Shown here: positions 1-64,000 of the stretch, piece by piece
How the letters are laid out: each line of letters opens with the position of its first letter
How positions within the stretch are numbered: position 1 is the first letter of the stretch
Assembly (NCBI GenBank): GCA_002726235.1
Contig: PBSN01000008.1
Span: forward strand, 510,635-574,634
Reading direction: 5' to 3'
Origin: Nitrospiraceae bacterium
Lineage (GTDB): Bacteria; Nitrospirota; Nitrospiria; Nitrospirales; UBA2166
DNA: 64,000 nucleotides
Made by a program: the position numbers and the translations under genes
Notes under the pieces: generated by a model
Database searches by the model: none
What the model was told of the DNA's origin: nothing
The model's input: only the letters and a program-made list of their open reading frames with translations

Positions 1-251
1 CGACGCATAAACAGGTACTCACGATTAGAGGCGAGCGAAAAACCAAAGACCACGACCCCAATACCTATACGATACATCTCCAAAATATCGTTCCTGGAAC
101 CTTCTCTCGCTCTCTACGGCTTCCTGAGTACATCAATACAGATTCAGGATCCGCACAGTACGAACAGGGGATCCTCAGGCTGGCATTTCAAAAAAAAGAA
201 GACGTCAGGCCAAAACCGATTGCCATTACATCCAATCGCAACCCGGCCTAA
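1..251 (+). CDS. Hsp20/alpha-crystallin small heat-shock protein, C-terminal part (5' truncated by window edge)
   Basis: Frame 3 reads ..THKQVLTIRGERKTKDHDPNTYTIHLQNIVPGTFSRSLRLPEYINTDSGSAQYEQGILRLAFQKKEDVRPKPIAITSNRNPA*. It has the Hsp20 pattern (LTIRGER, G.FSRS..LPE, Y..GIL.L) and a terminal I-x-I motif. Absent from the ORF track because it has no start in the window. Confidence 0.88.
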   Translation, partial: THKQVLTIRGERKTKDHDPNTYTIHLQNIVPGTFSRSLRLPEYINTDSGSAQYEQGILRLAFQKKEDVRPKPIAITSNRNPA

Positions 252-254
252 GTC

Positions 255-302
255 TCACGGAGCGTGATCTGAGCCTTCCCTTTGTCAGACCACGCTCCGT
301 GA
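255..302. terminator. 12-bp perfect inverted repeat between convergent genes, possible bidirectional terminator
   Basis: TCACGGAGCGTG (255-266) and CACGCTCCGTGA (291-302), 24-nt loop, between convergent hsp20 and RND genes. No clear U-tract. Confidence 0.5.
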
Positions 303-328
303 ATAACAAGCGTACCTCACTCTACGGC

Positions 329-3300
329 TCAACGTTGCCCGCTTCCAGCATCATCCTCGTTAACTCCGGGTAAAGTGAGTCCCAACACATTTGCTAATAT
401 GCCCTTCACATCTTCAAGCACCAAATACAAGGAGGGAACAAGTACCAGAGAAATAATAGTTGAGAAGATCACTCCGAATCCCAAGGTTGCGGCCATGGGA
501 ATAAGAAACTGTGCTTGCACGCTCTTTTCCAGCAGCATCGGTAGCAATCCAACAAAGGTGGTCAGCGAAGTCAACAAGATGGGTCGAAATCTAGCAACCC
601 CAGCTTGATGGACAGCATCAAATATCGACCGCCCAGCCGCTCGAGTTCGATTGACAAAGTCGACTAAAACTAAGTTATCATTCACAACAACACCCGCCAG
701 TGCCACCATGCCTACCATTGACAAGATACTTAATGCCATGCCAATGACAAGGTGGCCCATTACGGCACCCACAATTCCAAACGGAACAGCAGAAATGATA
801 ATTAGCGGTTGCACATACGATCGTAGTGGGATTGCCATCAATGCGAAGATCCCAATTACTGCAAAGATAAAGCCGCGGCCCAAGGCCTCGAGCGACTCTT
901 CTTGCTCACGTTGCTGGCCCTCGAAGGAATACCGCAATCCACGGTGCTCAGCCAGAAGCTCGGGTAACCAGCTATCCACTAATTCGGATACAATGGCACC
1001 GGTATCGGTTGTGGCAGTATCAACATCAGCGGTAACGTTAACCACTCGCAAACGATCGACACGATTTATGGTTGCTGGACCTCGACCAATATCAGCACTT
1101 GCAACCAAATGAAATGGCACTTCATCCCCCTCAGGCGTTCGAATCTTCATCTTCTCCAAATCACCCAATGACCGACGGTGACCTGCAGGATATCTCACCA
1201 TGACCCGAACATCATCACGACCCCGCTGAATCCTCTGCGCTTCTTCTCCATAGAATCCTTGTCGAACCTGCCGCCCAAGATCAGAAAGGGTAAGTCCAAG
1301 CGTTTCTGCGGCCGGAGTAATCGCGAGTTTGATTTCCTGTGCCCCTTCACGAAACGAGTCTGTCACTTCATACACACCCTCATAGGTTTTTAGCCTGGCT
1401 TTGAGCGTATTCGCTGCACGTCGAAGCTCTTCAGTATTTGGCCCCGCAAGTTGAACATTGATATCTTCACCAGGATCAAATAATGACGAGGTAAAGGTCA
1501 AATCCACTGCATCAGGAATGGGTCCAGTCAACGCTCTCCACCGATTGACAATTTCTTGACTACTCATGGTGCGTTCTTCCGATGGCACCAGCTCAATAGT
1601 AACCTCACCCAAATTCGAGCCGGAAAACACTTCTGCTCGTCCCATATTCATCCGTTGCGTTGTCCGATACGGTTGCTCACCAATCGCTCCCATAATGTGA
1701 CGAAAGACCTCACGTTGATCATCATCGCGCCCCCCCTCAACTACTTCGCGTAAAGCGAGAGCACTCCGCTCTAACTGCGCAACGGCCTTTGCCGTCACAT
1801 CCGCCGGCGTTCCTTGCGGCATAGTCAACATGGCAACGGCATAATCTGCCTCCACGTTCGGCATGAACACAAACTTGACCCATCCACCAAACACTAACCC
1901 AAGGATGAGAAAGAACACTGCAACAAATGTCGATACAGTGACATACCGCCAATGCAAAGCCCAAACCAATCCAGGACGATAGATATGCTCAATGACCCAA
2001 TCCAAGCCTTCCTCAAATGCACGCTGAAACCGGATCAGGCCTATCAACCTTATGCGCTGATTCTCTTTGGTAACACGAGCTACCATCCAACGACGAGAAA
2101 GATGTGCCGGCAGCACCAGTTGGGACTCGATCAGCGAAAATATGAGCGTTGGAATCACGACGAGCGGAATAATCTTCCAGATTTTCCCTGTAGCCCCTGC
2201 AACCATGAGCAAAGGGATAAACGCAACAATAGTGGTCAGGACAGCGAAGACGACCGGAACGGCGACTTCGTGCGTTCCGTCGATGGCCGCCTGGAGCCAT
2301 GGCTTACCACGTTGCTGGTGAGTATAAATATTTTCACCCACGATAATGGCATCGTCAACGACAATCCCAAGCACCAAAATAAATGAAAATAACGAAATCA
2401 TATTGATGGATGAACCTAGGATAGGCATCAGCCAGAGAGCACCAAGAAATGATGCAGGAATCCCCAGACTGACCCAAAAGGCTAGCCGCAATCTGAGAAA
2501 CAACACCAGCACCAAAAAGACGAGCGCAAGTCCCATCGCGCCATTCCGAAGCAGCAGGTTCAATCGACTTTCAAAATAGGTTGAGAAGTCCCCCCACGTT
2601 GTTAGCGTGATACCATCAGGCATGTGAGGCTGTACCCTCTCGACATAATCACGCACCGTTTGAGCCACATCGAGAACATTCTGATCCCCTACACGAAACA
2701 CTTGAATTAGTACAGCAGGTATTCCATCAAAACGAGCGGATTGATCTGTTTCGGCAAACTTATCTACCACATGTGCGACATCTCCAAGAAAAAGCCGTGT
2801 CCCATCGGGTTTTGTCCGCAACACCACTTGCTCAAACTCTTCTCCACGATACGCCTGTCCTTTGGTACGAAGAAGAATCTCTCCTCCTTCTGTTTTGATT
2901 GATCCTCCGGGAAGATCAATCGACGATAGACGCACTGCCCGAACTACCTCATCAAAAACAATCTCATATCTTCGCAAGGTGTCTTCGGATACCTCGATAG
3001 AAATTTCATCCGGGCGAACGCTAACCAAGTCCACTTGCGTCAACTCTGGCAATGCGCTCAGTTCATCACGTACCTGCTCACCCAGCCGTTTCAGCACAGC
3101 TTCATCAGCATCGCCGGCAATGGCAACGTTAATCACTTGCTGTCGCATGAGAAGCTGTTGGATGACCGGCTTTTCAGTTTCTTCTGGGAAGGTGTCAATG
3201 GCATCAACACGCGTTTTAATATCGTCAAGGAGTTTACGATCGTCAGTTCCAGGGACAAGTTGTACAGTGACCACACCTACGCCTTCATTGGCTGCACATA

Positions 3301-3544
3301 CAAGCCGCTTAATGCCATCCAGATCATAGATCTCCTCCTCAATCCGAATGCAGATCGATTCCTCAACCTCCTCCGGAGCAGCCCCCAAGTACTCAACACT
3401 CACCGTGATCATGTCGGTGGCAAAATCAGGAAAGATTTCCTTTTTGAGAATGGGTATAGATAGAAGGCCCCCTGCCATAATCACAACCAGCAGGATATTT
3501 GCGGCTACTCGATTCTGTGCCCACCAAGCTATGAGGGTTTTCAT
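329..3544 (-). CDS. RND-family efflux transporter permease (AcrB/HAE1-like)
   Basis: 1071 aa; N-terminal WWAQNRVAANILLVVIMAGGLLSIP..KKEIFPDF, VVDDAIIVGENIYTH, two-fold repeated TM organisation typical of RND permeases. Confidence 0.95.
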   Translation of the reverse strand: MKTLIAWWAQNRVAANILLVVIMAGGLLSIPILKKEIFPDFATDMITVSVEYLGAAPEEVEESICIRIEEEIYDLDGIKRLVCAANEGVGVVTVQLVPGTDDRKLLDDIKTRVDAIDTFPEETEKPVIQQLLMRQQVINVAIAGDADEAVLKRLGEQVRDELSALPELTQVDLVSVRPDEISIEVSEDTLRRYEIVFDEVVRAVRLSSIDLPGGSIKTEGGEILLRTKGQAYRGEEFEQVVLRTKPDGTRLFLGDVAHVVDKFAETDQSARFDGIPAVLIQVFRVGDQNVLDVAQTVRDYVERVQPHMPDGITLTTWGDFSTYFESRLNLLLRNGAMGLALVFLVLVLFLRLRLAFWVSLGIPASFLGALWLMPILGSSINMISLFSFILVLGIVVDDAIIVGENIYTHQQRGKPWLQAAIDGTHEVAVPVVFAVLTTIVAFIPLLMVAGATGKIWKIIPLVVIPTLIFSLIESQLVLPAHLSRRWMVARVTKENQRIRLIGLIRFQRAFEEGLDWVIEHIYRPGLVWALHWRYVTVSTFVAVFFLILGLVFGGWVKFVFMPNVEADYAVAMLTMPQGTPADVTAKAVAQLERSALALREVVEGGRDDDQREVFRHIMGAIGEQPYRTTQRMNMGRAEVFSGSNLGEVTIELVPSEERTMSSQEIVNRWRALTGPIPDAVDLTFTSSLFDPGEDINVQLAGPNTEELRRAANTLKARLKTYEGVYEVTDSFREGAQEIKLAITPAAETLGLTLSDLGRQVRQGFYGEEAQRIQRGRDDVRVMVRYPAGHRRSLGDLEKMKIRTPEGDEVPFHLVASADIGRGPATINRVDRLRVVNVTADVDTATTDTGAIVSELVDSWLPELLAEHRGLRYSFEGQQREQEESLEALGRGFIFAVIGIFALMAIPLRSYVQPLIIISAVPFGIVGAVMGHLVIGMALSILSMVGMVALAGVVVNDNLVLVDFVNRTRAAGRSIFDAVHQAGVARFRPILLTSLTTFVGLLPMLLEKSVQAQFLIPMAATLGFGVIFSTIISLVLVPSLYLVLEDVKGILANVLGLTLPGVNEDDAGSGQR

Positions 3545-3595
3545 TGAGGGTAATCAGGACTTGATATTCGGTGGGTAGCGTGCAGGAGTTGCATT

Positions 3596-4816
3596 CTAGG
3601 TTTTCTCACCCAGTTGCGTGGGAAGGCTTGGGGCAGGGATTTCCGGTTCCTCTCTTTTCATCATCCGAACTTTCATGCCATCCACAACCACGTCAAGTGC
3701 AGATACGTTGACCCGCTCACCTGCACTCAGACCGTTCTGGACAACGATCTGTTCACGATCGGCACGAAGAATCTCCACAGTGCGAAACCGCAGACGTTGC
3801 TCGTCATCAGCAATTAAAACCTGATTGTGCCCTCTCATTGCCGCACGCGGGAGTACCACAACATTCTCAACAACTTTGCCCAGAATCTCGGCTTCGACAA
3901 ACATTCCAACAGCAAGCGGCGGACGATCCTGATCTGCTCCACGCCTGTATGGATCGTCGACTCGAAGAACCGCATAGACAACGCGTGTTTTACGATCAAT
4001 CTCACCTTCGGTGCGAACGATGCGTCCACTCCATTCATGACCTTTGCCGGCAAAGGTCGTCCGCAAACGAACGATTGGAAGAGACTGAGATTTAACATTT
4101 CCCCCTTGATAACGTAGCGGCAAATCCAGATACGCAAGTTCATTGTCCGGAATAGGCAAGCGAATTTCCACAGCATCAACAGCGTAGATGGTCGCAATGG
4201 AAACTCCAGGCATAACATACTGACCAAGATCAACCTGTTTATCACGAACACGTCCTGCAAAAGGGGCACGAATTTTTGTTCGAGTAAGATTGTAGGCCGC
4301 TTGTTCAATCATTGCTTTCGCCGAAGCAAGCCCGGCCTTCGCCTCCGCAACTTGCAGAGAGCGACTCGTGAGTGGCGATGGCTCTCCTCTGCCCAAAGCT
4401 CTCCATTCACGACGCGCAACGCGTGCCTCTGCAAATTCTCGCGCGAGTTTATGTTCGGCTTGTGCAAACTCAGCGCGCGTCCGTGCAAGCGCGAGCTCAT
4501 AATCGCGAGGATCAATACGGAGCAATATATCTCCAGTATCGAAAAACCCTCCATTCACCAACGATGGCGAGATTGCAACCACCCGACCTGCCACTTCTGG
4601 AACCAATGCCGTCTCCGTCCTCGGCATCACCGTACCCTGACTTGAAACCCGTAATTGAATGGTCTGCGGCCTCACTTCCACAACCCGTACGAGCGGCAAG
4701 CGAATCTCAGGTGGGCGAGTTTCAACTTCCTGACGTGCGGCAATCAACACCCACGCACCAATCACCCCCCCCGCAAGCACCACGAAGGGAAGAACGATCG
4801 GAAACCATCGCTTCAC
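3596..4816 (-). CDS. RND efflux periplasmic adaptor (membrane fusion protein)
   Basis: 406 aa; single N-terminal TM, barrel-sandwich hybrid motifs (G.V.PR.E..L.PEVAGRVV; LTRTKIRAPFAGRV), adjacent to RND permease. Confidence 0.93.
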   Translation of the reverse strand: MKRWFPIVLPFVVLAGGVIGAWVLIAARQEVETRPPEIRLPLVRVVEVRPQTIQLRVSSQGTVMPRTETALVPEVAGRVVAISPSLVNGGFFDTGDILLRIDPRDYELALARTRAEFAQAEHKLAREFAEARVARREWRALGRGEPSPLTSRSLQVAEAKAGLASAKAMIEQAAYNLTRTKIRAPFAGRVRDKQVDLGQYVMPGVSIATIYAVDAVEIRLPIPDNELAYLDLPLRYQGGNVKSQSLPIVRLRTTFAGKGHEWSGRIVRTEGEIDRKTRVVYAVLRVDDPYRRGADQDRPPLAVGMFVEAEILGKVVENVVVLPRAAMRGHNQVLIADDEQRLRFRTVEILRADREQIVVQNGLSAGERVNVSALDVVVDGMKVRMMKREEPEIPAPSLPTQLGEKT

Positions 4817-6330
4817 GAAGATGTCGCTGCCTCTTCATGCTCATAGACAATATCTCCGCCCAACGCCAAATGAAGGTTGACGCGGACATCGAGCCTCAAA
4901 CGTCGCACCACAATACGCTGACTTTCCGCATTCAATTCTCGTTGCTGTGCATCGAGAACAGTGGCGAATGTTTCTAATCCCGATCGATACCGATCCTGTG
5001 CAAGCATGTGTGCCGCAATGGCCTGGTCTGCTGCCATGCGAAGTGCCTTCTCCCTTTTGGCCAGCAATGTTTCAGCCATTAAGGCAGATTCCACCTCACC
5101 AAATGCCTGAAGCGCAACGCTAGTGTAATTTTCCAATGCTTCACGTGCTACCGCCTCTGTCCGAGCAACTTCGGCGCGAAGTCTCCCCCCTTCAAAGACT
5201 GGTTGGAGTAAATTGCCTGCAAAGCTCCACACAAGAAAGTCGCCATCTACTAAATCATTTAACTGATCACCAAGGGTTCCAGTACCTGTTGTAAGGCTGA
5301 TCCGCGGGTACAACGCTGCACGTGCCTGCGTGATGCGCGCGTCAGCTGCTGCAAGTTGTCGCTCTGCAGCGGCGAGATCAGGACGTCGCGAGATCACATC
5401 GGCTGGAACACCAGCAGGCGTGATTGGCGCAATATCCGGCAATCTGTCCGCACCTGCAATGATCCCATCAGGATAGCGGCCTAGCAGGATTTCGAGTTGC
5501 CGAACAACACGTTCATACTGTTCTTGCCGTTCCTGATACAACGCCTCGGCAGTCCCCACATTAGACAGAGCGAGACGAAGATCCAGAGATGGTCGAAGAC
5601 CACGATCAAAACGACTTCGCACTTGATCCGCTGTGAGTTGATAATTTTCCAAGCTTTTTTGAGCCAATGTTGTCTGTTGTTTTGCCTCCGCCGCCGCAAA
5701 CCACGCTTTCGCTGTCTGCCCCGCAAGCGAAAGACGTGCAGCTGCAAAATCAGCTTGCGCTACCTCCATATCCGCATACGCCGCAGACGTCTGTGCACGA
5801 ACACGACCCCACACATCCAACTCCCAGGTTGTATCCAGCGATACACCAAACATGTTGTACTTTGTACTGAGCACATTGTCCTCGAAGCCTGGAATTGGCA
5901 GACCAACAAAATTTTGCCGTTGTCGCGATCCATCGAACCCTGCACTGACACGAGGTAAAAGATCGGCACCAACAATACGTGCTGAAGAGGCGGCAGCACT
6001 GAGTCGAGCCTCTGCCGCTTTTAGATCATGGTTGTGCTCGATGGCTTCCATGACAATCGCCTCGAGTTCCGGATCGTTGAAACTTCTAACCCAACCGCCC
6101 TCTACTTCAATCGCAGTGGTAAAAGCACTTGTCCACTGCTCTGGAACAGTGAGTTCGAGGCCGGGATGAGAGACGAGTGGTGCACTCGAGCAGCCGAGCA
6201 AAGAAGCAATGATGCTCACAACACATGCCCCAACCACACGTAGCACAACAGATGCTTGACCACTGATCATAATAGGTCCTGCGGAAGAGCCGATGGAATC
6301 CCCACGCACTACACCTCCCTGCGCATCCAA
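4813..6330 (-). CDS. Outer-membrane efflux lipoprotein (TolC/NodT family)
   Basis: 505 aa; lipobox-like SLLGCSS, TolC/OEP repeats (RRPDLAAAERQLAAADARI..ARAALYPRISLT). Overlaps the adaptor start by 4 bp. Confidence 0.93.
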   Translation of the reverse strand: MDAQGGVVRGDSIGSSAGPIMISGQASVVLRVVGACVVSIIASLLGCSSAPLVSHPGLELTVPEQWTSAFTTAIEVEGGWVRSFNDPELEAIVMEAIEHNHDLKAAEARLSAAASSARIVGADLLPRVSAGFDGSRQRQNFVGLPIPGFEDNVLSTKYNMFGVSLDTTWELDVWGRVRAQTSAAYADMEVAQADFAAARLSLAGQTAKAWFAAAEAKQQTTLAQKSLENYQLTADQVRSRFDRGLRPSLDLRLALSNVGTAEALYQERQEQYERVVRQLEILLGRYPDGIIAGADRLPDIAPITPAGVPADVISRRPDLAAAERQLAAADARITQARAALYPRISLTTGTGTLGDQLNDLVDGDFLVWSFAGNLLQPVFEGGRLRAEVARTEAVAREALENYTSVALQAFGEVESALMAETLLAKREKALRMAADQAIAAHMLAQDRYRSGLETFATVLDAQQRELNAESQRIVVRRLRLDVRVNLHLALGGDIVYEHEEAATSS

Positions 6331-6601
6331 ATCTCAACGTAGAACGCCTTTTCGATTATACGTAGCTTCCACGGCAAATACCAAATTACGTGAGCAATGT
6401 GTGGACGCCTCGCAAGCAACGCATTCCATTACTTTACAGATATCTCTGATTATCTTTATCATCGATGTTATCATTCGCCATGCATAGCCGTTTGATATTT
6501 CACAGGTCGCGAAGCTGTTAGTGACCCACATTCAGCAGTTGCAGTAAATTGGTGACGATTCCCAAGCGAATATATAGATCAATGCAACACACGACGTACA
6601 T

Positions 6602-6955
6602 ATGAGTCACTCGGGTATCGACATGAGCAAATTCAAAGCAAAATTACTCGCCCTTCGTGATGAACTGGCTTCAATCGAACAGTCTGAAAGTGAAGCAAGC
6701 CATCCAGTAGAGCTTGATCAATCGCGGGTGGGTCGATTATCACGCATGGACGCGTTACAAGTACAAGCCATGTCAGTTGAAGCCTCCCGCCGAAAGAAAA
6801 TCAAGCGTCAGCGTGTCGAAGCTGCGCTCACACGTATTACGAACAATGAATTTGGCCTATGCCTTGAATGTGGAGAGGAAATCCAGCCGCAACGCCTTGA
6901 CTTTGATCCAACATTTTTTTTGTGTATTGACTGTGCTAAGGCGAGGGAAAAATAA
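6602..6955 (+). CDS. DksA/TraR-type zinc-finger protein
   Basis: 117 aa; CLECGEEIQPQRLDFDPTFFLCIDCAKAREK matches the DksA/TraR zinc finger. Confidence 0.93.
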   Translation: MSHSGIDMSKFKAKLLALRDELASIEQSESEASHPVELDQSRVGRLSRMDALQVQAMSVEASRRKKIKRQRVEAALTRITNNEFGLCLECGEEIQPQRLDFDPTFFLCIDCAKAREK

Positions 6956-7211
6956 CCGAACAGACTGTTGAACCAAATATGACCAATCAAACACAGGAGC
7001 ACTAGACACATTCCCACGTAGCGGTTGCACCTAAAGCAAAGGTAATCCCCAGCCTGACGGCATACAGAGAGTACTTGATAAACCCAACCATTACTCGTAG
7101 TATTTTTGTAAAAAGGTGTCAGCAAATAGAAGATTACACACCAACATCAGTTTCTGCTCATCACAACTCAAACTAACCCATTCATGAAGTGTCTTCTAAG
7201 GAGGAAATTCC

Positions 7212-7316
7212 ATGGGCAAAAGCATGGATACAAAGAAGGAAAACAAGAAGAAACCCGCTAAGAGCGTAAAGGAAAAGCGGGAAGCAAAAAAGGCAAAGAA
7301 AGAGGGGAAACGCTAG
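7212..7316 (+). CDS. Small lysine-rich protein (34 aa)
   Basis: AAGGAGGA SD then ATG: MGKSMDTKKENKKKPAKSVKEKREAKKAKKEGKR*. Below the ORF-track length cutoff; good SD spacing. Confidence 0.7.
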   Translation: MGKSMDTKKENKKKPAKSVKEKREAKKAKKEGKR

Positions 7317-7375
7317 CACGTTCCCAACACCGTACAAGCAATAAAAGCATTTGTGTCGTCCACAAATAAATACCA

Positions 7376-7819
7376 ATGGACTTGCTTCGAGAATATGACC
7401 GACGAAGGGTCATTGAGTATGACCTTCCACATAAGTGGCGCGTCGTTGTCGGAAAAACTGCCGGAGACAATGACTGGCTGAGCATCAAGGTCGCTCAACC
7501 ACGAGATTGGTGGTTTCATGTGCGAAGTCTACCCGGCAGCCACACTCTTCTTCTTGCTCGTGATAATGTTGACCCAGATCGCGATACTCTTCATCTTGCC
7601 GCAAGACTCGCGGCATATCACAGCAAAGCACGGTCAGCAGGTGTTGTCCCCGTCTCGTATACGCGAGCAGCATACGTAACGAAACCAAAAGGAGCAAAAG
7701 CTGGAACTGTCCGGATTCGAAAAGAAAACGTACTCAAGGTTCGCCCAACGACACCAGATGAGGCCAAAACGATGAATACACACTACACGGGGACACTCAA
7801 GGCGACGGAAACAACTTAG
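7376..7819 (+). CDS. Stand-alone NFACT-R (NFACT RNA-binding, DUF814) domain protein
   Basis: 147 aa; WRVVVGKTAGDNDWLSIKVAQPRDWWFHVRSLPGSHTLLL...LAAYHSKARSAGVVPVSYTRAAYVTKPKGAKAGTVRI is characteristic of NFACT-R of RqcH/Fbp-type proteins. Confidence 0.88.
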   Translation: MDLLREYDRRRVIEYDLPHKWRVVVGKTAGDNDWLSIKVAQPRDWWFHVRSLPGSHTLLLARDNVDPDRDTLHLAARLAAYHSKARSAGVVPVSYTRAAYVTKPKGAKAGTVRIRKENVLKVRPTTPDEAKTMNTHYTGTLKATETT

Positions 7820-7848
7820 CAAAATGCCCCCACTAGGAACCACTCAAG

Positions 7849-9303
7849 GTGCAATCAAGGCTTGGACTATCAGTAATGCTTAACATTGACGACCATACCC
7901 TACTGAAAGCATGCAATAAAATATGCCGCCTTGTTCACCAGGCTACTGGGCGAGCCCTTCTTGTAGGTGGATGTGTTCGCGATGGTTTCCTCGGACGTCC
8001 AACTAAAGAAATTGATATTGAAGTGTATAGGATCGATGCCACAACATTAGAAACTATCCTGTCACGTCATTTCACCATCAAGCTAGTTGGCCAAGCATTC
8101 GGCGTGATGAAGATTCTGGACCTTCCCATCGATGTAACTCTCCCTCGTAGAGAGTCAAAGAGTGGTCGTGGTCATCGTGGTTTCACCATTGACTCAGACC
8201 CACAGATGACCCCAGAGACCGCTGCATCGCGTCGAGATTTTACAGTCAACGCCATCGCCCTTGACCCTATTACCGGTGACGTCATTGACCCCTACAACGG
8301 CCGAAACGATCTTGACCGTAAGATTCTCAGACATGTTTCCGCAGAACACTTTGGTGAGGACCCACTTCGAGTCCTTCGTGGGATGCAGTTCGCAGCTCGA
8401 TTCGATTTCGAGGTTGCACCAGAGACGGTAGAGATCTGTCGCACCTTAGAACTTGAAGGCTTGTCCGCCGAACGGATTTTCGATGAGTGGAAAAAGATGA
8501 TCCTTCATGGTGTTCGCCCTTCACGGGGACTCACCTTTCTTCGGGATAGCCAGTGGATACGTTATTTCCCTGAACTTTTCGCGCTCATTGACTGTCCACA
8601 GGATCCGAATTGGCATCCCGAGGGCGATGTATGGACCCATACCCTACACTGCCTGGACGCCTTTGCAGAGCGGCGTGTAAATGACGCGCGTGAGGATTTG
8701 GTCGTGGGCTTAGCTGTGCTCTGTCACGACCTTGGGAAACCCGAAACCACAACGGTAGAGAATGGCAGAATTACGTCGAAAGAACACTCAGCCGTTGGAG
8801 AGAAGCTCACACGAACCTTCCTTTCCCGCATGACAAATGAAACCGCATTAATCGACGACGTTCTTCCCCTCGTCGGCACCCATCTTGCGCCCATGCAGCT
8901 TTTTAAGGCTGAAGCAAGCGACGCAGCAATACGACGCCTCGCACGTCGAGTCGGTCGTATTGACAGATTGGTGAGAGTCGCGCATGCCGATATGCTTGGC
9001 CGTCCGCCATTGCAAGTCGACACATTTGATGCCGGAGACTGGCTCACCGAACGAGCCCGCAGGCTTGAAATCGAAGCCGCTGCTCCAAAGCCCATTATTA
9101 TGGGACGACACTTGATTCAGCTCGGACTTGAACCTGGAACCCACTTTGGCCCCATCATTGAAGCCTGCTTCAACGCGCAAATCGAAGGCGAGTTCAAAAC
9201 CTTACAAGATGGAATTGAGTATGCAGGTCGCGAAATTCTGCATTCCCAATCTCTCCATAAGCTCGCAAAAGCATCTCCTCCATACACCGATTGCTCGTCA
9301 TAA
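7849..9303 (+). CDS. CCA tRNA nucleotidyltransferase / poly(A) polymerase family with HD domain
   Basis: 484 aa; LLVGGCVRDGFLGRPTKEIDIEVY, RRDFTVNAIALDPITGDVIDPYNGRNDL, HD motif LCHDLGKPETT. An alternative start lies a few codons downstream (MLNIDDH). Confidence 0.93.
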   Translation: MQSRLGLSVMLNIDDHTLLKACNKICRLVHQATGRALLVGGCVRDGFLGRPTKEIDIEVYRIDATTLETILSRHFTIKLVGQAFGVMKILDLPIDVTLPRRESKSGRGHRGFTIDSDPQMTPETAASRRDFTVNAIALDPITGDVIDPYNGRNDLDRKILRHVSAEHFGEDPLRVLRGMQFAARFDFEVAPETVEICRTLELEGLSAERIFDEWKKMILHGVRPSRGLTFLRDSQWIRYFPELFALIDCPQDPNWHPEGDVWTHTLHCLDAFAERRVNDAREDLVVGLAVLCHDLGKPETTTVENGRITSKEHSAVGEKLTRTFLSRMTNETALIDDVLPLVGTHLAPMQLFKAEASDAAIRRLARRVGRIDRLVRVAHADMLGRPPLQVDTFDAGDWLTERARRLEIEAAAPKPIIMGRHLIQLGLEPGTHFGPIIEACFNAQIEGEFKTLQDGIEYAGREILHSQSLHKLAKASPPYTDCSS

Positions 9304-9539
9304 AAGTTTGTCGCAACAATTTTTGTAGCTCACATTACCTCGCTACACCGCGACAGGGTGATCTGTGAGCATGAAGGCTTCTGATCTAATGACTCTTATG
9401 GACAGACAATAAAACGCAACGATAACAATACTCACGCTAACTCCAATTGTACACATTATCGGCGAACATACGGTCATCATCCAGAACAGTCACTATGCAC
9501 ATAAATCTTCGATATGCCTTCACCACAATCCTTCCAGCC

Positions 9540-10379
9540 CTATTCCCGTATACGCATCTGGTATTTCGAGGTGGTTTCGAAGTTTGGAACACGTATCGTC
9601 ACCAGTGCTCTGGCAACTAACTCATTATTTTCAACATACATACCTGCCACGTTATCGGGAAGAAAAAATAAAATGCGTTGCAACAATCCGATAATCCCCT
9701 GCTGGCGAGCCGCAAGGCCTTCGATATTCTCAAAGCCGATACGGCTATCTGACACATAGAAATCCATAGAGGTTAGATACCCATTGCGTTCGACTCCATT
9801 GTCAATGGACCGAACAATTTCGCCATATCCAATTTTGAGATCGACAGGGAGAATCTCCTTGCGAAAATGGTGAATGTATTGCTTGCGATAAATAAGATTT
9901 AGTCGCATGAACTTCGTCGGATCTGCTGGATCATACCGGGGAAGCCAAGCAAACGATCCGAGCTCACGTAAGGGAAGAGCCAAACCTAGATCAATGTTTA
10001 ATAACTCAATTGCAGCGTTAAGTGGATCTCCAGACGAGCACATCGCAAGGCCTTCAGCATGCAACACCTTCGACATCAGCGCGAGCCATCGCATAGCAGT
10101 TAACTCATCGCTTACAGCAGCATAAAGAAACGCCTCAATGACTCCCTGCGGTGGCGCAATATATGCTTCTGCGGGACACCACCAACGATCGGCTTCGAGA
10201 ACCGCCCCTCCCGTAAACGCACCAAGATCAATTGACGAGAAAAACTGATGCACATTGGGATAACGATTCGCATCGATCTGCTCAGCAGGTTGTCCTGCCT
10301 TTACTATTCCCATATGAGCCAACAAGATATGAGATACAACCACACATACAATCAGAAGTCTGAAATGGCATTTTCGCAT
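9540..10379 (-). CDS. Hypothetical secreted protein
   Basis: 279 aa with N-terminal signal peptide; no family recognised. Confidence 0.75.
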   Translation of the reverse strand: MRKCHFRLLIVCVVVSHILLAHMGIVKAGQPAEQIDANRYPNVHQFFSSIDLGAFTGGAVLEADRWWCPAEAYIAPPQGVIEAFLYAAVSDELTAMRWLALMSKVLHAEGLAMCSSGDPLNAAIELLNIDLGLALPLRELGSFAWLPRYDPADPTKFMRLNLIYRKQYIHHFRKEILPVDLKIGYGEIVRSIDNGVERNGYLTSMDFYVSDSRIGFENIEGLAARQQGIIGLLQRILFFLPDNVAGMYVENNELVARALVTIRVPNFETTSKYQMRIRE

Positions 10380-10546
10380 TGGATTCCTCGTTCACTAACC
10401 CAATACATAAGCTACACGCCTAAACAAAAAACGTGCCCATATGACCGCCGCCAGCACACATCAATCAAAGGTAGGTGGCCGCATTTGACAGTAAGTGCAA
10501 AGAGATTTCTTGTTTGATGCCGGCACTGACTCTCGCTATTCCAAAA

Positions 10547-11323
10547 TCACCGATCATCAAGTACACACCAGACTGGCGTGTGATCGGACGGATTTTCTTT
10601 TCCGCGTGGGCCTTTGTCAATGCCGGATTCTTGAAGTCGGTCTGCGGCTTCCGGTGAAAGTAAAAGATGATCGATTCGGAGACCATTATTCTTGTTCCAA
10701 CTCCCTGCCTGGTAATCCCAGTAACTATATACTCCTTGCTTAGGATGCAATGTATAGAACGCGTCGGTCAATCCAAGGTGGCACAGAGTGCGATATCGAT
10801 CACGCGATTCTTGATGACACACTGCATCTTCTGCAAATCCTTTAGGATCGTACACATCATCATCGGTTGGGCAAATATTAAAATCTCCCCCCAAAATAAG
10901 TACTTCCTCAGTTTCTAAGAGTTCCTTAGTGTGGGATAGAAGTCGCTCCATCCACTTGAGTTTGTACCTGAACTTTTCCGTCCCAATGGGGTTACCGTTT
11001 GGAAGATAGAGGGATGCAATACGCATTGTCCCAATTAACACTTCTAGATACCGTGCGTGAGTATCAGACGGATCACCAGGCAACACACGCTGTGTTACCT
11101 CTATCATCGGCATTGATAGAATTGCTACCCCGTTGTAAGCTTTTTGGCCAGCGACCGCTAAATTATATCCCAAGTCTTCGATTTCCTCGCGAGGAAACTG
11201 GTCGTCTGTAACCTTCGTTTCCTGAAGCAAAACAATGTCAGGCCTTGATTCTTTCAACCAAGCAAGAAGATTCGGAAGTCTCCTCCTAACTGAATTGACA
11301 TTCCAAGTAGCAATCTTGGTCAT
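10547..11323 (-). CDS. xthA: Exodeoxyribonuclease III
   Basis: 258 aa; TKIATWNVNSVRRRLPNLLAWLKESRPDIVLLQETKV, GGDFNICPTDDDVYDP, PSDHTPVW. Confidence 0.96.
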   Translation of the reverse strand: MTKIATWNVNSVRRRLPNLLAWLKESRPDIVLLQETKVTDDQFPREEIEDLGYNLAVAGQKAYNGVAILSMPMIEVTQRVLPGDPSDTHARYLEVLIGTMRIASLYLPNGNPIGTEKFRYKLKWMERLLSHTKELLETEEVLILGGDFNICPTDDDVYDPKGFAEDAVCHQESRDRYRTLCHLGLTDAFYTLHPKQGVYSYWDYQAGSWNKNNGLRIDHLLLSPEAADRLQESGIDKGPRGKENPSDHTPVWCVLDDR

Positions 11324-11404
11324 TAAAAATCCTTCATCAAACTTCAGACAGCCTCACAACGCGAAAAATGTCTATCCTACGAAGTAGCCCTTTTCAGCAT
11401 TGTG

Positions 11405-14281
11405 TCAATGTGCCTTATCCCAGGTATCGCCTACTCCAGAATCAACGACCAACGGAACATCCAATGCGACTGCTGGTAAAGCGGCAGATACCATCACTTC
11501 AGTCACGACTTCAGTGGTTTGTGTAATAGCATCCATATCAACTTCAAACAATAGCTCGTCATGAACTGTGAGAAGCATGTGGGCTTTATCAATCAACTCA
11601 TGATGCGCTAATGCAGACGGAACTCGAATCATCGCACGTTTAAGGATGTCAGCAGCAGCACCTTGAATAGGAGCGTTAATCGATGCACGCTCGGCAAAAC
11701 TTCGCTTTGCCGGATTTTTATCGAGAATGCCAGGCACATGACAACGACGACCAAATAATGTTTTCACATACCCATGTTCACGGCAAAACTGTTTGGTGCG
11801 ATCCATATATTCCAAAATTTCAGGGTAGCGTTCAAAATAAGCCTTGATATAGGAAGCGGCTTCACTCTGTTCAATCCCAAGTTGCCGCGCGAGTCCAAAG
11901 GCACTAATTCCATACACAATCCCAAAATTAATGGCTTTAGCTTTCCGGCGAACCATAGGATCCATATTTTCCACCTGAACACCGAACATTTCGCTGGCAG
12001 TCATGGCATGAATATCAACGTTGTCCTGAAATGATTGCGCTAACGCCTTGACGTTCGCGATATGAGCCAATAGTCGTAATTCAATTTGTGAATAGTCGAG
12101 CGAGAGGAGTTGACGATCTCGCCCAGCCAGAAACGTAGCTCGTATCTTCCGTCCTTCTTCCGTACGGACCGGGATGTTTTGGAGATTTGGATCGGTTGAA
12201 GATAGGCGTCCAGTAAATGCGCCAGCCATAGAATATGAAGTGTGAATACGACCTGTACGAGGGTTGATCTGTCCAATCAATGCGTCGGCATAGGTACTCC
12301 TGAGCTTCGAGATTTGACGCCATTCCATCACGCACGCTGGCAGTATATGCCCCTGTGTCGAAAGCCCTTCAAGCACATCTACACCCGTCGCGTACGCGCC
12401 AGTTTCAGTTTTCTTCCCTCCCTCAAAGCCCATCTCTCCAAAAAGAACCTCGCCTAACTGTTTCGGTGATGCAATATTAAACGGATGTCCGGCAAGTTCA
12501 TAAATTTTTGTTTCCAGAACAGCCATCCGTGTCGTGAAGTCTTCACTCAACCGTTTAAGTTCGTCTTCATTGACTTGTATTCCATTAGATTCCATGCTCG
12601 CCAGAACCGGAATCAAGGGACGTTCTAGCCGTTCATACACTGCAGTCATATGCTCTCTGACAAGTCGTGGCTTGAGAAGCCTATGCAAACGCAATGTGAC
12701 ATCAGCATCTTCAGCAGCATAGGCTAGAGCCTTGTCAAGTGGTACGTGATCAAATGTTATTTGCGATTGTCCAATTCCTACGACCTCCTTGTACTTAATC
12801 GTGGTGTGCCCAAGATGAAACTCTGCAAGCGCATCCATCCCATGACCATGGCTACCTCCATCAAGAACATAGGAGAGAAGCATCGTATCATCCACAGGAT
12901 GAATACCAACATCATAATGCGCCAATACTCGCATATCATATTTGATGTTTTGCCCAATTTTAATAACAGCAGGATCAGCAAACAGTGGCCGAATGATTGC
13001 CATTGCCTGATCCATCTGAATTTGCATTGGTGATTCTAGTTCCACACCCTTTGCTGAAGTGGAAGGGATGGGACGATGACCCAAAGGGATATAACATGCG
13101 TAGCCTGGTTCAATACTCATCGACACGCCAACAAGCTCAGCTCTCGATTCGTCCAGAGATGTTGTTTCAGTATCGATCGCGACATAACCCGCATGTCGAG
13201 CTTGACTCACCCAGTTTTCAAGTGAAGTAATCGTTTGAACCAACTCATATTTGGTTTCCTTCAAAATCACATCTTCTGGCAAAACCTCTTTATCATCAGG
13301 CACTAACTCCCCATTCGTACGCAATTGATGTTGCACCTTTGTAATGATCGACTTGAACCCTTGTTCGGCAAGAAACTGTAGCAGAACGGCTGAATCTGGA
13401 CGTCGCATAGCGAGAGCTTTTAGCGGGACGAGAATAGGAACATCATCTTTAAGCCTTACCAGCCGCTTGGAAAGACGTGCGTTTTCCACATTCTCTAGGA
13501 TACTTTCCCGGCGTTTGGGTTGTTTAATCTCTTTTGCCCGTGCAATGAGCGATTCCACATCACCATATTCGTGAATCAATTGCGCAGCTGTTTTCGGACC
13601 TATACCTGGCACTCCAGGCACATTGTCAGTTGCATCCCCTGCTAATGCCTGCACCTCAACAACCTTCTCCGGACCGACCCCAAACTTTTCAACCACCTGG
13701 GCAGGACCAATTGAACGGTTTTTGATGACATCAAAGAGACTAACCTTATCCGACACAAGCTGCATCATATCTTTGTCCGATGAGATGATCGTCACGAATG
13801 CTCCTGCTTCAACGGCCAGACGCGTATAAGTCGCAATCAGATCGTCCGCCTCAAAACCTGCCATCTCGATGCAAGCAAGGTTGAATGCCCGCGTCGCATT
13901 ACGAACCAGATTAAATTGGGGAATTAGATCCTCGGGCGGGTCAGACCGATTGGCCTTGTATGCCGCGTAGATATCGTTACGAAATGTTTTTCGGGCCACG
14001 TCAAAGATAATCGCAACATGATCGGGCTTTAAATCATCTAAGAACTTCATCAGCAGATTGGTAAAGCCAAATACCGCGTTGACCGGTGTGCCATCTGCCC
14101 TCGTGAGCGGAGGAATCGCGTAATACGACCGAAAAATAAACCATGAGGCATCAACGATATAAAGATGTTTCACGCGATGAGAGGTTCCATGAACTATGCC
14201 CCAGGTTGCTATTATGGTCCAGCGCATACCATGCCAGAACTGCGCCAAAGTGTCGAGATTTGACAACCGTTTCAACATCAC
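11405..14281 (-). CDS. polA: DNA polymerase I (5'-3' exo, 3'-5' exo and polymerase domains)
   Basis: Polymerase motifs DYSQIELRLLAHI, RRKAKAINFGIVYGISAFGLARQL, VHDELLFEV; 3'-5' exo motif AIDTETTSLD; 5' nuclease GIGPKTAAQLI. True start is probably the internal GTG at about 14173 (VKHLYIVDASW). Confidence 0.96.
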   Translation of the reverse strand: MMLKRLSNLDTLAQFWHGMRWTIIATWGIVHGTSHRVKHLYIVDASWFIFRSYYAIPPLTRADGTPVNAVFGFTNLLMKFLDDLKPDHVAIIFDVARKTFRNDIYAAYKANRSDPPEDLIPQFNLVRNATRAFNLACIEMAGFEADDLIATYTRLAVEAGAFVTIISSDKDMMQLVSDKVSLFDVIKNRSIGPAQVVEKFGVGPEKVVEVQALAGDATDNVPGVPGIGPKTAAQLIHEYGDVESLIARAKEIKQPKRRESILENVENARLSKRLVRLKDDVPILVPLKALAMRRPDSAVLLQFLAEQGFKSIITKVQHQLRTNGELVPDDKEVLPEDVILKETKYELVQTITSLENWVSQARHAGYVAIDTETTSLDESRAELVGVSMSIEPGYACYIPLGHRPIPSTSAKGVELESPMQIQMDQAMAIIRPLFADPAVIKIGQNIKYDMRVLAHYDVGIHPVDDTMLLSYVLDGGSHGHGMDALAEFHLGHTTIKYKEVVGIGQSQITFDHVPLDKALAYAAEDADVTLRLHRLLKPRLVREHMTAVYERLERPLIPVLASMESNGIQVNEDELKRLSEDFTTRMAVLETKIYELAGHPFNIASPKQLGEVLFGEMGFEGGKKTETGAYATGVDVLEGLSTQGHILPACVMEWRQISKLRSTYADALIGQINPRTGRIHTSYSMAGAFTGRLSSTDPNLQNIPVRTEEGRKIRATFLAGRDRQLLSLDYSQIELRLLAHIANVKALAQSFQDNVDIHAMTASEMFGVQVENMDPMVRRKAKAINFGIVYGISAFGLARQLGIEQSEAASYIKAYFERYPEILEYMDRTKQFCREHGYVKTLFGRRCHVPGILDKNPAKRSFAERASINAPIQGAAADILKRAMIRVPSALAHHELIDKAHMLLTVHDELLFEVDMDAITQTTEVVTEVMVSAALPAVALDVPLVVDSGVGDTWDKAH

Positions 14282-14825
14282 TCCCGCGATAAATACGAGA
14301 CTTTGTTAATTATCACACGGAGCAAATTATTACTTGGGCGCATTCTCCTGGCTGGTGGGAACCTAAGAAGAATCATACCCTTAATATCGAATAACTGAAC
14401 GGCAAATACGATGTGCCCTGTCCTCAACCTTCCCTGCTAAATATCGTGGTCAGATACGATGGTGTTTGGCAACAAGCACTTGGCACTGGAAGACGCGGGG
14501 GTGGAGGCGGAGACAGCGCGTTGGCGAATTGTCATTCACCCTGTCTCCATCTCCCCTTCGGATCTCGTTATTGTAGCCGATACCACGAATGAGATTCGCA
14601 CTGGACGTGAACACCAGCTTTTTTGAACCACCTGACGGCAACCGATAGGCCATCCCCACGTTGAAAACGCGCCTGAAATATCGTTATGATGCAACAGATC
14701 ATGACGGCTGTTTCAGACCAGACTAAGAATAAAACACCATCGCTGCCAAACTCATTTTCACGTTCTAGTCTCAAGCTTCAGGCAATAGTGTCCATACGCT
14801 GTCACCTGAATTCTAAGATCCCCCT

Positions 14826-15370
14826 ATGACCCACGACATCATTATCATTGAGGGTGGATCTGCCAGATGCGCTACGGTACGTACCGCCAGAGATGCTGGC
14901 GCAGACGTGGAGATCGTCGACCACGGCCCGCTCGGAAACCTCTGCATCCTTCGAGGATGCATGCCAACCAAAACCATTCTCCGCTCATCCGACATTATGT
15001 CACTAATGAGGCGTGCCGAGAAGTTTGGACTGCATTCCGTATCCGCAAAAGTAATATCTCTGCAATCATCGATCGCAAATCTCGCTTGATCAAAGAATTC
15101 GCAGATGATCGAATTGAGGCGCTCAATGACACGCAGTTTACGCTATATGAAGAACGCGCCTCATTTCAAACCGTTGTGTGAACCAAAAACCGGCGTGATT
15201 ATTGGCAAACACATTGTCGGACCCAAAGCCTCTGAACTCATCCATGAGTTGATCACTACTATGTATTACGAAGGCACCGTCCGAGACATTCTCCGCATGC
15301 CCCACTACCACCAACCCTTGCTAAGATCATGCCCTACCCTGCTGAAGAGCTTGTCCAACAACTTTCATAG
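14826..15370 (+). pseudogene. Decayed FAD-dependent pyridine nucleotide-disulfide oxidoreductase (mercuric reductase/lipoamide-dehydrogenase-like)
   Basis: N-terminal fragment (DIIIIEGGSA..., GPLGNLCILRGCMPTK redox CxxxxC, LMRRAEKFGL), a shifted-frame piece (DRIEALNDTQFTLYEERASF), then the C-terminal dimerisation remnant (TGVIIGKHIVGPKASELIHELITTMYYEGTVRDILRMPHYHQPLL). The central NAD/FAD region is missing. Confidence 0.85.
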
Positions 15371-15470
15371 GTCAAACACCAAACTGAGATTTAGCTGAGA
15401 ATGTCACTGCGATGGATGATGGGACGCGCCCTACGGTAAACTACAAAATGATGATCACTGGTATTCACTC

Positions 15471-16718
15471 ATGAAAGCTGCAATCATCGCACTTGGTTCT
15501 GAACTTCTCGGCACCACCAAACTCGACAAGAATTCTCTCCTCATTACTGCAATGCTTGAACGCTTTGGCATTGAGCTTATCGGAAAATCAACCATCGGCG
15601 ACAACGAAAAAACCATCGGCGACACCCTCAAACAGCTGATCCCGCATACAAACGTGATCGTCATGACCGGAGGTCTTGGGCCGACTGCCGACGACGTGAC
15701 GCGATCCGCCGTCGCAGACGCACTTGGAAAAACACTTTCGCTCGACCCAAACATCGAGGAGAAGTTACGTTGCCGCTTCGCCAGTATGGGTCGACAAATG
15801 ACAGCAGTAAACCGCAAACAGGCCTTGATGATCGAAGGCGGGACGACGCTCGAGAATGCGTATGGAACGGCACCTGGCATTCGCATTAAGCATGCAGGAA
15901 CAACAATATTTCTCTTTCCAGGAGTCCCTCAGGAAGTTGATTCCATGATTGAAAACCATCTCAGACCGTGGCTCCAAGAACATGCGTCCTCAGGTGGAAG
16001 CCAGAAAAGCATTGAGCGCGCGGTGCTAAAGATCGCGTGCCTTCCAGAATCCGAAGTTGAGCAGTGCATCCTTCCTGTCTACGAAGAATTTGGAAGAGAA
16101 TGGTTCACCATTCTCGGGTCACCGGGTGAGGTCACCCTTCACCTTAAAGCGCAGGGCCAAGAAACTCATTGCAAAACGAAACTCTACGCCATGCAAAAAC
16201 GGTTGCGCGAGTTGCTTGGAGATGCCATCTTCACCAACCGAGCAAACTGGAGTCTCGAAAAGGTGGTCGGGTACTTGCTCGCAAGTCAGAAGCGCACCTT
16301 GGCGACAGCTGAATCCTGCACCGGAGGGCTCTTAGCCGAACGGCTAACGCGCGTACCTGGATCAAGCGCCTATTTCCTCGGAGGCCTCGTCACCTATTCC
16401 CATGACTCGAAAAAAGATCTGCTTGGAATTTCAAAAGCAACAATCCAGGAACATGGGGCAGTAAGCAAAACTGTCGCAATAGCGATGGCAGAAAATGTAC
16501 TAAGACAACACGGAAGCGATTACGGAATTGGACTTACCGGAGTCGCCGGACCAGACGGCGGGAGTGAAACAAAACCGGTTGGAACCGTGCATATTGCCTT
16601 AGCCGGACCAAGAGACAAGGAGATCAACCATCAACAAAAATGTTTTCTAGGCGATCGTGATCGCGTCCGTTTTCAATCCACCCAATGGGCACTGAATATG
16701 CTAAGGCAGGTGCTTTGA
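15471..16718 (+). CDS. cinA: CinA-like protein / nicotinamide-nucleotide amidase
   Basis: 415 aa; MKAAIIALGSELLGT, VMTGGLGPTADDVTR, C-terminal TAESCTGGLLAERLTRVPGSSAYFLGG...GLTGVAGPDGG. Confidence 0.95.
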   Translation: MKAAIIALGSELLGTTKLDKNSLLITAMLERFGIELIGKSTIGDNEKTIGDTLKQLIPHTNVIVMTGGLGPTADDVTRSAVADALGKTLSLDPNIEEKLRCRFASMGRQMTAVNRKQALMIEGGTTLENAYGTAPGIRIKHAGTTIFLFPGVPQEVDSMIENHLRPWLQEHASSGGSQKSIERAVLKIACLPESEVEQCILPVYEEFGREWFTILGSPGEVTLHLKAQGQETHCKTKLYAMQKRLRELLGDAIFTNRANWSLEKVVGYLLASQKRTLATAESCTGGLLAERLTRVPGSSAYFLGGLVTYSHDSKKDLLGISKATIQEHGAVSKTVAIAMAENVLRQHGSDYGIGLTGVAGPDGGSETKPVGTVHIALAGPRDKEINHQQKCFLGDRDRVRFQSTQWALNMLRQVL

Positions 16719-16919
16719 ATACACGGCGACGTCTCCGACAGAAGCGAAGTTTCCCCATGATGTACTGGTCGAATGAGCACTAAACATGGCTTACTGCAAA
16801 AATATTTTCAAAGGCATCCTATGAGGACTGCTTCGATGCTGTAGTTTCATCCACTATTATACTTCACAGTCAATCCCAAGCCCATCATCTTTGCGGTCGC
16901 GGAACAACAACAAACACCG

Positions 16920-19364
16920 CTACTTCAAACCTACGATGGTGACGCCATCTCCTCCTTCATGCCGATCCCCAGGACGAAAACTCTCCACATAGGGAGATCC
17001 TTGCAGGTACTCCCGTAATACTTGTTTGAGCTTTCCGGTTCCATGTCCATGGATCACGCGAACGAAGTGCGCATTAGTCAACGATACCTGATCAAGAAAG
17101 TTTACCATTTCACATAACGCATCATCAGCAAACTTCCCTCGGACATCGAGATTTTCTGAACTAGGATCTATTGCACCACGCAGGAAGGGTTCGTGTATCA
17201 CTGCACGTAGCCTCAAATCGTGTTCGCCGGATGCTGTCTTAACGCGTCCACCGAGATGATTAACATCAACTGATAGCTCACGTTCCCCAATACGAACGCG
17301 CACTCGACAATTTGGCTGTGGAGGTTCACATAATGTTCCCACCACGCCCAATGGCTTGATTTCTACCTGATCTCCTGCTCGAAGTTGATCAAGTGGAACA
17401 CGGGAAAGCGGATCAGAAAAGTGATCGATCGTCTCACTCTCGATTGTAGCAAGCTGTTTTTTTGCTCTTCTAATTTCTGCTGGAGCCTTTTCTTTTTTCG
17501 TTTTCTCGAGAAGCTGATGCATCCTCCGCTTTGCCACCGCGAACTCTTCAAGAACTTTTCTACGCACATCTTTTTTTAACTCTCGTTCCGCCTCTTGAAT
17601 CTTGGTAGCCGCCTCCTGCTGCACATGCGCCAAACGCTCACTCTCTTCTCGTGCAGCCTGCGCACGCGTCAGTTCCTCCTCTAGCCAACGTTGTCGCTGC
17701 TGGAGTTCGTCCACAATTCGTGTCATCGCCTGTTCGTCTTCACTTGTCGTACCTTGCTTTGCTCGATTCAATGCATCTTCCAACAGAGTTTCATCCATCC
17801 CCAACCGCCCAGCAATATCAATCGCCGAACTTCCACCCGGAATACCAAACAGAACACGGTACGTCGGCGAAAGCGTAGGCACATCAAATTCAGCGCTGGC
17901 ATTGAGAAACCCTGCTCGTGACTGCGCAAGCACCTTGAGCCTCGGATAATGTGTTGTGACAACGACTTTCATCCCCTCTTCCGTTAGACGAAGCAGCAAG
18001 GCCTCGGCCAAGGCTGCCCCTTCTGTCGGATCTGTGGATGTGACAGGTTCATCGAGTAAGACGAGTGCGCCAGGATCGGCATGACGAAGTAATCCAATCA
18101 TCTGTGTGATGTGGGCTGAAAAACTCGATAGATCACGACTGAGATCTTGTGCGTCACCTATATCTGCATACACCTCGGGGAAAAACGCCATTTCGGATCC
18201 CGCTTCACATGGGAGAGGCAAACCCGCACGCACCATTAAGGCAAACAAACCCAATAGTTTTAAGGTCACGGTTTTTCCACCCGCATTGGGTCCGGAAATC
18301 ACAAGACCGTTGACCGCATCGTCAAGGTAGAGATCATTTGGAATGACATCGCCCTGTACCTCTTCTCCATTCCCGTTTGCAGTTAACCCCCCTTCTGCCC
18401 GTACACGCAAACGCACGAGAACCAAAAGTGGATGGCGTGCCCGATCGAGGCGAAGACGCCCGTCGGTGTTGAGACCAACAGGTTTTGCATCAAGAAGACG
18501 ACTTAACGCTGCCTTTGCGGCAATACAGTCAAATTCAGCCAAGCACACAAGATCATCGGCAATGCTCCCTGTATGAGGTGCAAGGTATTGGGAAAGATCA
18601 TTCAGAATTCTCCTAACTTCCCGCTCTACCTCTATTTCTGCGACCTTCATCTGGTTATTTCGCTCAACTAGTTCGCGCGGTTCAATAAACACCGTCGCAC
18701 CACTTGCCGACACATCATGGACAATTCCAGGCACTTGCGACCGACATTCCGCACGAACTGGCAACACATACCGACTCGCACGAAGATCAAAATACTGTTC
18801 TTGAAGAAGTTCAGAGAGCTTGGGTTTATTGAGCATCGTATCCATTCGCTTTCGAATCCGTTCTTTACAACCCCGAAGTGTCTCTATGCGCTTACTCAAA
18901 TCTGAAGTTGCGCTTGGGCGAATGTTCCCTTCCTCATCAATGCAGTGATTGAGAACGTTTTTGAGCTGCGTATGCTCACCCAAAGCACCTGCTTTTCGAC
19001 AAAGCAGCGGAAGCAACGCATGTGCAGCTGTCAACTTAACCTTGACCCCAGCCACCTGCCCAAGCACCATAGAAATCTGATGGAATTCACTCATCTCCAG
19101 CGTTCCACCTTTCTCGAGGCGTCGCAACATGGGACGAAGATCGGGAAAGGGCATCAGAGAAAACCCTTCTTTCCGATCTTGTAACACCAACATCTCACTC
19201 GTTTCACCAAGCATCTGCTCCGCGTCGGCCTTATGATCCGCGAGCCGAAGCATTCGACATAAATCCGCACCCATGGTTGAACTCGTGTGTTTGGCAAGCG
19301 AATCCAACAGTACATCCCATTCAAGAACGGTTTCGGCCTTGCGAAGAAGTGCTGATTTTGTCAC
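16920..19364 (-). CDS. mutS2: MutS2 ATPase with C-terminal Smr domain
   Basis: 814 aa; Walker A ISGPNAGGKTVTLK, Walker B ALVLLDEPVTSTDPTEG, Smr LDVRGKFADDAL...VIHGHGTGKLKQVLREYL. Confidence 0.95.
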   Translation of the reverse strand: MTKSALLRKAETVLEWDVLLDSLAKHTSSTMGADLCRMLRLADHKADAEQMLGETSEMLVLQDRKEGFSLMPFPDLRPMLRRLEKGGTLEMSEFHQISMVLGQVAGVKVKLTAAHALLPLLCRKAGALGEHTQLKNVLNHCIDEEGNIRPSATSDLSKRIETLRGCKERIRKRMDTMLNKPKLSELLQEQYFDLRASRYVLPVRAECRSQVPGIVHDVSASGATVFIEPRELVERNNQMKVAEIEVEREVRRILNDLSQYLAPHTGSIADDLVCLAEFDCIAAKAALSRLLDAKPVGLNTDGRLRLDRARHPLLVLVRLRVRAEGGLTANGNGEEVQGDVIPNDLYLDDAVNGLVISGPNAGGKTVTLKLLGLFALMVRAGLPLPCEAGSEMAFFPEVYADIGDAQDLSRDLSSFSAHITQMIGLLRHADPGALVLLDEPVTSTDPTEGAALAEALLLRLTEEGMKVVVTTHYPRLKVLAQSRAGFLNASAEFDVPTLSPTYRVLFGIPGGSSAIDIAGRLGMDETLLEDALNRAKQGTTSEDEQAMTRIVDELQQRQRWLEEELTRAQAAREESERLAHVQQEAATKIQEAERELKKDVRRKVLEEFAVAKRRMHQLLEKTKKEKAPAEIRRAKKQLATIESETIDHFSDPLSRVPLDQLRAGDQVEIKPLGVVGTLCEPPQPNCRVRVRIGERELSVDVNHLGGRVKTASGEHDLRLRAVIHEPFLRGAIDPSSENLDVRGKFADDALCEMVNFLDQVSLTNAHFVRVIHGHGTGKLKQVLREYLQGSPYVESFRPGDRHEGGDGVTIVGLK

Positions 19365-19435
19365 GGCATACGGCAGTTGCAGGTTGTAAGAGTGTTACTC
19401 TTTACAAGATTCAGAGACTTACTTACACTCTTATT

Positions 19436-20080
19436 ATGATTCCTGTTGACCTTATCATTTTCGATCTTGACGGCACCCTGATCGACTCGAAAAAAGATAT
19501 CGCCACTGCGGTCAATCTAACCCTTACTGACATGGGCATGGCAACACTCAACGAACAGGTGATCTACGGATATGTTGGCGAGGGCGTACGGCGACTCCTC
19601 AAACAATCGGTTGGTATAGAAAACCACTCACGGTGCACTGAGGCTCTGAAGATATTTCGTCAACACTATTTGGAGCATCTACTCGACACCACTCGATTCC
19701 ACCCTGGCATTGATGGCGTTCTCGCACATTTTTCCCACAAACCAAAGGCTATTGTCACCAACAAGCCAACTGACTATACCATGGCAATCCTCGAAGGGTT
19801 GGCCGTCGTCGATCAGTTTGAAATGGTAATCGGAAGCGAAGGGACTCAGGAGTTGAAACCACACCCGGCCATGATACTAAAGGCGGTAGAGGGATTCAAG
19901 GTTGATCGGTCGAAAGCTGTTATGGTCGGAGATAGCGTCCTTGACGTGCAAGCTGCACAAGCCGCAGGCACCAAGTCATGTGCAGTTGGTTATGGCATGG
20001 GTGTCCGCAGCCAGTTGGAAGCATCCCGACCTAATTTTTTTTGCGAATACGCTAAAGAGCTGACAACCCTATTTCAATAA
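19436..20080 (+). CDS. gph: Phosphoglycolate phosphatase-like HAD hydrolase
   Basis: LIIFDLDGTLIDSKKDIATAVN, KAIVTNKPTDYT, VMVGDSVLDVQAAQAAG. The ORF-track start (19277) lies inside mutS2; MIPVDLII at 19436 is the better start. Confidence 0.9.
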   Translation: MIPVDLIIFDLDGTLIDSKKDIATAVNLTLTDMGMATLNEQVIYGYVGEGVRRLLKQSVGIENHSRCTEALKIFRQHYLEHLLDTTRFHPGIDGVLAHFSHKPKAIVTNKPTDYTMAILEGLAVVDQFEMVIGSEGTQELKPHPAMILKAVEGFKVDRSKAVMVGDSVLDVQAAQAAGTKSCAVGYGMGVRSQLEASRPNFFCEYAKELTTLFQ

Positions 20081-20134
20081 TGATCTAAAATCCTCTTAGC
20101 CCCTTTCCAAAGGGAGAACCTCAAAGGAGGCTTA

Positions 20135-21751
20135 ATGCACTCAGAACCGAGCAACACTCCTATCACACACGATCGTTCAATGCTTTGCACCCTTATCGTG
20201 GAAAAATCACAAAATCCCCCTATCCCCCATTTCGCAAAGAAGGGACTGCGAACATACTGCGCCATTGCTTTTAGCGTCTTTGTTGGACTCTGGGGACCCA
20301 ATACCTTCGCACAATCTGAAACCCTTGCCGATCGAGTAATCGAACATCGACTCGACAATGGACTCACATTGTTGATGGTCGAACGACATCAAGCTCCTAT
20401 CGTATCTATCAATCTCACCTTTAGGGTTGGGAGTGTTAACGAGCATGTTGGAATCACCGGTGTCGCTCATCTTTATGAACACATGGCCTTTAAGGGAAGC
20501 AAAACACTGGGAACATCAGATTACGAGACCGAACGAGTGTTACTGGATAAACTCGATCAACTCGATCAGGAGATCCTCCGAGAACGCAAAAATGCGACTC
20601 CCGACAACGAAAAGCTCAAAACCATGCAACAGCAATTTACAGAACTGGAGACCAAGGCCAACGCCCTCGCAGTTCAAAACGAGTTCGGGCTGTTATATGA
20701 CTCGCACGGTGCTATCGGACTGAATGCCAGCACCTCCAGTGAACTCACGCGATACATCGTCAGCCTGCCGGCAAACCGACTTCCCATGTGGGCTGCGGTT
20801 GAGTCAGATCGAATGCGCAATCCCGTCCTGCGTGAATTCTACAAGGAAAAAGGTGTTGTCCTTGAAGAACGCCGGTTGCGAACAGACAATAGCCCATCGG
20901 GACGAATGTTTGAAGCATTCACATCGACAGCGTTTTGGGCACATCCGTACCACAACCCTGTAATTGGGTGGCCTACTGATATTGCAAATCTCACCGTGTC
21001 CGAAACCCAAGCATTTTTTAAAGATCATTACGGCCCAAATAACGCAGTCCTCGCAATTGTTGGAGATATTCATCCACCGGATGTCATCGCGTTGATTGAG
21101 GCAACCTTTGGCCCAATACCCAGCCAGCCTCCACCGCCTCCCCTCGTAACTGTGGAGCCACCACAAAACGGAGAACGCCGAGTTAACGTTCAGTACAACG
21201 CTGAACCGTTTGTGCTAATCGGATTTCACAAACCTGGAGTTGGGCATTCTGATGATGACGTGTTCGACGTTATTGATTCGATATTGTCCTCAGGGCGAAC
21301 ATCACGAATGCACAAACAGATCGTACAGAAGAAACAACTCGCCATACGCGTTGGATCTTTCACGGGTTTTCCTGGCAATCGCTTTCCCAATCTTTTCGTG
21401 ATCAGTGCGGTGCCACGGGCCCCCCACACAACAGCCGAACTTGAAGAAGCAGTATATGAAGAACTTGATAAACTGAAGACAGATCCAATTGAGTCTCGGG
21501 AGCTAGAAAAGGTGATCAATAATCTCGATGCCTATCTTGTTCGCTCGCTTCAATCCAATAGTGGACTCGCTTCTCAACTCACCTATTTTGAGGCGATTGC
21601 TGGTGATTGGAACTATCTCATTGAGATACGAGATCGAATGGCCAAAATCACCCAAGAGGACATACAACGCGCAGCAAACAAATATCTGGTGAAGAAAAAT
21701 CGCGTCGTTGCAACTTTGATCAAAAAAACAAAAAAAGGATCTGCGCAATGA
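20135..21751 (+). CDS. M16 family zinc metallopeptidase (catalytic subunit)
   Basis: 538 aa; signal peptide, inverted zinc motif HLYEH (HxxEH) in GVAHLYEHMAFKGS. Confidence 0.94.
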   Translation: MHSEPSNTPITHDRSMLCTLIVEKSQNPPIPHFAKKGLRTYCAIAFSVFVGLWGPNTFAQSETLADRVIEHRLDNGLTLLMVERHQAPIVSINLTFRVGSVNEHVGITGVAHLYEHMAFKGSKTLGTSDYETERVLLDKLDQLDQEILRERKNATPDNEKLKTMQQQFTELETKANALAVQNEFGLLYDSHGAIGLNASTSSELTRYIVSLPANRLPMWAAVESDRMRNPVLREFYKEKGVVLEERRLRTDNSPSGRMFEAFTSTAFWAHPYHNPVIGWPTDIANLTVSETQAFFKDHYGPNNAVLAIVGDIHPPDVIALIEATFGPIPSQPPPPPLVTVEPPQNGERRVNVQYNAEPFVLIGFHKPGVGHSDDDVFDVIDSILSSGRTSRMHKQIVQKKQLAIRVGSFTGFPGNRFPNLFVISAVPRAPHTTAELEEAVYEELDKLKTDPIESRELEKVINNLDAYLVRSLQSNSGLASQLTYFEAIAGDWNYLIEIRDRMAKITQEDIQRAANKYLVKKNRVVATLIKKTKKGSAQ

Positions 21752-23214
21752 AAGTCAGACACATATGCTTCCTGCTTCGATTCACGATACTCCTCGTATC
21801 GATTGCGCTTTGCGCTGTAGCCCCGACATTTGCCAACGCTCAAAACCTCTCCGAGCTACTTTCCATCGATCCACGTGAGATGAAATTCGAACCGGTGGAA
21901 TTCACCCCCCCTACACCGGAACGCATTACTCTTGAGAACGGCATGATTGTGTATCTCCTGCCAGATCATGAATTGCCATTGATCAGTATCGATGCTGTGG
22001 TCAAAACTGGAGCCATTTACGAACCAGCCAACAAAGTTGGCCTCGCGGGAATGACCGGCTCCATCATGCGAACTGGAGGTGCAGGAAATCGTACCGGAAA
22101 TGAAATCGACGAAGCACTTGAATTTATCGCTGCCAACATCGGAGTCCATGTTGGATCCGATTCCGGGAGCGCCTCACTAGATGTGTTAAAAAAAGATTTT
22201 GATTTTGCACTCAAGATTTTTGTTGACGTGTTGCGTACCCCGCAATTTGCGCAAGACAAACTCGACCTGGCAAAAAAACGCGCACTCGAGAACATACGCC
22301 GTCGAAATGATCGACCGTCGGGAATTGCCAGTCGGGAGTTCTACAAAGTTCTATATGGAGAAAATCACCCCTACGGTCGTGTCAGCACTGCAAAAGGCAT
22401 CTCAAGCATTACGCGGGAGGACCTCCAAGCATTTCACAAAACATATTTCCATCCCAACAGCATGATGCTCGGTGTGACCGGCGACTTTGAGCGAGAGGAG
22501 ATGCTTGCCACGTTACGCAATACGTTCGGCAATTGGTCAAAATCTGACGTAGACTTCCCCTCCGTTCCCCCGGTAAATCCGGATATCAAAAGATCTGTCA
22601 ACCACGTTGAGAAAGATGTGACCCAAACACATCTTCGCATCGGACATCTATCAATTCGGCAAAATCACTCAGATTACTTTGCATTAGCCCTGCTTGATGA
22701 TATTTTGGGAGCGGGAGGATTCAGTAGCCGCCTATTTCAGGACGTGCGCACACGCCAAGGGCTCGCCTACTCCGTCGGAAGCACTCTGCGAGCGGGAAAT
22801 TTCGATCTCGGTAGTATCCTCCTCTACGCCCAAACCAAAAGTGAAACGACCCATCAAGCGATTGCAAGTATGACAGCACATCTCAAACGCATGCGCGAAA
22901 TGCCTGTGACCTCGGAAGAACTAACGCGGGCAAAAGATGCGTTTTTGAATTCCTTTGTCTTCTCCTTCGCAAATGCAGGAGCGATTGTAAGCCGCCTGAT
23001 GTCATTAGAGTATTACGGCCTTCCCTCTGATTTTCTCGAGCGCTACCGCGCTAACGTCGTGAAACTGACCGAAGATGACCTCCTCAAAGCTGCACAAACA
23101 CACTACCATCCGGATAATCTCACCATCATGGCTGTTGGACAGGCCAGAGCCTTTGAGAAACCGTTGTCTACATTTGGTCCTATTCGAACCATCTCCCTCA
23201 ACAACGAAGAGTGA
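21748..23214 (+). CDS. M16 family peptidase homologue (non-catalytic partner)
   Basis: 488 aa; M16 fold but HxxEH replaced (GLAGMTGS); R/Y element SSRLFQDVRTRQGLAYSVGS; ATGA overlap with the upstream M16 gene. Confidence 0.92.
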   Translation: MKVRHICFLLRFTILLVSIALCAVAPTFANAQNLSELLSIDPREMKFEPVEFTPPTPERITLENGMIVYLLPDHELPLISIDAVVKTGAIYEPANKVGLAGMTGSIMRTGGAGNRTGNEIDEALEFIAANIGVHVGSDSGSASLDVLKKDFDFALKIFVDVLRTPQFAQDKLDLAKKRALENIRRRNDRPSGIASREFYKVLYGENHPYGRVSTAKGISSITREDLQAFHKTYFHPNSMMLGVTGDFEREEMLATLRNTFGNWSKSDVDFPSVPPVNPDIKRSVNHVEKDVTQTHLRIGHLSIRQNHSDYFALALLDDILGAGGFSSRLFQDVRTRQGLAYSVGSTLRAGNFDLGSILLYAQTKSETTHQAIASMTAHLKRMREMPVTSEELTRAKDAFLNSFVFSFANAGAIVSRLMSLEYYGLPSDFLERYRANVVKLTEDDLLKAAQTHYHPDNLTIMAVGQARAFEKPLSTFGPIRTISLNNEE

Positions 23215-23357
23215 AGAGATGTCGGAAATTGCTCATCCAACAAGGACGCAGCTACTTTGACATACAGGCATCCTGCACAGGAGGTAAACACGACACGGAA
23301 GAGAAAATGCTTCTGGAAGCTTGTTTCAACACCCCTCCATAGAAACGACTTGCGAAT

Positions 23358-23972
23358 TTGAAACTCTTCACCATCGCCGGAGGAAGCTGTTCTGGAAAGT
23401 CCACCCTTGCCAATCAATTATATTCGCTATTCCCCTCACAACACGTCTTTGTCCTCCCCCTTGATCATTATTACGACGACACAGCACACTTCAGTCAGCA
23501 AGAAGCCGCTATAACGAATCTCGATGTGCCGGACGCTATTGACATTGGAATGGTGCTTCGCGATGTCGAAGAAATTTACACCAGGACCATTCAGTTTCTT
23601 CCTCAGTACGATTTCATTACGCGCAAACGAACCTTTCGTCCCTTTCCAGGACAACACCCAGATATCCTCATTCTCGAGGGGTTATTTGCCCTGTACTATG
23701 CGAGCTTAAACACGATGGCAGATTTGCAGATATTCGTCGAAACCTCCCGAGAGGTGATGCTATCCAGAAGAATTGGTCGGGATACTGAGGCAAGAGGGAC
23801 GAGCAAGCAGGAAACGATCGATCGATACGAAAAGTTTGTACGCAATAGCTATGACAACATTATTCTGCCAACTCGTGAACACGCGCAGATAGTCGTCGAT
23901 GGAGAATCTTCAATCACCACTCAACTTGCAGAAATATCGACATTTCTTAGTCGCAAGTCTATAACGACGTGA
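23358..23972 (+). CDS. Uridine kinase-like P-loop protein
   Basis: 204 aa; TIAGGSCSGKSTLANQL, LPLDHYYDD, RRIGRDTEARG. Confidence 0.88.
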   Translation: MKLFTIAGGSCSGKSTLANQLYSLFPSQHVFVLPLDHYYDDTAHFSQQEAAITNLDVPDAIDIGMVLRDVEEIYTRTIQFLPQYDFITRKRTFRPFPGQHPDILILEGLFALYYASLNTMADLQIFVETSREVMLSRRIGRDTEARGTSKQETIDRYEKFVRNSYDNIILPTREHAQIVVDGESSITTQLAEISTFLSRKSITT

Positions 23973-23979
23973 GATCGTC

Positions 23980-24231
23980 GTGAAGACGAACTTTCGCACG
24001 ATCGAAATCTATTGCGCAAAATGTCGAATCATTCTTTACAAGTATCACAAGGGAGGAGACGGAGGTTTAGTAAAATGCTTTGTGGAACGCATCGTTGATG
24101 ATCGGACTGCAGGAAATTTAAAATGCCAACAATGCCAAGGCGAGTTTGCACGATTCAAGATGATAGAGAACCGACCAGCTCACAAAATCATTCAAGGGAA
24201 GGTGTTTGTAAAAGGAATGCGCCGCAAGTAA
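23980..24231 (+). CDS. Small zinc-ribbon protein
   Basis: 83 aa; CAKC...CQQC pair; tightly follows the uridine-kinase-like gene. Confidence 0.65.
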   Translation: MKTNFRTIEIYCAKCRIILYKYHKGGDGGLVKCFVERIVDDRTAGNLKCQQCQGEFARFKMIENRPAHKIIQGKVFVKGMRRK

Positions 24232-24238
24232 TGATCAT

Positions 24239-24850
24239 ATGAAAACACATAATGCGAATCTCAAACGCTGTCCATGGGTAGACCTCACGAAGCCAGATTA
24301 CATTGCGTATCACGACAATGAATGGGGGGTTCCTGTCCACAATGATCGGTTGTTGTTTGAATTTCTCACCTTAGAATCGTCTCAAGCAGGGCTTAGTTGG
24401 TATATCGTACTCCACAAACGAGAGAACTACCGCAAAGCATTCGATCAGTTTGACCCGAAAAAAGTCTCCAGATATACCGAACGACGAGTAACGAAACTTC
24501 TCAGCAATCCAGGAATCATCCGCAACCGCCTCAAAGTACTCGCCGCGATTAGCAACGCCAGAAAGTTCCTTGAGACGCAAAAGGAATTTGGATCGTTTAA
24601 TGCCTATGTTTGGAAGTTCGTGAATGGTCAGCCGATCGTGAATCGGCGAAAAACTATGAAGGACTATCCCGTCACAACTCCAGAATCCGATGCTTTGAGC
24701 AAAGATCTTCGCCAACGTGGATTTACATTCGTAGGTTCAACCATCTGTTATGCACATATGCAAGCGACTGGCATGGTCAACGACCATACCATGGACTGTT
24801 TCAGAAGAAAGGAAATCATCGCAGGGTACCAGAAGATCATAAAACACTGA
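24239..24850 (+). CDS. tag: DNA-3-methyladenine glycosylase I
   Basis: 203 aa; RCPWVDLTKPDYIAYHDNEWGVPVHNDRLLFEFLTLESSQAGLSW; FVGSTICYAHMQATGMVNDHTMDCFRR. Confidence 0.96.
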   Translation: MKTHNANLKRCPWVDLTKPDYIAYHDNEWGVPVHNDRLLFEFLTLESSQAGLSWYIVLHKRENYRKAFDQFDPKKVSRYTERRVTKLLSNPGIIRNRLKVLAAISNARKFLETQKEFGSFNAYVWKFVNGQPIVNRRKTMKDYPVTTPESDALSKDLRQRGFTFVGSTICYAHMQATGMVNDHTMDCFRRKEIIAGYQKIIKH

Positions 24851-24980
24851 CCCTATCACTCCTGTGCATGTCATTCCGAACACCTCATCCGTTATTAGAG
24901 ATATTTTGCCTCAACTATCCCCTATCGATCAATGTGGAACAGCCTCATTGCTAGCTAGTAAACAGCGAGACTGATGAAAC

Positions 24981-25676
24981 TCACTCCTCCTGTTGAATGG
25001 AGAAACGGACAACCGGGTTCCGCCAGTCACGCTCTTCGGGTTTGAGATCCCCAATGCCATGAATCCCTGTGTGGAGATGGACAAATCCTTCACCTTTCTC
25101 CCTCGATCGGCCTTCCCCATCACAGATCGTCCCTGGGATCGACGTACATCGCTCATCATTGATCTCGCTTCCCGCATCATACGCAGGAACGTCCACGACG
25201 ATCCTTTTATTACTCTTGGGAATCTTTACTCCTTGCACAGCAACAAACCCATCATTAGTTGGATTTATCATTGAGATGAACGAGATCCGATTAAATACTC
25301 CTCCTGATTGCAGCGTCAGGGTGACCGAATCGCCAGGATTTAACAATCCCTCTGCTGACTTGACAACATCCTCCACATCAGATGACCGTATGAATACATC
25401 TGAAAGCAAAGCTGTATTGCCCGCTTCCGCACTGGATTGGAGAGCCTGACTCGCTGGCATTCCCAACTCAAAAAATGTCACCTGTTTGTTATGACTCCAT
25501 ACCAATGGTGCTGAAATGCGTTGTCCCTTGGTAAGATTGGTAATGGTAACAGCATATTTTTGAAGGCCTACCTCTGTTTGAACATACCTAGGTGCCAACA
25601 CTGCTAAAACAATAACGACAAAAACTATTTGGCGAAACAACACAGAACCACGGCTATGCACAATATTTTCTCCCAT
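24981..25676 (-). CDS. Secreted spondin-domain protein
   Basis: 231 aa; YAVTITNLTKGQRISAPLVWSHN...FELGMPASQALQSSAEAGNTALL... resembles bacterial Spondin_N proteins. Confidence 0.8.
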   Translation of the reverse strand: MGENIVHSRGSVLFRQIVFVVIVLAVLAPRYVQTEVGLQKYAVTITNLTKGQRISAPLVWSHNKQVTFFELGMPASQALQSSAEAGNTALLSDVFIRSSDVEDVVKSAEGLLNPGDSVTLTLQSGGVFNRISFISMINPTNDGFVAVQGVKIPKSNKRIVVDVPAYDAGSEINDERCTSIPGTICDGEGRSREKGEGFVHLHTGIHGIGDLKPEERDWRNPVVRFSIQQEE

Positions 25677-26022
25677 GAGAGTGCACCTCTCTTATTCCCC
25701 TAGAATATAACGAAGTTACGCTACAAAACTAGTGTAATATTTCACTCTGTGCTTGCTTCTCAAGCCCTTGCAGGATTCGAAAGCCTTTTGCCAGAATTAT
25801 TTCACTAGTGGCCCTCCACACGAATAATTGCTGGATGCATTATGATAGTCAATCAAGTCTCAATGGCTTCCGTCAACCCTAAACGCTACGAAACACACCC
25901 ATATGATGTCGTACTCACAACAACACTCCACGCTTCTTCTCTTTACTCAGGATGACACAAATAATTCGAGGCTCCATAAGTCGTTGTAAACTTACACACA
26001 AAGCAAGCTAGAATAGCTATCA

Positions 26023-28941
26023 TTGAGGTCACGTACTCAATACAGGATGAGAGATCCTATTGCTCCAAAATTAACCCTCTGCCCTGGGTGGAAAGGTGTT
26101 CAGGAATATCTGCTAAACTTCCTCACCAGAACACTCACACGGAGTCCGCTTGCCATCCGCAATATCCTTGTCCTTGTTCCAACCTCTGCGTCAAAACACG
26201 TACTTGAACTTACCTTAGAACACGATCTACTGAAGAACCGTGCCGCGACAATTCTTCCATCCATCTCCACGACCCATGTGTTTCTCGAGGATATGGCAAA
26301 GCGTTCTTTAGGAAAGATCACGATCATTGACCCACTGTTACGCCAGGCTATTTTATTAAAAGCCACTGAGGACGCTACGGAGGCAGGGTTTCCACCTCCG
26401 TTTCTCATTCGCGGCGGATTATTACACCGAATTCTCGCGCTATACGACCATATGTACCTAACAGGTCACAATCTCCAGGTATTTGCTCAACGAGCCTTTG
26501 ATGAATTCAATGTTCAAGATGATATCGGTGCTGAACAAATGGCCCAACAAACACGTTTCCTCGTTGAGAGTTTTACACGGTATCGCACACACCTGACATC
26601 ACTCCACCTAGATGATACCTCCACGTTACATCAATCACTTCTCGAACACGGCGTGAGCAGCCCTTGCTCCCATATTTTCGTTCTAGGCCCAGAGACAGTG
26701 TGTCCAAGCGACCTTGCCTATCTTACGGCAGCACCTGCAGTTGAAACTGTCGAAATTATTGTCCCGACAACCATGGGGGAAATTTCTTCACTGCGCAACT
26801 TGATCAGCAAGAACACGTTGACCATGACTTATCCGAAAATCTCCACTCCACCTCCGATACTTTTTACACCTGAAGAAAATCACGAGAGGGTATTTACTGC
26901 CCGGGACCGCGAAGAAGTTTTGATCTCAATCACTAAACTGCTTAAATTATTCGCGCAAAAAGGGACGTTGCCGGAGATCCACCGTATTGCAGTGGTCGTA
27001 CCAAGCCCACTCCCATATCTCTACCTTGCAAAACAAGTGTTTGAGCAAGCCGGCATTCCCTATCAAATGCAAGATGATTTTCCATTGGCCACTGAGCCAT
27101 ACCTCGCCGCAATTGATCTTGTTTTCGATTTCATTGAACGTACAACGGAGCACTCACCCAGTTTCCAGCTCCTTCGCAACCCGTTTTTTTACTTTCATGG
27201 AATTGACGACACTGCACTTCTTGCCCTGGAATCAGAACTCCAAACACGCAAAAATATTCACGGCACTGAGGCATGGATGCGGATACGCAAAAGCTCAAGA
27301 CGGCAACCCATTCAGCTTTCAATTCCAGCTGTTGGAGCTAAAAACCATTCCTCTTTGCTACTAAGCGTACTAGAGACACTGCACACCATGGAAGAAATGC
27401 TCACGCCATTGGCCAATCCAATCACGTCAATGACAAAAAAGATCAACTGCATTCGAAACTTTCTCAACCGATATGAACGGACACTAGGCTCTCACGACGA
27501 TGGCACCCGTCATAATCGTGCGAAGGGCGCATTGCTGGCCATACTGCAACAACTCGAGAATGTTGAAAGTGTTCTTGGCGAATCACCGGTTGAGTTCCAT
27601 ACCTTCAAAAAAACACTGCACCTTGCTGTCCAATCACATACATTTTCCCGACGCACTGGAGACAACGGCATTCACATTATCGATGCACGATCAGCGACCG
27701 TTGGAGCGTTCGACCTCGTCATTATGGTTGGTTTGAATGAAGGAGAATGGCCTGCTAGAAAAGATCATAATATTTTCTATCCAGAATGGCTTCTTCAAGA
27801 CTTCGGATGGCCATCTGATGCTGAAGCTCTCTACGCAGAACGAGTCGCATTTAAAGAATTGTCACAACTCTCTCGACGTCATGTCGCGGTCTTTCGTCAC
27901 CAGCTTGAGGAAGATGTTCCAACTGTAGCCTCTCTCTTCCTCGATGAAATTGCTGAGATAAGTGCCACCATGCAATACATTTCAGAACAAGACATGACCG
28001 CATATGTTACATCCCGCAATCACGCCTTACGGTTTGGCCTTCTTCAATCTGACCGAATCGTCCCAAAACGACCAACCCCAGGAATACTCGAACACACGGT
28101 TTCAAACCTTGAACCGATTTCTGCCACTGCCTTTGAACGCTATCTCCGTTGCCCCTTCATCTACTATGCCAACGACATCCTCCACGTCAACGAGGAGGAG
28201 GAGATACGCACGGGTCTCAGCCCGCGCCGACAAGGACAAATTGTACATGAGGTTTTAAAAGATGGATTTCAGCAATGGGACACAACAACCACTTTGCCGC
28301 AACCAATTACGGAAGAGAATTATGCCGCAGCTATTTCTATCTTTACGCGAATTGCAAAAGAGAAACTTCCGCGCAGATACCAGAAAATTGAACTGGCCCG
28401 TCTCTTCGGTGGCCCTGGCCACGTTGGTACCATTGAATGGATTCTTCGCCAGGAGATAGCAAGAGAACCGATAGCCAAGCGCTTAGTTGAACATTCTTTT
28501 CGAACAAATCTTCGTCTTGAGCATGGTCCGAATGGCGAATCTCCATGGCATATCGACATCAAAGGCCGTGCAGATCGTGTTGACATCGACCTAGAGAGGG
28601 GAATCCACGTGTTTGACTATAAAACTGGGAAGACTCCAGAATCGAAAATAACATTGCAGGTCTCCCTATATGCCATGTGCCTCGCCCAAGATTTTTCTGC
28701 TGAAACGACCAAAGCTACCTATCTCAGCCTTCGCGATCGCAAAGCCGCCAGTCGAGAGGACTACGAAAAAACAGCGACGCAATTACGCGAGATCTACCTC
28801 CGCATCTCTGAAGGCCATTTTCCTCCACGACCATATCAGAATCATATCTGCACGAGTTGTGGATATATAGGACTCTGCCGCAAAGAAATTACTGAGGCCG
28901 CACTGACGATGGAAATGCAAGACGCCAACACAATGTCATGA
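26023..28941 (+). CDS. AddB-like PD-(D/E)XK nuclease/inactivated helicase
   Basis: 972 aa; nuclease GRADRVDIDLERGIHVFDYKTGK; Cys pattern YLRCPFIYYAN plus C-terminal ICTSCGYIGLCRKE (AddB Fe-S type). Start probably ATG 26047. Confidence 0.88.
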   Translation: MRSRTQYRMRDPIAPKLTLCPGWKGVQEYLLNFLTRTLTRSPLAIRNILVLVPTSASKHVLELTLEHDLLKNRAATILPSISTTHVFLEDMAKRSLGKITIIDPLLRQAILLKATEDATEAGFPPPFLIRGGLLHRILALYDHMYLTGHNLQVFAQRAFDEFNVQDDIGAEQMAQQTRFLVESFTRYRTHLTSLHLDDTSTLHQSLLEHGVSSPCSHIFVLGPETVCPSDLAYLTAAPAVETVEIIVPTTMGEISSLRNLISKNTLTMTYPKISTPPPILFTPEENHERVFTARDREEVLISITKLLKLFAQKGTLPEIHRIAVVVPSPLPYLYLAKQVFEQAGIPYQMQDDFPLATEPYLAAIDLVFDFIERTTEHSPSFQLLRNPFFYFHGIDDTALLALESELQTRKNIHGTEAWMRIRKSSRRQPIQLSIPAVGAKNHSSLLLSVLETLHTMEEMLTPLANPITSMTKKINCIRNFLNRYERTLGSHDDGTRHNRAKGALLAILQQLENVESVLGESPVEFHTFKKTLHLAVQSHTFSRRTGDNGIHIIDARSATVGAFDLVIMVGLNEGEWPARKDHNIFYPEWLLQDFGWPSDAEALYAERVAFKELSQLSRRHVAVFRHQLEEDVPTVASLFLDEIAEISATMQYISEQDMTAYVTSRNHALRFGLLQSDRIVPKRPTPGILEHTVSNLEPISATAFERYLRCPFIYYANDILHVNEEEEIRTGLSPRRQGQIVHEVLKDGFQQWDTTTTLPQPITEENYAAAISIFTRIAKEKLPRRYQKIELARLFGGPGHVGTIEWILRQEIAREPIAKRLVEHSFRTNLRLEHGPNGESPWHIDIKGRADRVDIDLERGIHVFDYKTGKTPESKITLQVSLYAMCLAQDFSAETTKATYLSLRDRKAASREDYEKTATQLREIYLRISEGHFPPRPYQNHICTSCGYIGLCRKEITEAALTMEMQDANTMS

Positions 28942-31900
28942 TGACCGTGACTCTCCCACAAGACCATCAAGCCAGAGAAAACGCCAGTGACCCTCGGTTT
29001 AATGTCACCTTGGAAGCCTCAGCTGGGACAGGAAAAACACGTGTTCTCGTCGATCGTTATATCCGACTCATTGAGGCGGGAGCAGCACCTCGAAACATCC
29101 TAGCTATTACCTTTACGCGCAAAGCAGCCAGCGAGATGAAGCATCGCATTATCCAAGAATTGCACCGACGAAGCATGTTATGGCAAGAGATTAGGGATCG
29201 ACTGTTCGAGGTACATATCGTCACCATGGATGCCTTTTGCCTTAGCCTGCTCAAAGAGTTTCCACTGGAGGCCAACCTCGAGCCAGACATGGACCTCTTA
29301 AGTGATGTCGAACTTCATCGTCTTCTGGAAGAATCTGTAGAACAGGGTCTAAGCGATCATGGAAACTACCCGACCTCAGATCTCAAGTTTCTTGCTTCCC
29401 GTTTTGGAGAGACGACTCTCCGCCGTGGCATGCGCAACTTTATCCGAAGTCGCCTAGTCATGAGTCCATTGCTTAATCGTTTCGTAAATCAACGAGTACC
29501 CCACACACTTCAACTCAGCCACGTATTGAGAAAGGCGTCAACGGGTCTGCGGAAAGCCATGAGAAACTATCAGTGGGGAACCATGCCAACATCAATACGG
29601 CGTATCATGGGCTCCAATCCAGTCACACCGTTCGATCTCGAACAAGTTGCATCATACTTTCTAACCCAAGATGGAAAGTCTCGGAAGAGACTCTCTAGCG
29701 CATGTCGCCAAGCAGATTTCACTACCCGCGCCGAATATGACCAGCACCGCTCGCAGGTTATCGATATTGCACCAGTTGTTGCGGAACACATTCAGCGATG
29801 GCGTCATGATATCAATCTTTATGCGATCCAAGAGATATGGACGCTTTATCAATCGGCCACACGACATTTCATCTCACTTAAGGAGGAACGCGGCGGTCTT
29901 GATTTTTCTGACATCGTTCAGCATGCCGTCACTCTGCTAAAGAAACGAGGAATCTTTTCGCAAAGCCGCTTTCGATTGGAGGCACGCTATCATCATCTCC
30001 TCATCGACGAATTCCAGGATACCAACGAGATGCAATGGTCGCTAATTCAAAGTCTTATCGATTCATGGGGAGAGGGGGAAGGGTTGGTACAAGATACCAT
30101 TGCTAGAGCACAGGCCTCCGGTCGAGGGAAAGGGCTACTTCAAGAACCGAGCATATTCCTCGTTGGAGACCGGAAACAATCCGTCTATGGATGGCGAGAT
30201 GCGCGTGTCGAAGTGATGAATACTGCGACAAAATATCTCATGAACATTCGCCCAAACGGCGGTCGGCAATTACACATCAGGCAGAGTTTTCGAGCTCATG
30301 CTCCCCTGCTTGGATTTCTCAATGACGTGTTTTCTGGAGTCCCAAAAGAAAGCGAAGACGTGAGCTGGGCCTTCCGATACCGCAAGAGTGACCATTTTCC
30401 AATTCTTAAGTCTGACAACCATGATCATGCAGTTGGACTCGCCATCGCCCCAACGCGAACTCATGCCGCAGCGGCTGTCGGCGACGAAATTGTTCGTTTA
30501 CTACAGGAGAACAACTACCAATTGAAAGACATTGCCATCTGTTTTCGAAGTCGTACCCACTATCGCATCTACGAAGACGCGTTAGTCCAACGCGGAGTCC
30601 CGACCTATGTCTATCGCGGACTTGGGTTTTACGATTCACCAGAGGTCCGTGATATTCAGGCTATCATACGCTATCTTGCTAATCCAATTTCCGAACTTTG
30701 CGCGGCCGAAGTCCTGCGTTCACGTTTTATTGGATTCTCGGATACGGGTCTGTCACTCATCACAAAGGACCACCGAAAACGTGTCACGGCAACCCCATTG
30801 ATCCAGCTTCTGAAACACGCCATCCCACAAGAACAGCTACCACGTACAATCTCTCCCGAAGATCAAGCTATCATAACTAACATCCTTCCCAAAGTTCCAA
30901 AGTGGCTCGACATTGCCGACCGAATTCCACCATCAGACCTCTTGCAACGCATCATTGAAGAGACCGACTACGCCGCATGTTTTAGCGGCCGTAACGGCAT
31001 TCAAGGATGGGAAAATCTTAAAAAAGTGCTAGAGCGCATACGGCGTGCTCAAAACCGCGGCTATATGACCTTTGCTCGTCTCACGGAATATGTTGACCAC
31101 GCCTCCGCAGGCGAAGAGTCCCTCGCAACACTTGAAGCCATAGATGCGGTCAGTCTCATGACTATCCATGCTTCAAAAGGCTTGGAGTTCAAAGCCGTAT
31201 TCGTCGTAAATATGGATCAAACACTCCACGCAGATACTTCGCTCCCACGCATCAAAGAGCATGCCGATGGGAGTATTGATATATATGCAACGGAGAAAGC
31301 CAAGACCAGAAGCCCTGATCGTACACTAGAGGAAGAGAAACGCCTTTTGTATGTCGCGTTCACGCGTGCTAAAAACTATCTCGTTCTCTCCTCACTCGAT
31401 CCAAAACACAACGAACGCCATGCAACATTCAACAATCTCCTTCCGAAAAGCCTTCGAGAACTCCTTCCTGCCGCTACAACGACCGATGCTCCGGAACTGA
31501 CTTGGACACCCGCAGATAACAAGCATCGGTTGCGTGTTGTCCGTGCGATGTCTTCCCCCAGACATTATTACAATACAAAAACGACCCCGGCATATACACT
31601 TGCCATTGAGCCACTACCGCATCAAACTACCTCAAGAGTGACGACAAACCATCAAGTCACAGAGTCGTCTAACGACAACAGGAACAATCAGAACTCGCAA
31701 TCACTTAGTAGAAAAATAGGAAGAACCGTACATCAACTATTTGAATACGCAGTCTCGATAAACGAAAAGTTAGAGCAAATCGCTGACGCACTGCTTTCGA
31801 AGTGCCCTGAACAGACACCAGTTGATCGTAAAAAAACAATCAGGAAGGTTACAAGTTTCTATCGACAGCTTCACTCTCACCAGGAGCTTACTCGACTTCT

Positions 31901-32156
31901 CCAAAATGGGAAGGTCGAACGAGAAGTCCCCTTTGTACTCATTCGAGAAAATCAGAGAATCCGAGGAATCATTGATAGCCTAATTCTTCTGCAAGACCGT
32001 GCCATCGTTATCGACTACAAAACAGGACAACCGTCTGAGAACCATCAACTGCAGATGGGAATCTATCTTGAAGCCACTCGAACACTATTTCCAAAACACG
32101 AGATCGAAGGACTCATCTTTTATCCCGATGGAACACCTCACAGATATTCGTTGTAA
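28938..32156 (+). CDS. AddA-like UvrD/Rep helicase with C-terminal nuclease
   Basis: 1072 aa; Walker A EASAGTGKTRVLVDRY, LLIDEFQDTNEMQW, GDRKQSVYGWRDA, LLYVAFTRAKNYL, nuclease GIIDSLILLQDRAIVIDYKTGQ. ATGA overlap with addB-like gene. Confidence 0.92.
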   Translation: MMTVTLPQDHQARENASDPRFNVTLEASAGTGKTRVLVDRYIRLIEAGAAPRNILAITFTRKAASEMKHRIIQELHRRSMLWQEIRDRLFEVHIVTMDAFCLSLLKEFPLEANLEPDMDLLSDVELHRLLEESVEQGLSDHGNYPTSDLKFLASRFGETTLRRGMRNFIRSRLVMSPLLNRFVNQRVPHTLQLSHVLRKASTGLRKAMRNYQWGTMPTSIRRIMGSNPVTPFDLEQVASYFLTQDGKSRKRLSSACRQADFTTRAEYDQHRSQVIDIAPVVAEHIQRWRHDINLYAIQEIWTLYQSATRHFISLKEERGGLDFSDIVQHAVTLLKKRGIFSQSRFRLEARYHHLLIDEFQDTNEMQWSLIQSLIDSWGEGEGLVQDTIARAQASGRGKGLLQEPSIFLVGDRKQSVYGWRDARVEVMNTATKYLMNIRPNGGRQLHIRQSFRAHAPLLGFLNDVFSGVPKESEDVSWAFRYRKSDHFPILKSDNHDHAVGLAIAPTRTHAAAAVGDEIVRLLQENNYQLKDIAICFRSRTHYRIYEDALVQRGVPTYVYRGLGFYDSPEVRDIQAIIRYLANPISELCAAEVLRSRFIGFSDTGLSLITKDHRKRVTATPLIQLLKHAIPQEQLPRTISPEDQAIITNILPKVPKWLDIADRIPPSDLLQRIIEETDYAACFSGRNGIQGWENLKKVLERIRRAQNRGYMTFARLTEYVDHASAGEESLATLEAIDAVSLMTIHASKGLEFKAVFVVNMDQTLHADTSLPRIKEHADGSIDIYATEKAKTRSPDRTLEEEKRLLYVAFTRAKNYLVLSSLDPKHNERHATFNNLLPKSLRELLPAATTTDAPELTWTPADNKHRLRVVRAMSSPRHYYNTKTTPAYTLAIEPLPHQTTSRVTTNHQVTESSNDNRNNQNSQSLSRKIGRTVHQLFEYAVSINEKLEQIADALLSKCPEQTPVDRKKTIRKVTSFYRQLHSHQELTRLLQNGKVEREVPFVLIRENQRIRGIIDSLILLQDRAIVIDYKTGQPSENHQLQMGIYLEATRTLFPKHEIEGLIFYPDGTPHRYSL

Positions 32157-32173
32157 GACACGTGGAGACACTA

Positions 32174-32656
32174 TCATGGTCTATGCTCAAGCTGTGATAT
32201 GACAAGAACCCCGATATTAAACTGATCGTCGTATCTCAGAATCATGTGAGTATGCGTCCCAACCCACAACACATCGTGAGAAAACCGGCTCTCATCGCGC
32301 CCTGATCCAAAACGAGACGTCAACGCACTCAGCAAGCCATCGTAGTTTTCTCCATCACGATATTTGATTGTTACACGTTTAAACTTGTCCCCTTCAAATG
32401 AATATAGAATTTTCTCAACATTAATATCGCCAAAAGTTAAAGGTTCGTTTGGAAAATAATAAGTTTTTGATCCTGATGGATCATCAGACTCGCCCCACAG
32501 CACAAGACCATCAAATTCTACGACATTCGCATCCCAGGAATATCCTTTAAAGCCATTAGGGTCATTCTCAAATACCCCATCAGCTGCAGGCACTTCTGAT
32601 GGCAGAAGGAACACCGCAAACCCAATGAGAATGTACAGAGTATAAAATCGATTCAT
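32174..32656 (-). CDS. Hypothetical secreted protein
   Basis: Likely start MNRFYTLYILIGFAVFLLPSEVPAADG (signal peptide) within ORF 32174..32755. Confidence 0.7.
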   Translation of the reverse strand: MNRFYTLYILIGFAVFLLPSEVPAADGVFENDPNGFKGYSWDANVVEFDGLVLWGESDDPSGSKTYYFPNEPLTFGDINVEKILYSFEGDKFKRVTIKYRDGENYDGLLSALTSRFGSGRDESRFSHDVLWVGTHTHMILRYDDQFNIGVLVISQLEHRP

Positions 32657-32976
32657 AGTTGGTGATCCAAAGTTGACTTCGCGTATTGCTCCACATCCGA
32701 ATCCAAATCCACTCAATACACAAACCTCCACCATGGCAAAGGTTGAACGAAGCAAAGTAAGAATTTAAAAAAAACTGTTTTGGTACGGAGTGCTCCTATT
32801 TCTCAGTACATATCACCTTACATTTTTGGATTATACAAACTTTTGATCAGACGCTCAGCAAGTCATCCGTGAAAGATTAAACATTTACAACTTTAGATTT
32901 GCCGGAGGACAGATGTTATCAGGCTGGACAGAATTGCTGAATTTTAAAATCCCACGACTCCATCCAGTGTCCCATG

Positions 32977-32985
32977 TGCTACAAT
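32977..32985 (+). promoter_or_regulatory. Candidate extended -10 promoter element
   Basis: TGCTACAAT (TGn-TACAAT); weak -35. Lies upstream of the GC-rich structured region. Confidence 0.4.
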
Positions 32986-33134
32986 CGTCGAAATTTAGGG
33001 GATCACTCATCTCCGAGTCTTCCGATAGGAGGGAGGCGTCCCATGCGCTAACCGACGGCGGGTTGGCCCGTGGGTTCACGCAAGGTCTGGGCCGGCGTGA
33101 CGCAATGCATCGCCGATTGGAAGGAGGTGATCCG

Positions 33135-33185
33135 ATGGGAAGTGATAGTAGTAACCCTGCGGCGAGTGAGGTGGCAACGTTCTAG
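33135..33185 (+). CDS. 16-aa sORF within the candidate RNA
   Basis: AAGGAGGTGATCC (33121-33133) is a 13-nt match to the full anti-SD complement, then ATG..TAG: MGSDSSNPAASEVATF*. Confidence 0.45.
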   Translation: MGSDSSNPAASEVATF

Positions 33186-33236
33186 CCGCACACCTTTTTC
33201 TTCGGTGATCCCTGGGACGTATTCCCAGCGCCACCG

Positions 33237-33299
33237 GCCCGGAAGCGCGGGTGCCGGAGCCGCATTTGGATTTTCGGATCTGCTTCCGGGCTCTTTTTT
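33237..33299 (+). terminator. Rho-independent terminator
   Basis: GCCCGGAAGC (33237-33246) pairs perfectly with GCTTCCGGGC (33282-33291), followed by TCTTTTTT. Confidence 0.75.
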
Positions 33300-33359
33300 G
33301 CCTAATTCCAGTCTGCAAGGCACGCAAGCAAGGCAGTTAACACCGCCATAGCGTAAAGC

Positions 33360-35429
33360 CTAATCTTCCTCAGCTTTTGGCTTATACTGATCGATAATCT
33401 CTTGCTGAATGTTTGGTGGCACAACATCGTAGTGGCTAAGTTGCATAGTGTACGACCCTTGCCCCGCTGTCACTGCTTTCAGTTGAGATTGATATTGCCC
33501 CAATTCCGCCAAAGGCGCTTGTGCACTAATGTGGAGCATCCCACCAGGTAATGTATCGGAGCCCTGAAGACGCCCTCGCTTACTCGACAAATCCCCAGCG
33601 ATATCCCCCATATTTCCTTCTGGCACAATAATATCCATCTGGACAACCGGCTCGAGAATAACTGGCTTCGCTTTATGAATCGCATCAATCAACGCTTTCT
33701 TCGACGCAGCAACAAACGCAACCTCTTTGCTATCGACAGGATGATGTTTCCCGTCATATACACTCACTTTAATATCCTGTAACGGATATCCAGCAATGGC
33801 ACCTTGCTCCATCACTAGTCGAACACCTTTCTCAACTGCCGGAATAAACTGCCGCGGAATTGACCCTCCAAAAGTATTATTAGCAAACTCGAATCCACCA
33901 CCACGCTCCTGTGGAGCAATCCGCAAAAAAACTTCTCCAAACTGACCAGCACCCCCGGTTTGCTTTCTATGCCGATGATGTCCCTCTGCATTTCCAGTGA
34001 TGGTTTCCTTGTAAGCAATCTTCGGCGGATGAGTATCAACCTCTACGTTGTACCGGTTCTTCATTTTTTTGAGAATCACTCGCAAATGCATATCACCAAG
34101 CCCGTAGATGACAGTTTCACTCGTCGTTACATTGCGTTCAATGGTAAAGCAAGGGTCTTCGGCTTCCATACTGACCAATGCTTTCCCAATCTTTTGTTCA
34201 TCACCACGACTTTTTGCCTCAATGGCAAAACCGTTCATTGGCTGGGGAAAGTCCATCGGCTTTAATCTCACATCACCATCATCAATTTTGTCTCGCAACA
34301 CAGCATCAAATCGAATTTCATCGATCTTCGCCACGGCACAAATATCTCCAGGAATGCCCGTATCGACTTCAGCATGTTCTTTCCCCTGTAAACGCAGCAA
34401 ATGCCCTACCTTAAACGTCTTTCTCTCATCCCCAAGATGAAGCTGACTGTCCTTTTTGACCGTCCCTTGAAAAATTCGGAATACTCCAAGTTTTCCGATA
34501 AAAGGATCTGCGGTAACTTTGAATACATACGCCACAATCGACTTCGAGGGATCTGGCGTAATTTCCACTTCCTCACTATCTTCACCCTGGCCCTTGCGAA
34601 ACTCTTGCGCATTCCCTTCAGTTGGATTTGGCATCATATGTGAAAATATCTCCAATAACTCCCGCACCCCAACACCTTGCCGCGCCGATACGAAGCAAAT
34701 AGGAACTAGATGCCCGTCCTTTAACGCATTTGTAAACGGCGTATGGAGCTGTTCAGGACTCACCTCCCCTTTATCAAGGTAAGTCGTCATGAGATCCTCA
34801 TCCATTTCCACAACTTGCTCGACAATGGCTGTGTGCGCGTCAGTGGAAGATCCAAAGTCAACGTCCCCTTCCGCCTTATTAAAGACATCGACAACTGCAG
34901 ACCCTCCTCCACTGGGGAGGTTGATGGGAAGACACTCCTTGCCGAATAACTCCTGAATTTGGTCCACAACCTGCTCAAGATTAACCTCTTCTGCATCGAT
35001 TTTGTTCACAATAATTATGCGACACAGTTTCCTGTCAACAGCGCGTTCCATAACACGCCGCGCAACCATATCGACCCCATGTTGAGCCGTTATGACCACC
35101 GCGACAGTCTCGACTGCAGTAAGTGCTGAAAGCGCGTGGCCAGAAAACTCAATCATTCCTGGAGTATCGATGAGGTTAATATGGTGCCCAGCGTGATCAC
35201 AATTCACGATCGCGGAATTTAAGGAATGTTGATGCTCCTTCTCTTCCGGATCAAAATCACAAACGGTATTTTTCTTCTCAATTGATCCCAGGCTCTGGAT
35301 CATGCCTGTCTGATGCAGCAACGCCTCAACGAGAGTCGTCTTTCCAGCTGCACCCTGACCAACAAGTGCAATATTTCGAATATCTTGAGTCGTATAGCTC
35401 GGCATGCTCAAACCTCCAGTTTTGTTCAA
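33360..35429 (-). CDS. Elongation factor G-like GTPase (EF-G paralogue type)
   Basis: 689 aa; G1 VGQGAAGKTTLVEALL, DTPGMIEF, VNKIDAEE; EF-G domains IV/V (RQFIPAVEKGVRLVMEQG..AGYPLQDIKVSVYDGKHHPVDS). Confidence 0.92.
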   Translation of the reverse strand: MNKTGGLSMPSYTTQDIRNIALVGQGAAGKTTLVEALLHQTGMIQSLGSIEKKNTVCDFDPEEKEHQHSLNSAIVNCDHAGHHINLIDTPGMIEFSGHALSALTAVETVAVVITAQHGVDMVARRVMERAVDRKLCRIIIVNKIDAEEVNLEQVVDQIQELFGKECLPINLPSGGGSAVVDVFNKAEGDVDFGSSTDAHTAIVEQVVEMDEDLMTTYLDKGEVSPEQLHTPFTNALKDGHLVPICFVSARQGVGVRELLEIFSHMMPNPTEGNAQEFRKGQGEDSEEVEITPDPSKSIVAYVFKVTADPFIGKLGVFRIFQGTVKKDSQLHLGDERKTFKVGHLLRLQGKEHAEVDTGIPGDICAVAKIDEIRFDAVLRDKIDDGDVRLKPMDFPQPMNGFAIEAKSRGDEQKIGKALVSMEAEDPCFTIERNVTTSETVIYGLGDMHLRVILKKMKNRYNVEVDTHPPKIAYKETITGNAEGHHRHRKQTGGAGQFGEVFLRIAPQERGGGFEFANNTFGGSIPRQFIPAVEKGVRLVMEQGAIAGYPLQDIKVSVYDGKHHPVDSKEVAFVAASKKALIDAIHKAKPVILEPVVQMDIIVPEGNMGDIAGDLSSKRGRLQGSDTLPGGMLHISAQAPLAELGQYQSQLKAVTAGQGSYTMQLSHYDVVPPNIQQEIIDQYKPKAEED

Positions 35430-35450
35430 TCTGCCATGACTACGCGAATG

Positions 35451-35894
35451 TTACCTCTGAATCTTTACCTTCACCGTCTGCTTACCCCATTGCAGTGCCT
35501 TTTTTCTTGTCGAAAAATAGAGATCAAGCCGGTTCGGCCCTTTAATAGCACCTCCAATATCTTCAACAACGCCTTTCCCATACCCCGGAATGATCATGAT
35601 GGTTCCATACGGATAGTATTTGATATCGGCGGCAATTGTCCCCTTCCTTGCTTTTACCCCGCTTGAGGTGATGCCGACCTTCTTTGGCTTTCCCTTACGT
35701 GGCCCACTCGCAATCACTGTTTTCCAGAAGAAAATAGGGTGCCGCTCCCAATTAGTACTGTATTGATCAGATGAATATGCAGTGACAAGCATTTCGCGTG
35801 TTTCATAGGTTGCACAACTCGAAAGCACGAGGAATGAGAGAGCTATAGTGAGAAGGGCAAAGACGAAATGTATCGGGGCGTTCTGTGTATTCAT
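35451..35894 (-). CDS. 3D-domain (double-psi beta-barrel) lipoprotein/secreted protein
   Basis: 147 aa; VTAYSSD..., GTIAADIKYYPYGTIMIIPGYGKGVVEDIGGAIKGPNRLDLYF matches 3D domain proteins. Confidence 0.85.
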   Translation of the reverse strand: MNTQNAPIHFVFALLTIALSFLVLSSCATYETREMLVTAYSSDQYSTNWERHPIFFWKTVIASGPRKGKPKKVGITSSGVKARKGTIAADIKYYPYGTIMIIPGYGKGVVEDIGGAIKGPNRLDLYFSTRKKALQWGKQTVKVKIQR

Positions 35895-35988
35895 TGCCTA
35901 ACTGCTTCTCAAAGGAAACTGAACGGATATCGGTACAATCCCCCGACTGGACCAAGCGGGTATTCTAGCAAATCTTATGCATAGATAT

Positions 35989-38532
35989 TCACAATCCAAT
36001 GACAAATCGTTGAATATATTGGCTTTCAGGAACCAATATCCTCACACGATCAAGCAGGTCCGTTCGTTTATCGTAGTCTTTCTGCCGCTTCGCCCATTTT
36101 GCTGCAAGAAGCAGATTGCCTGCTGTCGAAGGCATTTGGTGCGACTCTGAAGTCCACCCCGGCCCTTGAAGCATATCATCAAAAAACTGAATTAATACCT
36201 CGCCCAACAATTGATGGCTCGAAAGGTGACTCAGCGGAGCAAGATATTCAACAAGGGGACGATCATCAGAATTCAATGGCATACCCTGAAGCAGTGGACG
36301 AAGCGCTTCCTCGTTTCCAGCGTATAAGAGGAAAAGACTCGGAAGATCCACGAGATAGGGATCCTTTGGATATACCTCACCATTAGATGTCGTTCCAGCA
36401 AGGAAGTCCCGTTCAAGGTCGATTTCGTGATTAGAGCCGACCAACCCCAACATTGGATATCGAGGATTAAGAGACCCACGCCATAATTGCACATATGGAA
36501 ATACAGATTGGAATGTCCTCGCGATAATCTTAAACTCCCGAGATCCAAGTTGATAGAGCGGAAGCCACTGACAAAATAATCCCCCTTCAGCCAGTCGATC
36601 ACTAATCTCAGCATAAAACTCAACGCTATACAGTGAGCCCGCATTCGCATGCCATGGGGTAATAAGATCAAGTGTGATGACATCAAAATGTTCATCGCTG
36701 CTATGTAAGACATGCCTCCCATCACCAATACGAACCTCAACTCGAGGATCAGAGAGCACATCACCTGTATAGTCGCGAAACATCTCGGCCGCTTCAACGA
36801 CGTGAGGGAGCAGCTCAACCGCAAGTGCTCGTTCTATCTGCTCCCCACGAGGCGTCAAATTCAGTGCGCTCATAGTAATCCCAGTTGCCACTCCAATGAA
36901 CGCAATGCGTCTTGGGTTTTCGTGCAATAGCAGTGGCAAATGCCCCATTCTTCTCTCCTGAATTTCTCCAGAAGTACCGCCAAGTCCATATGTATTGTTA
37001 ACCTTTAACTTTAAGTGTCCATCTTTACGCTTAAGCACTGCCACAGCAGCACTACTTCCCTCTTTATGAAAGAGGAGACTTTCTCCATCTTTGAGTCTCT
37101 GCAAGGCTCCAAGGGATGAGGGCACGACAAAGTTTCCGCCAACGATGATCGCAATAACGATCCATACGGTACATTGTTGGGAAATAGCAAACTGCCTTGT
37201 CATGGCTCCTCTCGACACACGGGCACGTCGTTCACACATGAGCATCACCACAAGGGCACATACCACATATGCCAACGCAATGAGAAAAAGACCTTGCCAC
37301 AACCCAAACAGCGGAATAACAACAAATCCCGCAGTGAGTGCCCCAAAAATCGCCCCAAGAAGGTTTGCCGCCATCACCCCCCCCAAACGAGCTCCGACGT
37401 TTGATGAGGAACCTACGATCAAACTCTGCGGGTGATATACATGCCAAAGAAGCGGAAGAATCATTCCCGCCGTAATAATCGGTGGCACCGTGATAAGAGT
37501 TGTAAGGCTCGCAGCCCAGAGCAACGGCCAGACGCTCACGTCAGCGTGAGGTTCACGCTCAAGGCCAGTGAGTACCATGAACAATGGTGGTGACAGACTA
37601 ATAAGCACCGCAGTAATGATTAGAACCCAGACCATCAGTTGCCAAGGGTGCTTGTAAACCCACTGGACTTCGCTGATCAGCCTGGCAACGATAAAGGCAC
37701 CCACCGCGAGACCTACTAAAAACGTCACCACAATGATGGCAAAACTAAACACAGAGTTGTGAAAAACCAAGGCAAACATGCGTGTCCACATCACCTGGAG
37801 GCAAAGAGTGAACAGCCCGGACAATAGCGCGAGGCTAAGAATTAGCGGCACTGATCCACCACCGCCTTGGATGGGAACCTCGATTGGTTTCGGATCATTC
37901 AAAACAACATGAACTTCGTCTGTCGCTATATACTCCTGTTTTGCATACAGCAACGCTACAACAGCAACGAGAAAATTAATCCCAACCGCAAAAATATAGG
38001 TATCCCAGACACCGATATAAAAGGGGAGAAAACAGCCCGTCGCAAGTGCTCCACATGCTGCTCCAAACGTATTGATCGCATACAAGCGCCCCCCAGATTC
38101 TGCAACATCATGCTTTGACATGCGAACGACTGCACGCCCCAAAACAGGAAGGGTTCCCCCCATAAACGTCGCAGCCGGAAGCACAGCAAGCACGGCAAGC
38201 GTCGCTGTCATGGTGAGGCCACCCGGTGTCACACGTGAAACCGGTAGCGATTCAAGCACTTCAAGTAAGACAGGAATCGGAAGCGCAGTGATAGCAACAC
38301 CAAGTTCTAAAACACCGTACAGACGAAGAGGAGATGTCACACGATCGGCACAACGTCCAATCCAGTGGTTACCCAAAGCCAAGCCGGCAAAGAAGGCAAC
38401 AAGCACCAGTGCGGTAGCATGCACGACATTGCCAAAGAGAAGCCCGAAATGCCGAAACCAGAGAATCTCGTAGATCAGCCCAGCAACGCCCGAAGCGAAA
38501 AATAGGGTCGCAAGAAAGCTACGAGGCATCAC
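35989..38532 (-). CDS. Membrane-fused spermidine synthase-like protein
   Basis: 847 aa; multiple TM helices, then a SpeE-like methyltransferase fold (AVELLPHVVEAAEMF, VRIGDGRHVLHSSDEHFDVITLDLITPWHA). Confidence 0.88.
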   Translation of the reverse strand: MMPRSFLATLFFASGVAGLIYEILWFRHFGLLFGNVVHATALVLVAFFAGLALGNHWIGRCADRVTSPLRLYGVLELGVAITALPIPVLLEVLESLPVSRVTPGGLTMTATLAVLAVLPAATFMGGTLPVLGRAVVRMSKHDVAESGGRLYAINTFGAACGALATGCFLPFYIGVWDTYIFAVGINFLVAVVALLYAKQEYIATDEVHVVLNDPKPIEVPIQGGGGSVPLILSLALLSGLFTLCLQVMWTRMFALVFHNSVFSFAIIVVTFLVGLAVGAFIVARLISEVQWVYKHPWQLMVWVLIITAVLISLSPPLFMVLTGLEREPHADVSVWPLLWAASLTTLITVPPIITAGMILPLLWHVYHPQSLIVGSSSNVGARLGGVMAANLLGAIFGALTAGFVVIPLFGLWQGLFLIALAYVVCALVVMLMCERRARVSRGAMTRQFAISQQCTVWIVIAIIVGGNFVVPSSLGALQRLKDGESLLFHKEGSSAAVAVLKRKDGHLKLKVNNTYGLGGTSGEIQERRMGHLPLLLHENPRRIAFIGVATGITMSALNLTPRGEQIERALAVELLPHVVEAAEMFRDYTGDVLSDPRVEVRIGDGRHVLHSSDEHFDVITLDLITPWHANAGSLYSVEFYAEISDRLAEGGLFCQWLPLYQLGSREFKIIARTFQSVFPYVQLWRGSLNPRYPMLGLVGSNHEIDLERDFLAGTTSNGEVYPKDPYLVDLPSLFLLYAGNEEALRPLLQGMPLNSDDRPLVEYLAPLSHLSSHQLLGEVLIQFFDDMLQGPGWTSESHQMPSTAGNLLLAAKWAKRQKDYDKRTDLLDRVRILVPESQYIQRFVIGL

Positions 38533-38633
38533 GCTAGAAAAAAGTTACAAACTTGGGAGGTTGCCAAAAGAGTGCAGCAAAAAAACAAACAAGGCGCGAT
38601 CGATCAATGCACGTCACGTATTGAGGTGGGTCC

Positions 38634-40016
38634 TCAACCGTGGTCGTGGTCTTGATCTGAACCGGCATCGCCATCAGGTGCTTCAAGATCACCAGCCTCA
38701 ATTGACACGATCGCACGCGGATTCTCCCCATCGGTTGGAATAGTGGCAAGAACCAGATGAGTTTCAACATCAATCACAGACACACTCCCAGATACTTCAC
38801 CAACATTCGGAACATAGATTCGTGTCCGATCTACACTGATCGCGAGATTTCGATCCCTCCCTGCCACTCCAACACCAATTCGAGTAACTTCCCGAAGCGC
38901 CGTCGGAAGAGAAGCGTCAACAACCAGAATTGTGTCTGTCCCCTCCCCACCTGACACGAACAATTTTGCATCATCGGCCTCAACCAACCTATTGGGCGTA
39001 AAAGAGAGATCAAGACGTGAAACAAGCGTATCGGTAGCAGTATCAATAACCCCAATACCCCCACTACTTGAAGCCTGGACTGAAAAGGAAACCCATATGA
39101 AATTGCCATTTCTGCTAGCTTGCAAGAATGTGGCCTGAGGAAGTTGATCAGCCGCGTTCCCTCTCGGAATACCAGAAAGAAGATCAGGTGTTCCAAGACT
39201 ATCCGCGTCAATGATTGCAATGCTATCACTCGCAGTCGGAAAACGAAGAATGACATAGACATGGCCGCTGTCGTGTGAATAAGCCATCACTCCGGGAGAA
39301 GGCCCAACTGGAATCGATACCGTTGTTGAAAGAAATGACGACACATTGGCTGGATCCATGTCGATAACCGAAATGGTGCCAGACAACCGGTTGCTCACAA
39401 ATGCGCGATCTCGCCTGGTACTGAAGGTGATGTCACTGGCACTATCCTCAACCTGGATCCGCCCAATTTCCTGGAGAAACGTAGTCGTTGTCGGCACTGC
39501 ATCAATGACGGATACCGAATCCGCCCTCGCATCACCCACTGCACCCTGATTCGCTACAAAGACAAATTGATGTGAGGGATCCAGAGCCACCTTTCCAGGT
39601 CGAATCCCAACGCGCACAACCCCTTCAACCGTATCTGTTGCCGCAAATATAGCAGTCACAGATCCAGTTTCAGGATTGCTGATATACGCATGGCCTCCTG
39701 CGGCTATCGCAGTATCACCAAGCAATGCGGTTTCGATGGGACCGTTGGCCTCGAGATCATCCCGACCGCCATGAGAAATGACCGTAATCTTCCCAACAAT
39801 CTGATCAAGATCTGATGAAGAGGGACCAGACCCGGCAACAAATACTTTTTCCTGCACCGCTTCATCTGAGGAGAGCTCAAACGGATTGGGAACATGCTCG
39901 GCAATATCCCCGCACCCGGCAAGCTGCAGCGTAATGACCAGCATGCATCCACACCGAGTGATAATACCAACTGCGCCTGAGTTCATACCTACGCTTCTTC
40001 CACTCTGCAGTTGCAA
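38634..40016 (-). CDS. YVTN/beta-propeller repeat lipoprotein with His/Asp-rich C-terminus
   Basis: 460 aa; lipobox LAGC; repeated DPSHQFVFVANQG..SVSVIDA-type repeats; ends DGDAGSDQDHDHG. Confidence 0.85.
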   Translation of the reverse strand: MQLQSGRSVGMNSGAVGIITRCGCMLVITLQLAGCGDIAEHVPNPFELSSDEAVQEKVFVAGSGPSSSDLDQIVGKITVISHGGRDDLEANGPIETALLGDTAIAAGGHAYISNPETGSVTAIFAATDTVEGVVRVGIRPGKVALDPSHQFVFVANQGAVGDARADSVSVIDAVPTTTTFLQEIGRIQVEDSASDITFSTRRDRAFVSNRLSGTISVIDMDPANVSSFLSTTVSIPVGPSPGVMAYSHDSGHVYVILRFPTASDSIAIIDADSLGTPDLLSGIPRGNAADQLPQATFLQASRNGNFIWVSFSVQASSSGGIGVIDTATDTLVSRLDLSFTPNRLVEADDAKLFVSGGEGTDTILVVDASLPTALREVTRIGVGVAGRDRNLAISVDRTRIYVPNVGEVSGSVSVIDVETHLVLATIPTDGENPRAIVSIEAGDLEAPDGDAGSDQDHDHG

Positions 40017-40547
40017 TTATCCGTTGACTCCACCCAGGTACTGCTGCACACGCTTATCAAGGTCTTCTTTGCTCATGACGCGGCCAAAAATACGCTCACG
40101 CACAACCCCTTTGCCGTCAACAAAAAAACTCAGCGGTAAACCAAGAACACGATAATCTGCGGCGACATTCCCTCGTCGATCCATTAAGACAGGGAACGTC
40201 AACCCAAAACGATCAACAATTGTCTGCGCAGTGGCGTTGCTTTCGCCAAAGTTCACCGCCAATACCTGAAACCCTTGATGCTTATACTGTGCAAATGTTG
40301 CTTGCACTTCAGGGATTTCCTTCATGCAAGGGTGACACCAAGAAGCCCAAAACATCACTAAACTCACTTTGCCAAGTGCTTGATCGAGATTCACCTGAGT
40401 CCCCACAAGATCCGGCAATGTAAAGGTTGGGGCAATTTGCCCTGCCTCGATTGGGGCCGGCCGACCAGCAAGTCCGGACAACACAATTGCGCAGAAACAA
40501 ATCCCAATAAAAATCAGTGATACTCGCAGGTATATTTTCTGCATCAC
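40017..40547 (-). CDS. TlpA/ResA-family thioredoxin-like protein
   Basis: 176 aa; VMFWASWCHPCMKEIPEVQATF (CHPC), signal anchor. Confidence 0.92.
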   Translation of the reverse strand: MMQKIYLRVSLIFIGICFCAIVLSGLAGRPAPIEAGQIAPTFTLPDLVGTQVNLDQALGKVSLVMFWASWCHPCMKEIPEVQATFAQYKHQGFQVLAVNFGESNATAQTIVDRFGLTFPVLMDRRGNVAADYRVLGLPLSFFVDGKGVVRERIFGRVMSKEDLDKRVQQYLGGVNG

Positions 40548-41707
40548 CTTCCCCCTGAAGTTAATCCAAAGGTCTTAGAAATACCAAAGATAATTCCCCA
40601 GCTCGGAACAAGATTGCTTTCATTGACGCGTTGATAAACAGGAATTTGCCCAAAGGCATACAATTGAGTTGTCGGATTGGGCTGCAACCGAACCCCAGGA
40701 GTGAGATTGACCCACTCCCCTCCGGTCCCATCGACGGCTTGCCCAAGAAATTTATCATGAGGTTGGTAGCGAGCATTCACCTGGCCACTGAGATTGAGAT
40801 ACGGCAAAACCTGATATCCTAATCCGGCATTGAGTAACGTAATATTCCCAAACAAATAGTCACGGCTATTTTCAGTATTAACCTGCTGCGAGCCAGAGAA
40901 AAACGCATCAAGCTGATGTGGGAAAATCTGATACGAATAAAACATACTTGCCAAACCATCGAACGACCCGGTTCCCGGCATAAGCGTAGGCTCATTAATC
41001 GAACCAAAAGAATCTCTGAGGTTATATTCTCCGGTGGGAAACTTTATCCCAAGTCCTCCCACCAAAAGATGCTTAGTGGTCGTCAGCAAATTATATTTTC
41101 CAATCACCCGCACATCCCCAAACCCATCCGTCCCGTCAGATCGGAAAAAGGTCCCTTCCGGATCCGATGCGTTAATCCCATCGTAGTGTTCATGAATCCG
41201 TTGATTAAAGAACGGAACAGCGAGTTGTACGGTAAAGTCAGTCGTTACCCCATAACTAAGATCAAACTGAGCTAGGTTATTGAGCGTCGTAACTTCGCGA
41301 TGATGATCAGGCTCAATAAAGTTTTCTTCGAAATTGACTTTAGGCGTGAAGACTTGATCAATGTGTTGGGTTCCCCGCTGCCCACGATCCATATCCACGT
41401 GCCGAAAAGAGAGATCAGCAACAAACTGTCCTTGTGGAGATAATCCCTCTTGCGTTCCAGTGACCAAGAAGCAATTCGATCCACCACAACTGGCGAAACC
41501 TGTCGCTACCCAGAGCAAAAAGATCCCTGGAACCACGACGAGCAAAGAGGCGAGAGGGATGATCAACCCTCTCGCCCAAACTCGACTTCTACTTTTCTCT
41601 ATCAACAGTTCCAAAGAGCACCCCTCCAAAGTGGACGCGTGCGTTCTTCGGTGTTGGCGTTCCCTGAATAAACTGAGTGTTGGTGATTGCTTCGGGATTA
41701 GTATCAA
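40544..41707 (-). CDS. Outer-membrane beta-barrel (transporter-like) protein
   Basis: 387 aa; alternating amphipathic strands, terminal GIIFGISKTFGL; ATGA overlap with tlpA-like gene. Start probably internal. Confidence 0.75.
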   Translation of the reverse strand: MILIPKQSPTLSLFRERQHRRTHASTLEGCSLELLIEKSRSRVWARGLIIPLASLLVVVPGIFLLWVATGFASCGGSNCFLVTGTQEGLSPQGQFVADLSFRHVDMDRGQRGTQHIDQVFTPKVNFEENFIEPDHHREVTTLNNLAQFDLSYGVTTDFTVQLAVPFFNQRIHEHYDGINASDPEGTFFRSDGTDGFGDVRVIGKYNLLTTTKHLLVGGLGIKFPTGEYNLRDSFGSINEPTLMPGTGSFDGLASMFYSYQIFPHQLDAFFSGSQQVNTENSRDYLFGNITLLNAGLGYQVLPYLNLSGQVNARYQPHDKFLGQAVDGTGGEWVNLTPGVRLQPNPTTQLYAFGQIPVYQRVNESNLVPSWGIIFGISKTFGLTSGGR

Positions 41708-42290
41708 ACCAAATCGCGATATGCGCAGGATTCAGCCCACCTCCACCGCTGAGAATAATTTCCACTGACTCTGGAGCCCCCAAACCAAACTGCTCGTTTC
41801 CATTGGACGAGATAATCGCGTCTCCGAGCACATGAAGTGTTTCTCCATCCACATTTATGACTTCTCCACTCTCCATTGAGATCTGCATCGCATGCCAGTT
41901 GCGCAGCGTTCCGCCTCCAAGTAGCCCTGCAGTTGGTTCCGACGACCTCACCATGGAAAGATTCGCCTCAAAACTTTTGAGCGCTTCAGCGGCTTGGTCA
42001 ACTTTTAACTTCCAGGCTCCTTGCAAAACCCATGGTCCAGGTGGTGCGGTATGCGTCTCTTGAAGACGCGCACTTCCAGTGGGAAGACCTGGTTGCGTGA
42101 TGTGAAAGATTGAACCCTTAAACATCGTCGACGACTCAGAGATATGGTCATGGTCGCTATCAGCATCATGGTCAGCTTCCTGGGCAAACGTGGATGAAAC
42201 TCCCATCATCGATACCGAGTGCATATACAGTCCGTAGAACGCAATGACCGCGAAAAACGCAATCAAACCTACTTTCGTCACGAATTTCAT
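41589..42290 (-). CDS. Secreted protein, His/Asp-rich N-terminus, paralogue of 45803..46483
   Basis: 233 aa; signal peptide then QEADHDADSDHDHISESS and SIFHITQPGLPTGS...; shares FHITQPG/PPGxWxLxGxWxxxxD with the paralogue. Confidence 0.78.
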   Translation of the reverse strand: MKFVTKVGLIAFFAVIAFYGLYMHSVSMMGVSSTFAQEADHDADSDHDHISESSTMFKGSIFHITQPGLPTGSARLQETHTAPPGPWVLQGAWKLKVDQAAEALKSFEANLSMVRSSEPTAGLLGGGTLRNWHAMQISMESGEVINVDGETLHVLGDAIISSNGNEQFGLGAPESVEIILSGGGGLNPAHIAIWFDTNPEAITNTQFIQGTPTPKNARVHFGGVLFGTVDREK

Positions 42291-42431
42291 TGCAAAATCC
42301 TCCTATCAACAACCAGCGTTCGACACAAATATCAGGACAAAAAAGGTGCAGTCTCAGCCGTACACACCCACTGAGCACCCCACATGCAAAGACGCACGGA
42401 CAGTCTTCAACTGTGGACGCTCAGACCAAGA

Positions 42432-42749
42432 CTACATGGCAACGTAGAGGAAAAGCGGCGGAGCGCGGGGTTGAAAATGCTGAGGAAGATCACCAGGAAG
42501 GAGGGGGGCTGGTTCAGAGGCAACAACCTCCCCTGCTGTGAAGGAAACGGTGAGCACATTTTTCTCTGGGCCCACAAACGACGAGGCAGCACACATCCAA
42601 ACACACCCAAGCGTGGAATGAACCGCCGCATGGTCTGTGTCACCTTGATGCGCATGGCCCACAACACCGACGGGGCCGGCCGACGCAAGAGCAAATAGCA
42701 ATACGACAACCGACTGTGCAATGGGTTTTAGAAATCGAGGCTGCATCAT
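42432..42749 (-). CDS. Small His-containing secreted/membrane protein
   Basis: 105 aa; signal peptide, HAHQGDTDHAAVHS, RAPPLFL near C-terminus, similar layout to 48187..48492. Confidence 0.6.
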   Translation of the reverse strand: MMQPRFLKPIAQSVVVLLFALASAGPVGVVGHAHQGDTDHAAVHSTLGCVWMCAASSFVGPEKNVLTVSFTAGEVVASEPAPLLPGDLPQHFQPRAPPLFLYVAM

Positions 42750-42890
42750 ATCTTCACCCTAGCTCACGATAGTATAGTCAAAAATCTGTGAAATCAAGTA
42801 TCATGCCTCACAAAACCTTGTGCCGCGTATTATGTGGAAAGGTGGAGAACGTGTGTATCGGCAGAAACATGGCATCCGGGAAAGGAAATA

Positions 42891-43949
42891 ATGTCCTACC
42901 AGACTGACGACGTTCGCATCTGCGAAATTAAAGAGCTGTTACCACCGATAGCGTTGCTCGAGAGGTTTCCGCTCACGGAGAACGCATCAAAAACCGCCTT
43001 TGAAACCCGCCAGGCGATCCACCGATTACTCCGAGGAGAGGATGATCGCGTCTTGGTCATTGCTGGCCCCTGTTCAATTCACGACCACAAGGCTGCGAGG
43101 GAATACGGAGCAAAACTGGCGACCATACGCGACAAGCTTCGCGATTCCATTGAGATCATTATGCGAGTCTATTTTGAGAAACCACGCACAACAGTTGGAT
43201 GGAAAGGCCTGATCAACGATCCATATCTCGATAACAGTTTTCATATCAACGATGGTCTAAGAATTGCTCGTAGCCTCCTTCTCGATCTCAACGAAATGGG
43301 GATGCCAACGGCCGGTGAGTTTCTCGACACGATTACACCACAGTATGTTGGCGATGTAATGAGCTGGGGCGCTATCGGAGCCCGCACGACTGAATCACAA
43401 GTCCATCGCGAGATGGCATCTGGCCTCTCATGCCCTGTTGGGTTCAAAAATGGGACGGACGGAACGGTAAAGGTAGCTATTGATGCGATTGGAGCGGCCA
43501 ATGCTCCTCACCACTTTTTGTCGGTCACGAAATACGGGCACTCTGCCATTGTGTCTACTGCTGGCAATCCAGATTGCCACATCATCCTGCGGGGAGGCAA
43601 AGAGCCAAACTATGATGCGACCCATATCAAAGAAGTCACGGAGATGCTAACCAAAGCAGGTCTCCCCCACAAAGTCATGATTGATTTCAGTCACGCCAAC
43701 AGCAGCAAGCAGTTCAACAAGCAACGTGAAGTGTGTGATGACGTCTGTGGCCAAATCCGTAATGGTGAGCTTGCAATCTTTGGCGTAATGATTGAAAGCC
43801 ACCTCATCGAAGGCCGACAGGACCTGGTGAATGAAAAACTCCCAGTATACGGTCAGAGTATCACTGATGCATGTATGGGTTGGGAAAGCACCGAGACACT
43901 CCTGCATCAACTCGCGGAGGCCGTCACGGCACGTCGACAGAACGCCTGA
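42891..43949 (+). CDS. 3-deoxy-7-phosphoheptulonate synthase, class I (AroG/AroF/AroH type)
   Basis: VIAGPCSIHD, KPRTTVGWKGLINDP, SWGAIGARTTESQVHREMASGLSCPVGFKNGTDG, MIDFSHANSSK. Start MSYQTDD preferred over the track start at 42834. Confidence 0.95.
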   Translation: MSYQTDDVRICEIKELLPPIALLERFPLTENASKTAFETRQAIHRLLRGEDDRVLVIAGPCSIHDHKAAREYGAKLATIRDKLRDSIEIIMRVYFEKPRTTVGWKGLINDPYLDNSFHINDGLRIARSLLLDLNEMGMPTAGEFLDTITPQYVGDVMSWGAIGARTTESQVHREMASGLSCPVGFKNGTDGTVKVAIDAIGAANAPHHFLSVTKYGHSAIVSTAGNPDCHIILRGGKEPNYDATHIKEVTEMLTKAGLPHKVMIDFSHANSSKQFNKQREVCDDVCGQIRNGELAIFGVMIESHLIEGRQDLVNEKLPVYGQSITDACMGWESTETLLHQLAEAVTARRQNA

Positions 43950-44157
43950 TACGAAATAAGCGGGTGTAACAGAAATGAGGCCGGGGAGGTACAAGGGGAC
44001 ACTCGGATTTTTCCACATGCCTTCCTTGAAGAGGACTACTCTGGGTAACCTTGTAATACTCCTCGCAATCTCACACACCTACAGTTGCATGCTCACGCAT
44101 GTGTCATATCGCATCCTTACACGCCACTGCAGATAGATTATTTATTCAGTGGCCGTA

Positions 44158-44514
44158 TCAATGGCCGGCATCATGGCCGCGTTGAGCTTCGTGGGAATCA
44201 TGCTCCCCCAGGGGAACTACATGAATTTTGCTCGCGATCATACCACTGCCTCGCTTGGACTTGATGAGATCAATGGTAACCACTTGGCCAGCTTTGAGAT
44301 CCCCGTACCCCGTCACATCCAACCCCACAACCTTCGTCGACAGCGACACTTTTAGATCCATCAAGACTCCATCGTGTTGTTCTAGCGTCAACTTTGGACC
44401 ATTAACCTCTGTAATCGTCCCACTCACCTGATTCTCGGTTCCAAAAACATGCACGGCAGTTATTGCAAAGATGAATAGAATGAAGAAACTGGTTAAAGAA
44501 ATACGCCGTAGCAT
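44158..44514 (-). CDS. Small secreted OB-fold-like protein with His-rich C-terminus
   Basis: 118 aa; signal peptide, ENQVSGTITEVNGPKLTLEQHDG..., ends GEHDSHEAQRGHDAGH. Confidence 0.7.
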   Translation of the reverse strand: MLRRISLTSFFILFIFAITAVHVFGTENQVSGTITEVNGPKLTLEQHDGVLMDLKVSLSTKVVGLDVTGYGDLKAGQVVTIDLIKSKRGSGMIASKIHVVPLGEHDSHEAQRGHDAGH

Positions 44515-44601
44515 TCACGCCTCCCTTTCACTCGATTCATATGAGCATTTAAAGCAATCCACCCCAGTACGTGCCTCAGTTCGGATAACCAACAATTCAA
44601 T

Positions 44602-45525
44602 TCACTGATCCAAGCCAACCGCACGCATAGCACCTGCAGAATTCTCAGCATTCGTATTGACTTCAAGAACGCTGGCATCATTGTGTGCATGAATAGCAAT
44701 CGTGTAGGGACCACTTCCACTCGTCGGCAGTACGACAAGATCAATTGCCACAGGGGCGTCAACATCCGCAACCTCGATCGAGCATCGCTCTATCGATTCA
44801 AATCCATCACAGACTTGCAGAATCTCTGCTTCCTCAACAGCAACAAACATAAGATCAAAGTCAAGATCTTTTCCGTGAGTGAGGGTACTGTCGAAAACAA
44901 GACTTTCCTTCACGAAAAACCGGTAGCGATCGATATCAGCACGAACTTCCTCTGTACCCGTCGCCTCAATCTCACCCAGTAGCGACGCACAGTAATGCTG
45001 TTTGAGCTTCCCGGCTCGTACCGCAACTCCTTCCTCATCATTTGGCTCATCCTCACGAAGAAAAAGATCCGACACACATTCAGGGCGTCCGATCTTTTGA
45101 ACAAGCACCAGTGATTGATCACCAGTTTGAAATACCTCGCGTGCAGTCCCAATGGTAATAATCGCGAACTTTCCTTCCAATTCTTTTAATTGCTTTACCT
45201 TCAACTTTGTAAGAACCGGCATTCCAATCATGTCCGGTCCTCGCTCATAGTCACTAATGGTATCCTCTGCGAGAAAGCGATCTCCATGCTCCAAAGTCTG
45301 GTCATCCGACAACCAGAGCGCTACCGGCCGGGGATCATCAGACCCAATATCATTCGCGAGAACATGGACAACCAGGACATCTCCTTTCTTCGCAACTTTG
45401 TGTTTCATCTTTATGACCACCCCCGGCACCATTTCTTCCTCGGCAATCGTAGGAGTCGAAAACGCAACGCACACGCTGAAGGCAATGCAAAAACAAAGGA
45501 ATCTATTACGCATCACAATGCTCAT
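44602..45525 (-). CDS. Hypothetical secreted protein
   Basis: 307 aa with signal peptide (FCIAFSVCVAFSTPTIAEE); no family recognised. Confidence 0.7.
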   Translation of the reverse strand: MSIVMRNRFLCFCIAFSVCVAFSTPTIAEEEMVPGVVIKMKHKVAKKGDVLVVHVLANDIGSDDPRPVALWLSDDQTLEHGDRFLAEDTISDYERGPDMIGMPVLTKLKVKQLKELEGKFAIITIGTAREVFQTGDQSLVLVQKIGRPECVSDLFLREDEPNDEEGVAVRAGKLKQHYCASLLGEIEATGTEEVRADIDRYRFFVKESLVFDSTLTHGKDLDFDLMFVAVEEAEILQVCDGFESIERCSIEVADVDAPVAIDLVVLPTSGSGPYTIAIHAHNDASVLEVNTNAENSAGAMRAVGLDQ

Positions 45526-45802
45526 GACAGCGCAACACGATTTTCAAGCATTGGAGATATACTGGTTCTCCCATCTTCATCCACAATACCCGCCCGAAAA
45601 ATCCGATTGAGAACTTGACGGCTTCACTCTAGTGAGGTTCCTTGCTTCGCCTCCAAATTCTGATCCCGTAACAAGTCTAAGCCCCTTTCCTACCCCAGTA
45701 TAAATGATCCCAGTAGCCATAGCCGACAAGACAATGGCGGGTGAGAACAACAATATCCCATTCACCGCCGTCTAGATTGTGACACTCCGCGCCAAGTGGG
45801 GA

Positions 45803-46483
45803 TCATTCAGCAACTGTAATCTTCTGAACCATCCCAAGAATGAGTTCTCCAAAGTGCTCTCGGGCGTTCTGTGCTTCACTTGCAGTGTCTTCACTCGTTG
45901 AGAAGTTCGTGACGGTATCCTGTTCGGTCACAAACCGAATTTCGAGATTGGTCATTCCCTTGAACCCCCTCCCGCCGGTCAATAGTATTTCAACATCATC
46001 ACCCAAAAATTGCTGTTTGCCATTCTTCATGGTGTCCATTGTTCCAGTAATTCGGCCAAACCCGGTCTGAAAGTTCAAGCTGCGGACTTTGCCGTCTCGA
46101 AACAGCAGCTGTACCGTGTGAGTATTCCGCGTAGCATTACCATGCATATCCTTCGGCAACGGATTATCCCCTTCCACAGTGCGAAGCATAATCATATTGT
46201 GCTTCCACTGCGTAACTGCGAGGAAATCCGGATCGATTTCCATGCGCCATGAGCCCGATAACATCCACTGTCCAGGGGGGACCGTATCATCAGCAAACTC
46301 CTCATCGAGCGAACGTCCCGGTTGCGTGATGTGAAAGATTTTTCCTGTAAATGTAATACGGCCATTGGCTTGCGCATCAGCGATGAACCCTTCGTGCAGT
46401 GCACCAATCACAATACACAGACACACAAAAACACGAACTAACCGGTTACACATCGAAAAAACACCTCCAAACGCCACATCCAC
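45803..46483 (-). CDS. Secreted protein, paralogue of 41589..42290
   Basis: 226 aa; KIFHITQPGRSLDEEFADDTVPPGQWMLSGSWRMEID...; same domain as 41589..42290. Confidence 0.75.
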   Translation of the reverse strand: MDVAFGGVFSMCNRLVRVFVCLCIVIGALHEGFIADAQANGRITFTGKIFHITQPGRSLDEEFADDTVPPGQWMLSGSWRMEIDPDFLAVTQWKHNMIMLRTVEGDNPLPKDMHGNATRNTHTVQLLFRDGKVRSLNFQTGFGRITGTMDTMKNGKQQFLGDDVEILLTGGRGFKGMTNLEIRFVTEQDTVTNFSTSEDTASEAQNAREHFGELILGMVQKITVAE

Positions 46484-46728
46484 AATCCGCAGTCAATTTA
46501 ACCACCCTCCCTAAGCGAAATGTCAACCGGAATTATACAAAAAATCTGCCGTGAGCGTGAGAGCGGCTAGAATGCCATTTCATGATATGACATCAATCAT
46601 AGTCAAGCCTCGCACGCATAGGACTCATTTGATTTGAAATGCCCCATTGATACATCTACGAAACCTCAGATCATCATATCGCGTTGAGGCTACATTACAC
46701 TCAATAGAACCAGTGATGTAAACTACTA

Positions 46729-48075
46729 TTACACCTTACGACGAGCAGAAAGTTGCCGCATGAGGACAACCCACAATACGATATTTGGAGGCAGCACAAG
46801 CGCGATGATCTCAGCATTCACTTGATCAAATATCGGGAGAACTTGAACACCAAAACCAATGAGTGTCAAACCCGCAACAAGTCGGCACACGATCAGTGCA
46901 GGACGAACGGCGCCATCTGGACCGTAAACCGCCAACGGAATAAGAATTGCCAACGGCAACGCCAGCGGGGTCACGAAGAAGAGATTTTCGTTATAGGCGG
47001 AATCGAAGTGGTCAGTCAAAAGCCACAAGCCCGCAAGAATTGTTCCCCCAAGCCCAATCACGAAAGTCCATAATCCCGTCGCTCCAACAAACGCAAAACG
47101 TGCAAAGCGACTTCCTCTCGCGAGGATCTCTAAGATAAAAAACAGCATTGCTACCGCCATCCCACACAGCAAATACCAGATAACCCACAACGGCGGTTTG
47201 TCATCAGGAAGCGTGGCTGTGCCCTCAAAAACGATGTGTTCACGTGCCACAAGTGGAACGAGTTCACCAGCTTCGTCAGGAATCATCACCGTTCGAATAT
47301 GATCCCGCAATGTCATGGGAATAAACATGTCCTCCCAGACGGTAATGAGACGATCGACAGGATTGCCGAGCACAAGCAGAAGACTCGTATAGAGCCATGG
47401 AGAGTTTGTCGTCAGCCTCCGAGTATGAAATCGGAACGTCGCACCAGTTGAAGTCGTATGCGTTTGCCGCTTGAGCTCACCATTCACGACACCATCGATT
47501 GCATCGCGCAATCGTGTCGAGCAGTTATCGGTATAGTAATCATAGTCATAAAACGCATTCTCTGGTTTGAGATTCCACTCTAAAAAATCCCGCAATGCGA
47601 TACGTTGATTGAAAGTCAGCGCAAGCTCCTGCACATAGATCGATCGATTCATGAATTGGTAAAATGGAAACGTCAATGCAGGGTTTTGTGCCTCAACCCA
47701 ATATCGCATGTGCCCCTGGATGAATCGAAAAATGAAATTCTCTTCTTCAAAACTAAATCGCCCGTAATTGTAGAGCGTGTTGATCCCATGAACGGGGTCA
47801 CGGACCCAGATTGCATTGTGACCAAAACGTTGCCAGGCTTCTTCACCAGGACCAAAGGTCACGAGGGAGATAGTGATCGAAGACCCCTCATCTGGCTGAG
47901 TGAGGCCTTGCCCGTTCACATCATTAACCGTGACGAGTAGTCCAACACAGACGCTTACCGCAATTAGATACAGCAACGCCTGTTTTGGCAGATAGAATAC
48001 GGGATGCAATTTCAAGGCACCTTCGCCCAACAACTGATTTCTCTTACGCCTTCCAGGCATACGATACAGCAGCAT
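46729..48075 (-). CDS. DUF4105/Lnb-N-terminal-like membrane protein
   Basis: 448 aa; ISLVTFGPGEEAWQRFGHNAIWVRD..., YDYYTDNCSTRLRDAIDG..., then several C-terminal TM helices. Confidence 0.82.
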   Translation of the reverse strand: MLLYRMPGRRKRNQLLGEGALKLHPVFYLPKQALLYLIAVSVCVGLLVTVNDVNGQGLTQPDEGSSITISLVTFGPGEEAWQRFGHNAIWVRDPVHGINTLYNYGRFSFEEENFIFRFIQGHMRYWVEAQNPALTFPFYQFMNRSIYVQELALTFNQRIALRDFLEWNLKPENAFYDYDYYTDNCSTRLRDAIDGVVNGELKRQTHTTSTGATFRFHTRRLTTNSPWLYTSLLLVLGNPVDRLITVWEDMFIPMTLRDHIRTVMIPDEAGELVPLVAREHIVFEGTATLPDDKPPLWVIWYLLCGMAVAMLFFILEILARGSRFARFAFVGATGLWTFVIGLGGTILAGLWLLTDHFDSAYNENLFFVTPLALPLAILIPLAVYGPDGAVRPALIVCRLVAGLTLIGFGVQVLPIFDQVNAEIIALVLPPNIVLWVVLMRQLSARRKV

Positions 48076-48145
48076 TATCGATCAGTAATAACACACTCAT
48101 GGTGCAATCAGTATGCTCCACAACTGACAGAAATAACCTCAGTCC

Positions 48146-48174
48146 TTGACAACTAAACAGAAGCACACATATAA
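48146..48174 (+). promoter_or_regulatory. Candidate sigma70-type promoter for the 48187 operon
   Basis: TTGACA (48146-48151), 17-nt spacer, ATATAA (48169-48174). Predicted TSS is only a few nt before the ATG at 48187. Confidence 0.45.
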
Positions 48175-48186
48175 CGTTCATCAAGC

Positions 48187-48492
48187 ATGCCTCAGTCACG
48201 ACTCGTCATAGTTGCATCGTTGTGCTTCGTCTACCTTGTTCTCGCAGGCTTTGTCCCGGCCATCGGGATCCACCACACGTTTGACACTGAAACTGATGGG
48301 ACCCATCATCACGCAATTGACACCTGCACCTGGCTTGAACATTCAATCGGATCAACGCTTTTATCCGGTGCAGATATCGACCTTAACATTCTCACACCTC
48401 AGCCACGTAAGCCTCACAACCCCAATACGCTTTACCTCTCCATCCAGCTTGATTCAATCAAGGCTCGTGCGCCACCAGCCCTGCTCTCCTAA
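48187..48492 (+). CDS. Small His-rich secreted/membrane protein
   Basis: 101 aa; signal peptide then IGIHHTFDTETDGTHHHAIDTCTWLEH; RAPPALL near C-terminus. Confidence 0.62.
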   Translation: MPQSRLVIVASLCFVYLVLAGFVPAIGIHHTFDTETDGTHHHAIDTCTWLEHSIGSTLLSGADIDLNILTPQPRKPHNPNTLYLSIQLDSIKARAPPALLS

Positions 48493-48688
48493 TTACTGAT
48501 CAGCTCATACAGGGCATGCTTCGACTGCAAGGTCAGGGAAACGTCTTTCCCTGCTCTCGTCGTTCTCTCAATATCAACACGCAAGCACGCCTCTCTGAGT
48601 TGACAGGATACGGCATCGACCATGCCGGTGCGATCAAACGACGATTGTCGATGAAATTTTCGAGTAGGAGCCACAGGTGATATAAAAA

Positions 48689-50011
48689 ATGCACTACAGA
48701 TGGATTATTAGCCTCACCTTCGCATTCATATGGATCGACACACCTAATCTCGTCGATGCAAAGGATACAATCGTACATCCTTTGAGCACTGAAAGCACCC
48801 AACAAAAACTTGACGACCTAGAACATAAGTATGAAGAGCAAAACCGTGAAATCAAAGAACTGAAACGAGAGATCAAACAGCAACGTAGAGGCGCCTTTAG
48901 TTCTGCAATTGCCAGATTCAACCCAAAAATCGCACTGAACGGTCTTTTCACGGCTGCCGGGTTTTCAGATGATGAACCGCTGAACTTTGGCGCTCATGAC
49001 CCAAAAGAAAATGGGTTCAATGTGCAAGCACTGGAATTGAATTTTAGGGGCGCCATCGATCCCTACTTTTCGGCTCAATTCAATCTCAATACGCTTATCG
49101 AAGAGGGAGAAACGATCGTCGAGCTGGAAGAGGGATTCCTGACAACTCAAGCCCTTCCGTACAATGTACAACTCATGGGTGGCCAATTTTTTACTCGATT
49201 TGGCAATATGAACCACATCCATGCCCATGACTGGGACTTTGTCGATCAGCCAATCATCCTCAACCGCCTCCTAGGACCTGACGGACTTCGCGGGCCAGGT
49301 CTTCAAGCCTCATGGCTCGCCCCAACACCATTTTACCTTGAGTTCATTGGCAGTGCACAGCAAGCTCGCGGAGAAATCGCTAGCAGTTTTCTTGGAAAAG
49401 AAGGGGAAACTGTCGGCGGACACATTCTTGACAAACGAGCAATCAATGATCCCAATGACCTGCTTTACATGCCACGCGTTGTAAGCGCATTTGATTTCAC
49501 AGACGCGATGACACTGAAAGTTGGAGGTTCCGCCCTTCTCGGACCAAACTCCTCATCCCCGGATGCGAGAACGCATATTTATGGGGCGGACATGAAGCTC
49601 AAATGGCAACCGCGTCGAACCATGATGGGCTACCCTTTCGTGTCGTGGGAATCGGAGATCATCTATCGTGACCACGAAGCCGGTGCGAATAAAGAAAATG
49701 CAATCCTTGAAGAAACCCTGGAGGACTGGGGACTCTATAGTCAGATCATCTACGGATTCAAACCTCGCTGGGTTGCCGGACTCCGTTTTGAATACGCAGA
49801 CGGTCACGGAGGAATCGATCAGATAAACGACGATCTACGCAACGAGCGGTATCGCCTTTCACCAAACATCTCTTGGGGCACATCTGAGTTTTCCCGGCTC
49901 CGCCTCCAGTACAACCTTGATTTCGCCGAAAGCCGTGGGCATGAAGTCCTCCATGGATTCTTTCTGCAATGGAGTTTTGCTTTAGGCGAACATGGGGCAC
50001 ACCAATTTTGA
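48689..50011 (+). CDS. Outer-membrane porin-like protein with N-terminal coiled coil
   Basis: 440 aa; signal peptide, coiled coil QQKLDDLEHKYEEQNREIKELKREIK, beta-barrel with terminal aromatic (HGFFLQWSFALGEHGAHQF); upstream of znu-like genes. Confidence 0.78.
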   Translation: MHYRWIISLTFAFIWIDTPNLVDAKDTIVHPLSTESTQQKLDDLEHKYEEQNREIKELKREIKQQRRGAFSSAIARFNPKIALNGLFTAAGFSDDEPLNFGAHDPKENGFNVQALELNFRGAIDPYFSAQFNLNTLIEEGETIVELEEGFLTTQALPYNVQLMGGQFFTRFGNMNHIHAHDWDFVDQPIILNRLLGPDGLRGPGLQASWLAPTPFYLEFIGSAQQARGEIASSFLGKEGETVGGHILDKRAINDPNDLLYMPRVVSAFDFTDAMTLKVGGSALLGPNSSSPDARTHIYGADMKLKWQPRRTMMGYPFVSWESEIIYRDHEAGANKENAILEETLEDWGLYSQIIYGFKPRWVAGLRFEYADGHGGIDQINDDLRNERYRLSPNISWGTSEFSRLRLQYNLDFAESRGHEVLHGFFLQWSFALGEHGAHQF

Positions 50012-50054
50012 CACGACAACATGAATGACAAATACTAGAGAGTACAGGAGAAAC

Positions 50055-51020
50055 ATGATGCGCTCGCAATTCCAATGTTGGTTGAGGATTCTCTGTCTGG
50101 CCTGCCTTGGCTTACTGCCTTCCCAGGCGACGGCCACACTCAGCATAGTCACCTCTCTTCCAGAATACGAAGCTCTTGCGAAAGAGATAGTCGGATGGTG
50201 TTCTCCTCTCTGCGCCGAAAGCGATGAGATCACAATTACCTCCTTGGGAAGAGGGACGGAGGATCTTCACTTTGTCAACCCAAAACCAAGCTACATCCGC
50301 ATACTCAATAACGCGGACGTGTTAATTCAAAACGGTGCAGGGGTGGATGAGGGATGGTTGCCTCCCCTCATCGCGGCATCTAGAAACCCAAAACTCGTAT
50401 TAAGTTTTGATTCCCCAACACGTATCATGGCAGCACAGTTTGTCGATATGCTCCAGCTCCCTTCCACACAAATAGATCGATCGATGGGAGATATTCACCT
50501 ACTCGGACACCCTCATTTCCATTTAAGTCCTACCAACGCAATTTTGATTGCGAAAGGTTTGACCGAAAAATTCTGTTTCCTCCAACCAGATTCGTGTTCG
50601 AGGTTCACACGCAACCTTAACACCTTCGAAAAACGCATTGAGAAAAAACTCCCAATATGGCAGAAACAAATGAAACCCTTGCGTAATGTCAATGTCATCG
50701 AATATCACCAAACATTTGCCTACCTCGCGAAAAGTTTTGGACTTGGACTTGTTGGAGATGAACTTGAACCCAAACCTGGCATCCCTCCTTCTGCCGCGCA
50801 CATCAGAAAACTCATTCCGCGAATGAACGCTATGGACGTTAAACTTCTCCTAATTGAGCCGTTTCATGAACGCAAAACCCCTACATTCATTGCTCAACAA
50901 ACCAAGGCGAAGGTCGTTATCATCCCATCAACGATTGGAGGCGTGCCAGGAACGGACGACTATATCAGCCTGATCGATACAATTGTGTCACGCTTAGTAT
51001 TGGCATATGCCAGCCATTAG
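50055..51020 (+). CDS. Metal ABC transporter substrate-binding protein (ZnuA/TroA-like)
   Basis: IVTSLPEYEALAKEIVG..., GRGTEDLHFVNPKPS, LLGHPHFHLSPTNA, NVIEYHQTFAYLAKSFGL. Lacks an obvious His-rich loop. Confidence 0.9.
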   Translation: MMRSQFQCWLRILCLACLGLLPSQATATLSIVTSLPEYEALAKEIVGWCSPLCAESDEITITSLGRGTEDLHFVNPKPSYIRILNNADVLIQNGAGVDEGWLPPLIAASRNPKLVLSFDSPTRIMAAQFVDMLQLPSTQIDRSMGDIHLLGHPHFHLSPTNAILIAKGLTEKFCFLQPDSCSRFTRNLNTFEKRIEKKLPIWQKQMKPLRNVNVIEYHQTFAYLAKSFGLGLVGDELEPKPGIPPSAAHIRKLIPRMNAMDVKLLLIEPFHERKTPTFIAQQTKAKVVIIPSTIGGVPGTDDYISLIDTIVSRLVLAYASH

Positions 51021-51031
51021 GACTTGTATCT

Positions 51032-51724
51032 GTGAGTCACGAATCAACAGCATTGATCACCCTAGACGGCGTCAGCGTGGGATATCACGGACAACCAATC
51101 CTCACAGACATCACCTTGTCGCTCCATTACGGCCGTTTGGCAGTTTTGTTCGGATCGAATGGCTCAGGAAAGTCAACTATCCTGAAGACTTTGGTTGGCA
51201 TTCTTCCCCTTATCACAGGGAACATTCATTACCATAATAGCGCTGAGAGTTCACGGTTCAATTGTGGGTATGTTCCACAAGGCGAAACACTCGATGCCGC
51301 CTATCCCCTCTCTGCCAAAGACGTTGTGCTCATGGGAATACTCGCATACCGTTCGCCTCTGCAACGTACTCATCGCACCCACCATCTCGCAGCAATTGGG
51401 CACCTTGCTCAAGTCGGATTGATAGAACACAGCGATCGACTATTCGCCACCTTATCGGTAGGGCAAAAACGGCGAGTGTTGATTGCACGTGCATTGGCAA
51501 CTCAACCAAACTGCTTGGTCATGGACGAACCAACGAGTGGTGTTGACCGCGAAAGTGCAAGAACAATATTTAAACTGTTGGAGAATCTGAAACGCATTAG
51601 GAACCTCAGTATCCTTGTCGTCAGCCATAGAGCAGAAGAAATTGTTCATATGGCCGACACCGTAATTAGGATTGAGCAAGGCCGGTTAGTAATTGAATCA
51701 CCGCCAAAACTCGACGAGATATGA
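51032..51724 (+). CDS. Metal ABC transporter ATP-binding protein (ZnuC-like)
   Basis: 230 aa; Walker A FGSNGSGKSTILK, signature LSVGQKRRVLIARAL, Walker B CLVMDEPTSGVD. Confidence 0.93.
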   Translation: MSHESTALITLDGVSVGYHGQPILTDITLSLHYGRLAVLFGSNGSGKSTILKTLVGILPLITGNIHYHNSAESSRFNCGYVPQGETLDAAYPLSAKDVVLMGILAYRSPLQRTHRTHHLAAIGHLAQVGLIEHSDRLFATLSVGQKRRVLIARALATQPNCLVMDEPTSGVDRESARTIFKLLENLKRIRNLSILVVSHRAEEIVHMADTVIRIEQGRLVIESPPKLDEI

Positions 51725-52599
51725 GCACTCTTCTTGAAATGTTCAGTTCAGGCTTCCTTCTGCAAGAAGCGCTCTATGGAAGTCTCTTGCTTGGCATGGT
51801 GTGTCCACTCGCCGGAATATATCTTGTACTGAGGAGAATGGTCTTGTTCGGTATCGCCCTGCCTCAGATATCATCTGCGGGCATTGCGTTTGCGTATCTT
51901 CTTCACACGGTCGGTATTCATATCTTCCCGCATGAGGATCTCGAGCGCACAACGGCAATGATAGGTTCTCTGACATTTACTTTCGTAGCCATTATCGCCT
52001 TAGTATTGGTGGACCAACGAGGATTTACGCTCAATGACGCACACATCGGTTCTGCATATGCCGTGGCTGCGGCATTAAGCATTCTCTTCGTCTCTGCAAA
52101 CCCATTTGGAGAGCGAGAAATCCTTTCGCTGCTGAAAGGCGAGGTTCTCGGAATGCTCCCGAACGACCTCCCACTTCTTATCATAACGGCCTCAGCTGTC
52201 ACTCTCTGCCTCGTGATTTTTCAACGGTTCTTTACGCTGGTGTCGTTTGATCCCGCCATGGCGATGACAATGGGAAAAAATGTGTCAGGCTGGAATCTCT
52301 TTCTCTTCGGACTGATCGGCATACTCGTTGCTCATGGTGTGATATTGGTTGGCCCCTTGATGATCTTTGGATTTCTCGTTCTTCCGGCAGTCGCCGCACA
52401 TCAAGTCGCGATGCTCTATGCGTGGGATATCTCAAAATGCTCACTACTCGCGGCAATATTAGGTGGAATTTCAAGTCTAATTGGCTTTTACCTGTCGCTG
52501 CGCTTTGATCTCCCCTTAGGACCCACCGATGTTACCACCGCATTTATAGTTCTTCTCTGCACGACCCTGTGGACCAAATCCATGCGGGTAAAAACTTAA
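51721..52599 (+). CDS. Metal ABC transporter permease (ZnuB/MntB family)
   Basis: 292 aa; multi-TM, LLGMVCPLAGIYLVLRRMVLFGIALPQISSAGIA, VGPLMIFGFLVLPAVAA; ATGA overlap with the ATPase gene. Confidence 0.93.
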   Translation: MSTLLEMFSSGFLLQEALYGSLLLGMVCPLAGIYLVLRRMVLFGIALPQISSAGIAFAYLLHTVGIHIFPHEDLERTTAMIGSLTFTFVAIIALVLVDQRGFTLNDAHIGSAYAVAAALSILFVSANPFGEREILSLLKGEVLGMLPNDLPLLIITASAVTLCLVIFQRFFTLVSFDPAMAMTMGKNVSGWNLFLFGLIGILVAHGVILVGPLMIFGFLVLPAVAAHQVAMLYAWDISKCSLLAAILGGISSLIGFYLSLRFDLPLGPTDVTTAFIVLLCTTLWTKSMRVKT

Positions 52600-52682
52600 A
52601 TTCACGAATGTTATCAACAGCTTGAGTATGTTACAGTATTTCCATTCACTAGCCTACTGCTCCGCAAAGCGAGGAGAAGCCG

Positions 52683-53903
52683 TTGCCCGCATTCACATAC
52701 CGCGCGACAGATCTCAATGGGGTTGTCACCGAAGGAAAAATGGAAGTCCGTGACGAACAGGCTGTTGTCTCACGGCTTCAAGACGATGGGAAAATCCCGA
52801 TTCGGGTGGTCGAAGAACGCGGTCCAGAACCGTCATCGATTAATATCTCGATTGCCTCACTCTTTTCGCGAGTATCGAAACGCGAAATTTTGACCCTCAC
52901 TCAAGAAATGGCGACACTGCTTGAAGCTGGGTTGCCTCTCGATCGTAGCTTAAGCATTCTATCTGGACTGACACCAAACCAAGCCCTACGAAAGATAATC
53001 GACCAAGTACTCACCGATGTGCAGGGAGGAAACTCCTTAGCCACTGCCCTGTCGAAATACCCACATATTTTCTCACGACTGTACGTGAACCTTGTTCGCG
53101 CCGGTGAAACAGGCGGGGTGCTCAATGCTGTGTTGCGCCGTATCGCAGAGTTCCTCGAACGCGCGCAAGATCTCAAAGATTATCTGAGCTCTGCCATGGC
53201 CTATCCGATCGTATTATTCGTCGCAAGCGGCGCATCCATTGTGCTGCTTCTTGCGTTTGTCGTTCCGCGCTTTGCAACGATTTTCAGCGATGCGGCGGTC
53301 TCTCTCCCACTCCCGTTGCAATTCTTGTTAACCGTGAGCGAGATCTTAAGCACCTACTGGTGGGGGGTTACGATCGTATGCATTAGCCTGATCGTAGCAT
53401 GGCGCCTCTATACCTACACGCCCACCGGCCTCCTCATTTGGGATCAGCTAAAACTCAATCTCCCCTTTCTTGGAGCCGTGCTGCAAAAAGCGGAAGTGGC
53501 GGGATTGGCTCGAACCCTTGGAACACTACTTCACAACGGTGTTCCAATTTTGCAGGCGATGGAAATCGTCAAAGAAACGGTTGACAACCGTGTGTTTTCG
53601 CTGGCCATCGACGAGGCACGGCAAAACTTAAAGAGAGGGGTTGGAATTGGCGATGCACTCAAACAGATTAAAGTCTTTCCCTCTCTCGCAACCCAAATGA
53701 CTATCGTGGGAGATGAAACTGGTCGCCTTGATGCGATGCTACTGACCGTCGCAGACACATACGACCAACAAGTACGAACATCAATTAAACGCTTGACCGC
53801 TCTGTTGGAGCCAATCATGATTCTTGGGATGGCGCTCATCGTCGGCGGCATTGTTATTTCGATGCTTGTCGGCATCTTTAGCATTAACGACCTTCCATTC
53901 TAA
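52683..53903 (+). CDS. gspF: Type II secretion system inner-membrane platform protein GspF
   Basis: 406 aa; PAFTYRATDLNGVVTEGKME, LTQEMATLLEAGLPLDRSLSIL, LYVNLVRAGETGGVL. Confidence 0.95.
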   Translation: MPAFTYRATDLNGVVTEGKMEVRDEQAVVSRLQDDGKIPIRVVEERGPEPSSINISIASLFSRVSKREILTLTQEMATLLEAGLPLDRSLSILSGLTPNQALRKIIDQVLTDVQGGNSLATALSKYPHIFSRLYVNLVRAGETGGVLNAVLRRIAEFLERAQDLKDYLSSAMAYPIVLFVASGASIVLLLAFVVPRFATIFSDAAVSLPLPLQFLLTVSEILSTYWWGVTIVCISLIVAWRLYTYTPTGLLIWDQLKLNLPFLGAVLQKAEVAGLARTLGTLLHNGVPILQAMEIVKETVDNRVFSLAIDEARQNLKRGVGIGDALKQIKVFPSLATQMTIVGDETGRLDAMLLTVADTYDQQVRTSIKRLTALLEPIMILGMALIVGGIVISMLVGIFSINDLPF

Positions 53904-53914
53904 AGGGCAAACAT

Positions 53915-54355
53915 ATGTCAAAACTCAAACGAAATAGACGAGGGTTTACTCTCATCGAACTCTTGGTAGTCATGATTATCATCGGCTTGCTTGCCGCCCT
54001 AGTTGGCCCCAGACTCTTCAGCAAAGTTGGAAGTTCGAAAACCAAAGCAGCACAGGCGCAGATTGAAATGCTGGGAACCGCACTGGACATGTTCCGCCTC
54101 GATGTCGGTCGATACCCGGAGTCCTCCGAAGGATTAGAAGCCCTCCGTGAGGAACCATCGGGGGTTGAAAAATGGGAAGGACCCTACCTTCCCAAGCCTG
54201 TCCCTCTCGACCCGTGGAGCAGGGAATATGAATACTCCTCACCTGGCGAACACGGTGACTACGACCTGAGCTCAACCGGAGCCGATGGAACGCCTGGCGG
54301 TGAAGGCGAAAGCGCCGATATCGTGAATTGGGGTAACGGGACGGGCGATGAGTAA
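53915..54355 (+). CDS. gspG: T2SS major pseudopilin GspG
   Basis: RRGFTLIELLVVMIIIGLLAALVGPRLFSKVGSSKTKAAQAQIE; YPESSEGLEALREEP; DPWSREYEYSSPGEHGDYDLSSTGADG. Confidence 0.96.
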   Translation: MSKLKRNRRGFTLIELLVVMIIIGLLAALVGPRLFSKVGSSKTKAAQAQIEMLGTALDMFRLDVGRYPESSEGLEALREEPSGVEKWEGPYLPKPVPLDPWSREYEYSSPGEHGDYDLSSTGADGTPGGEGESADIVNWGNGTGDE

Positions 54356-54833
54356 GACCCATGACGGGTTTACACTTATCGAGCTGGTTGTCGTTCTTAT
54401 TCTGATCGGTATCTCAGTCGCGCTGGTTGCACCAACCATTGCTCACAGTCTCGGGCAGGCACAGTTTAGAAAAGATATTCGGTCAGTCTCTGCCATGCTC
54501 ACACTCGCGCGAAGCCAAGCAATCACACACAAAATTCCATACGCATTTTCGATCGACATTAATGAACGCATGATCTGGATCAACCCATATCAGCAAGAAC
54601 GTGGGGAACCACCAAAACGCATCACACAATCCCCCCTCTCCCACACTGACACACTGCGAGTGACAGCGCAGACTCGGGAGAATACCAGCGGAACCCACAC
54701 ATTGATGTTCTACCCCAATGGAAGTTCGGGTGGCGGGACCATTCAGATGGCTCGCAGCGGCCAGGAGGAAACGGTCGAGATCAAACTCAATATTGTCACA
54801 GGACTTGCAACTTCAACACGCTCGTTAAATTAG
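54348..54833 (+). CDS. gspH: T2SS minor pseudopilin GspH
   Basis: 161 aa; HDGFTLIELVVVLILIGISVALVAPTI; follows gspG. Confidence 0.88.
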   Translation: MSKTHDGFTLIELVVVLILIGISVALVAPTIAHSLGQAQFRKDIRSVSAMLTLARSQAITHKIPYAFSIDINERMIWINPYQQERGEPPKRITQSPLSHTDTLRVTAQTRENTSGTHTLMFYPNGSSGGGTIQMARSGQEETVEIKLNIVTGLATSTRSLN

Positions 54834-54836
54834 CTG

Positions 54837-55328
54837 ATGAACCGCGTTCGATCCACCCTGGGGTTTACTCTTTTTGAAACTCTTATTGCCGTGATGATTC
54901 TCGCCATCGCGTTCCCCATCCTGTTCCAATTGTTTTCTGGAACGCTTCGCGCGGTTAAAAAATCAAGAGATTACACTCAAGCCACAGCCTTTGCTCAGCA
55001 CAAACTGGAAGAACTTACCATCATGAAATCCCCACCGATGGAATTGGAATCCGGAAAGGGGCCCGAAGGGATTTTTTGGGAGCGGATCGTCGTCCCAGCC
55101 GACCCCATCCCCGAGTTGCCTCCCATCGACGAGGATAGCGGTGGTGAAGCTCCCATCACACCTCCTGCGTCTCTCTACAAAGCCACAGTCTCAGTCAGGT
55201 GGGATGCCGACCCGTCTGCTCCATCAACCAGCTTTCACACACTCGCCGCATTTGCTCCGACATCATCTGCAGAAATTGACCCAGATGATCCAGACCTTGA
55301 GGAATCAAGTGACAACGCTCTCCCCTAA
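54837..55328 (+). CDS. gspI: T2SS minor pseudopilin GspI
   Basis: 163 aa; TLGFTLFETLIAVMILAIAFPILFQLF; acidic C-terminus DPDDPDLEESSDNALP. Confidence 0.85.
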   Translation: MNRVRSTLGFTLFETLIAVMILAIAFPILFQLFSGTLRAVKKSRDYTQATAFAQHKLEELTIMKSPPMELESGKGPEGIFWERIVVPADPIPELPPIDEDSGGEAPITPPASLYKATVSVRWDADPSAPSTSFHTLAAFAPTSSAEIDPDDPDLEESSDNALP

Positions 55329-56100
55329 CCTAACCTGCCGGAGAGGATTTACTCTTCTTGAGCTTCTGATCACCATCACGCTCCTTGGAGTAGTGATGGT
55401 AATCTTGGCTCAAGCCACAACGTTAAGCATTCAGACCTGGGAGAAAGGAACCGCATCACAACTCGCAAATCAGCAGACATCTGTTGTCACCGATATGTTG
55501 TCGCAACAACTCCGCTCCGCTTACCCACTGCAAATTCCTATCACGAAAGAAGATGGAAGCAAGAATCCATCAAAGAAAATCCTTGTCTTTGATGGAGGAC
55601 CAGAATCTGTCGCGTTTGTCACAACCAAACCCCTTGGCAATGAAAGCCAAGCGGGTTTGCATCTTGTTGTGTACTACCTCGAACGTAAAAAAAACGCACC
55701 AACGAGTCACCTTATCGCCGCCTATCGCTCCGTCTATCATAGGCAATTTTATGAGACCCCTTTTACTGACGAGGAAAAAACTCGACTCCTCTCAGAAGTC
55801 ACCACCATGAAAATAGAGTATTACGATGGCGAATCCGGAACGTGGTTTCCTGAGTGGATAATTAAAGATCCAACGCAACCACTTCCACCTGAAGATCCTA
55901 ATGAGCTTCTTGCTCCCTTGCCGAAAACAACACTTCCCTCTGCCGTCAAACTCCATCTGGAACATGGACCACAAAGCTCACCCACCCTCTCTGAACTACT
56001 GATTCCCATCATCGCCCAAGGAAAAGACGATAAGACGGCGGCATCCCAACAGAAAGCCGGCGATGACGATGATGACGATGATGACGATGATGACGATTAA
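55309..56100 (+). CDS. gspJ: T2SS minor pseudopilin GspJ with C-terminal poly-Asp tail
   Basis: RRGFTLLELLITITLLGVVMVILAQAT; GTG start at 55309 fits better than track start 55141; ends AGDDDDDDDDDDDD*. Confidence 0.85.
   Translation: MTTLSPNLTCRRGFTLLELLITITLLGVVMVILAQATTLSIQTWEKGTASQLANQQTSVVTDMLSQQLRSAYPLQIPITKEDGSKNPSKKILVFDGGPESVAFVTTKPLGNESQAGLHLVVYYLERKKNAPTSHLIAAYRSVYHRQFYETPFTDEEKTRLLSEVTTMKIEYYDGESGTWFPEWIIKDPTQPLPPEDPNELLAPLPKTTLPSAVKLHLEHGPQSSPTLSELLIPIIAQGKDDKTAASQQKAGDDDDDDDDDDDD
56062..56097 (+). repeat. 4 x 9-bp tandem repeat (GATGACGAT) encoding Asp12
   Basis: Four exact copies of GATGACGAT immediately before the gspJ stop codon. Confidence 0.9.
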
Positions 56101-56116
56101 GAAGCGTGTGAAGTAG

Positions 56117-57232
56117 ATGAACCTTACTATGGAAGGTCCTTTACAGCATGTGCGACAACAGGAAGGCATGGCCCTCGTGCTCGTCCTATGGATCCTAATG
56201 CTTCTGACCGTGCTCGCATTTGAATTTTCAGTCATGACGCGAACCGAAGCAAAAGTCACCCTCAATCAGCGAGAGTCAACAGAAGCGTACTATCTTGCAC
56301 GAGCCGGAATATATAAGGCCATTGCTGAACTAAGCCAGCCCGTGAGTAGCGAACCGGATGATGACGAGGAAGATCTCACGCCATTTAATCCTCCTCCTGA
56401 CGCTGATCCTCTTGAAGCTCCATGGATGACAGATGGACGCCCCTATCAGGTTACATTGGACAACGGCACTGCTGAGGTTCGAATATATGACGAGGGAGGA
56501 AAGATCAACCTAAATGAAGCGAATGGATCTACGTTACGAGAACTATTGAGCACGCTTCGCCTTGAGCAAAGTATCTCCGGAATCGTGGATCCTATTCTTG
56601 ACTGGCGAGATCCGGACAACAACTATCATCGGAACGGCGCTGAAGATACCTACTACCTATCACTGCCTGAACCTTATCATGCAAAAAACGGTCCCTTTGA
56701 TACCATGGATGAACTGCTCTGGGTCAAAGGCATTACCCCGGATATTTTCTATGGAAAACAACCAGAACCAGGGAGGCTTGGACGCATTGGGCTTATCGAT
56801 GTACTCACCGCCTCCCTTGATGCGAAACCCGCGGTGGTAGGATCATCTACTGATGACGATGAAGAGGAGGAAGAGGAGGAGGAATCAATTCAATTCAAAG
56901 TGAACGTCAATACTGCTCCTCCGGAGGTCCTGATGTCGATCCCAGGCATCTCTGAATCCCACACTCGCCTTATTGTCGCCGAACGGGAATTCTTTACATT
57001 TCTTACCACTGAAGACCTCGATCCATTCGTAGGTGATATCGACGACGCAAGTCCATTTATCAGTTTTCAACCAAGTAATACGTACACCATCGACGCCCGT
57101 GGGAGCATCGCATCAAGTCCAGGTTATCACCACATACGTGCCATCGTCTCCATCTCTCCCAAAGGGCATAGAATCCTCCAATGGAATGATAGTATATACG
57201 CGCAATACCAACAGGCCCCGTATGGAAGCTAA
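56117..57232 (+). CDS. gspK: T2SS minor pseudopilin GspK
   Basis: 371 aa; GMALVLVLWILMLLTVLAFEFSVMTRTEA, DEGGKINLNEANGSTLRELL, NVNTAPPEVLMSIPGIS; internal DDDEEEEEEEE. Confidence 0.93.
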   Translation: MNLTMEGPLQHVRQQEGMALVLVLWILMLLTVLAFEFSVMTRTEAKVTLNQRESTEAYYLARAGIYKAIAELSQPVSSEPDDDEEDLTPFNPPPDADPLEAPWMTDGRPYQVTLDNGTAEVRIYDEGGKINLNEANGSTLRELLSTLRLEQSISGIVDPILDWRDPDNNYHRNGAEDTYYLSLPEPYHAKNGPFDTMDELLWVKGITPDIFYGKQPEPGRLGRIGLIDVLTASLDAKPAVVGSSTDDDEEEEEEEESIQFKVNVNTAPPEVLMSIPGISESHTRLIVAEREFFTFLTTEDLDPFVGDIDDASPFISFQPSNTYTIDARGSIASSPGYHHIRAIVSISPKGHRILQWNDSIYAQYQQAPYGS

Positions 57233-57250
57233 AGAAGGACTCACAATATA

Positions 57251-58654
57251 ATGGCGCGAAGCCTCGCTATTCGACTCACAGACTTTCACGCTGAGTTTCT
57301 CTGCTTGCAGCGTTTAAGAGGCCGCACGAAGGTGACCGGACGACTCACAATTCCCTTGGTATCTCCTGTACAAGAGGATGACAACGAGACCGTTCTTCTC
57401 ACAAAAAGAGTCACAACATTCCTGAAAAACAACAAGATTCGAAATGGGCAAGTCTTCGCCTCAATCCCGCGTGAGGAAGTCGTACTGCGAGAGATTCAAC
57501 TCCCGCTGGCAGTTGAAGAAAACCTCCAACAAGTATTGACCTATGAACTTGACCGCTATACGCCATTTTCAAAGGACGAGGCCCATTTCGCATTTGAAAT
57601 TGTGAATCGCAACTTGGATGCGAATACGTTGACACTCCTGCTCGCAGCCGTTGATAAGGCCCGCCTCCAAGGATACATCAAACGCCTAACACTCCTTGGG
57701 GTCACACCAAGCGCAATCGAAATCACGTCGACGGCCATGCTTAATACTTTACGCCAAATACGCAAGCTCAAGGATACGACACCGTCACTCCCTATGCCTC
57801 TTCTGGCGATGATCGACATTCACGAAACAGGCTACGAGTTAATCATCACGGAAGGCCCGTATCTGCGCTATACGCGATCGATACCGAAAAGCAACAATCT
57901 CATGTTGCATATCGGGGTAGAACTGGACAAAGGCATCGCAGCAATCAAGCGCGAAAAACAAGACGTGCAGGAGGTGATACTCGGATCATCAACCGGCGTA
58001 CAACGTGAGCATCTCACTCCCGACAGTTTGGCAACCCACACAGGGCTGCACGTTGTATCGGCAGAGCCGTTTGCGTCTGAATCAATGGTGTTGATGGGCC
58101 TTGGGTTTCGTGGTCTCCACAACGGTACACCCACCATCAACCTCCTCCCTCAACAGACCCAGCTGCAATCGCCACGACGGCGGTATGCACCCACACTTGC
58201 CCTCATCGCGTTGCTGGGATGCCTGATGATCGGATATATCGCCATCGAAGTCGCCAACAACCGCGCCACGCTCAAAAACATCAATGATCAACTGAGCGCG
58301 CTCTCGCCGCAAATCTCTTCCATGACGGCACTGCAAGATCAATCCACCACGGTCGAACAACGCCTCCAGACGATTGATTCGCTTGCACCAGGTCACCTTG
58401 GTGCCTTGGATGTTCTAAAGGAGTTAACAACTATCGTTCCAGACCAGAGTTGGTTGACAAATCTTACCTATAAAGCCCACAGTGTTACGTTAACTGGAAA
58501 GGCAAAATCGTCACCAGCACACTTAATTTCAGTACTCGAACACTCGGCACTCTTTTACGATGTCAACTTTAGTGAGCCTGTGAGTGGTCAAGAGTTTCGA
58601 ATTCAGGCAAAAGTGCGGACAAACGCCATCGACATCAACACGGATACCCCATGA
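57251..58654 (+). CDS. gspL: T2SS assembly protein GspL (PilM/PilN-like)
   Basis: 467 aa; actin-like N-terminus (VFASIPREEVVLREIQLPLAVEENLQQVLTYELDRYTPF) then a TM and PilN-like region. Confidence 0.85.
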   Translation: MARSLAIRLTDFHAEFLCLQRLRGRTKVTGRLTIPLVSPVQEDDNETVLLTKRVTTFLKNNKIRNGQVFASIPREEVVLREIQLPLAVEENLQQVLTYELDRYTPFSKDEAHFAFEIVNRNLDANTLTLLLAAVDKARLQGYIKRLTLLGVTPSAIEITSTAMLNTLRQIRKLKDTTPSLPMPLLAMIDIHETGYELIITEGPYLRYTRSIPKSNNLMLHIGVELDKGIAAIKREKQDVQEVILGSSTGVQREHLTPDSLATHTGLHVVSAEPFASESMVLMGLGFRGLHNGTPTINLLPQQTQLQSPRRRYAPTLALIALLGCLMIGYIAIEVANNRATLKNINDQLSALSPQISSMTALQDQSTTVEQRLQTIDSLAPGHLGALDVLKELTTIVPDQSWLTNLTYKAHSVTLTGKAKSSPAHLISVLEHSALFYDVNFSEPVSGQEFRIQAKVRTNAIDINTDTP

Positions 58655-59265
58655 CACTGTCCTCACGAGAACGTAATTCTGTCATCATCGGACTAGGTGC
58701 CGTATTGTTGTTTCTTGGTCTCCAGTATCTCGCCTTGCCTCTCATCGACCAGCGCAAAGCCATGAGTAACCAAATCGAAGTCAAAGCCTCGATCCTTCAA
58801 CAATACCAAGCACGGTTGCATATGCTTCCCTCCCTTCAGCAAGAACTGGCGGAACGCCAAGCCCGTCTCGAGGAAACAGAACAGCGTCTGATTAAAGGCT
58901 TAACTCCAGCACTCGGTGCCGCACGTGTTCAGCTCATTCTTGATGACCTCTCCAAGCGACAGAAAGGAATTGCGATCAAAAGCACACGTGTCCTCGATTC
59001 CGAAGCACAGGGCAACTACACGAAAATCGCAATGCGTATCGCGCTAACCGCTCAAACAAAGCTCCTCACAGACTTCCTATACGATATCGAACACCAGCCA
59101 GCTCGCCTGTCGGTCTCCGAGCTGACAATCCGGGTTCCCAATCCAAAGAAACCACGTGACTTGCGCGCAGATATTGTCATTGAAGCATTGATGAGACAAC
59201 CCTCTGAGAAAGACGCGAAACCCGAACAAGATCCCAAGGTACAACCGAGGAGCGCAACTGCATGA
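58651..59265 (+). CDS. gspM: T2SS protein GspM
   Basis: 204 aa; single N-terminal TM plus coiled coil; ATGA overlap with gspL; syntenic position. Confidence 0.82.
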   Translation: MTLSSRERNSVIIGLGAVLLFLGLQYLALPLIDQRKAMSNQIEVKASILQQYQARLHMLPSLQQELAERQARLEETEQRLIKGLTPALGAARVQLILDDLSKRQKGIAIKSTRVLDSEAQGNYTKIAMRIALTAQTKLLTDFLYDIEHQPARLSVSELTIRVPNPKKPRDLRADIVIEALMRQPSEKDAKPEQDPKVQPRSATA

Positions 59266-59981
59266 TCCGTTTGCTCAATTTCAGCCTTTTTGGAGGCATA
59301 CTCGTACTGGGCACTAATATGATCGTCGCCGCGGGCCTTTGGATTCCAGACGATGACTTTCCTCTCTTCTTTGCCAAAACAACGCACATCCAACCCTTCC
59401 AGGCAATATCACCACGATCTCCTGCTATTGTGCGTGTTGGAACGACAAAAGATGACATGACAGTCGTAGGCTCCCCATCAAAGGACTCATATTCCGTTAT
59501 TGTCGAAAAAGATCTCTTTCACCCGACTCGGAAAAAACATATCGTTCAGAAAGCTGCACCGCGTCCACTCCCGAAGAACTCCGATCAAATACAAGCGCCC
59601 AAACCTAAAGATCAGCTTCCGAGACGAAGTCCTACGCACCCTAAGCGAGATTCGAAAAAGAAGCGCTCAGACCGTTTATCCCTCCAAGGGATCGTGCTAT
59701 TTGGTGACTACCAGCGTGCACTCATTGCTGACCTCCTCCGAAAACCACGGAATCCAATGGATGTCGGGATCGGAGATACCGTTGGTCGGTATACGGTGAA
59801 GGAAATATTGGAAGATCACGTCATTCTAACGGCCGGAGAAACCGAGACGCGAACACTGGAAATGATGGAGGAAGATAAGTTGAACCGACGGAGCCATCTT
59901 GTCACCCCGACTTCTGGAACCCCTCCTAGCGGATCGAGAAATGGAAAAGCCAAGAAACGGGACCAGAAAGCCAAAAAATAG
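59262..59981 (+). CDS. GspC/PilP-like T2SS protein
   Basis: 239 aa; N-terminal TM; HR-domain-like SLQGIVLFGDYQRALIADLLRKPRNPMDVGIGDTVGRYTVKEILEDHVILTAGETETRTL. Confidence 0.78.
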   Translation: MIRLLNFSLFGGILVLGTNMIVAAGLWIPDDDFPLFFAKTTHIQPFQAISPRSPAIVRVGTTKDDMTVVGSPSKDSYSVIVEKDLFHPTRKKHIVQKAAPRPLPKNSDQIQAPKPKDQLPRRSPTHPKRDSKKKRSDRLSLQGIVLFGDYQRALIADLLRKPRNPMDVGIGDTVGRYTVKEILEDHVILTAGETETRTLEMMEEDKLNRRSHLVTPTSGTPPSGSRNGKAKKRDQKAKK

Positions 59982-59998
59982 TTACCCAAGTCGCCCAA

Positions 59999-62092
59999 TT
60001 GTGTCACGTATTCATCAAGCTAGATAGACCCATGCAGACATTGAATCACGTCTCATGGAGCATGCTCCAAGCACTGCTGATCGTAAGCTTCACTCTTCTT
60101 ACCGCATTGGGTCCTTATGGCGGCAACGCAAACGCCCAACCTCGCCAGGAACAGCAACCAAACCAACACCCGCAACCAGAGATGCTCCCACAAAATTCCT
60201 CTGAACCGGGATTGGAGACCTCACTTCCAAGTGCTGTTATTCCTCGACCCGAGTTGGCTAACCGAACCCCACAGGAAATCGTTCTCAATTTTGACAACGC
60301 CGATTTGTATAAGGTCATTAAAATCATCGCAGACATTCTTGAGGTGAATTATATTATCGATCCGAAAATTAAAGGCACCGTCAATATCCACGCAACTGGA
60401 GCGATTTCACGAGATGACCTCATGGTCATTTTTACAGATATCCTCCGAATCAATCGGGCTGCTATCGTTAAGAACAAAGCCGTCTACCATATCGTTCCAA
60501 TGGGTGCCATACGAACAAAAGCACTTAAGCTGCGACACCCCCCTAGTGAATCGCCAGAAAACATTGGCGATCCATCAAACACTGTGACTATACAGATCAT
60601 TCCACTCCGCTATATCGCGCCATCAGAAATCGAAAAAATCGTGAAACCCTTTCTCTCGTCTGGCAGCCATGTAATCGGATATGAAAAAAGTCGTCTGCTT
60701 CTCATTACCGATTTTCCAGACAATATTGAAAAGGTCCTATCAATAGTTGAACTCCTTGATATCAATGTCTTCGAACAGGTCAAGGTTCGACTCTTTCCGA
60801 TCAAAAACGCGGATGTTACTGACATCGCGCAGGAACTCGAAAAACTCTTTGCAGCGTTCGAGTTGCCAAGCAAAAGTGGTCGTGGCACAGGGATCACGTT
60901 CGTACCTATCACCCGCATTAATTCACTCCTTGTCATCAGCTCTCTTTCAGAAGCGCTACACGTCGCAGAGCGATGGTTGAAAGAAATGGATACTCAAGAG
61001 GGAGAGATTGACGTTCGAACCTTTATCTACCACGTCAGAAACGGCATTGCGACCGAGTTGGCCGATATCCTCAACAGCATTTTTGTGCAAAACAAGGAAT
61101 CCATTCCGGGACAACCACGGACCGCAACTGTCACTGCCAATGACCAACAAACCACAAACGCAACTCAATCTTCTGACACCAAAAGCGCCGCTGGAATAAC
61201 CGGAGAAGTCGAAGTCATCTCCTATGCTACGACTAACACCCTCATCATTAAATCAAATCCAAGAGATTACGAGATCGTAGAAGGCATCCTTGAAGAACTG
61301 GACATCGTTCCACGCCAAGTATTGATTGAAGTTGCTATTGCTGAGGTTACATTGACAGAAAACACCGAATTTGGAATCGAGTATGCATTCCAGGACAATG
61401 CCACAGATATTACTCCACTTGAGGGCTCCGGGGCCCTGGGATTCACAGGTAGGTTTATGAAAGTTCGATCTGGGGACCAAAGAACCCTTTTGGCAACGTT
61501 ATCGGCCTTTGCAGGCGAAACCGAGCTTCGAGTACTCGCATCCCCACACATCATTGCCACCGATGGGAAGGAAGCATCAATTCGTGTGGGAGATGAAGTA
61601 GCAATTCGAACCAGTGAAGCGCGACCAACAGGTGCAGACGCCGGGAGCCCGGTTGACGTGACCATTCAAAGACGGGATACCGGGACGATTCTTCGTGTCA
61701 CACCTCATATCAATGCGACAGGGCTCGTCACCCTTGAGGTTGACCTTGAAAAGAGCAACGTGACCCCTCCATCGGAAGGAGCATCGGATGTTGGCATTAA
61801 CAAAAGAACCACATCGACCACAATGGTCGTTCAAGATGGGGAAACAATCTTAGTCGGAGGACTGATTGACGATACCGTGACCGATACCATCAGCAAGGTC
61901 CCAGTATTGGGAGATATTCCATATCTTGGAATCCTCTTCAGAAACACGACAACAACAGTTAACCGCATTGAACTGATTCTGTTGATCACACCACACGTTA
62001 TCCGCAATATCAACGAAGCCATCGAGGCGACAGACGGCTTCACAACTAGAGTTCCTGCAGCTCAGGAACAACTTACAAGCTATGACCGTTAA
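59999..62092 (+). CDS. gspD: T2SS secretin GspD (first copy)
   Basis: 697 aa; N0-N3 domains and secretin core (VLIEVAIAEVTLTENTEFGIEY..., LASPHIIATDGKEASIRVGDE, VPVLGDIPYLGILFRN). Start may be ATG 60032. Confidence 0.95.
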   Translation: MCHVFIKLDRPMQTLNHVSWSMLQALLIVSFTLLTALGPYGGNANAQPRQEQQPNQHPQPEMLPQNSSEPGLETSLPSAVIPRPELANRTPQEIVLNFDNADLYKVIKIIADILEVNYIIDPKIKGTVNIHATGAISRDDLMVIFTDILRINRAAIVKNKAVYHIVPMGAIRTKALKLRHPPSESPENIGDPSNTVTIQIIPLRYIAPSEIEKIVKPFLSSGSHVIGYEKSRLLLITDFPDNIEKVLSIVELLDINVFEQVKVRLFPIKNADVTDIAQELEKLFAAFELPSKSGRGTGITFVPITRINSLLVISSLSEALHVAERWLKEMDTQEGEIDVRTFIYHVRNGIATELADILNSIFVQNKESIPGQPRTATVTANDQQTTNATQSSDTKSAAGITGEVEVISYATTNTLIIKSNPRDYEIVEGILEELDIVPRQVLIEVAIAEVTLTENTEFGIEYAFQDNATDITPLEGSGALGFTGRFMKVRSGDQRTLLATLSAFAGETELRVLASPHIIATDGKEASIRVGDEVAIRTSEARPTGADAGSPVDVTIQRRDTGTILRVTPHINATGLVTLEVDLEKSNVTPPSEGASDVGINKRTTSTTMVVQDGETILVGGLIDDTVTDTISKVPVLGDIPYLGILFRNTTTTVNRIELILLITPHVIRNINEAIEATDGFTTRVPAAQEQLTSYDR

Positions 62093-64000
62093 CGTATGTC
62101 ATGGACTCTCTCCCATTTTCTCATGGGGACGGTGGAGAACTGTTTTGTATTACCCCCTCCTGATCTTCCTCGGTAGTACCCTCTGGGTCGGATGCGCTGG
62201 GCTTTACGGACTCACTGCGCAAGACGATTCCCCTCATACCACCTTGCCGAAGCAACCCCCTCTAAGCTCCACATCACCCACTCACGACCTCCCCAATTCA
62301 AACAAAGAACTCGTGCAATCGCACATGGAGACTTTTGATGCCGAGTCTATCGCGCAGGATGAACAACCTCAACACGCTCTTCAAGAAACTGAAGCGCCAC
62401 GCTCACCAATTCAACAACCATTGGCGCAGACATCTTCCGAAAACCCAGAGAATATTGTCCTCAATTTTGACAACGCAGAACTCCACAAAGTCGTCAAAGT
62501 TCTCGCTGACGTCTTAGAGATTAATTACCTAATCGACCCTAAAGTGAAAGGCACGGTAAATCTCCACATAAGGGGAGAGATCGCGAAAACTGACCTCCTG
62601 GCACTTTTTGATGACATTATGCGCATCAACCGCGCTGCGATCATTAAGATCGGTCCAATCCATCACATCGTCCCCATGGCGGCAACAACAAATACCAAGT
62701 TGCCAATTGTTAGTCACCCCTACAACACAGAGGGGTCGACCATGCGGCATTCACGCGTAGCAGTCCATCTTGTTCCACTCAGGTATATCGCACCAACCGA
62801 AGTCGCGAAAGTCATCAAGCCATTTCTCTCGCCAGGAAGCCATATTGCGACCTATGATAAAAGTCAGCTGTTGCTCTTTACTGAGTTCACCAACAATGTC
62901 AAGACGATTCGATCGTTGATTGAACTTTTTGACACTAATGTCTTCGAGCAAGCCACCGTCAGGCTCTACCCTATTCGCCTCGCCCAAGTCAACGACATCG
63001 CGCAGGAACTTGAGAAGATTTTTGAAGCGTTTGAACTTCCAACAAAAAGTGGCGTCGGTATCGGAGTGAATCTCGTCCCGATCCCTCGAACGAATATTCT
63101 CCTCGTCATTAGTACAATTCAAGAATCCTTTGATCTCGTGGAGCATTGGTTAGAGCAGTTGGACAAGGAAACGGGTGGCACCGAAATTAAAACCTACATC
63201 TATCATGTCAAAAACGGCATCGCCGAGGAGCTGTCAGAAATCCTCAGTAGCATCTTTGCCCAACAAAAATCTGATGACCGCCCCGCAAGAACCGCCGCCC
63301 TTACCACACAGCCTCAATCATCACGCGCATCAGGATCTCAAGATGAGCTTACGGGTGAGGTAACGATCATTCCGTATGCAACCACAAATACACTTATCAT
63401 CAAAGCCAATCCTCGCGACTTTGACGTTGTGCAAGGCATCCTGGAAGAACTAGATATCATACCGCGGCAGGTATTGATTGAGGTCATGGTCGCCGAAGTA
63501 ACGTTGAACGAGAACCTGGAATATGGCGTTGCCTACTCTTTTTTGAACAAAGGCAATCCCACCGTACCTCGACTGATGGGAAGCGCAACTGGAACGCTCA
63601 GCGCAGACGTGCTGAAGATCGATGCCGGGGAACGCGTCAACCTTCTCGCGCAACTACGTGCACATGCTGATGAGTCTAGCGTCCACGTCTTGGCCTCCCC
63701 TCATCTTCTCGTAACCAACGGAAAAGAGGCCTCTCTTGAGATCGGCGATGAAATTGCAATCCGTACAGCAGTTTCTGAAGGGCCTGGCGTTGACCCCGGC
63801 GCCGCCGAAGCAACGGTCAGAAAAGATACCGGCACGATTCTTAAGATTACACCGATTATAAACTCTACCGGCCTAGTCACCATGGACCTCGATCTGGAAA
63901 AGAGCAATGTTGCCCCCCCTGCAGTCGGAAGTAGCGATGTGTCAATCTCCAAACGCCAAGCCGTCACTTCAATGGTCGTTCAGGACGGGGAAACTATTCT
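62082..64000 (+). CDS. Second T2SS secretin GspD-like paralogue, lipoprotein-type, 3' truncated by window end
   Basis: Frame from ATG 62082 (MTVNVCHGLSPIFSWGRWRTVLYYPLLIFLGSTLWVGCAGLYG...) stays open to 64000. It reads ENIVLNFDNAELHKVVKVLADVLEINYLIDPKVKGTVNLH ... LASPHLLVTNGKEASLEIGDE ... MVVQDGETIL. Missing from the ORF track because it has no stop. Confidence 0.93.
   Translation, partial: MTVNVCHGLSPIFSWGRWRTVLYYPLLIFLGSTLWVGCAGLYGLTAQDDSPHTTLPKQPPLSSTSPTHDLPNSNKELVQSHMETFDAESIAQDEQPQHALQETEAPRSPIQQPLAQTSSENPENIVLNFDNAELHKVVKVLADVLEINYLIDPKVKGTVNLHIRGEIAKTDLLALFDDIMRINRAAIIKIGPIHHIVPMAATTNTKLPIVSHPYNTEGSTMRHSRVAVHLVPLRYIAPTEVAKVIKPFLSPGSHIATYDKSQLLLFTEFTNNVKTIRSLIELFDTNVFEQATVRLYPIRLAQVNDIAQELEKIFEAFELPTKSGVGIGVNLVPIPRTNILLVISTIQESFDLVEHWLEQLDKETGGTEIKTYIYHVKNGIAEELSEILSSIFAQQKSDDRPARTAALTTQPQSSRASGSQDELTGEVTIIPYATTNTLIIKANPRDFDVVQGILEELDIIPRQVLIEVMVAEVTLNENLEYGVAYSFLNKGNPTVPRLMGSATGTLSADVLKIDAGERVNLLAQLRAHADESSVHVLASPHLLVTNGKEASLEIGDEIAIRTAVSEGPGVDPGAAEATVRKDTGTILKITPIINSTGLVTMDLDLEKSNVAPPAVGSSDVSISKRQAVTSMVVQDGETI

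Follow-up and report, generated by a model that had tools for sequence, protein, structure and literature searches.

A standalone structured RNA gene of Nitrospirales, a probable relative of Ms_IGR-5, carries a conserved short ORF and may act through ribosome engagement

In our study, the window (the whole stretch of DNA analysed, 64,000 nucleotides of a Nitrospiraceae bacterium) was found to contain a standalone small RNA gene of about 309 nt, at approximately 32991–33299 on the + strand. On balance we favour the reading that it is a divergent relative of the sRNA Ms_IGR-5 which works by ribosome engagement. The original prediction described the gene as a new structured RNA and overlooked its centre, 13 nt complementary to the 16S rRNA tail and, after them, a 16-codon ORF. 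A strong Shine-Dalgarno (SD) sequence and a tiny ORF are conserved together in at least four phyla, and therefore ribosome engagement is the probable function; it is favoured over peptide production because little of the peptide is conserved from one phylum to another.

Relationship to Ms_IGR-5 and distribution

No match at the gathering level of Rfam was found in the window. With a relaxed threshold, the best match was RF02471 (Ms_IGR-5), with 20.8 bits and E = 0.0092 (cut-off 45). The RF02471 model aligned over its full length (1–184 of 184) with 33113–33299, in order and ending at the terminator, and the RF02471-like portion comprised the 3' two thirds of the window RNA. In a search of the family (59 relatives), G002 and the window gave the two best RF02471 matches. 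Three relatives from the class exceeded the cut-off, namely G163, L089 and L087 with 45.8, 49.3 and 54.6 bits, respectively, and the scores formed a graded series through the class (54.6, 49.3, 45.8, 35.0, 34.8, 34.3, 32.6, 30.6, 28.6 and 20.8 bits). Judged from these alignments, the window RNA is almost certainly a divergent Nitrospirota relative of Ms_IGR-5; it is filed as such, and not as a formal member of RF02471, because it falls below the curated cut-off. The novelty claimed for the RNA was thus retained only in part: the window itself has no formal family match (20.8 against 45 bits), but the RNA belongs near a known family, and a cmscan assignment, sub-threshold in the window, was over threshold in the three class relatives. 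Its separation from RNase P, tmRNA, 6S and SRP RNA was confirmed, with no gathering-level Rfam match, no tmRNA in the window (ARAGORN; Rfam) and no RF00013 covariance-model match in the window's genome.

Two forms of the RNA were found in the window's class, a short, Actinomycetota-like form (G163, L087 and L089) and a long form with a structured 5' domain (the window and most others). The long-form members aligned with the window over the full length. Two genomes of the same genus contained full-length copies with 88–90% identity, and their flanks were much less similar.

The core was present in named genomes of Actinomycetota, Acidobacteriota, Binatia/"Deltaproteobacteria" MAGs and Nitrospirales. 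The core pattern was found in 14 of 396 genomes of the window's phylum, all 14 in the window's class, and in 3 of 247 genomes of the phylum of the Acidobacteria locus; RF02471 matches at E ≤ 1e-4 were found in 28 of 119 genomes of the phylum of the Nocardia locus. By its sequences, the RNA lineage is evidently ancient, and it was previously described only from Actinobacteria. The literature, as partially covered here, yielded no report of an ORF in Ms_IGR-5 or of its presence outside Actinobacteria.

Weak RF02471 matches occurred in other families of the order, and the one inspected (L014) was without the SD/ORF core. L031/G064, with the SD motif and without GTGAGGTGG, and L007, a second, short blastn match in G003 lying within coding-like sequence, were set aside. 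The ORF peptide of L067, on a MAG contig labelled Klebsiella pneumoniae, was identical to that of L038 (Deltaproteobacteria MAG), and the contig probably comes from a mislabelled or contaminated bin. Family f3 of the order (e.g., L018–L027) gave a partial, central match to 6S RNA (RF00013), and families f1, f2 and f4 gave none. The Ms_IGR-5-like core was distributed in the opposite way, with f1 as the only family of the order to contain it.

Shine-Dalgarno block and short ORF

The centre of the RNA contained the following features:
33121–33133, + strand: hyper Shine-Dalgarno AAGGAGGTGATCC, complementary at all 13 nt to the 16S tail GGAUCACCUCCUU
33135–33185, + strand: 16-codon ORF encoding the peptide MGSDSSNPAASEVATF, with the stop codon TAG at 33183–33185
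33168–33174, + strand: internal SD-like motif GAGGTGG, 8 nt ahead of the stop codon, with a putative functional role

The duplex of the SD with the 16S tail was calculated at -25.1 kcal/mol, compared with -10.0 kcal/mol for AAGGAGG, and AAGGAGGTGRTCC was common to four phyla. This complementarity refers to the textbook, near-universal 3' tail of 16S rRNA and not to a tail read from the window's genome, because the 16S gene was unreadable in the window's assembly and in related ones. No rRNA with the textbook tail GGATCACCTCCTT turned up in G023, G009, G030, G044, G051 or the window's genus; in the genus the RNA itself was the sole match, and the sites matching in G023 returned no rRNA. The rRNA genes seem to be missing from these assemblies or inaccessible in them. 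The internal motif gave duplexes of -10.5 to -14 kcal/mol with the 16S tail in 18 representatives. In the MFE ensemble of the window RNA the SD was largely paired (mean unpaired probability 0.13), which counts against our best explanation.

The ORF starts two bases after the SD and reads ATG GGA AGT GAT AGT AGT AAC CCT GCG GCG AGT GAG GTG GCA ACG TTC TAG. Loci L037–L080 and L086–L099 were fetched by patterns that fixed the SD and GTGAGGTGG and left the frame, start and stop free. All 49 distinct homologues found by pattern contained an in-frame ATG, GTG or TTG after the SD. The stop was located exactly five codons after the fixed GAG (EVxxx-stop) in 49/49, where GAG GTG is partly fixed by the search pattern and by base pairing. 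The stop triplet varied among UAG, UGA and UAA, and the distance from the SD to the GAG took all three phases. As an ascertainment control, 27 further loci (L100–L126) were obtained with Rfam's own RF02471 model, and the GAG-to-stop spacing was kept in 26 of them. The exception was L121, apparently frameshifted by one additional base. For all 27 loci the start codon, near-cognates included, was called visually on the basis of position: 19 were ATG, GTG or TTG, seven were CTG, ATT or ATC, and L121 contained ATT.

The near-cognate codons were found in Actinomycetota (L112, L114, L116, L117, L120, L122 and L123), where relatives contain ATG, GTG or TTG. Near-cognate starts are of the kind that IF3 discriminates against, and their presence in some lineages could hint at IF3-type initiation stringency.

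Within the class, indels in the ORF were of 3 or 6 nt, and the variable columns were distributed 4/2/5 over codon positions 1/2/3, a spread that gives no distinct sign of coding. The class peptide kept MGS...NP(T/A)A(S/C)EVA, with several codon changes purely synonymous, and across phyla only the EV was shared. From the conserved start and stop and the indel lengths, the ORF is likely to be under selection and translated. A purely noncoding RNA was rejected as the full account in view of the ORF. Poor peptide conservation, together with the near-cognate starts, is more easily reconciled with loading driven by the SD than with an RNA made for its peptide.

Conserved fold and helices built from the ORF

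The predicted structure contained the following elements:
32998–33014, + strand: 5' hairpin 1 (GGGGAU/AUCUCC), whose loop CACU (33004–33007) pairs with AGUG of the ORF (33165–33168) in helix H1
33017–33022 with 33032–33037, + strand: 5' hairpin 2, three pairs changed on both sides
33040–33053 with 33061–33074, + strand: 5' hairpin 3, changes on both sides in 10 of 13 pairs
33077–33079 with 33097–33099 (33077–33099), + strand: 5' hairpin 4, changes on both sides in 3 of 3 pairs
33112–33115 with 33160–33163 (33112–33163), + strand: helix GCCG/CGGC, enclosing the SD and the start codon
33170–33175 with 33230–33235 (33170–33235), + strand: helix H2, GGUGGC with GCCACC, directly before the terminator; native partners pair better than swapped ones
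33212–33229, + strand: hairpin CUGGGACGUAUUCCCAG, seen in the sequence, formed in the MFE structure and already included in the original prediction

The window RNA showed a modest gain in folding energy over shuffles (MFE z = -2.1), and the z-scores were alike on both strands and not decisive. The structure claim rests on covariation, because energy alone would not prove structure. The class alignment consisted of 11 sequences (the window and 10 class relatives) aligned end to end, and the consensus fold was obtained with RNAalifold. It contained 77 predicted pairs with 94.7% of the cells paired, and 25 of the 77 pairs were changed on both sides. The double-change cells numbered 67, compared with 25.7 in shuffles (0/500 shuffles), and the signal collapsed once the partners were slid by 1–3 columns. 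The covariation in homologues, proposed earlier as a check, was therefore found, and with the class alignment, the extended -10 and the terminator it bears out a discrete, standalone structured unit on the + strand. The GCCG/CGGC helix was present in all 11 class sequences, with one pair varying to GU; its little variation gives weak covariation support.

H1 is formed by CAC-N with N'-GUG of the ORF and is pseudoknot-like in the window. The CAC-N segment immediately precedes the SD in one type of the RNA; in the type to which the window RNA belongs, it sits in the hairpin 1 loop. The loop pairing was recovered by RNAalifold unprompted in the class alignment, with U-A changed to A-U in three relatives. 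In permutation tests, the fourth, varying pair of H1 beat shuffles (0/20000 overall and 1/20000 outside Actinomycetota), and with 20 representatives from 4 phyla the native H2 pairing outscored partner swaps (0/20000), counts which overstate independence because most homologues share ancestry. Within Actinomycetota alone, the H1 pairing test was not significant. The H2 swap test, for which the segments were chosen by eye, gave 2/720 inside Actinomycetota and 104/40320 inside Nitrospirota.

This double use of the ORF bears on whether the RNA is a micropeptide mRNA, with a product of 11–18 residues ending in EV(A/V/T)xx and a structure that controls stability or translation. The conservation of the ORF in at least four phyla, and of the class peptide through synonymous changes, would suit such a messenger. 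However, the codons of EV, the only residues common across phyla, are also helix nucleotides, the residue preceding EV changes along with the H1 base, and some Actinomycetota have near-cognate starts; we consider the micropeptide reading rather unlikely. A noncoding antisense RNA that would use the 13-nt complement to mask or titrate the anti-SD at the 3' end of 16S, without translation, agrees with the 13/13 complementarity, its energy of about -25 kcal/mol and its occurrence across phyla. It leaves unexplained the in-frame start in every homologue found by pattern and the stop at a fixed codon with a free choice of triplet, and is clearly improbable.

The RNA gene and its surroundings

The gene as a whole was delimited by the following features:
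32991–33299, + strand: whole RNA gene, from end-to-end alignment with 10 class relatives and from covariation
32975–32985, + strand: extended -10 element TGTGCTACAAT, seen in the sequence, with similar boxes at the equivalent place in several relatives
33237–33299, + strand: intrinsic terminator with an internal hairpin, followed by TCTTTTTT; a 12-pair helix with 100% of the cells paired

The GC content of the RNA was 59.5%, compared with 40% and 47.5% in the two flanks, in agreement with the GC-rich island described earlier; only 0.17% of 309-nt windows had a GC content as high. The extended -10 that had been pointed out was present at 32977–32985 (TGCTACAAT), and the RNA is presumably transcribed in this organism from a predicted start near 32991. 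TGTG-N-TATA-like boxes were found at the equivalent position in G003 (TGTGTTATAAT), L086 (TGTGATATAGT), L098 (TGTGCTATATT) and L099 (TGTGTTATAGT); in the aligned relatives G002 and L097 the box was not clearly seen. A consensus promoter scanner gave no -35/-10 pair in the region of the window RNA, and no -35 was located. The perfect terminator stem of the original prediction was recovered as GCCCGGAAGC/GCTTCCGGGC at 33237–33246/33282–33291, followed by TCTTTTTT at 33292–33299, and stem and tail were the best-conserved part of the RNA in the class alignment.

The left neighbour is a candidate gene without a Pfam match (32174–32755), and the right neighbour is an EF-G-like translation GTPase (33360–35429; Pfam EFG_IV and GTP_EFTU). 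Both are located on the minus strand, the EF-G gene being convergent, and hence the RNA feeds no gene; it is not an EF-G leader, as had been argued. The neighbour genes differed among the lineages inspected, for which ORFs beyond the window were given names on visual inspection. No EF-G-like convergent neighbour was seen in the inspected lineages outside the genus. Two genomes of the genus have a similar repeat-like element (GCGTTCTCGCTTCGC...GCTCAACGTAC) adjoining the RNA, upstream in G002 (L042), where it seems to stand in place of the promoter region, and at a contig end in G001 (L005). A plasmid search and the viral_contigs scan gave no match.

A transcription attenuator, in which a leader ORF and a terminator control a downstream gene, is very unlikely in such a setting. 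With its SD, short ORF, terminator and long-range pairing, the RNA looks like a leader-peptide attenuator, and a same-strand gene follows in some lineages (TsaD-like in L071; L028). Against this, the next gene in the window is convergent, the neighbours vary, the terminator is complete, H2 does not overlap the terminator stem, and RF02471 has been reported as independent transcripts with their own transcription unit in Streptomyces (PMC8079986, PMC8780764). Least credible of all is a 6S- or Ms1-like RNA binding RNA polymerase: the size is similar, no 6S match was found in the window's family of genomes and RF02471 was at first associated with Ms1, but the consensus fold has no 6S-like central bubble, the conserved core is ribosome-related, and the RF02471 and Ms1 loci differ in S. 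lividans and M. smegmatis.

Discussion

In the reading that we prefer, ribosome engagement, the 13-nt SD would capture 30S subunits, and the captured ribosomes would start at the adjacent codon, read 16 codons and terminate at a set position. Both H1 and H2 take one strand from the 3' half of the ORF, and therefore translation would have to open both, so that ribosome passage may release the 5' domain (H1) and the pre-terminator segment (H2). From this geometry we infer that the RNA could switch between a folded and a ribosome-occupied state. The spacing of GAGGUGG, 8 nt before the stop, would allow re-pairing with the 16S tail of the terminating ribosome and its retention there. The RNA may thus hold or count ribosomes, and exert any downstream effect as a ribosome trap or as a sensor of the translation state. 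That it is such a trap or sensor, and not a source of peptide, is a tentative proposal, less likely than not; its wider form, ribosome engagement, we hold somewhat more probable than not. More speculative still, and on present sequences unlikely, is a class of standalone RNAs that trap ribosomes, ancient and shared across phyla, each with a hyper-SD and an ultra-short ORF in a pseudoknot-like fold, where the second SD-like motif would hold the terminating ribosome and the RNA would read out or buffer the status of ribosomes or initiation factors.

Ms_IGR-5, listed as a "noncoding" actinobacterial sRNA, now has relatives in Nitrospirota, Acidobacteriota and Binatia-like bacteria, and its lineage carries a translated-looking mini-ORF whose codons double as the RNA's own helices. 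The SD, start, stop, H1 and H2 provide a testable handle on the role of the family, and possibly a view onto RNA-based ribosome monitoring in bacteria.

Comparison with known systems

Ms_IGR-5, typed in Rfam as an actinobacterial sRNA, has in common with the window RNA the SD block, GUGAGGUGG, the CACC segment before the terminator and the terminator. In published Ribo-seq of M. abscessus and M. smegmatis, Ms_IGR-5 yielded ribosome-protected reads (PMC4974804). The window RNA differs in its host, which lies outside Actinomycetota, and in having about 120 nt more at the 5' end, a domain with a loop that assumes the H1 pairing.

Ms1 (MTS2823), described in Actinobacteria, is likewise a structured sRNA of similar length and binds the RNA polymerase core (PMC4191392). 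An identity of RF02471 with Ms1 was dropped, as the literature places them at different loci: in S. lividans Ms_IGR-5 lies well away from 6C, and in M. smegmatis it corresponds to ncMSMEG15794c, whereas Ms1 adjoins 6C. The two are set apart here by published locus. 6S RNA (RF00013) is also standalone and structured, but its architecture differs from that of the window RNA, and related Nitrospirales families have partial 6S matches.

Leader-peptide attenuators possess a strong SD, a terminator and a very short ORF whose nucleotides take part in long-range helices. The window RNA shares these features, but it has no downstream gene under its control. SgrS/SgrT is a dual-function sRNA that also encodes a peptide. 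Such dual-function sRNAs resemble the window RNA in being small transcripts with a conserved structure and a short ORF, whereas the window RNA has its ORF within the conserved fold and encodes a peptide of low conservation.
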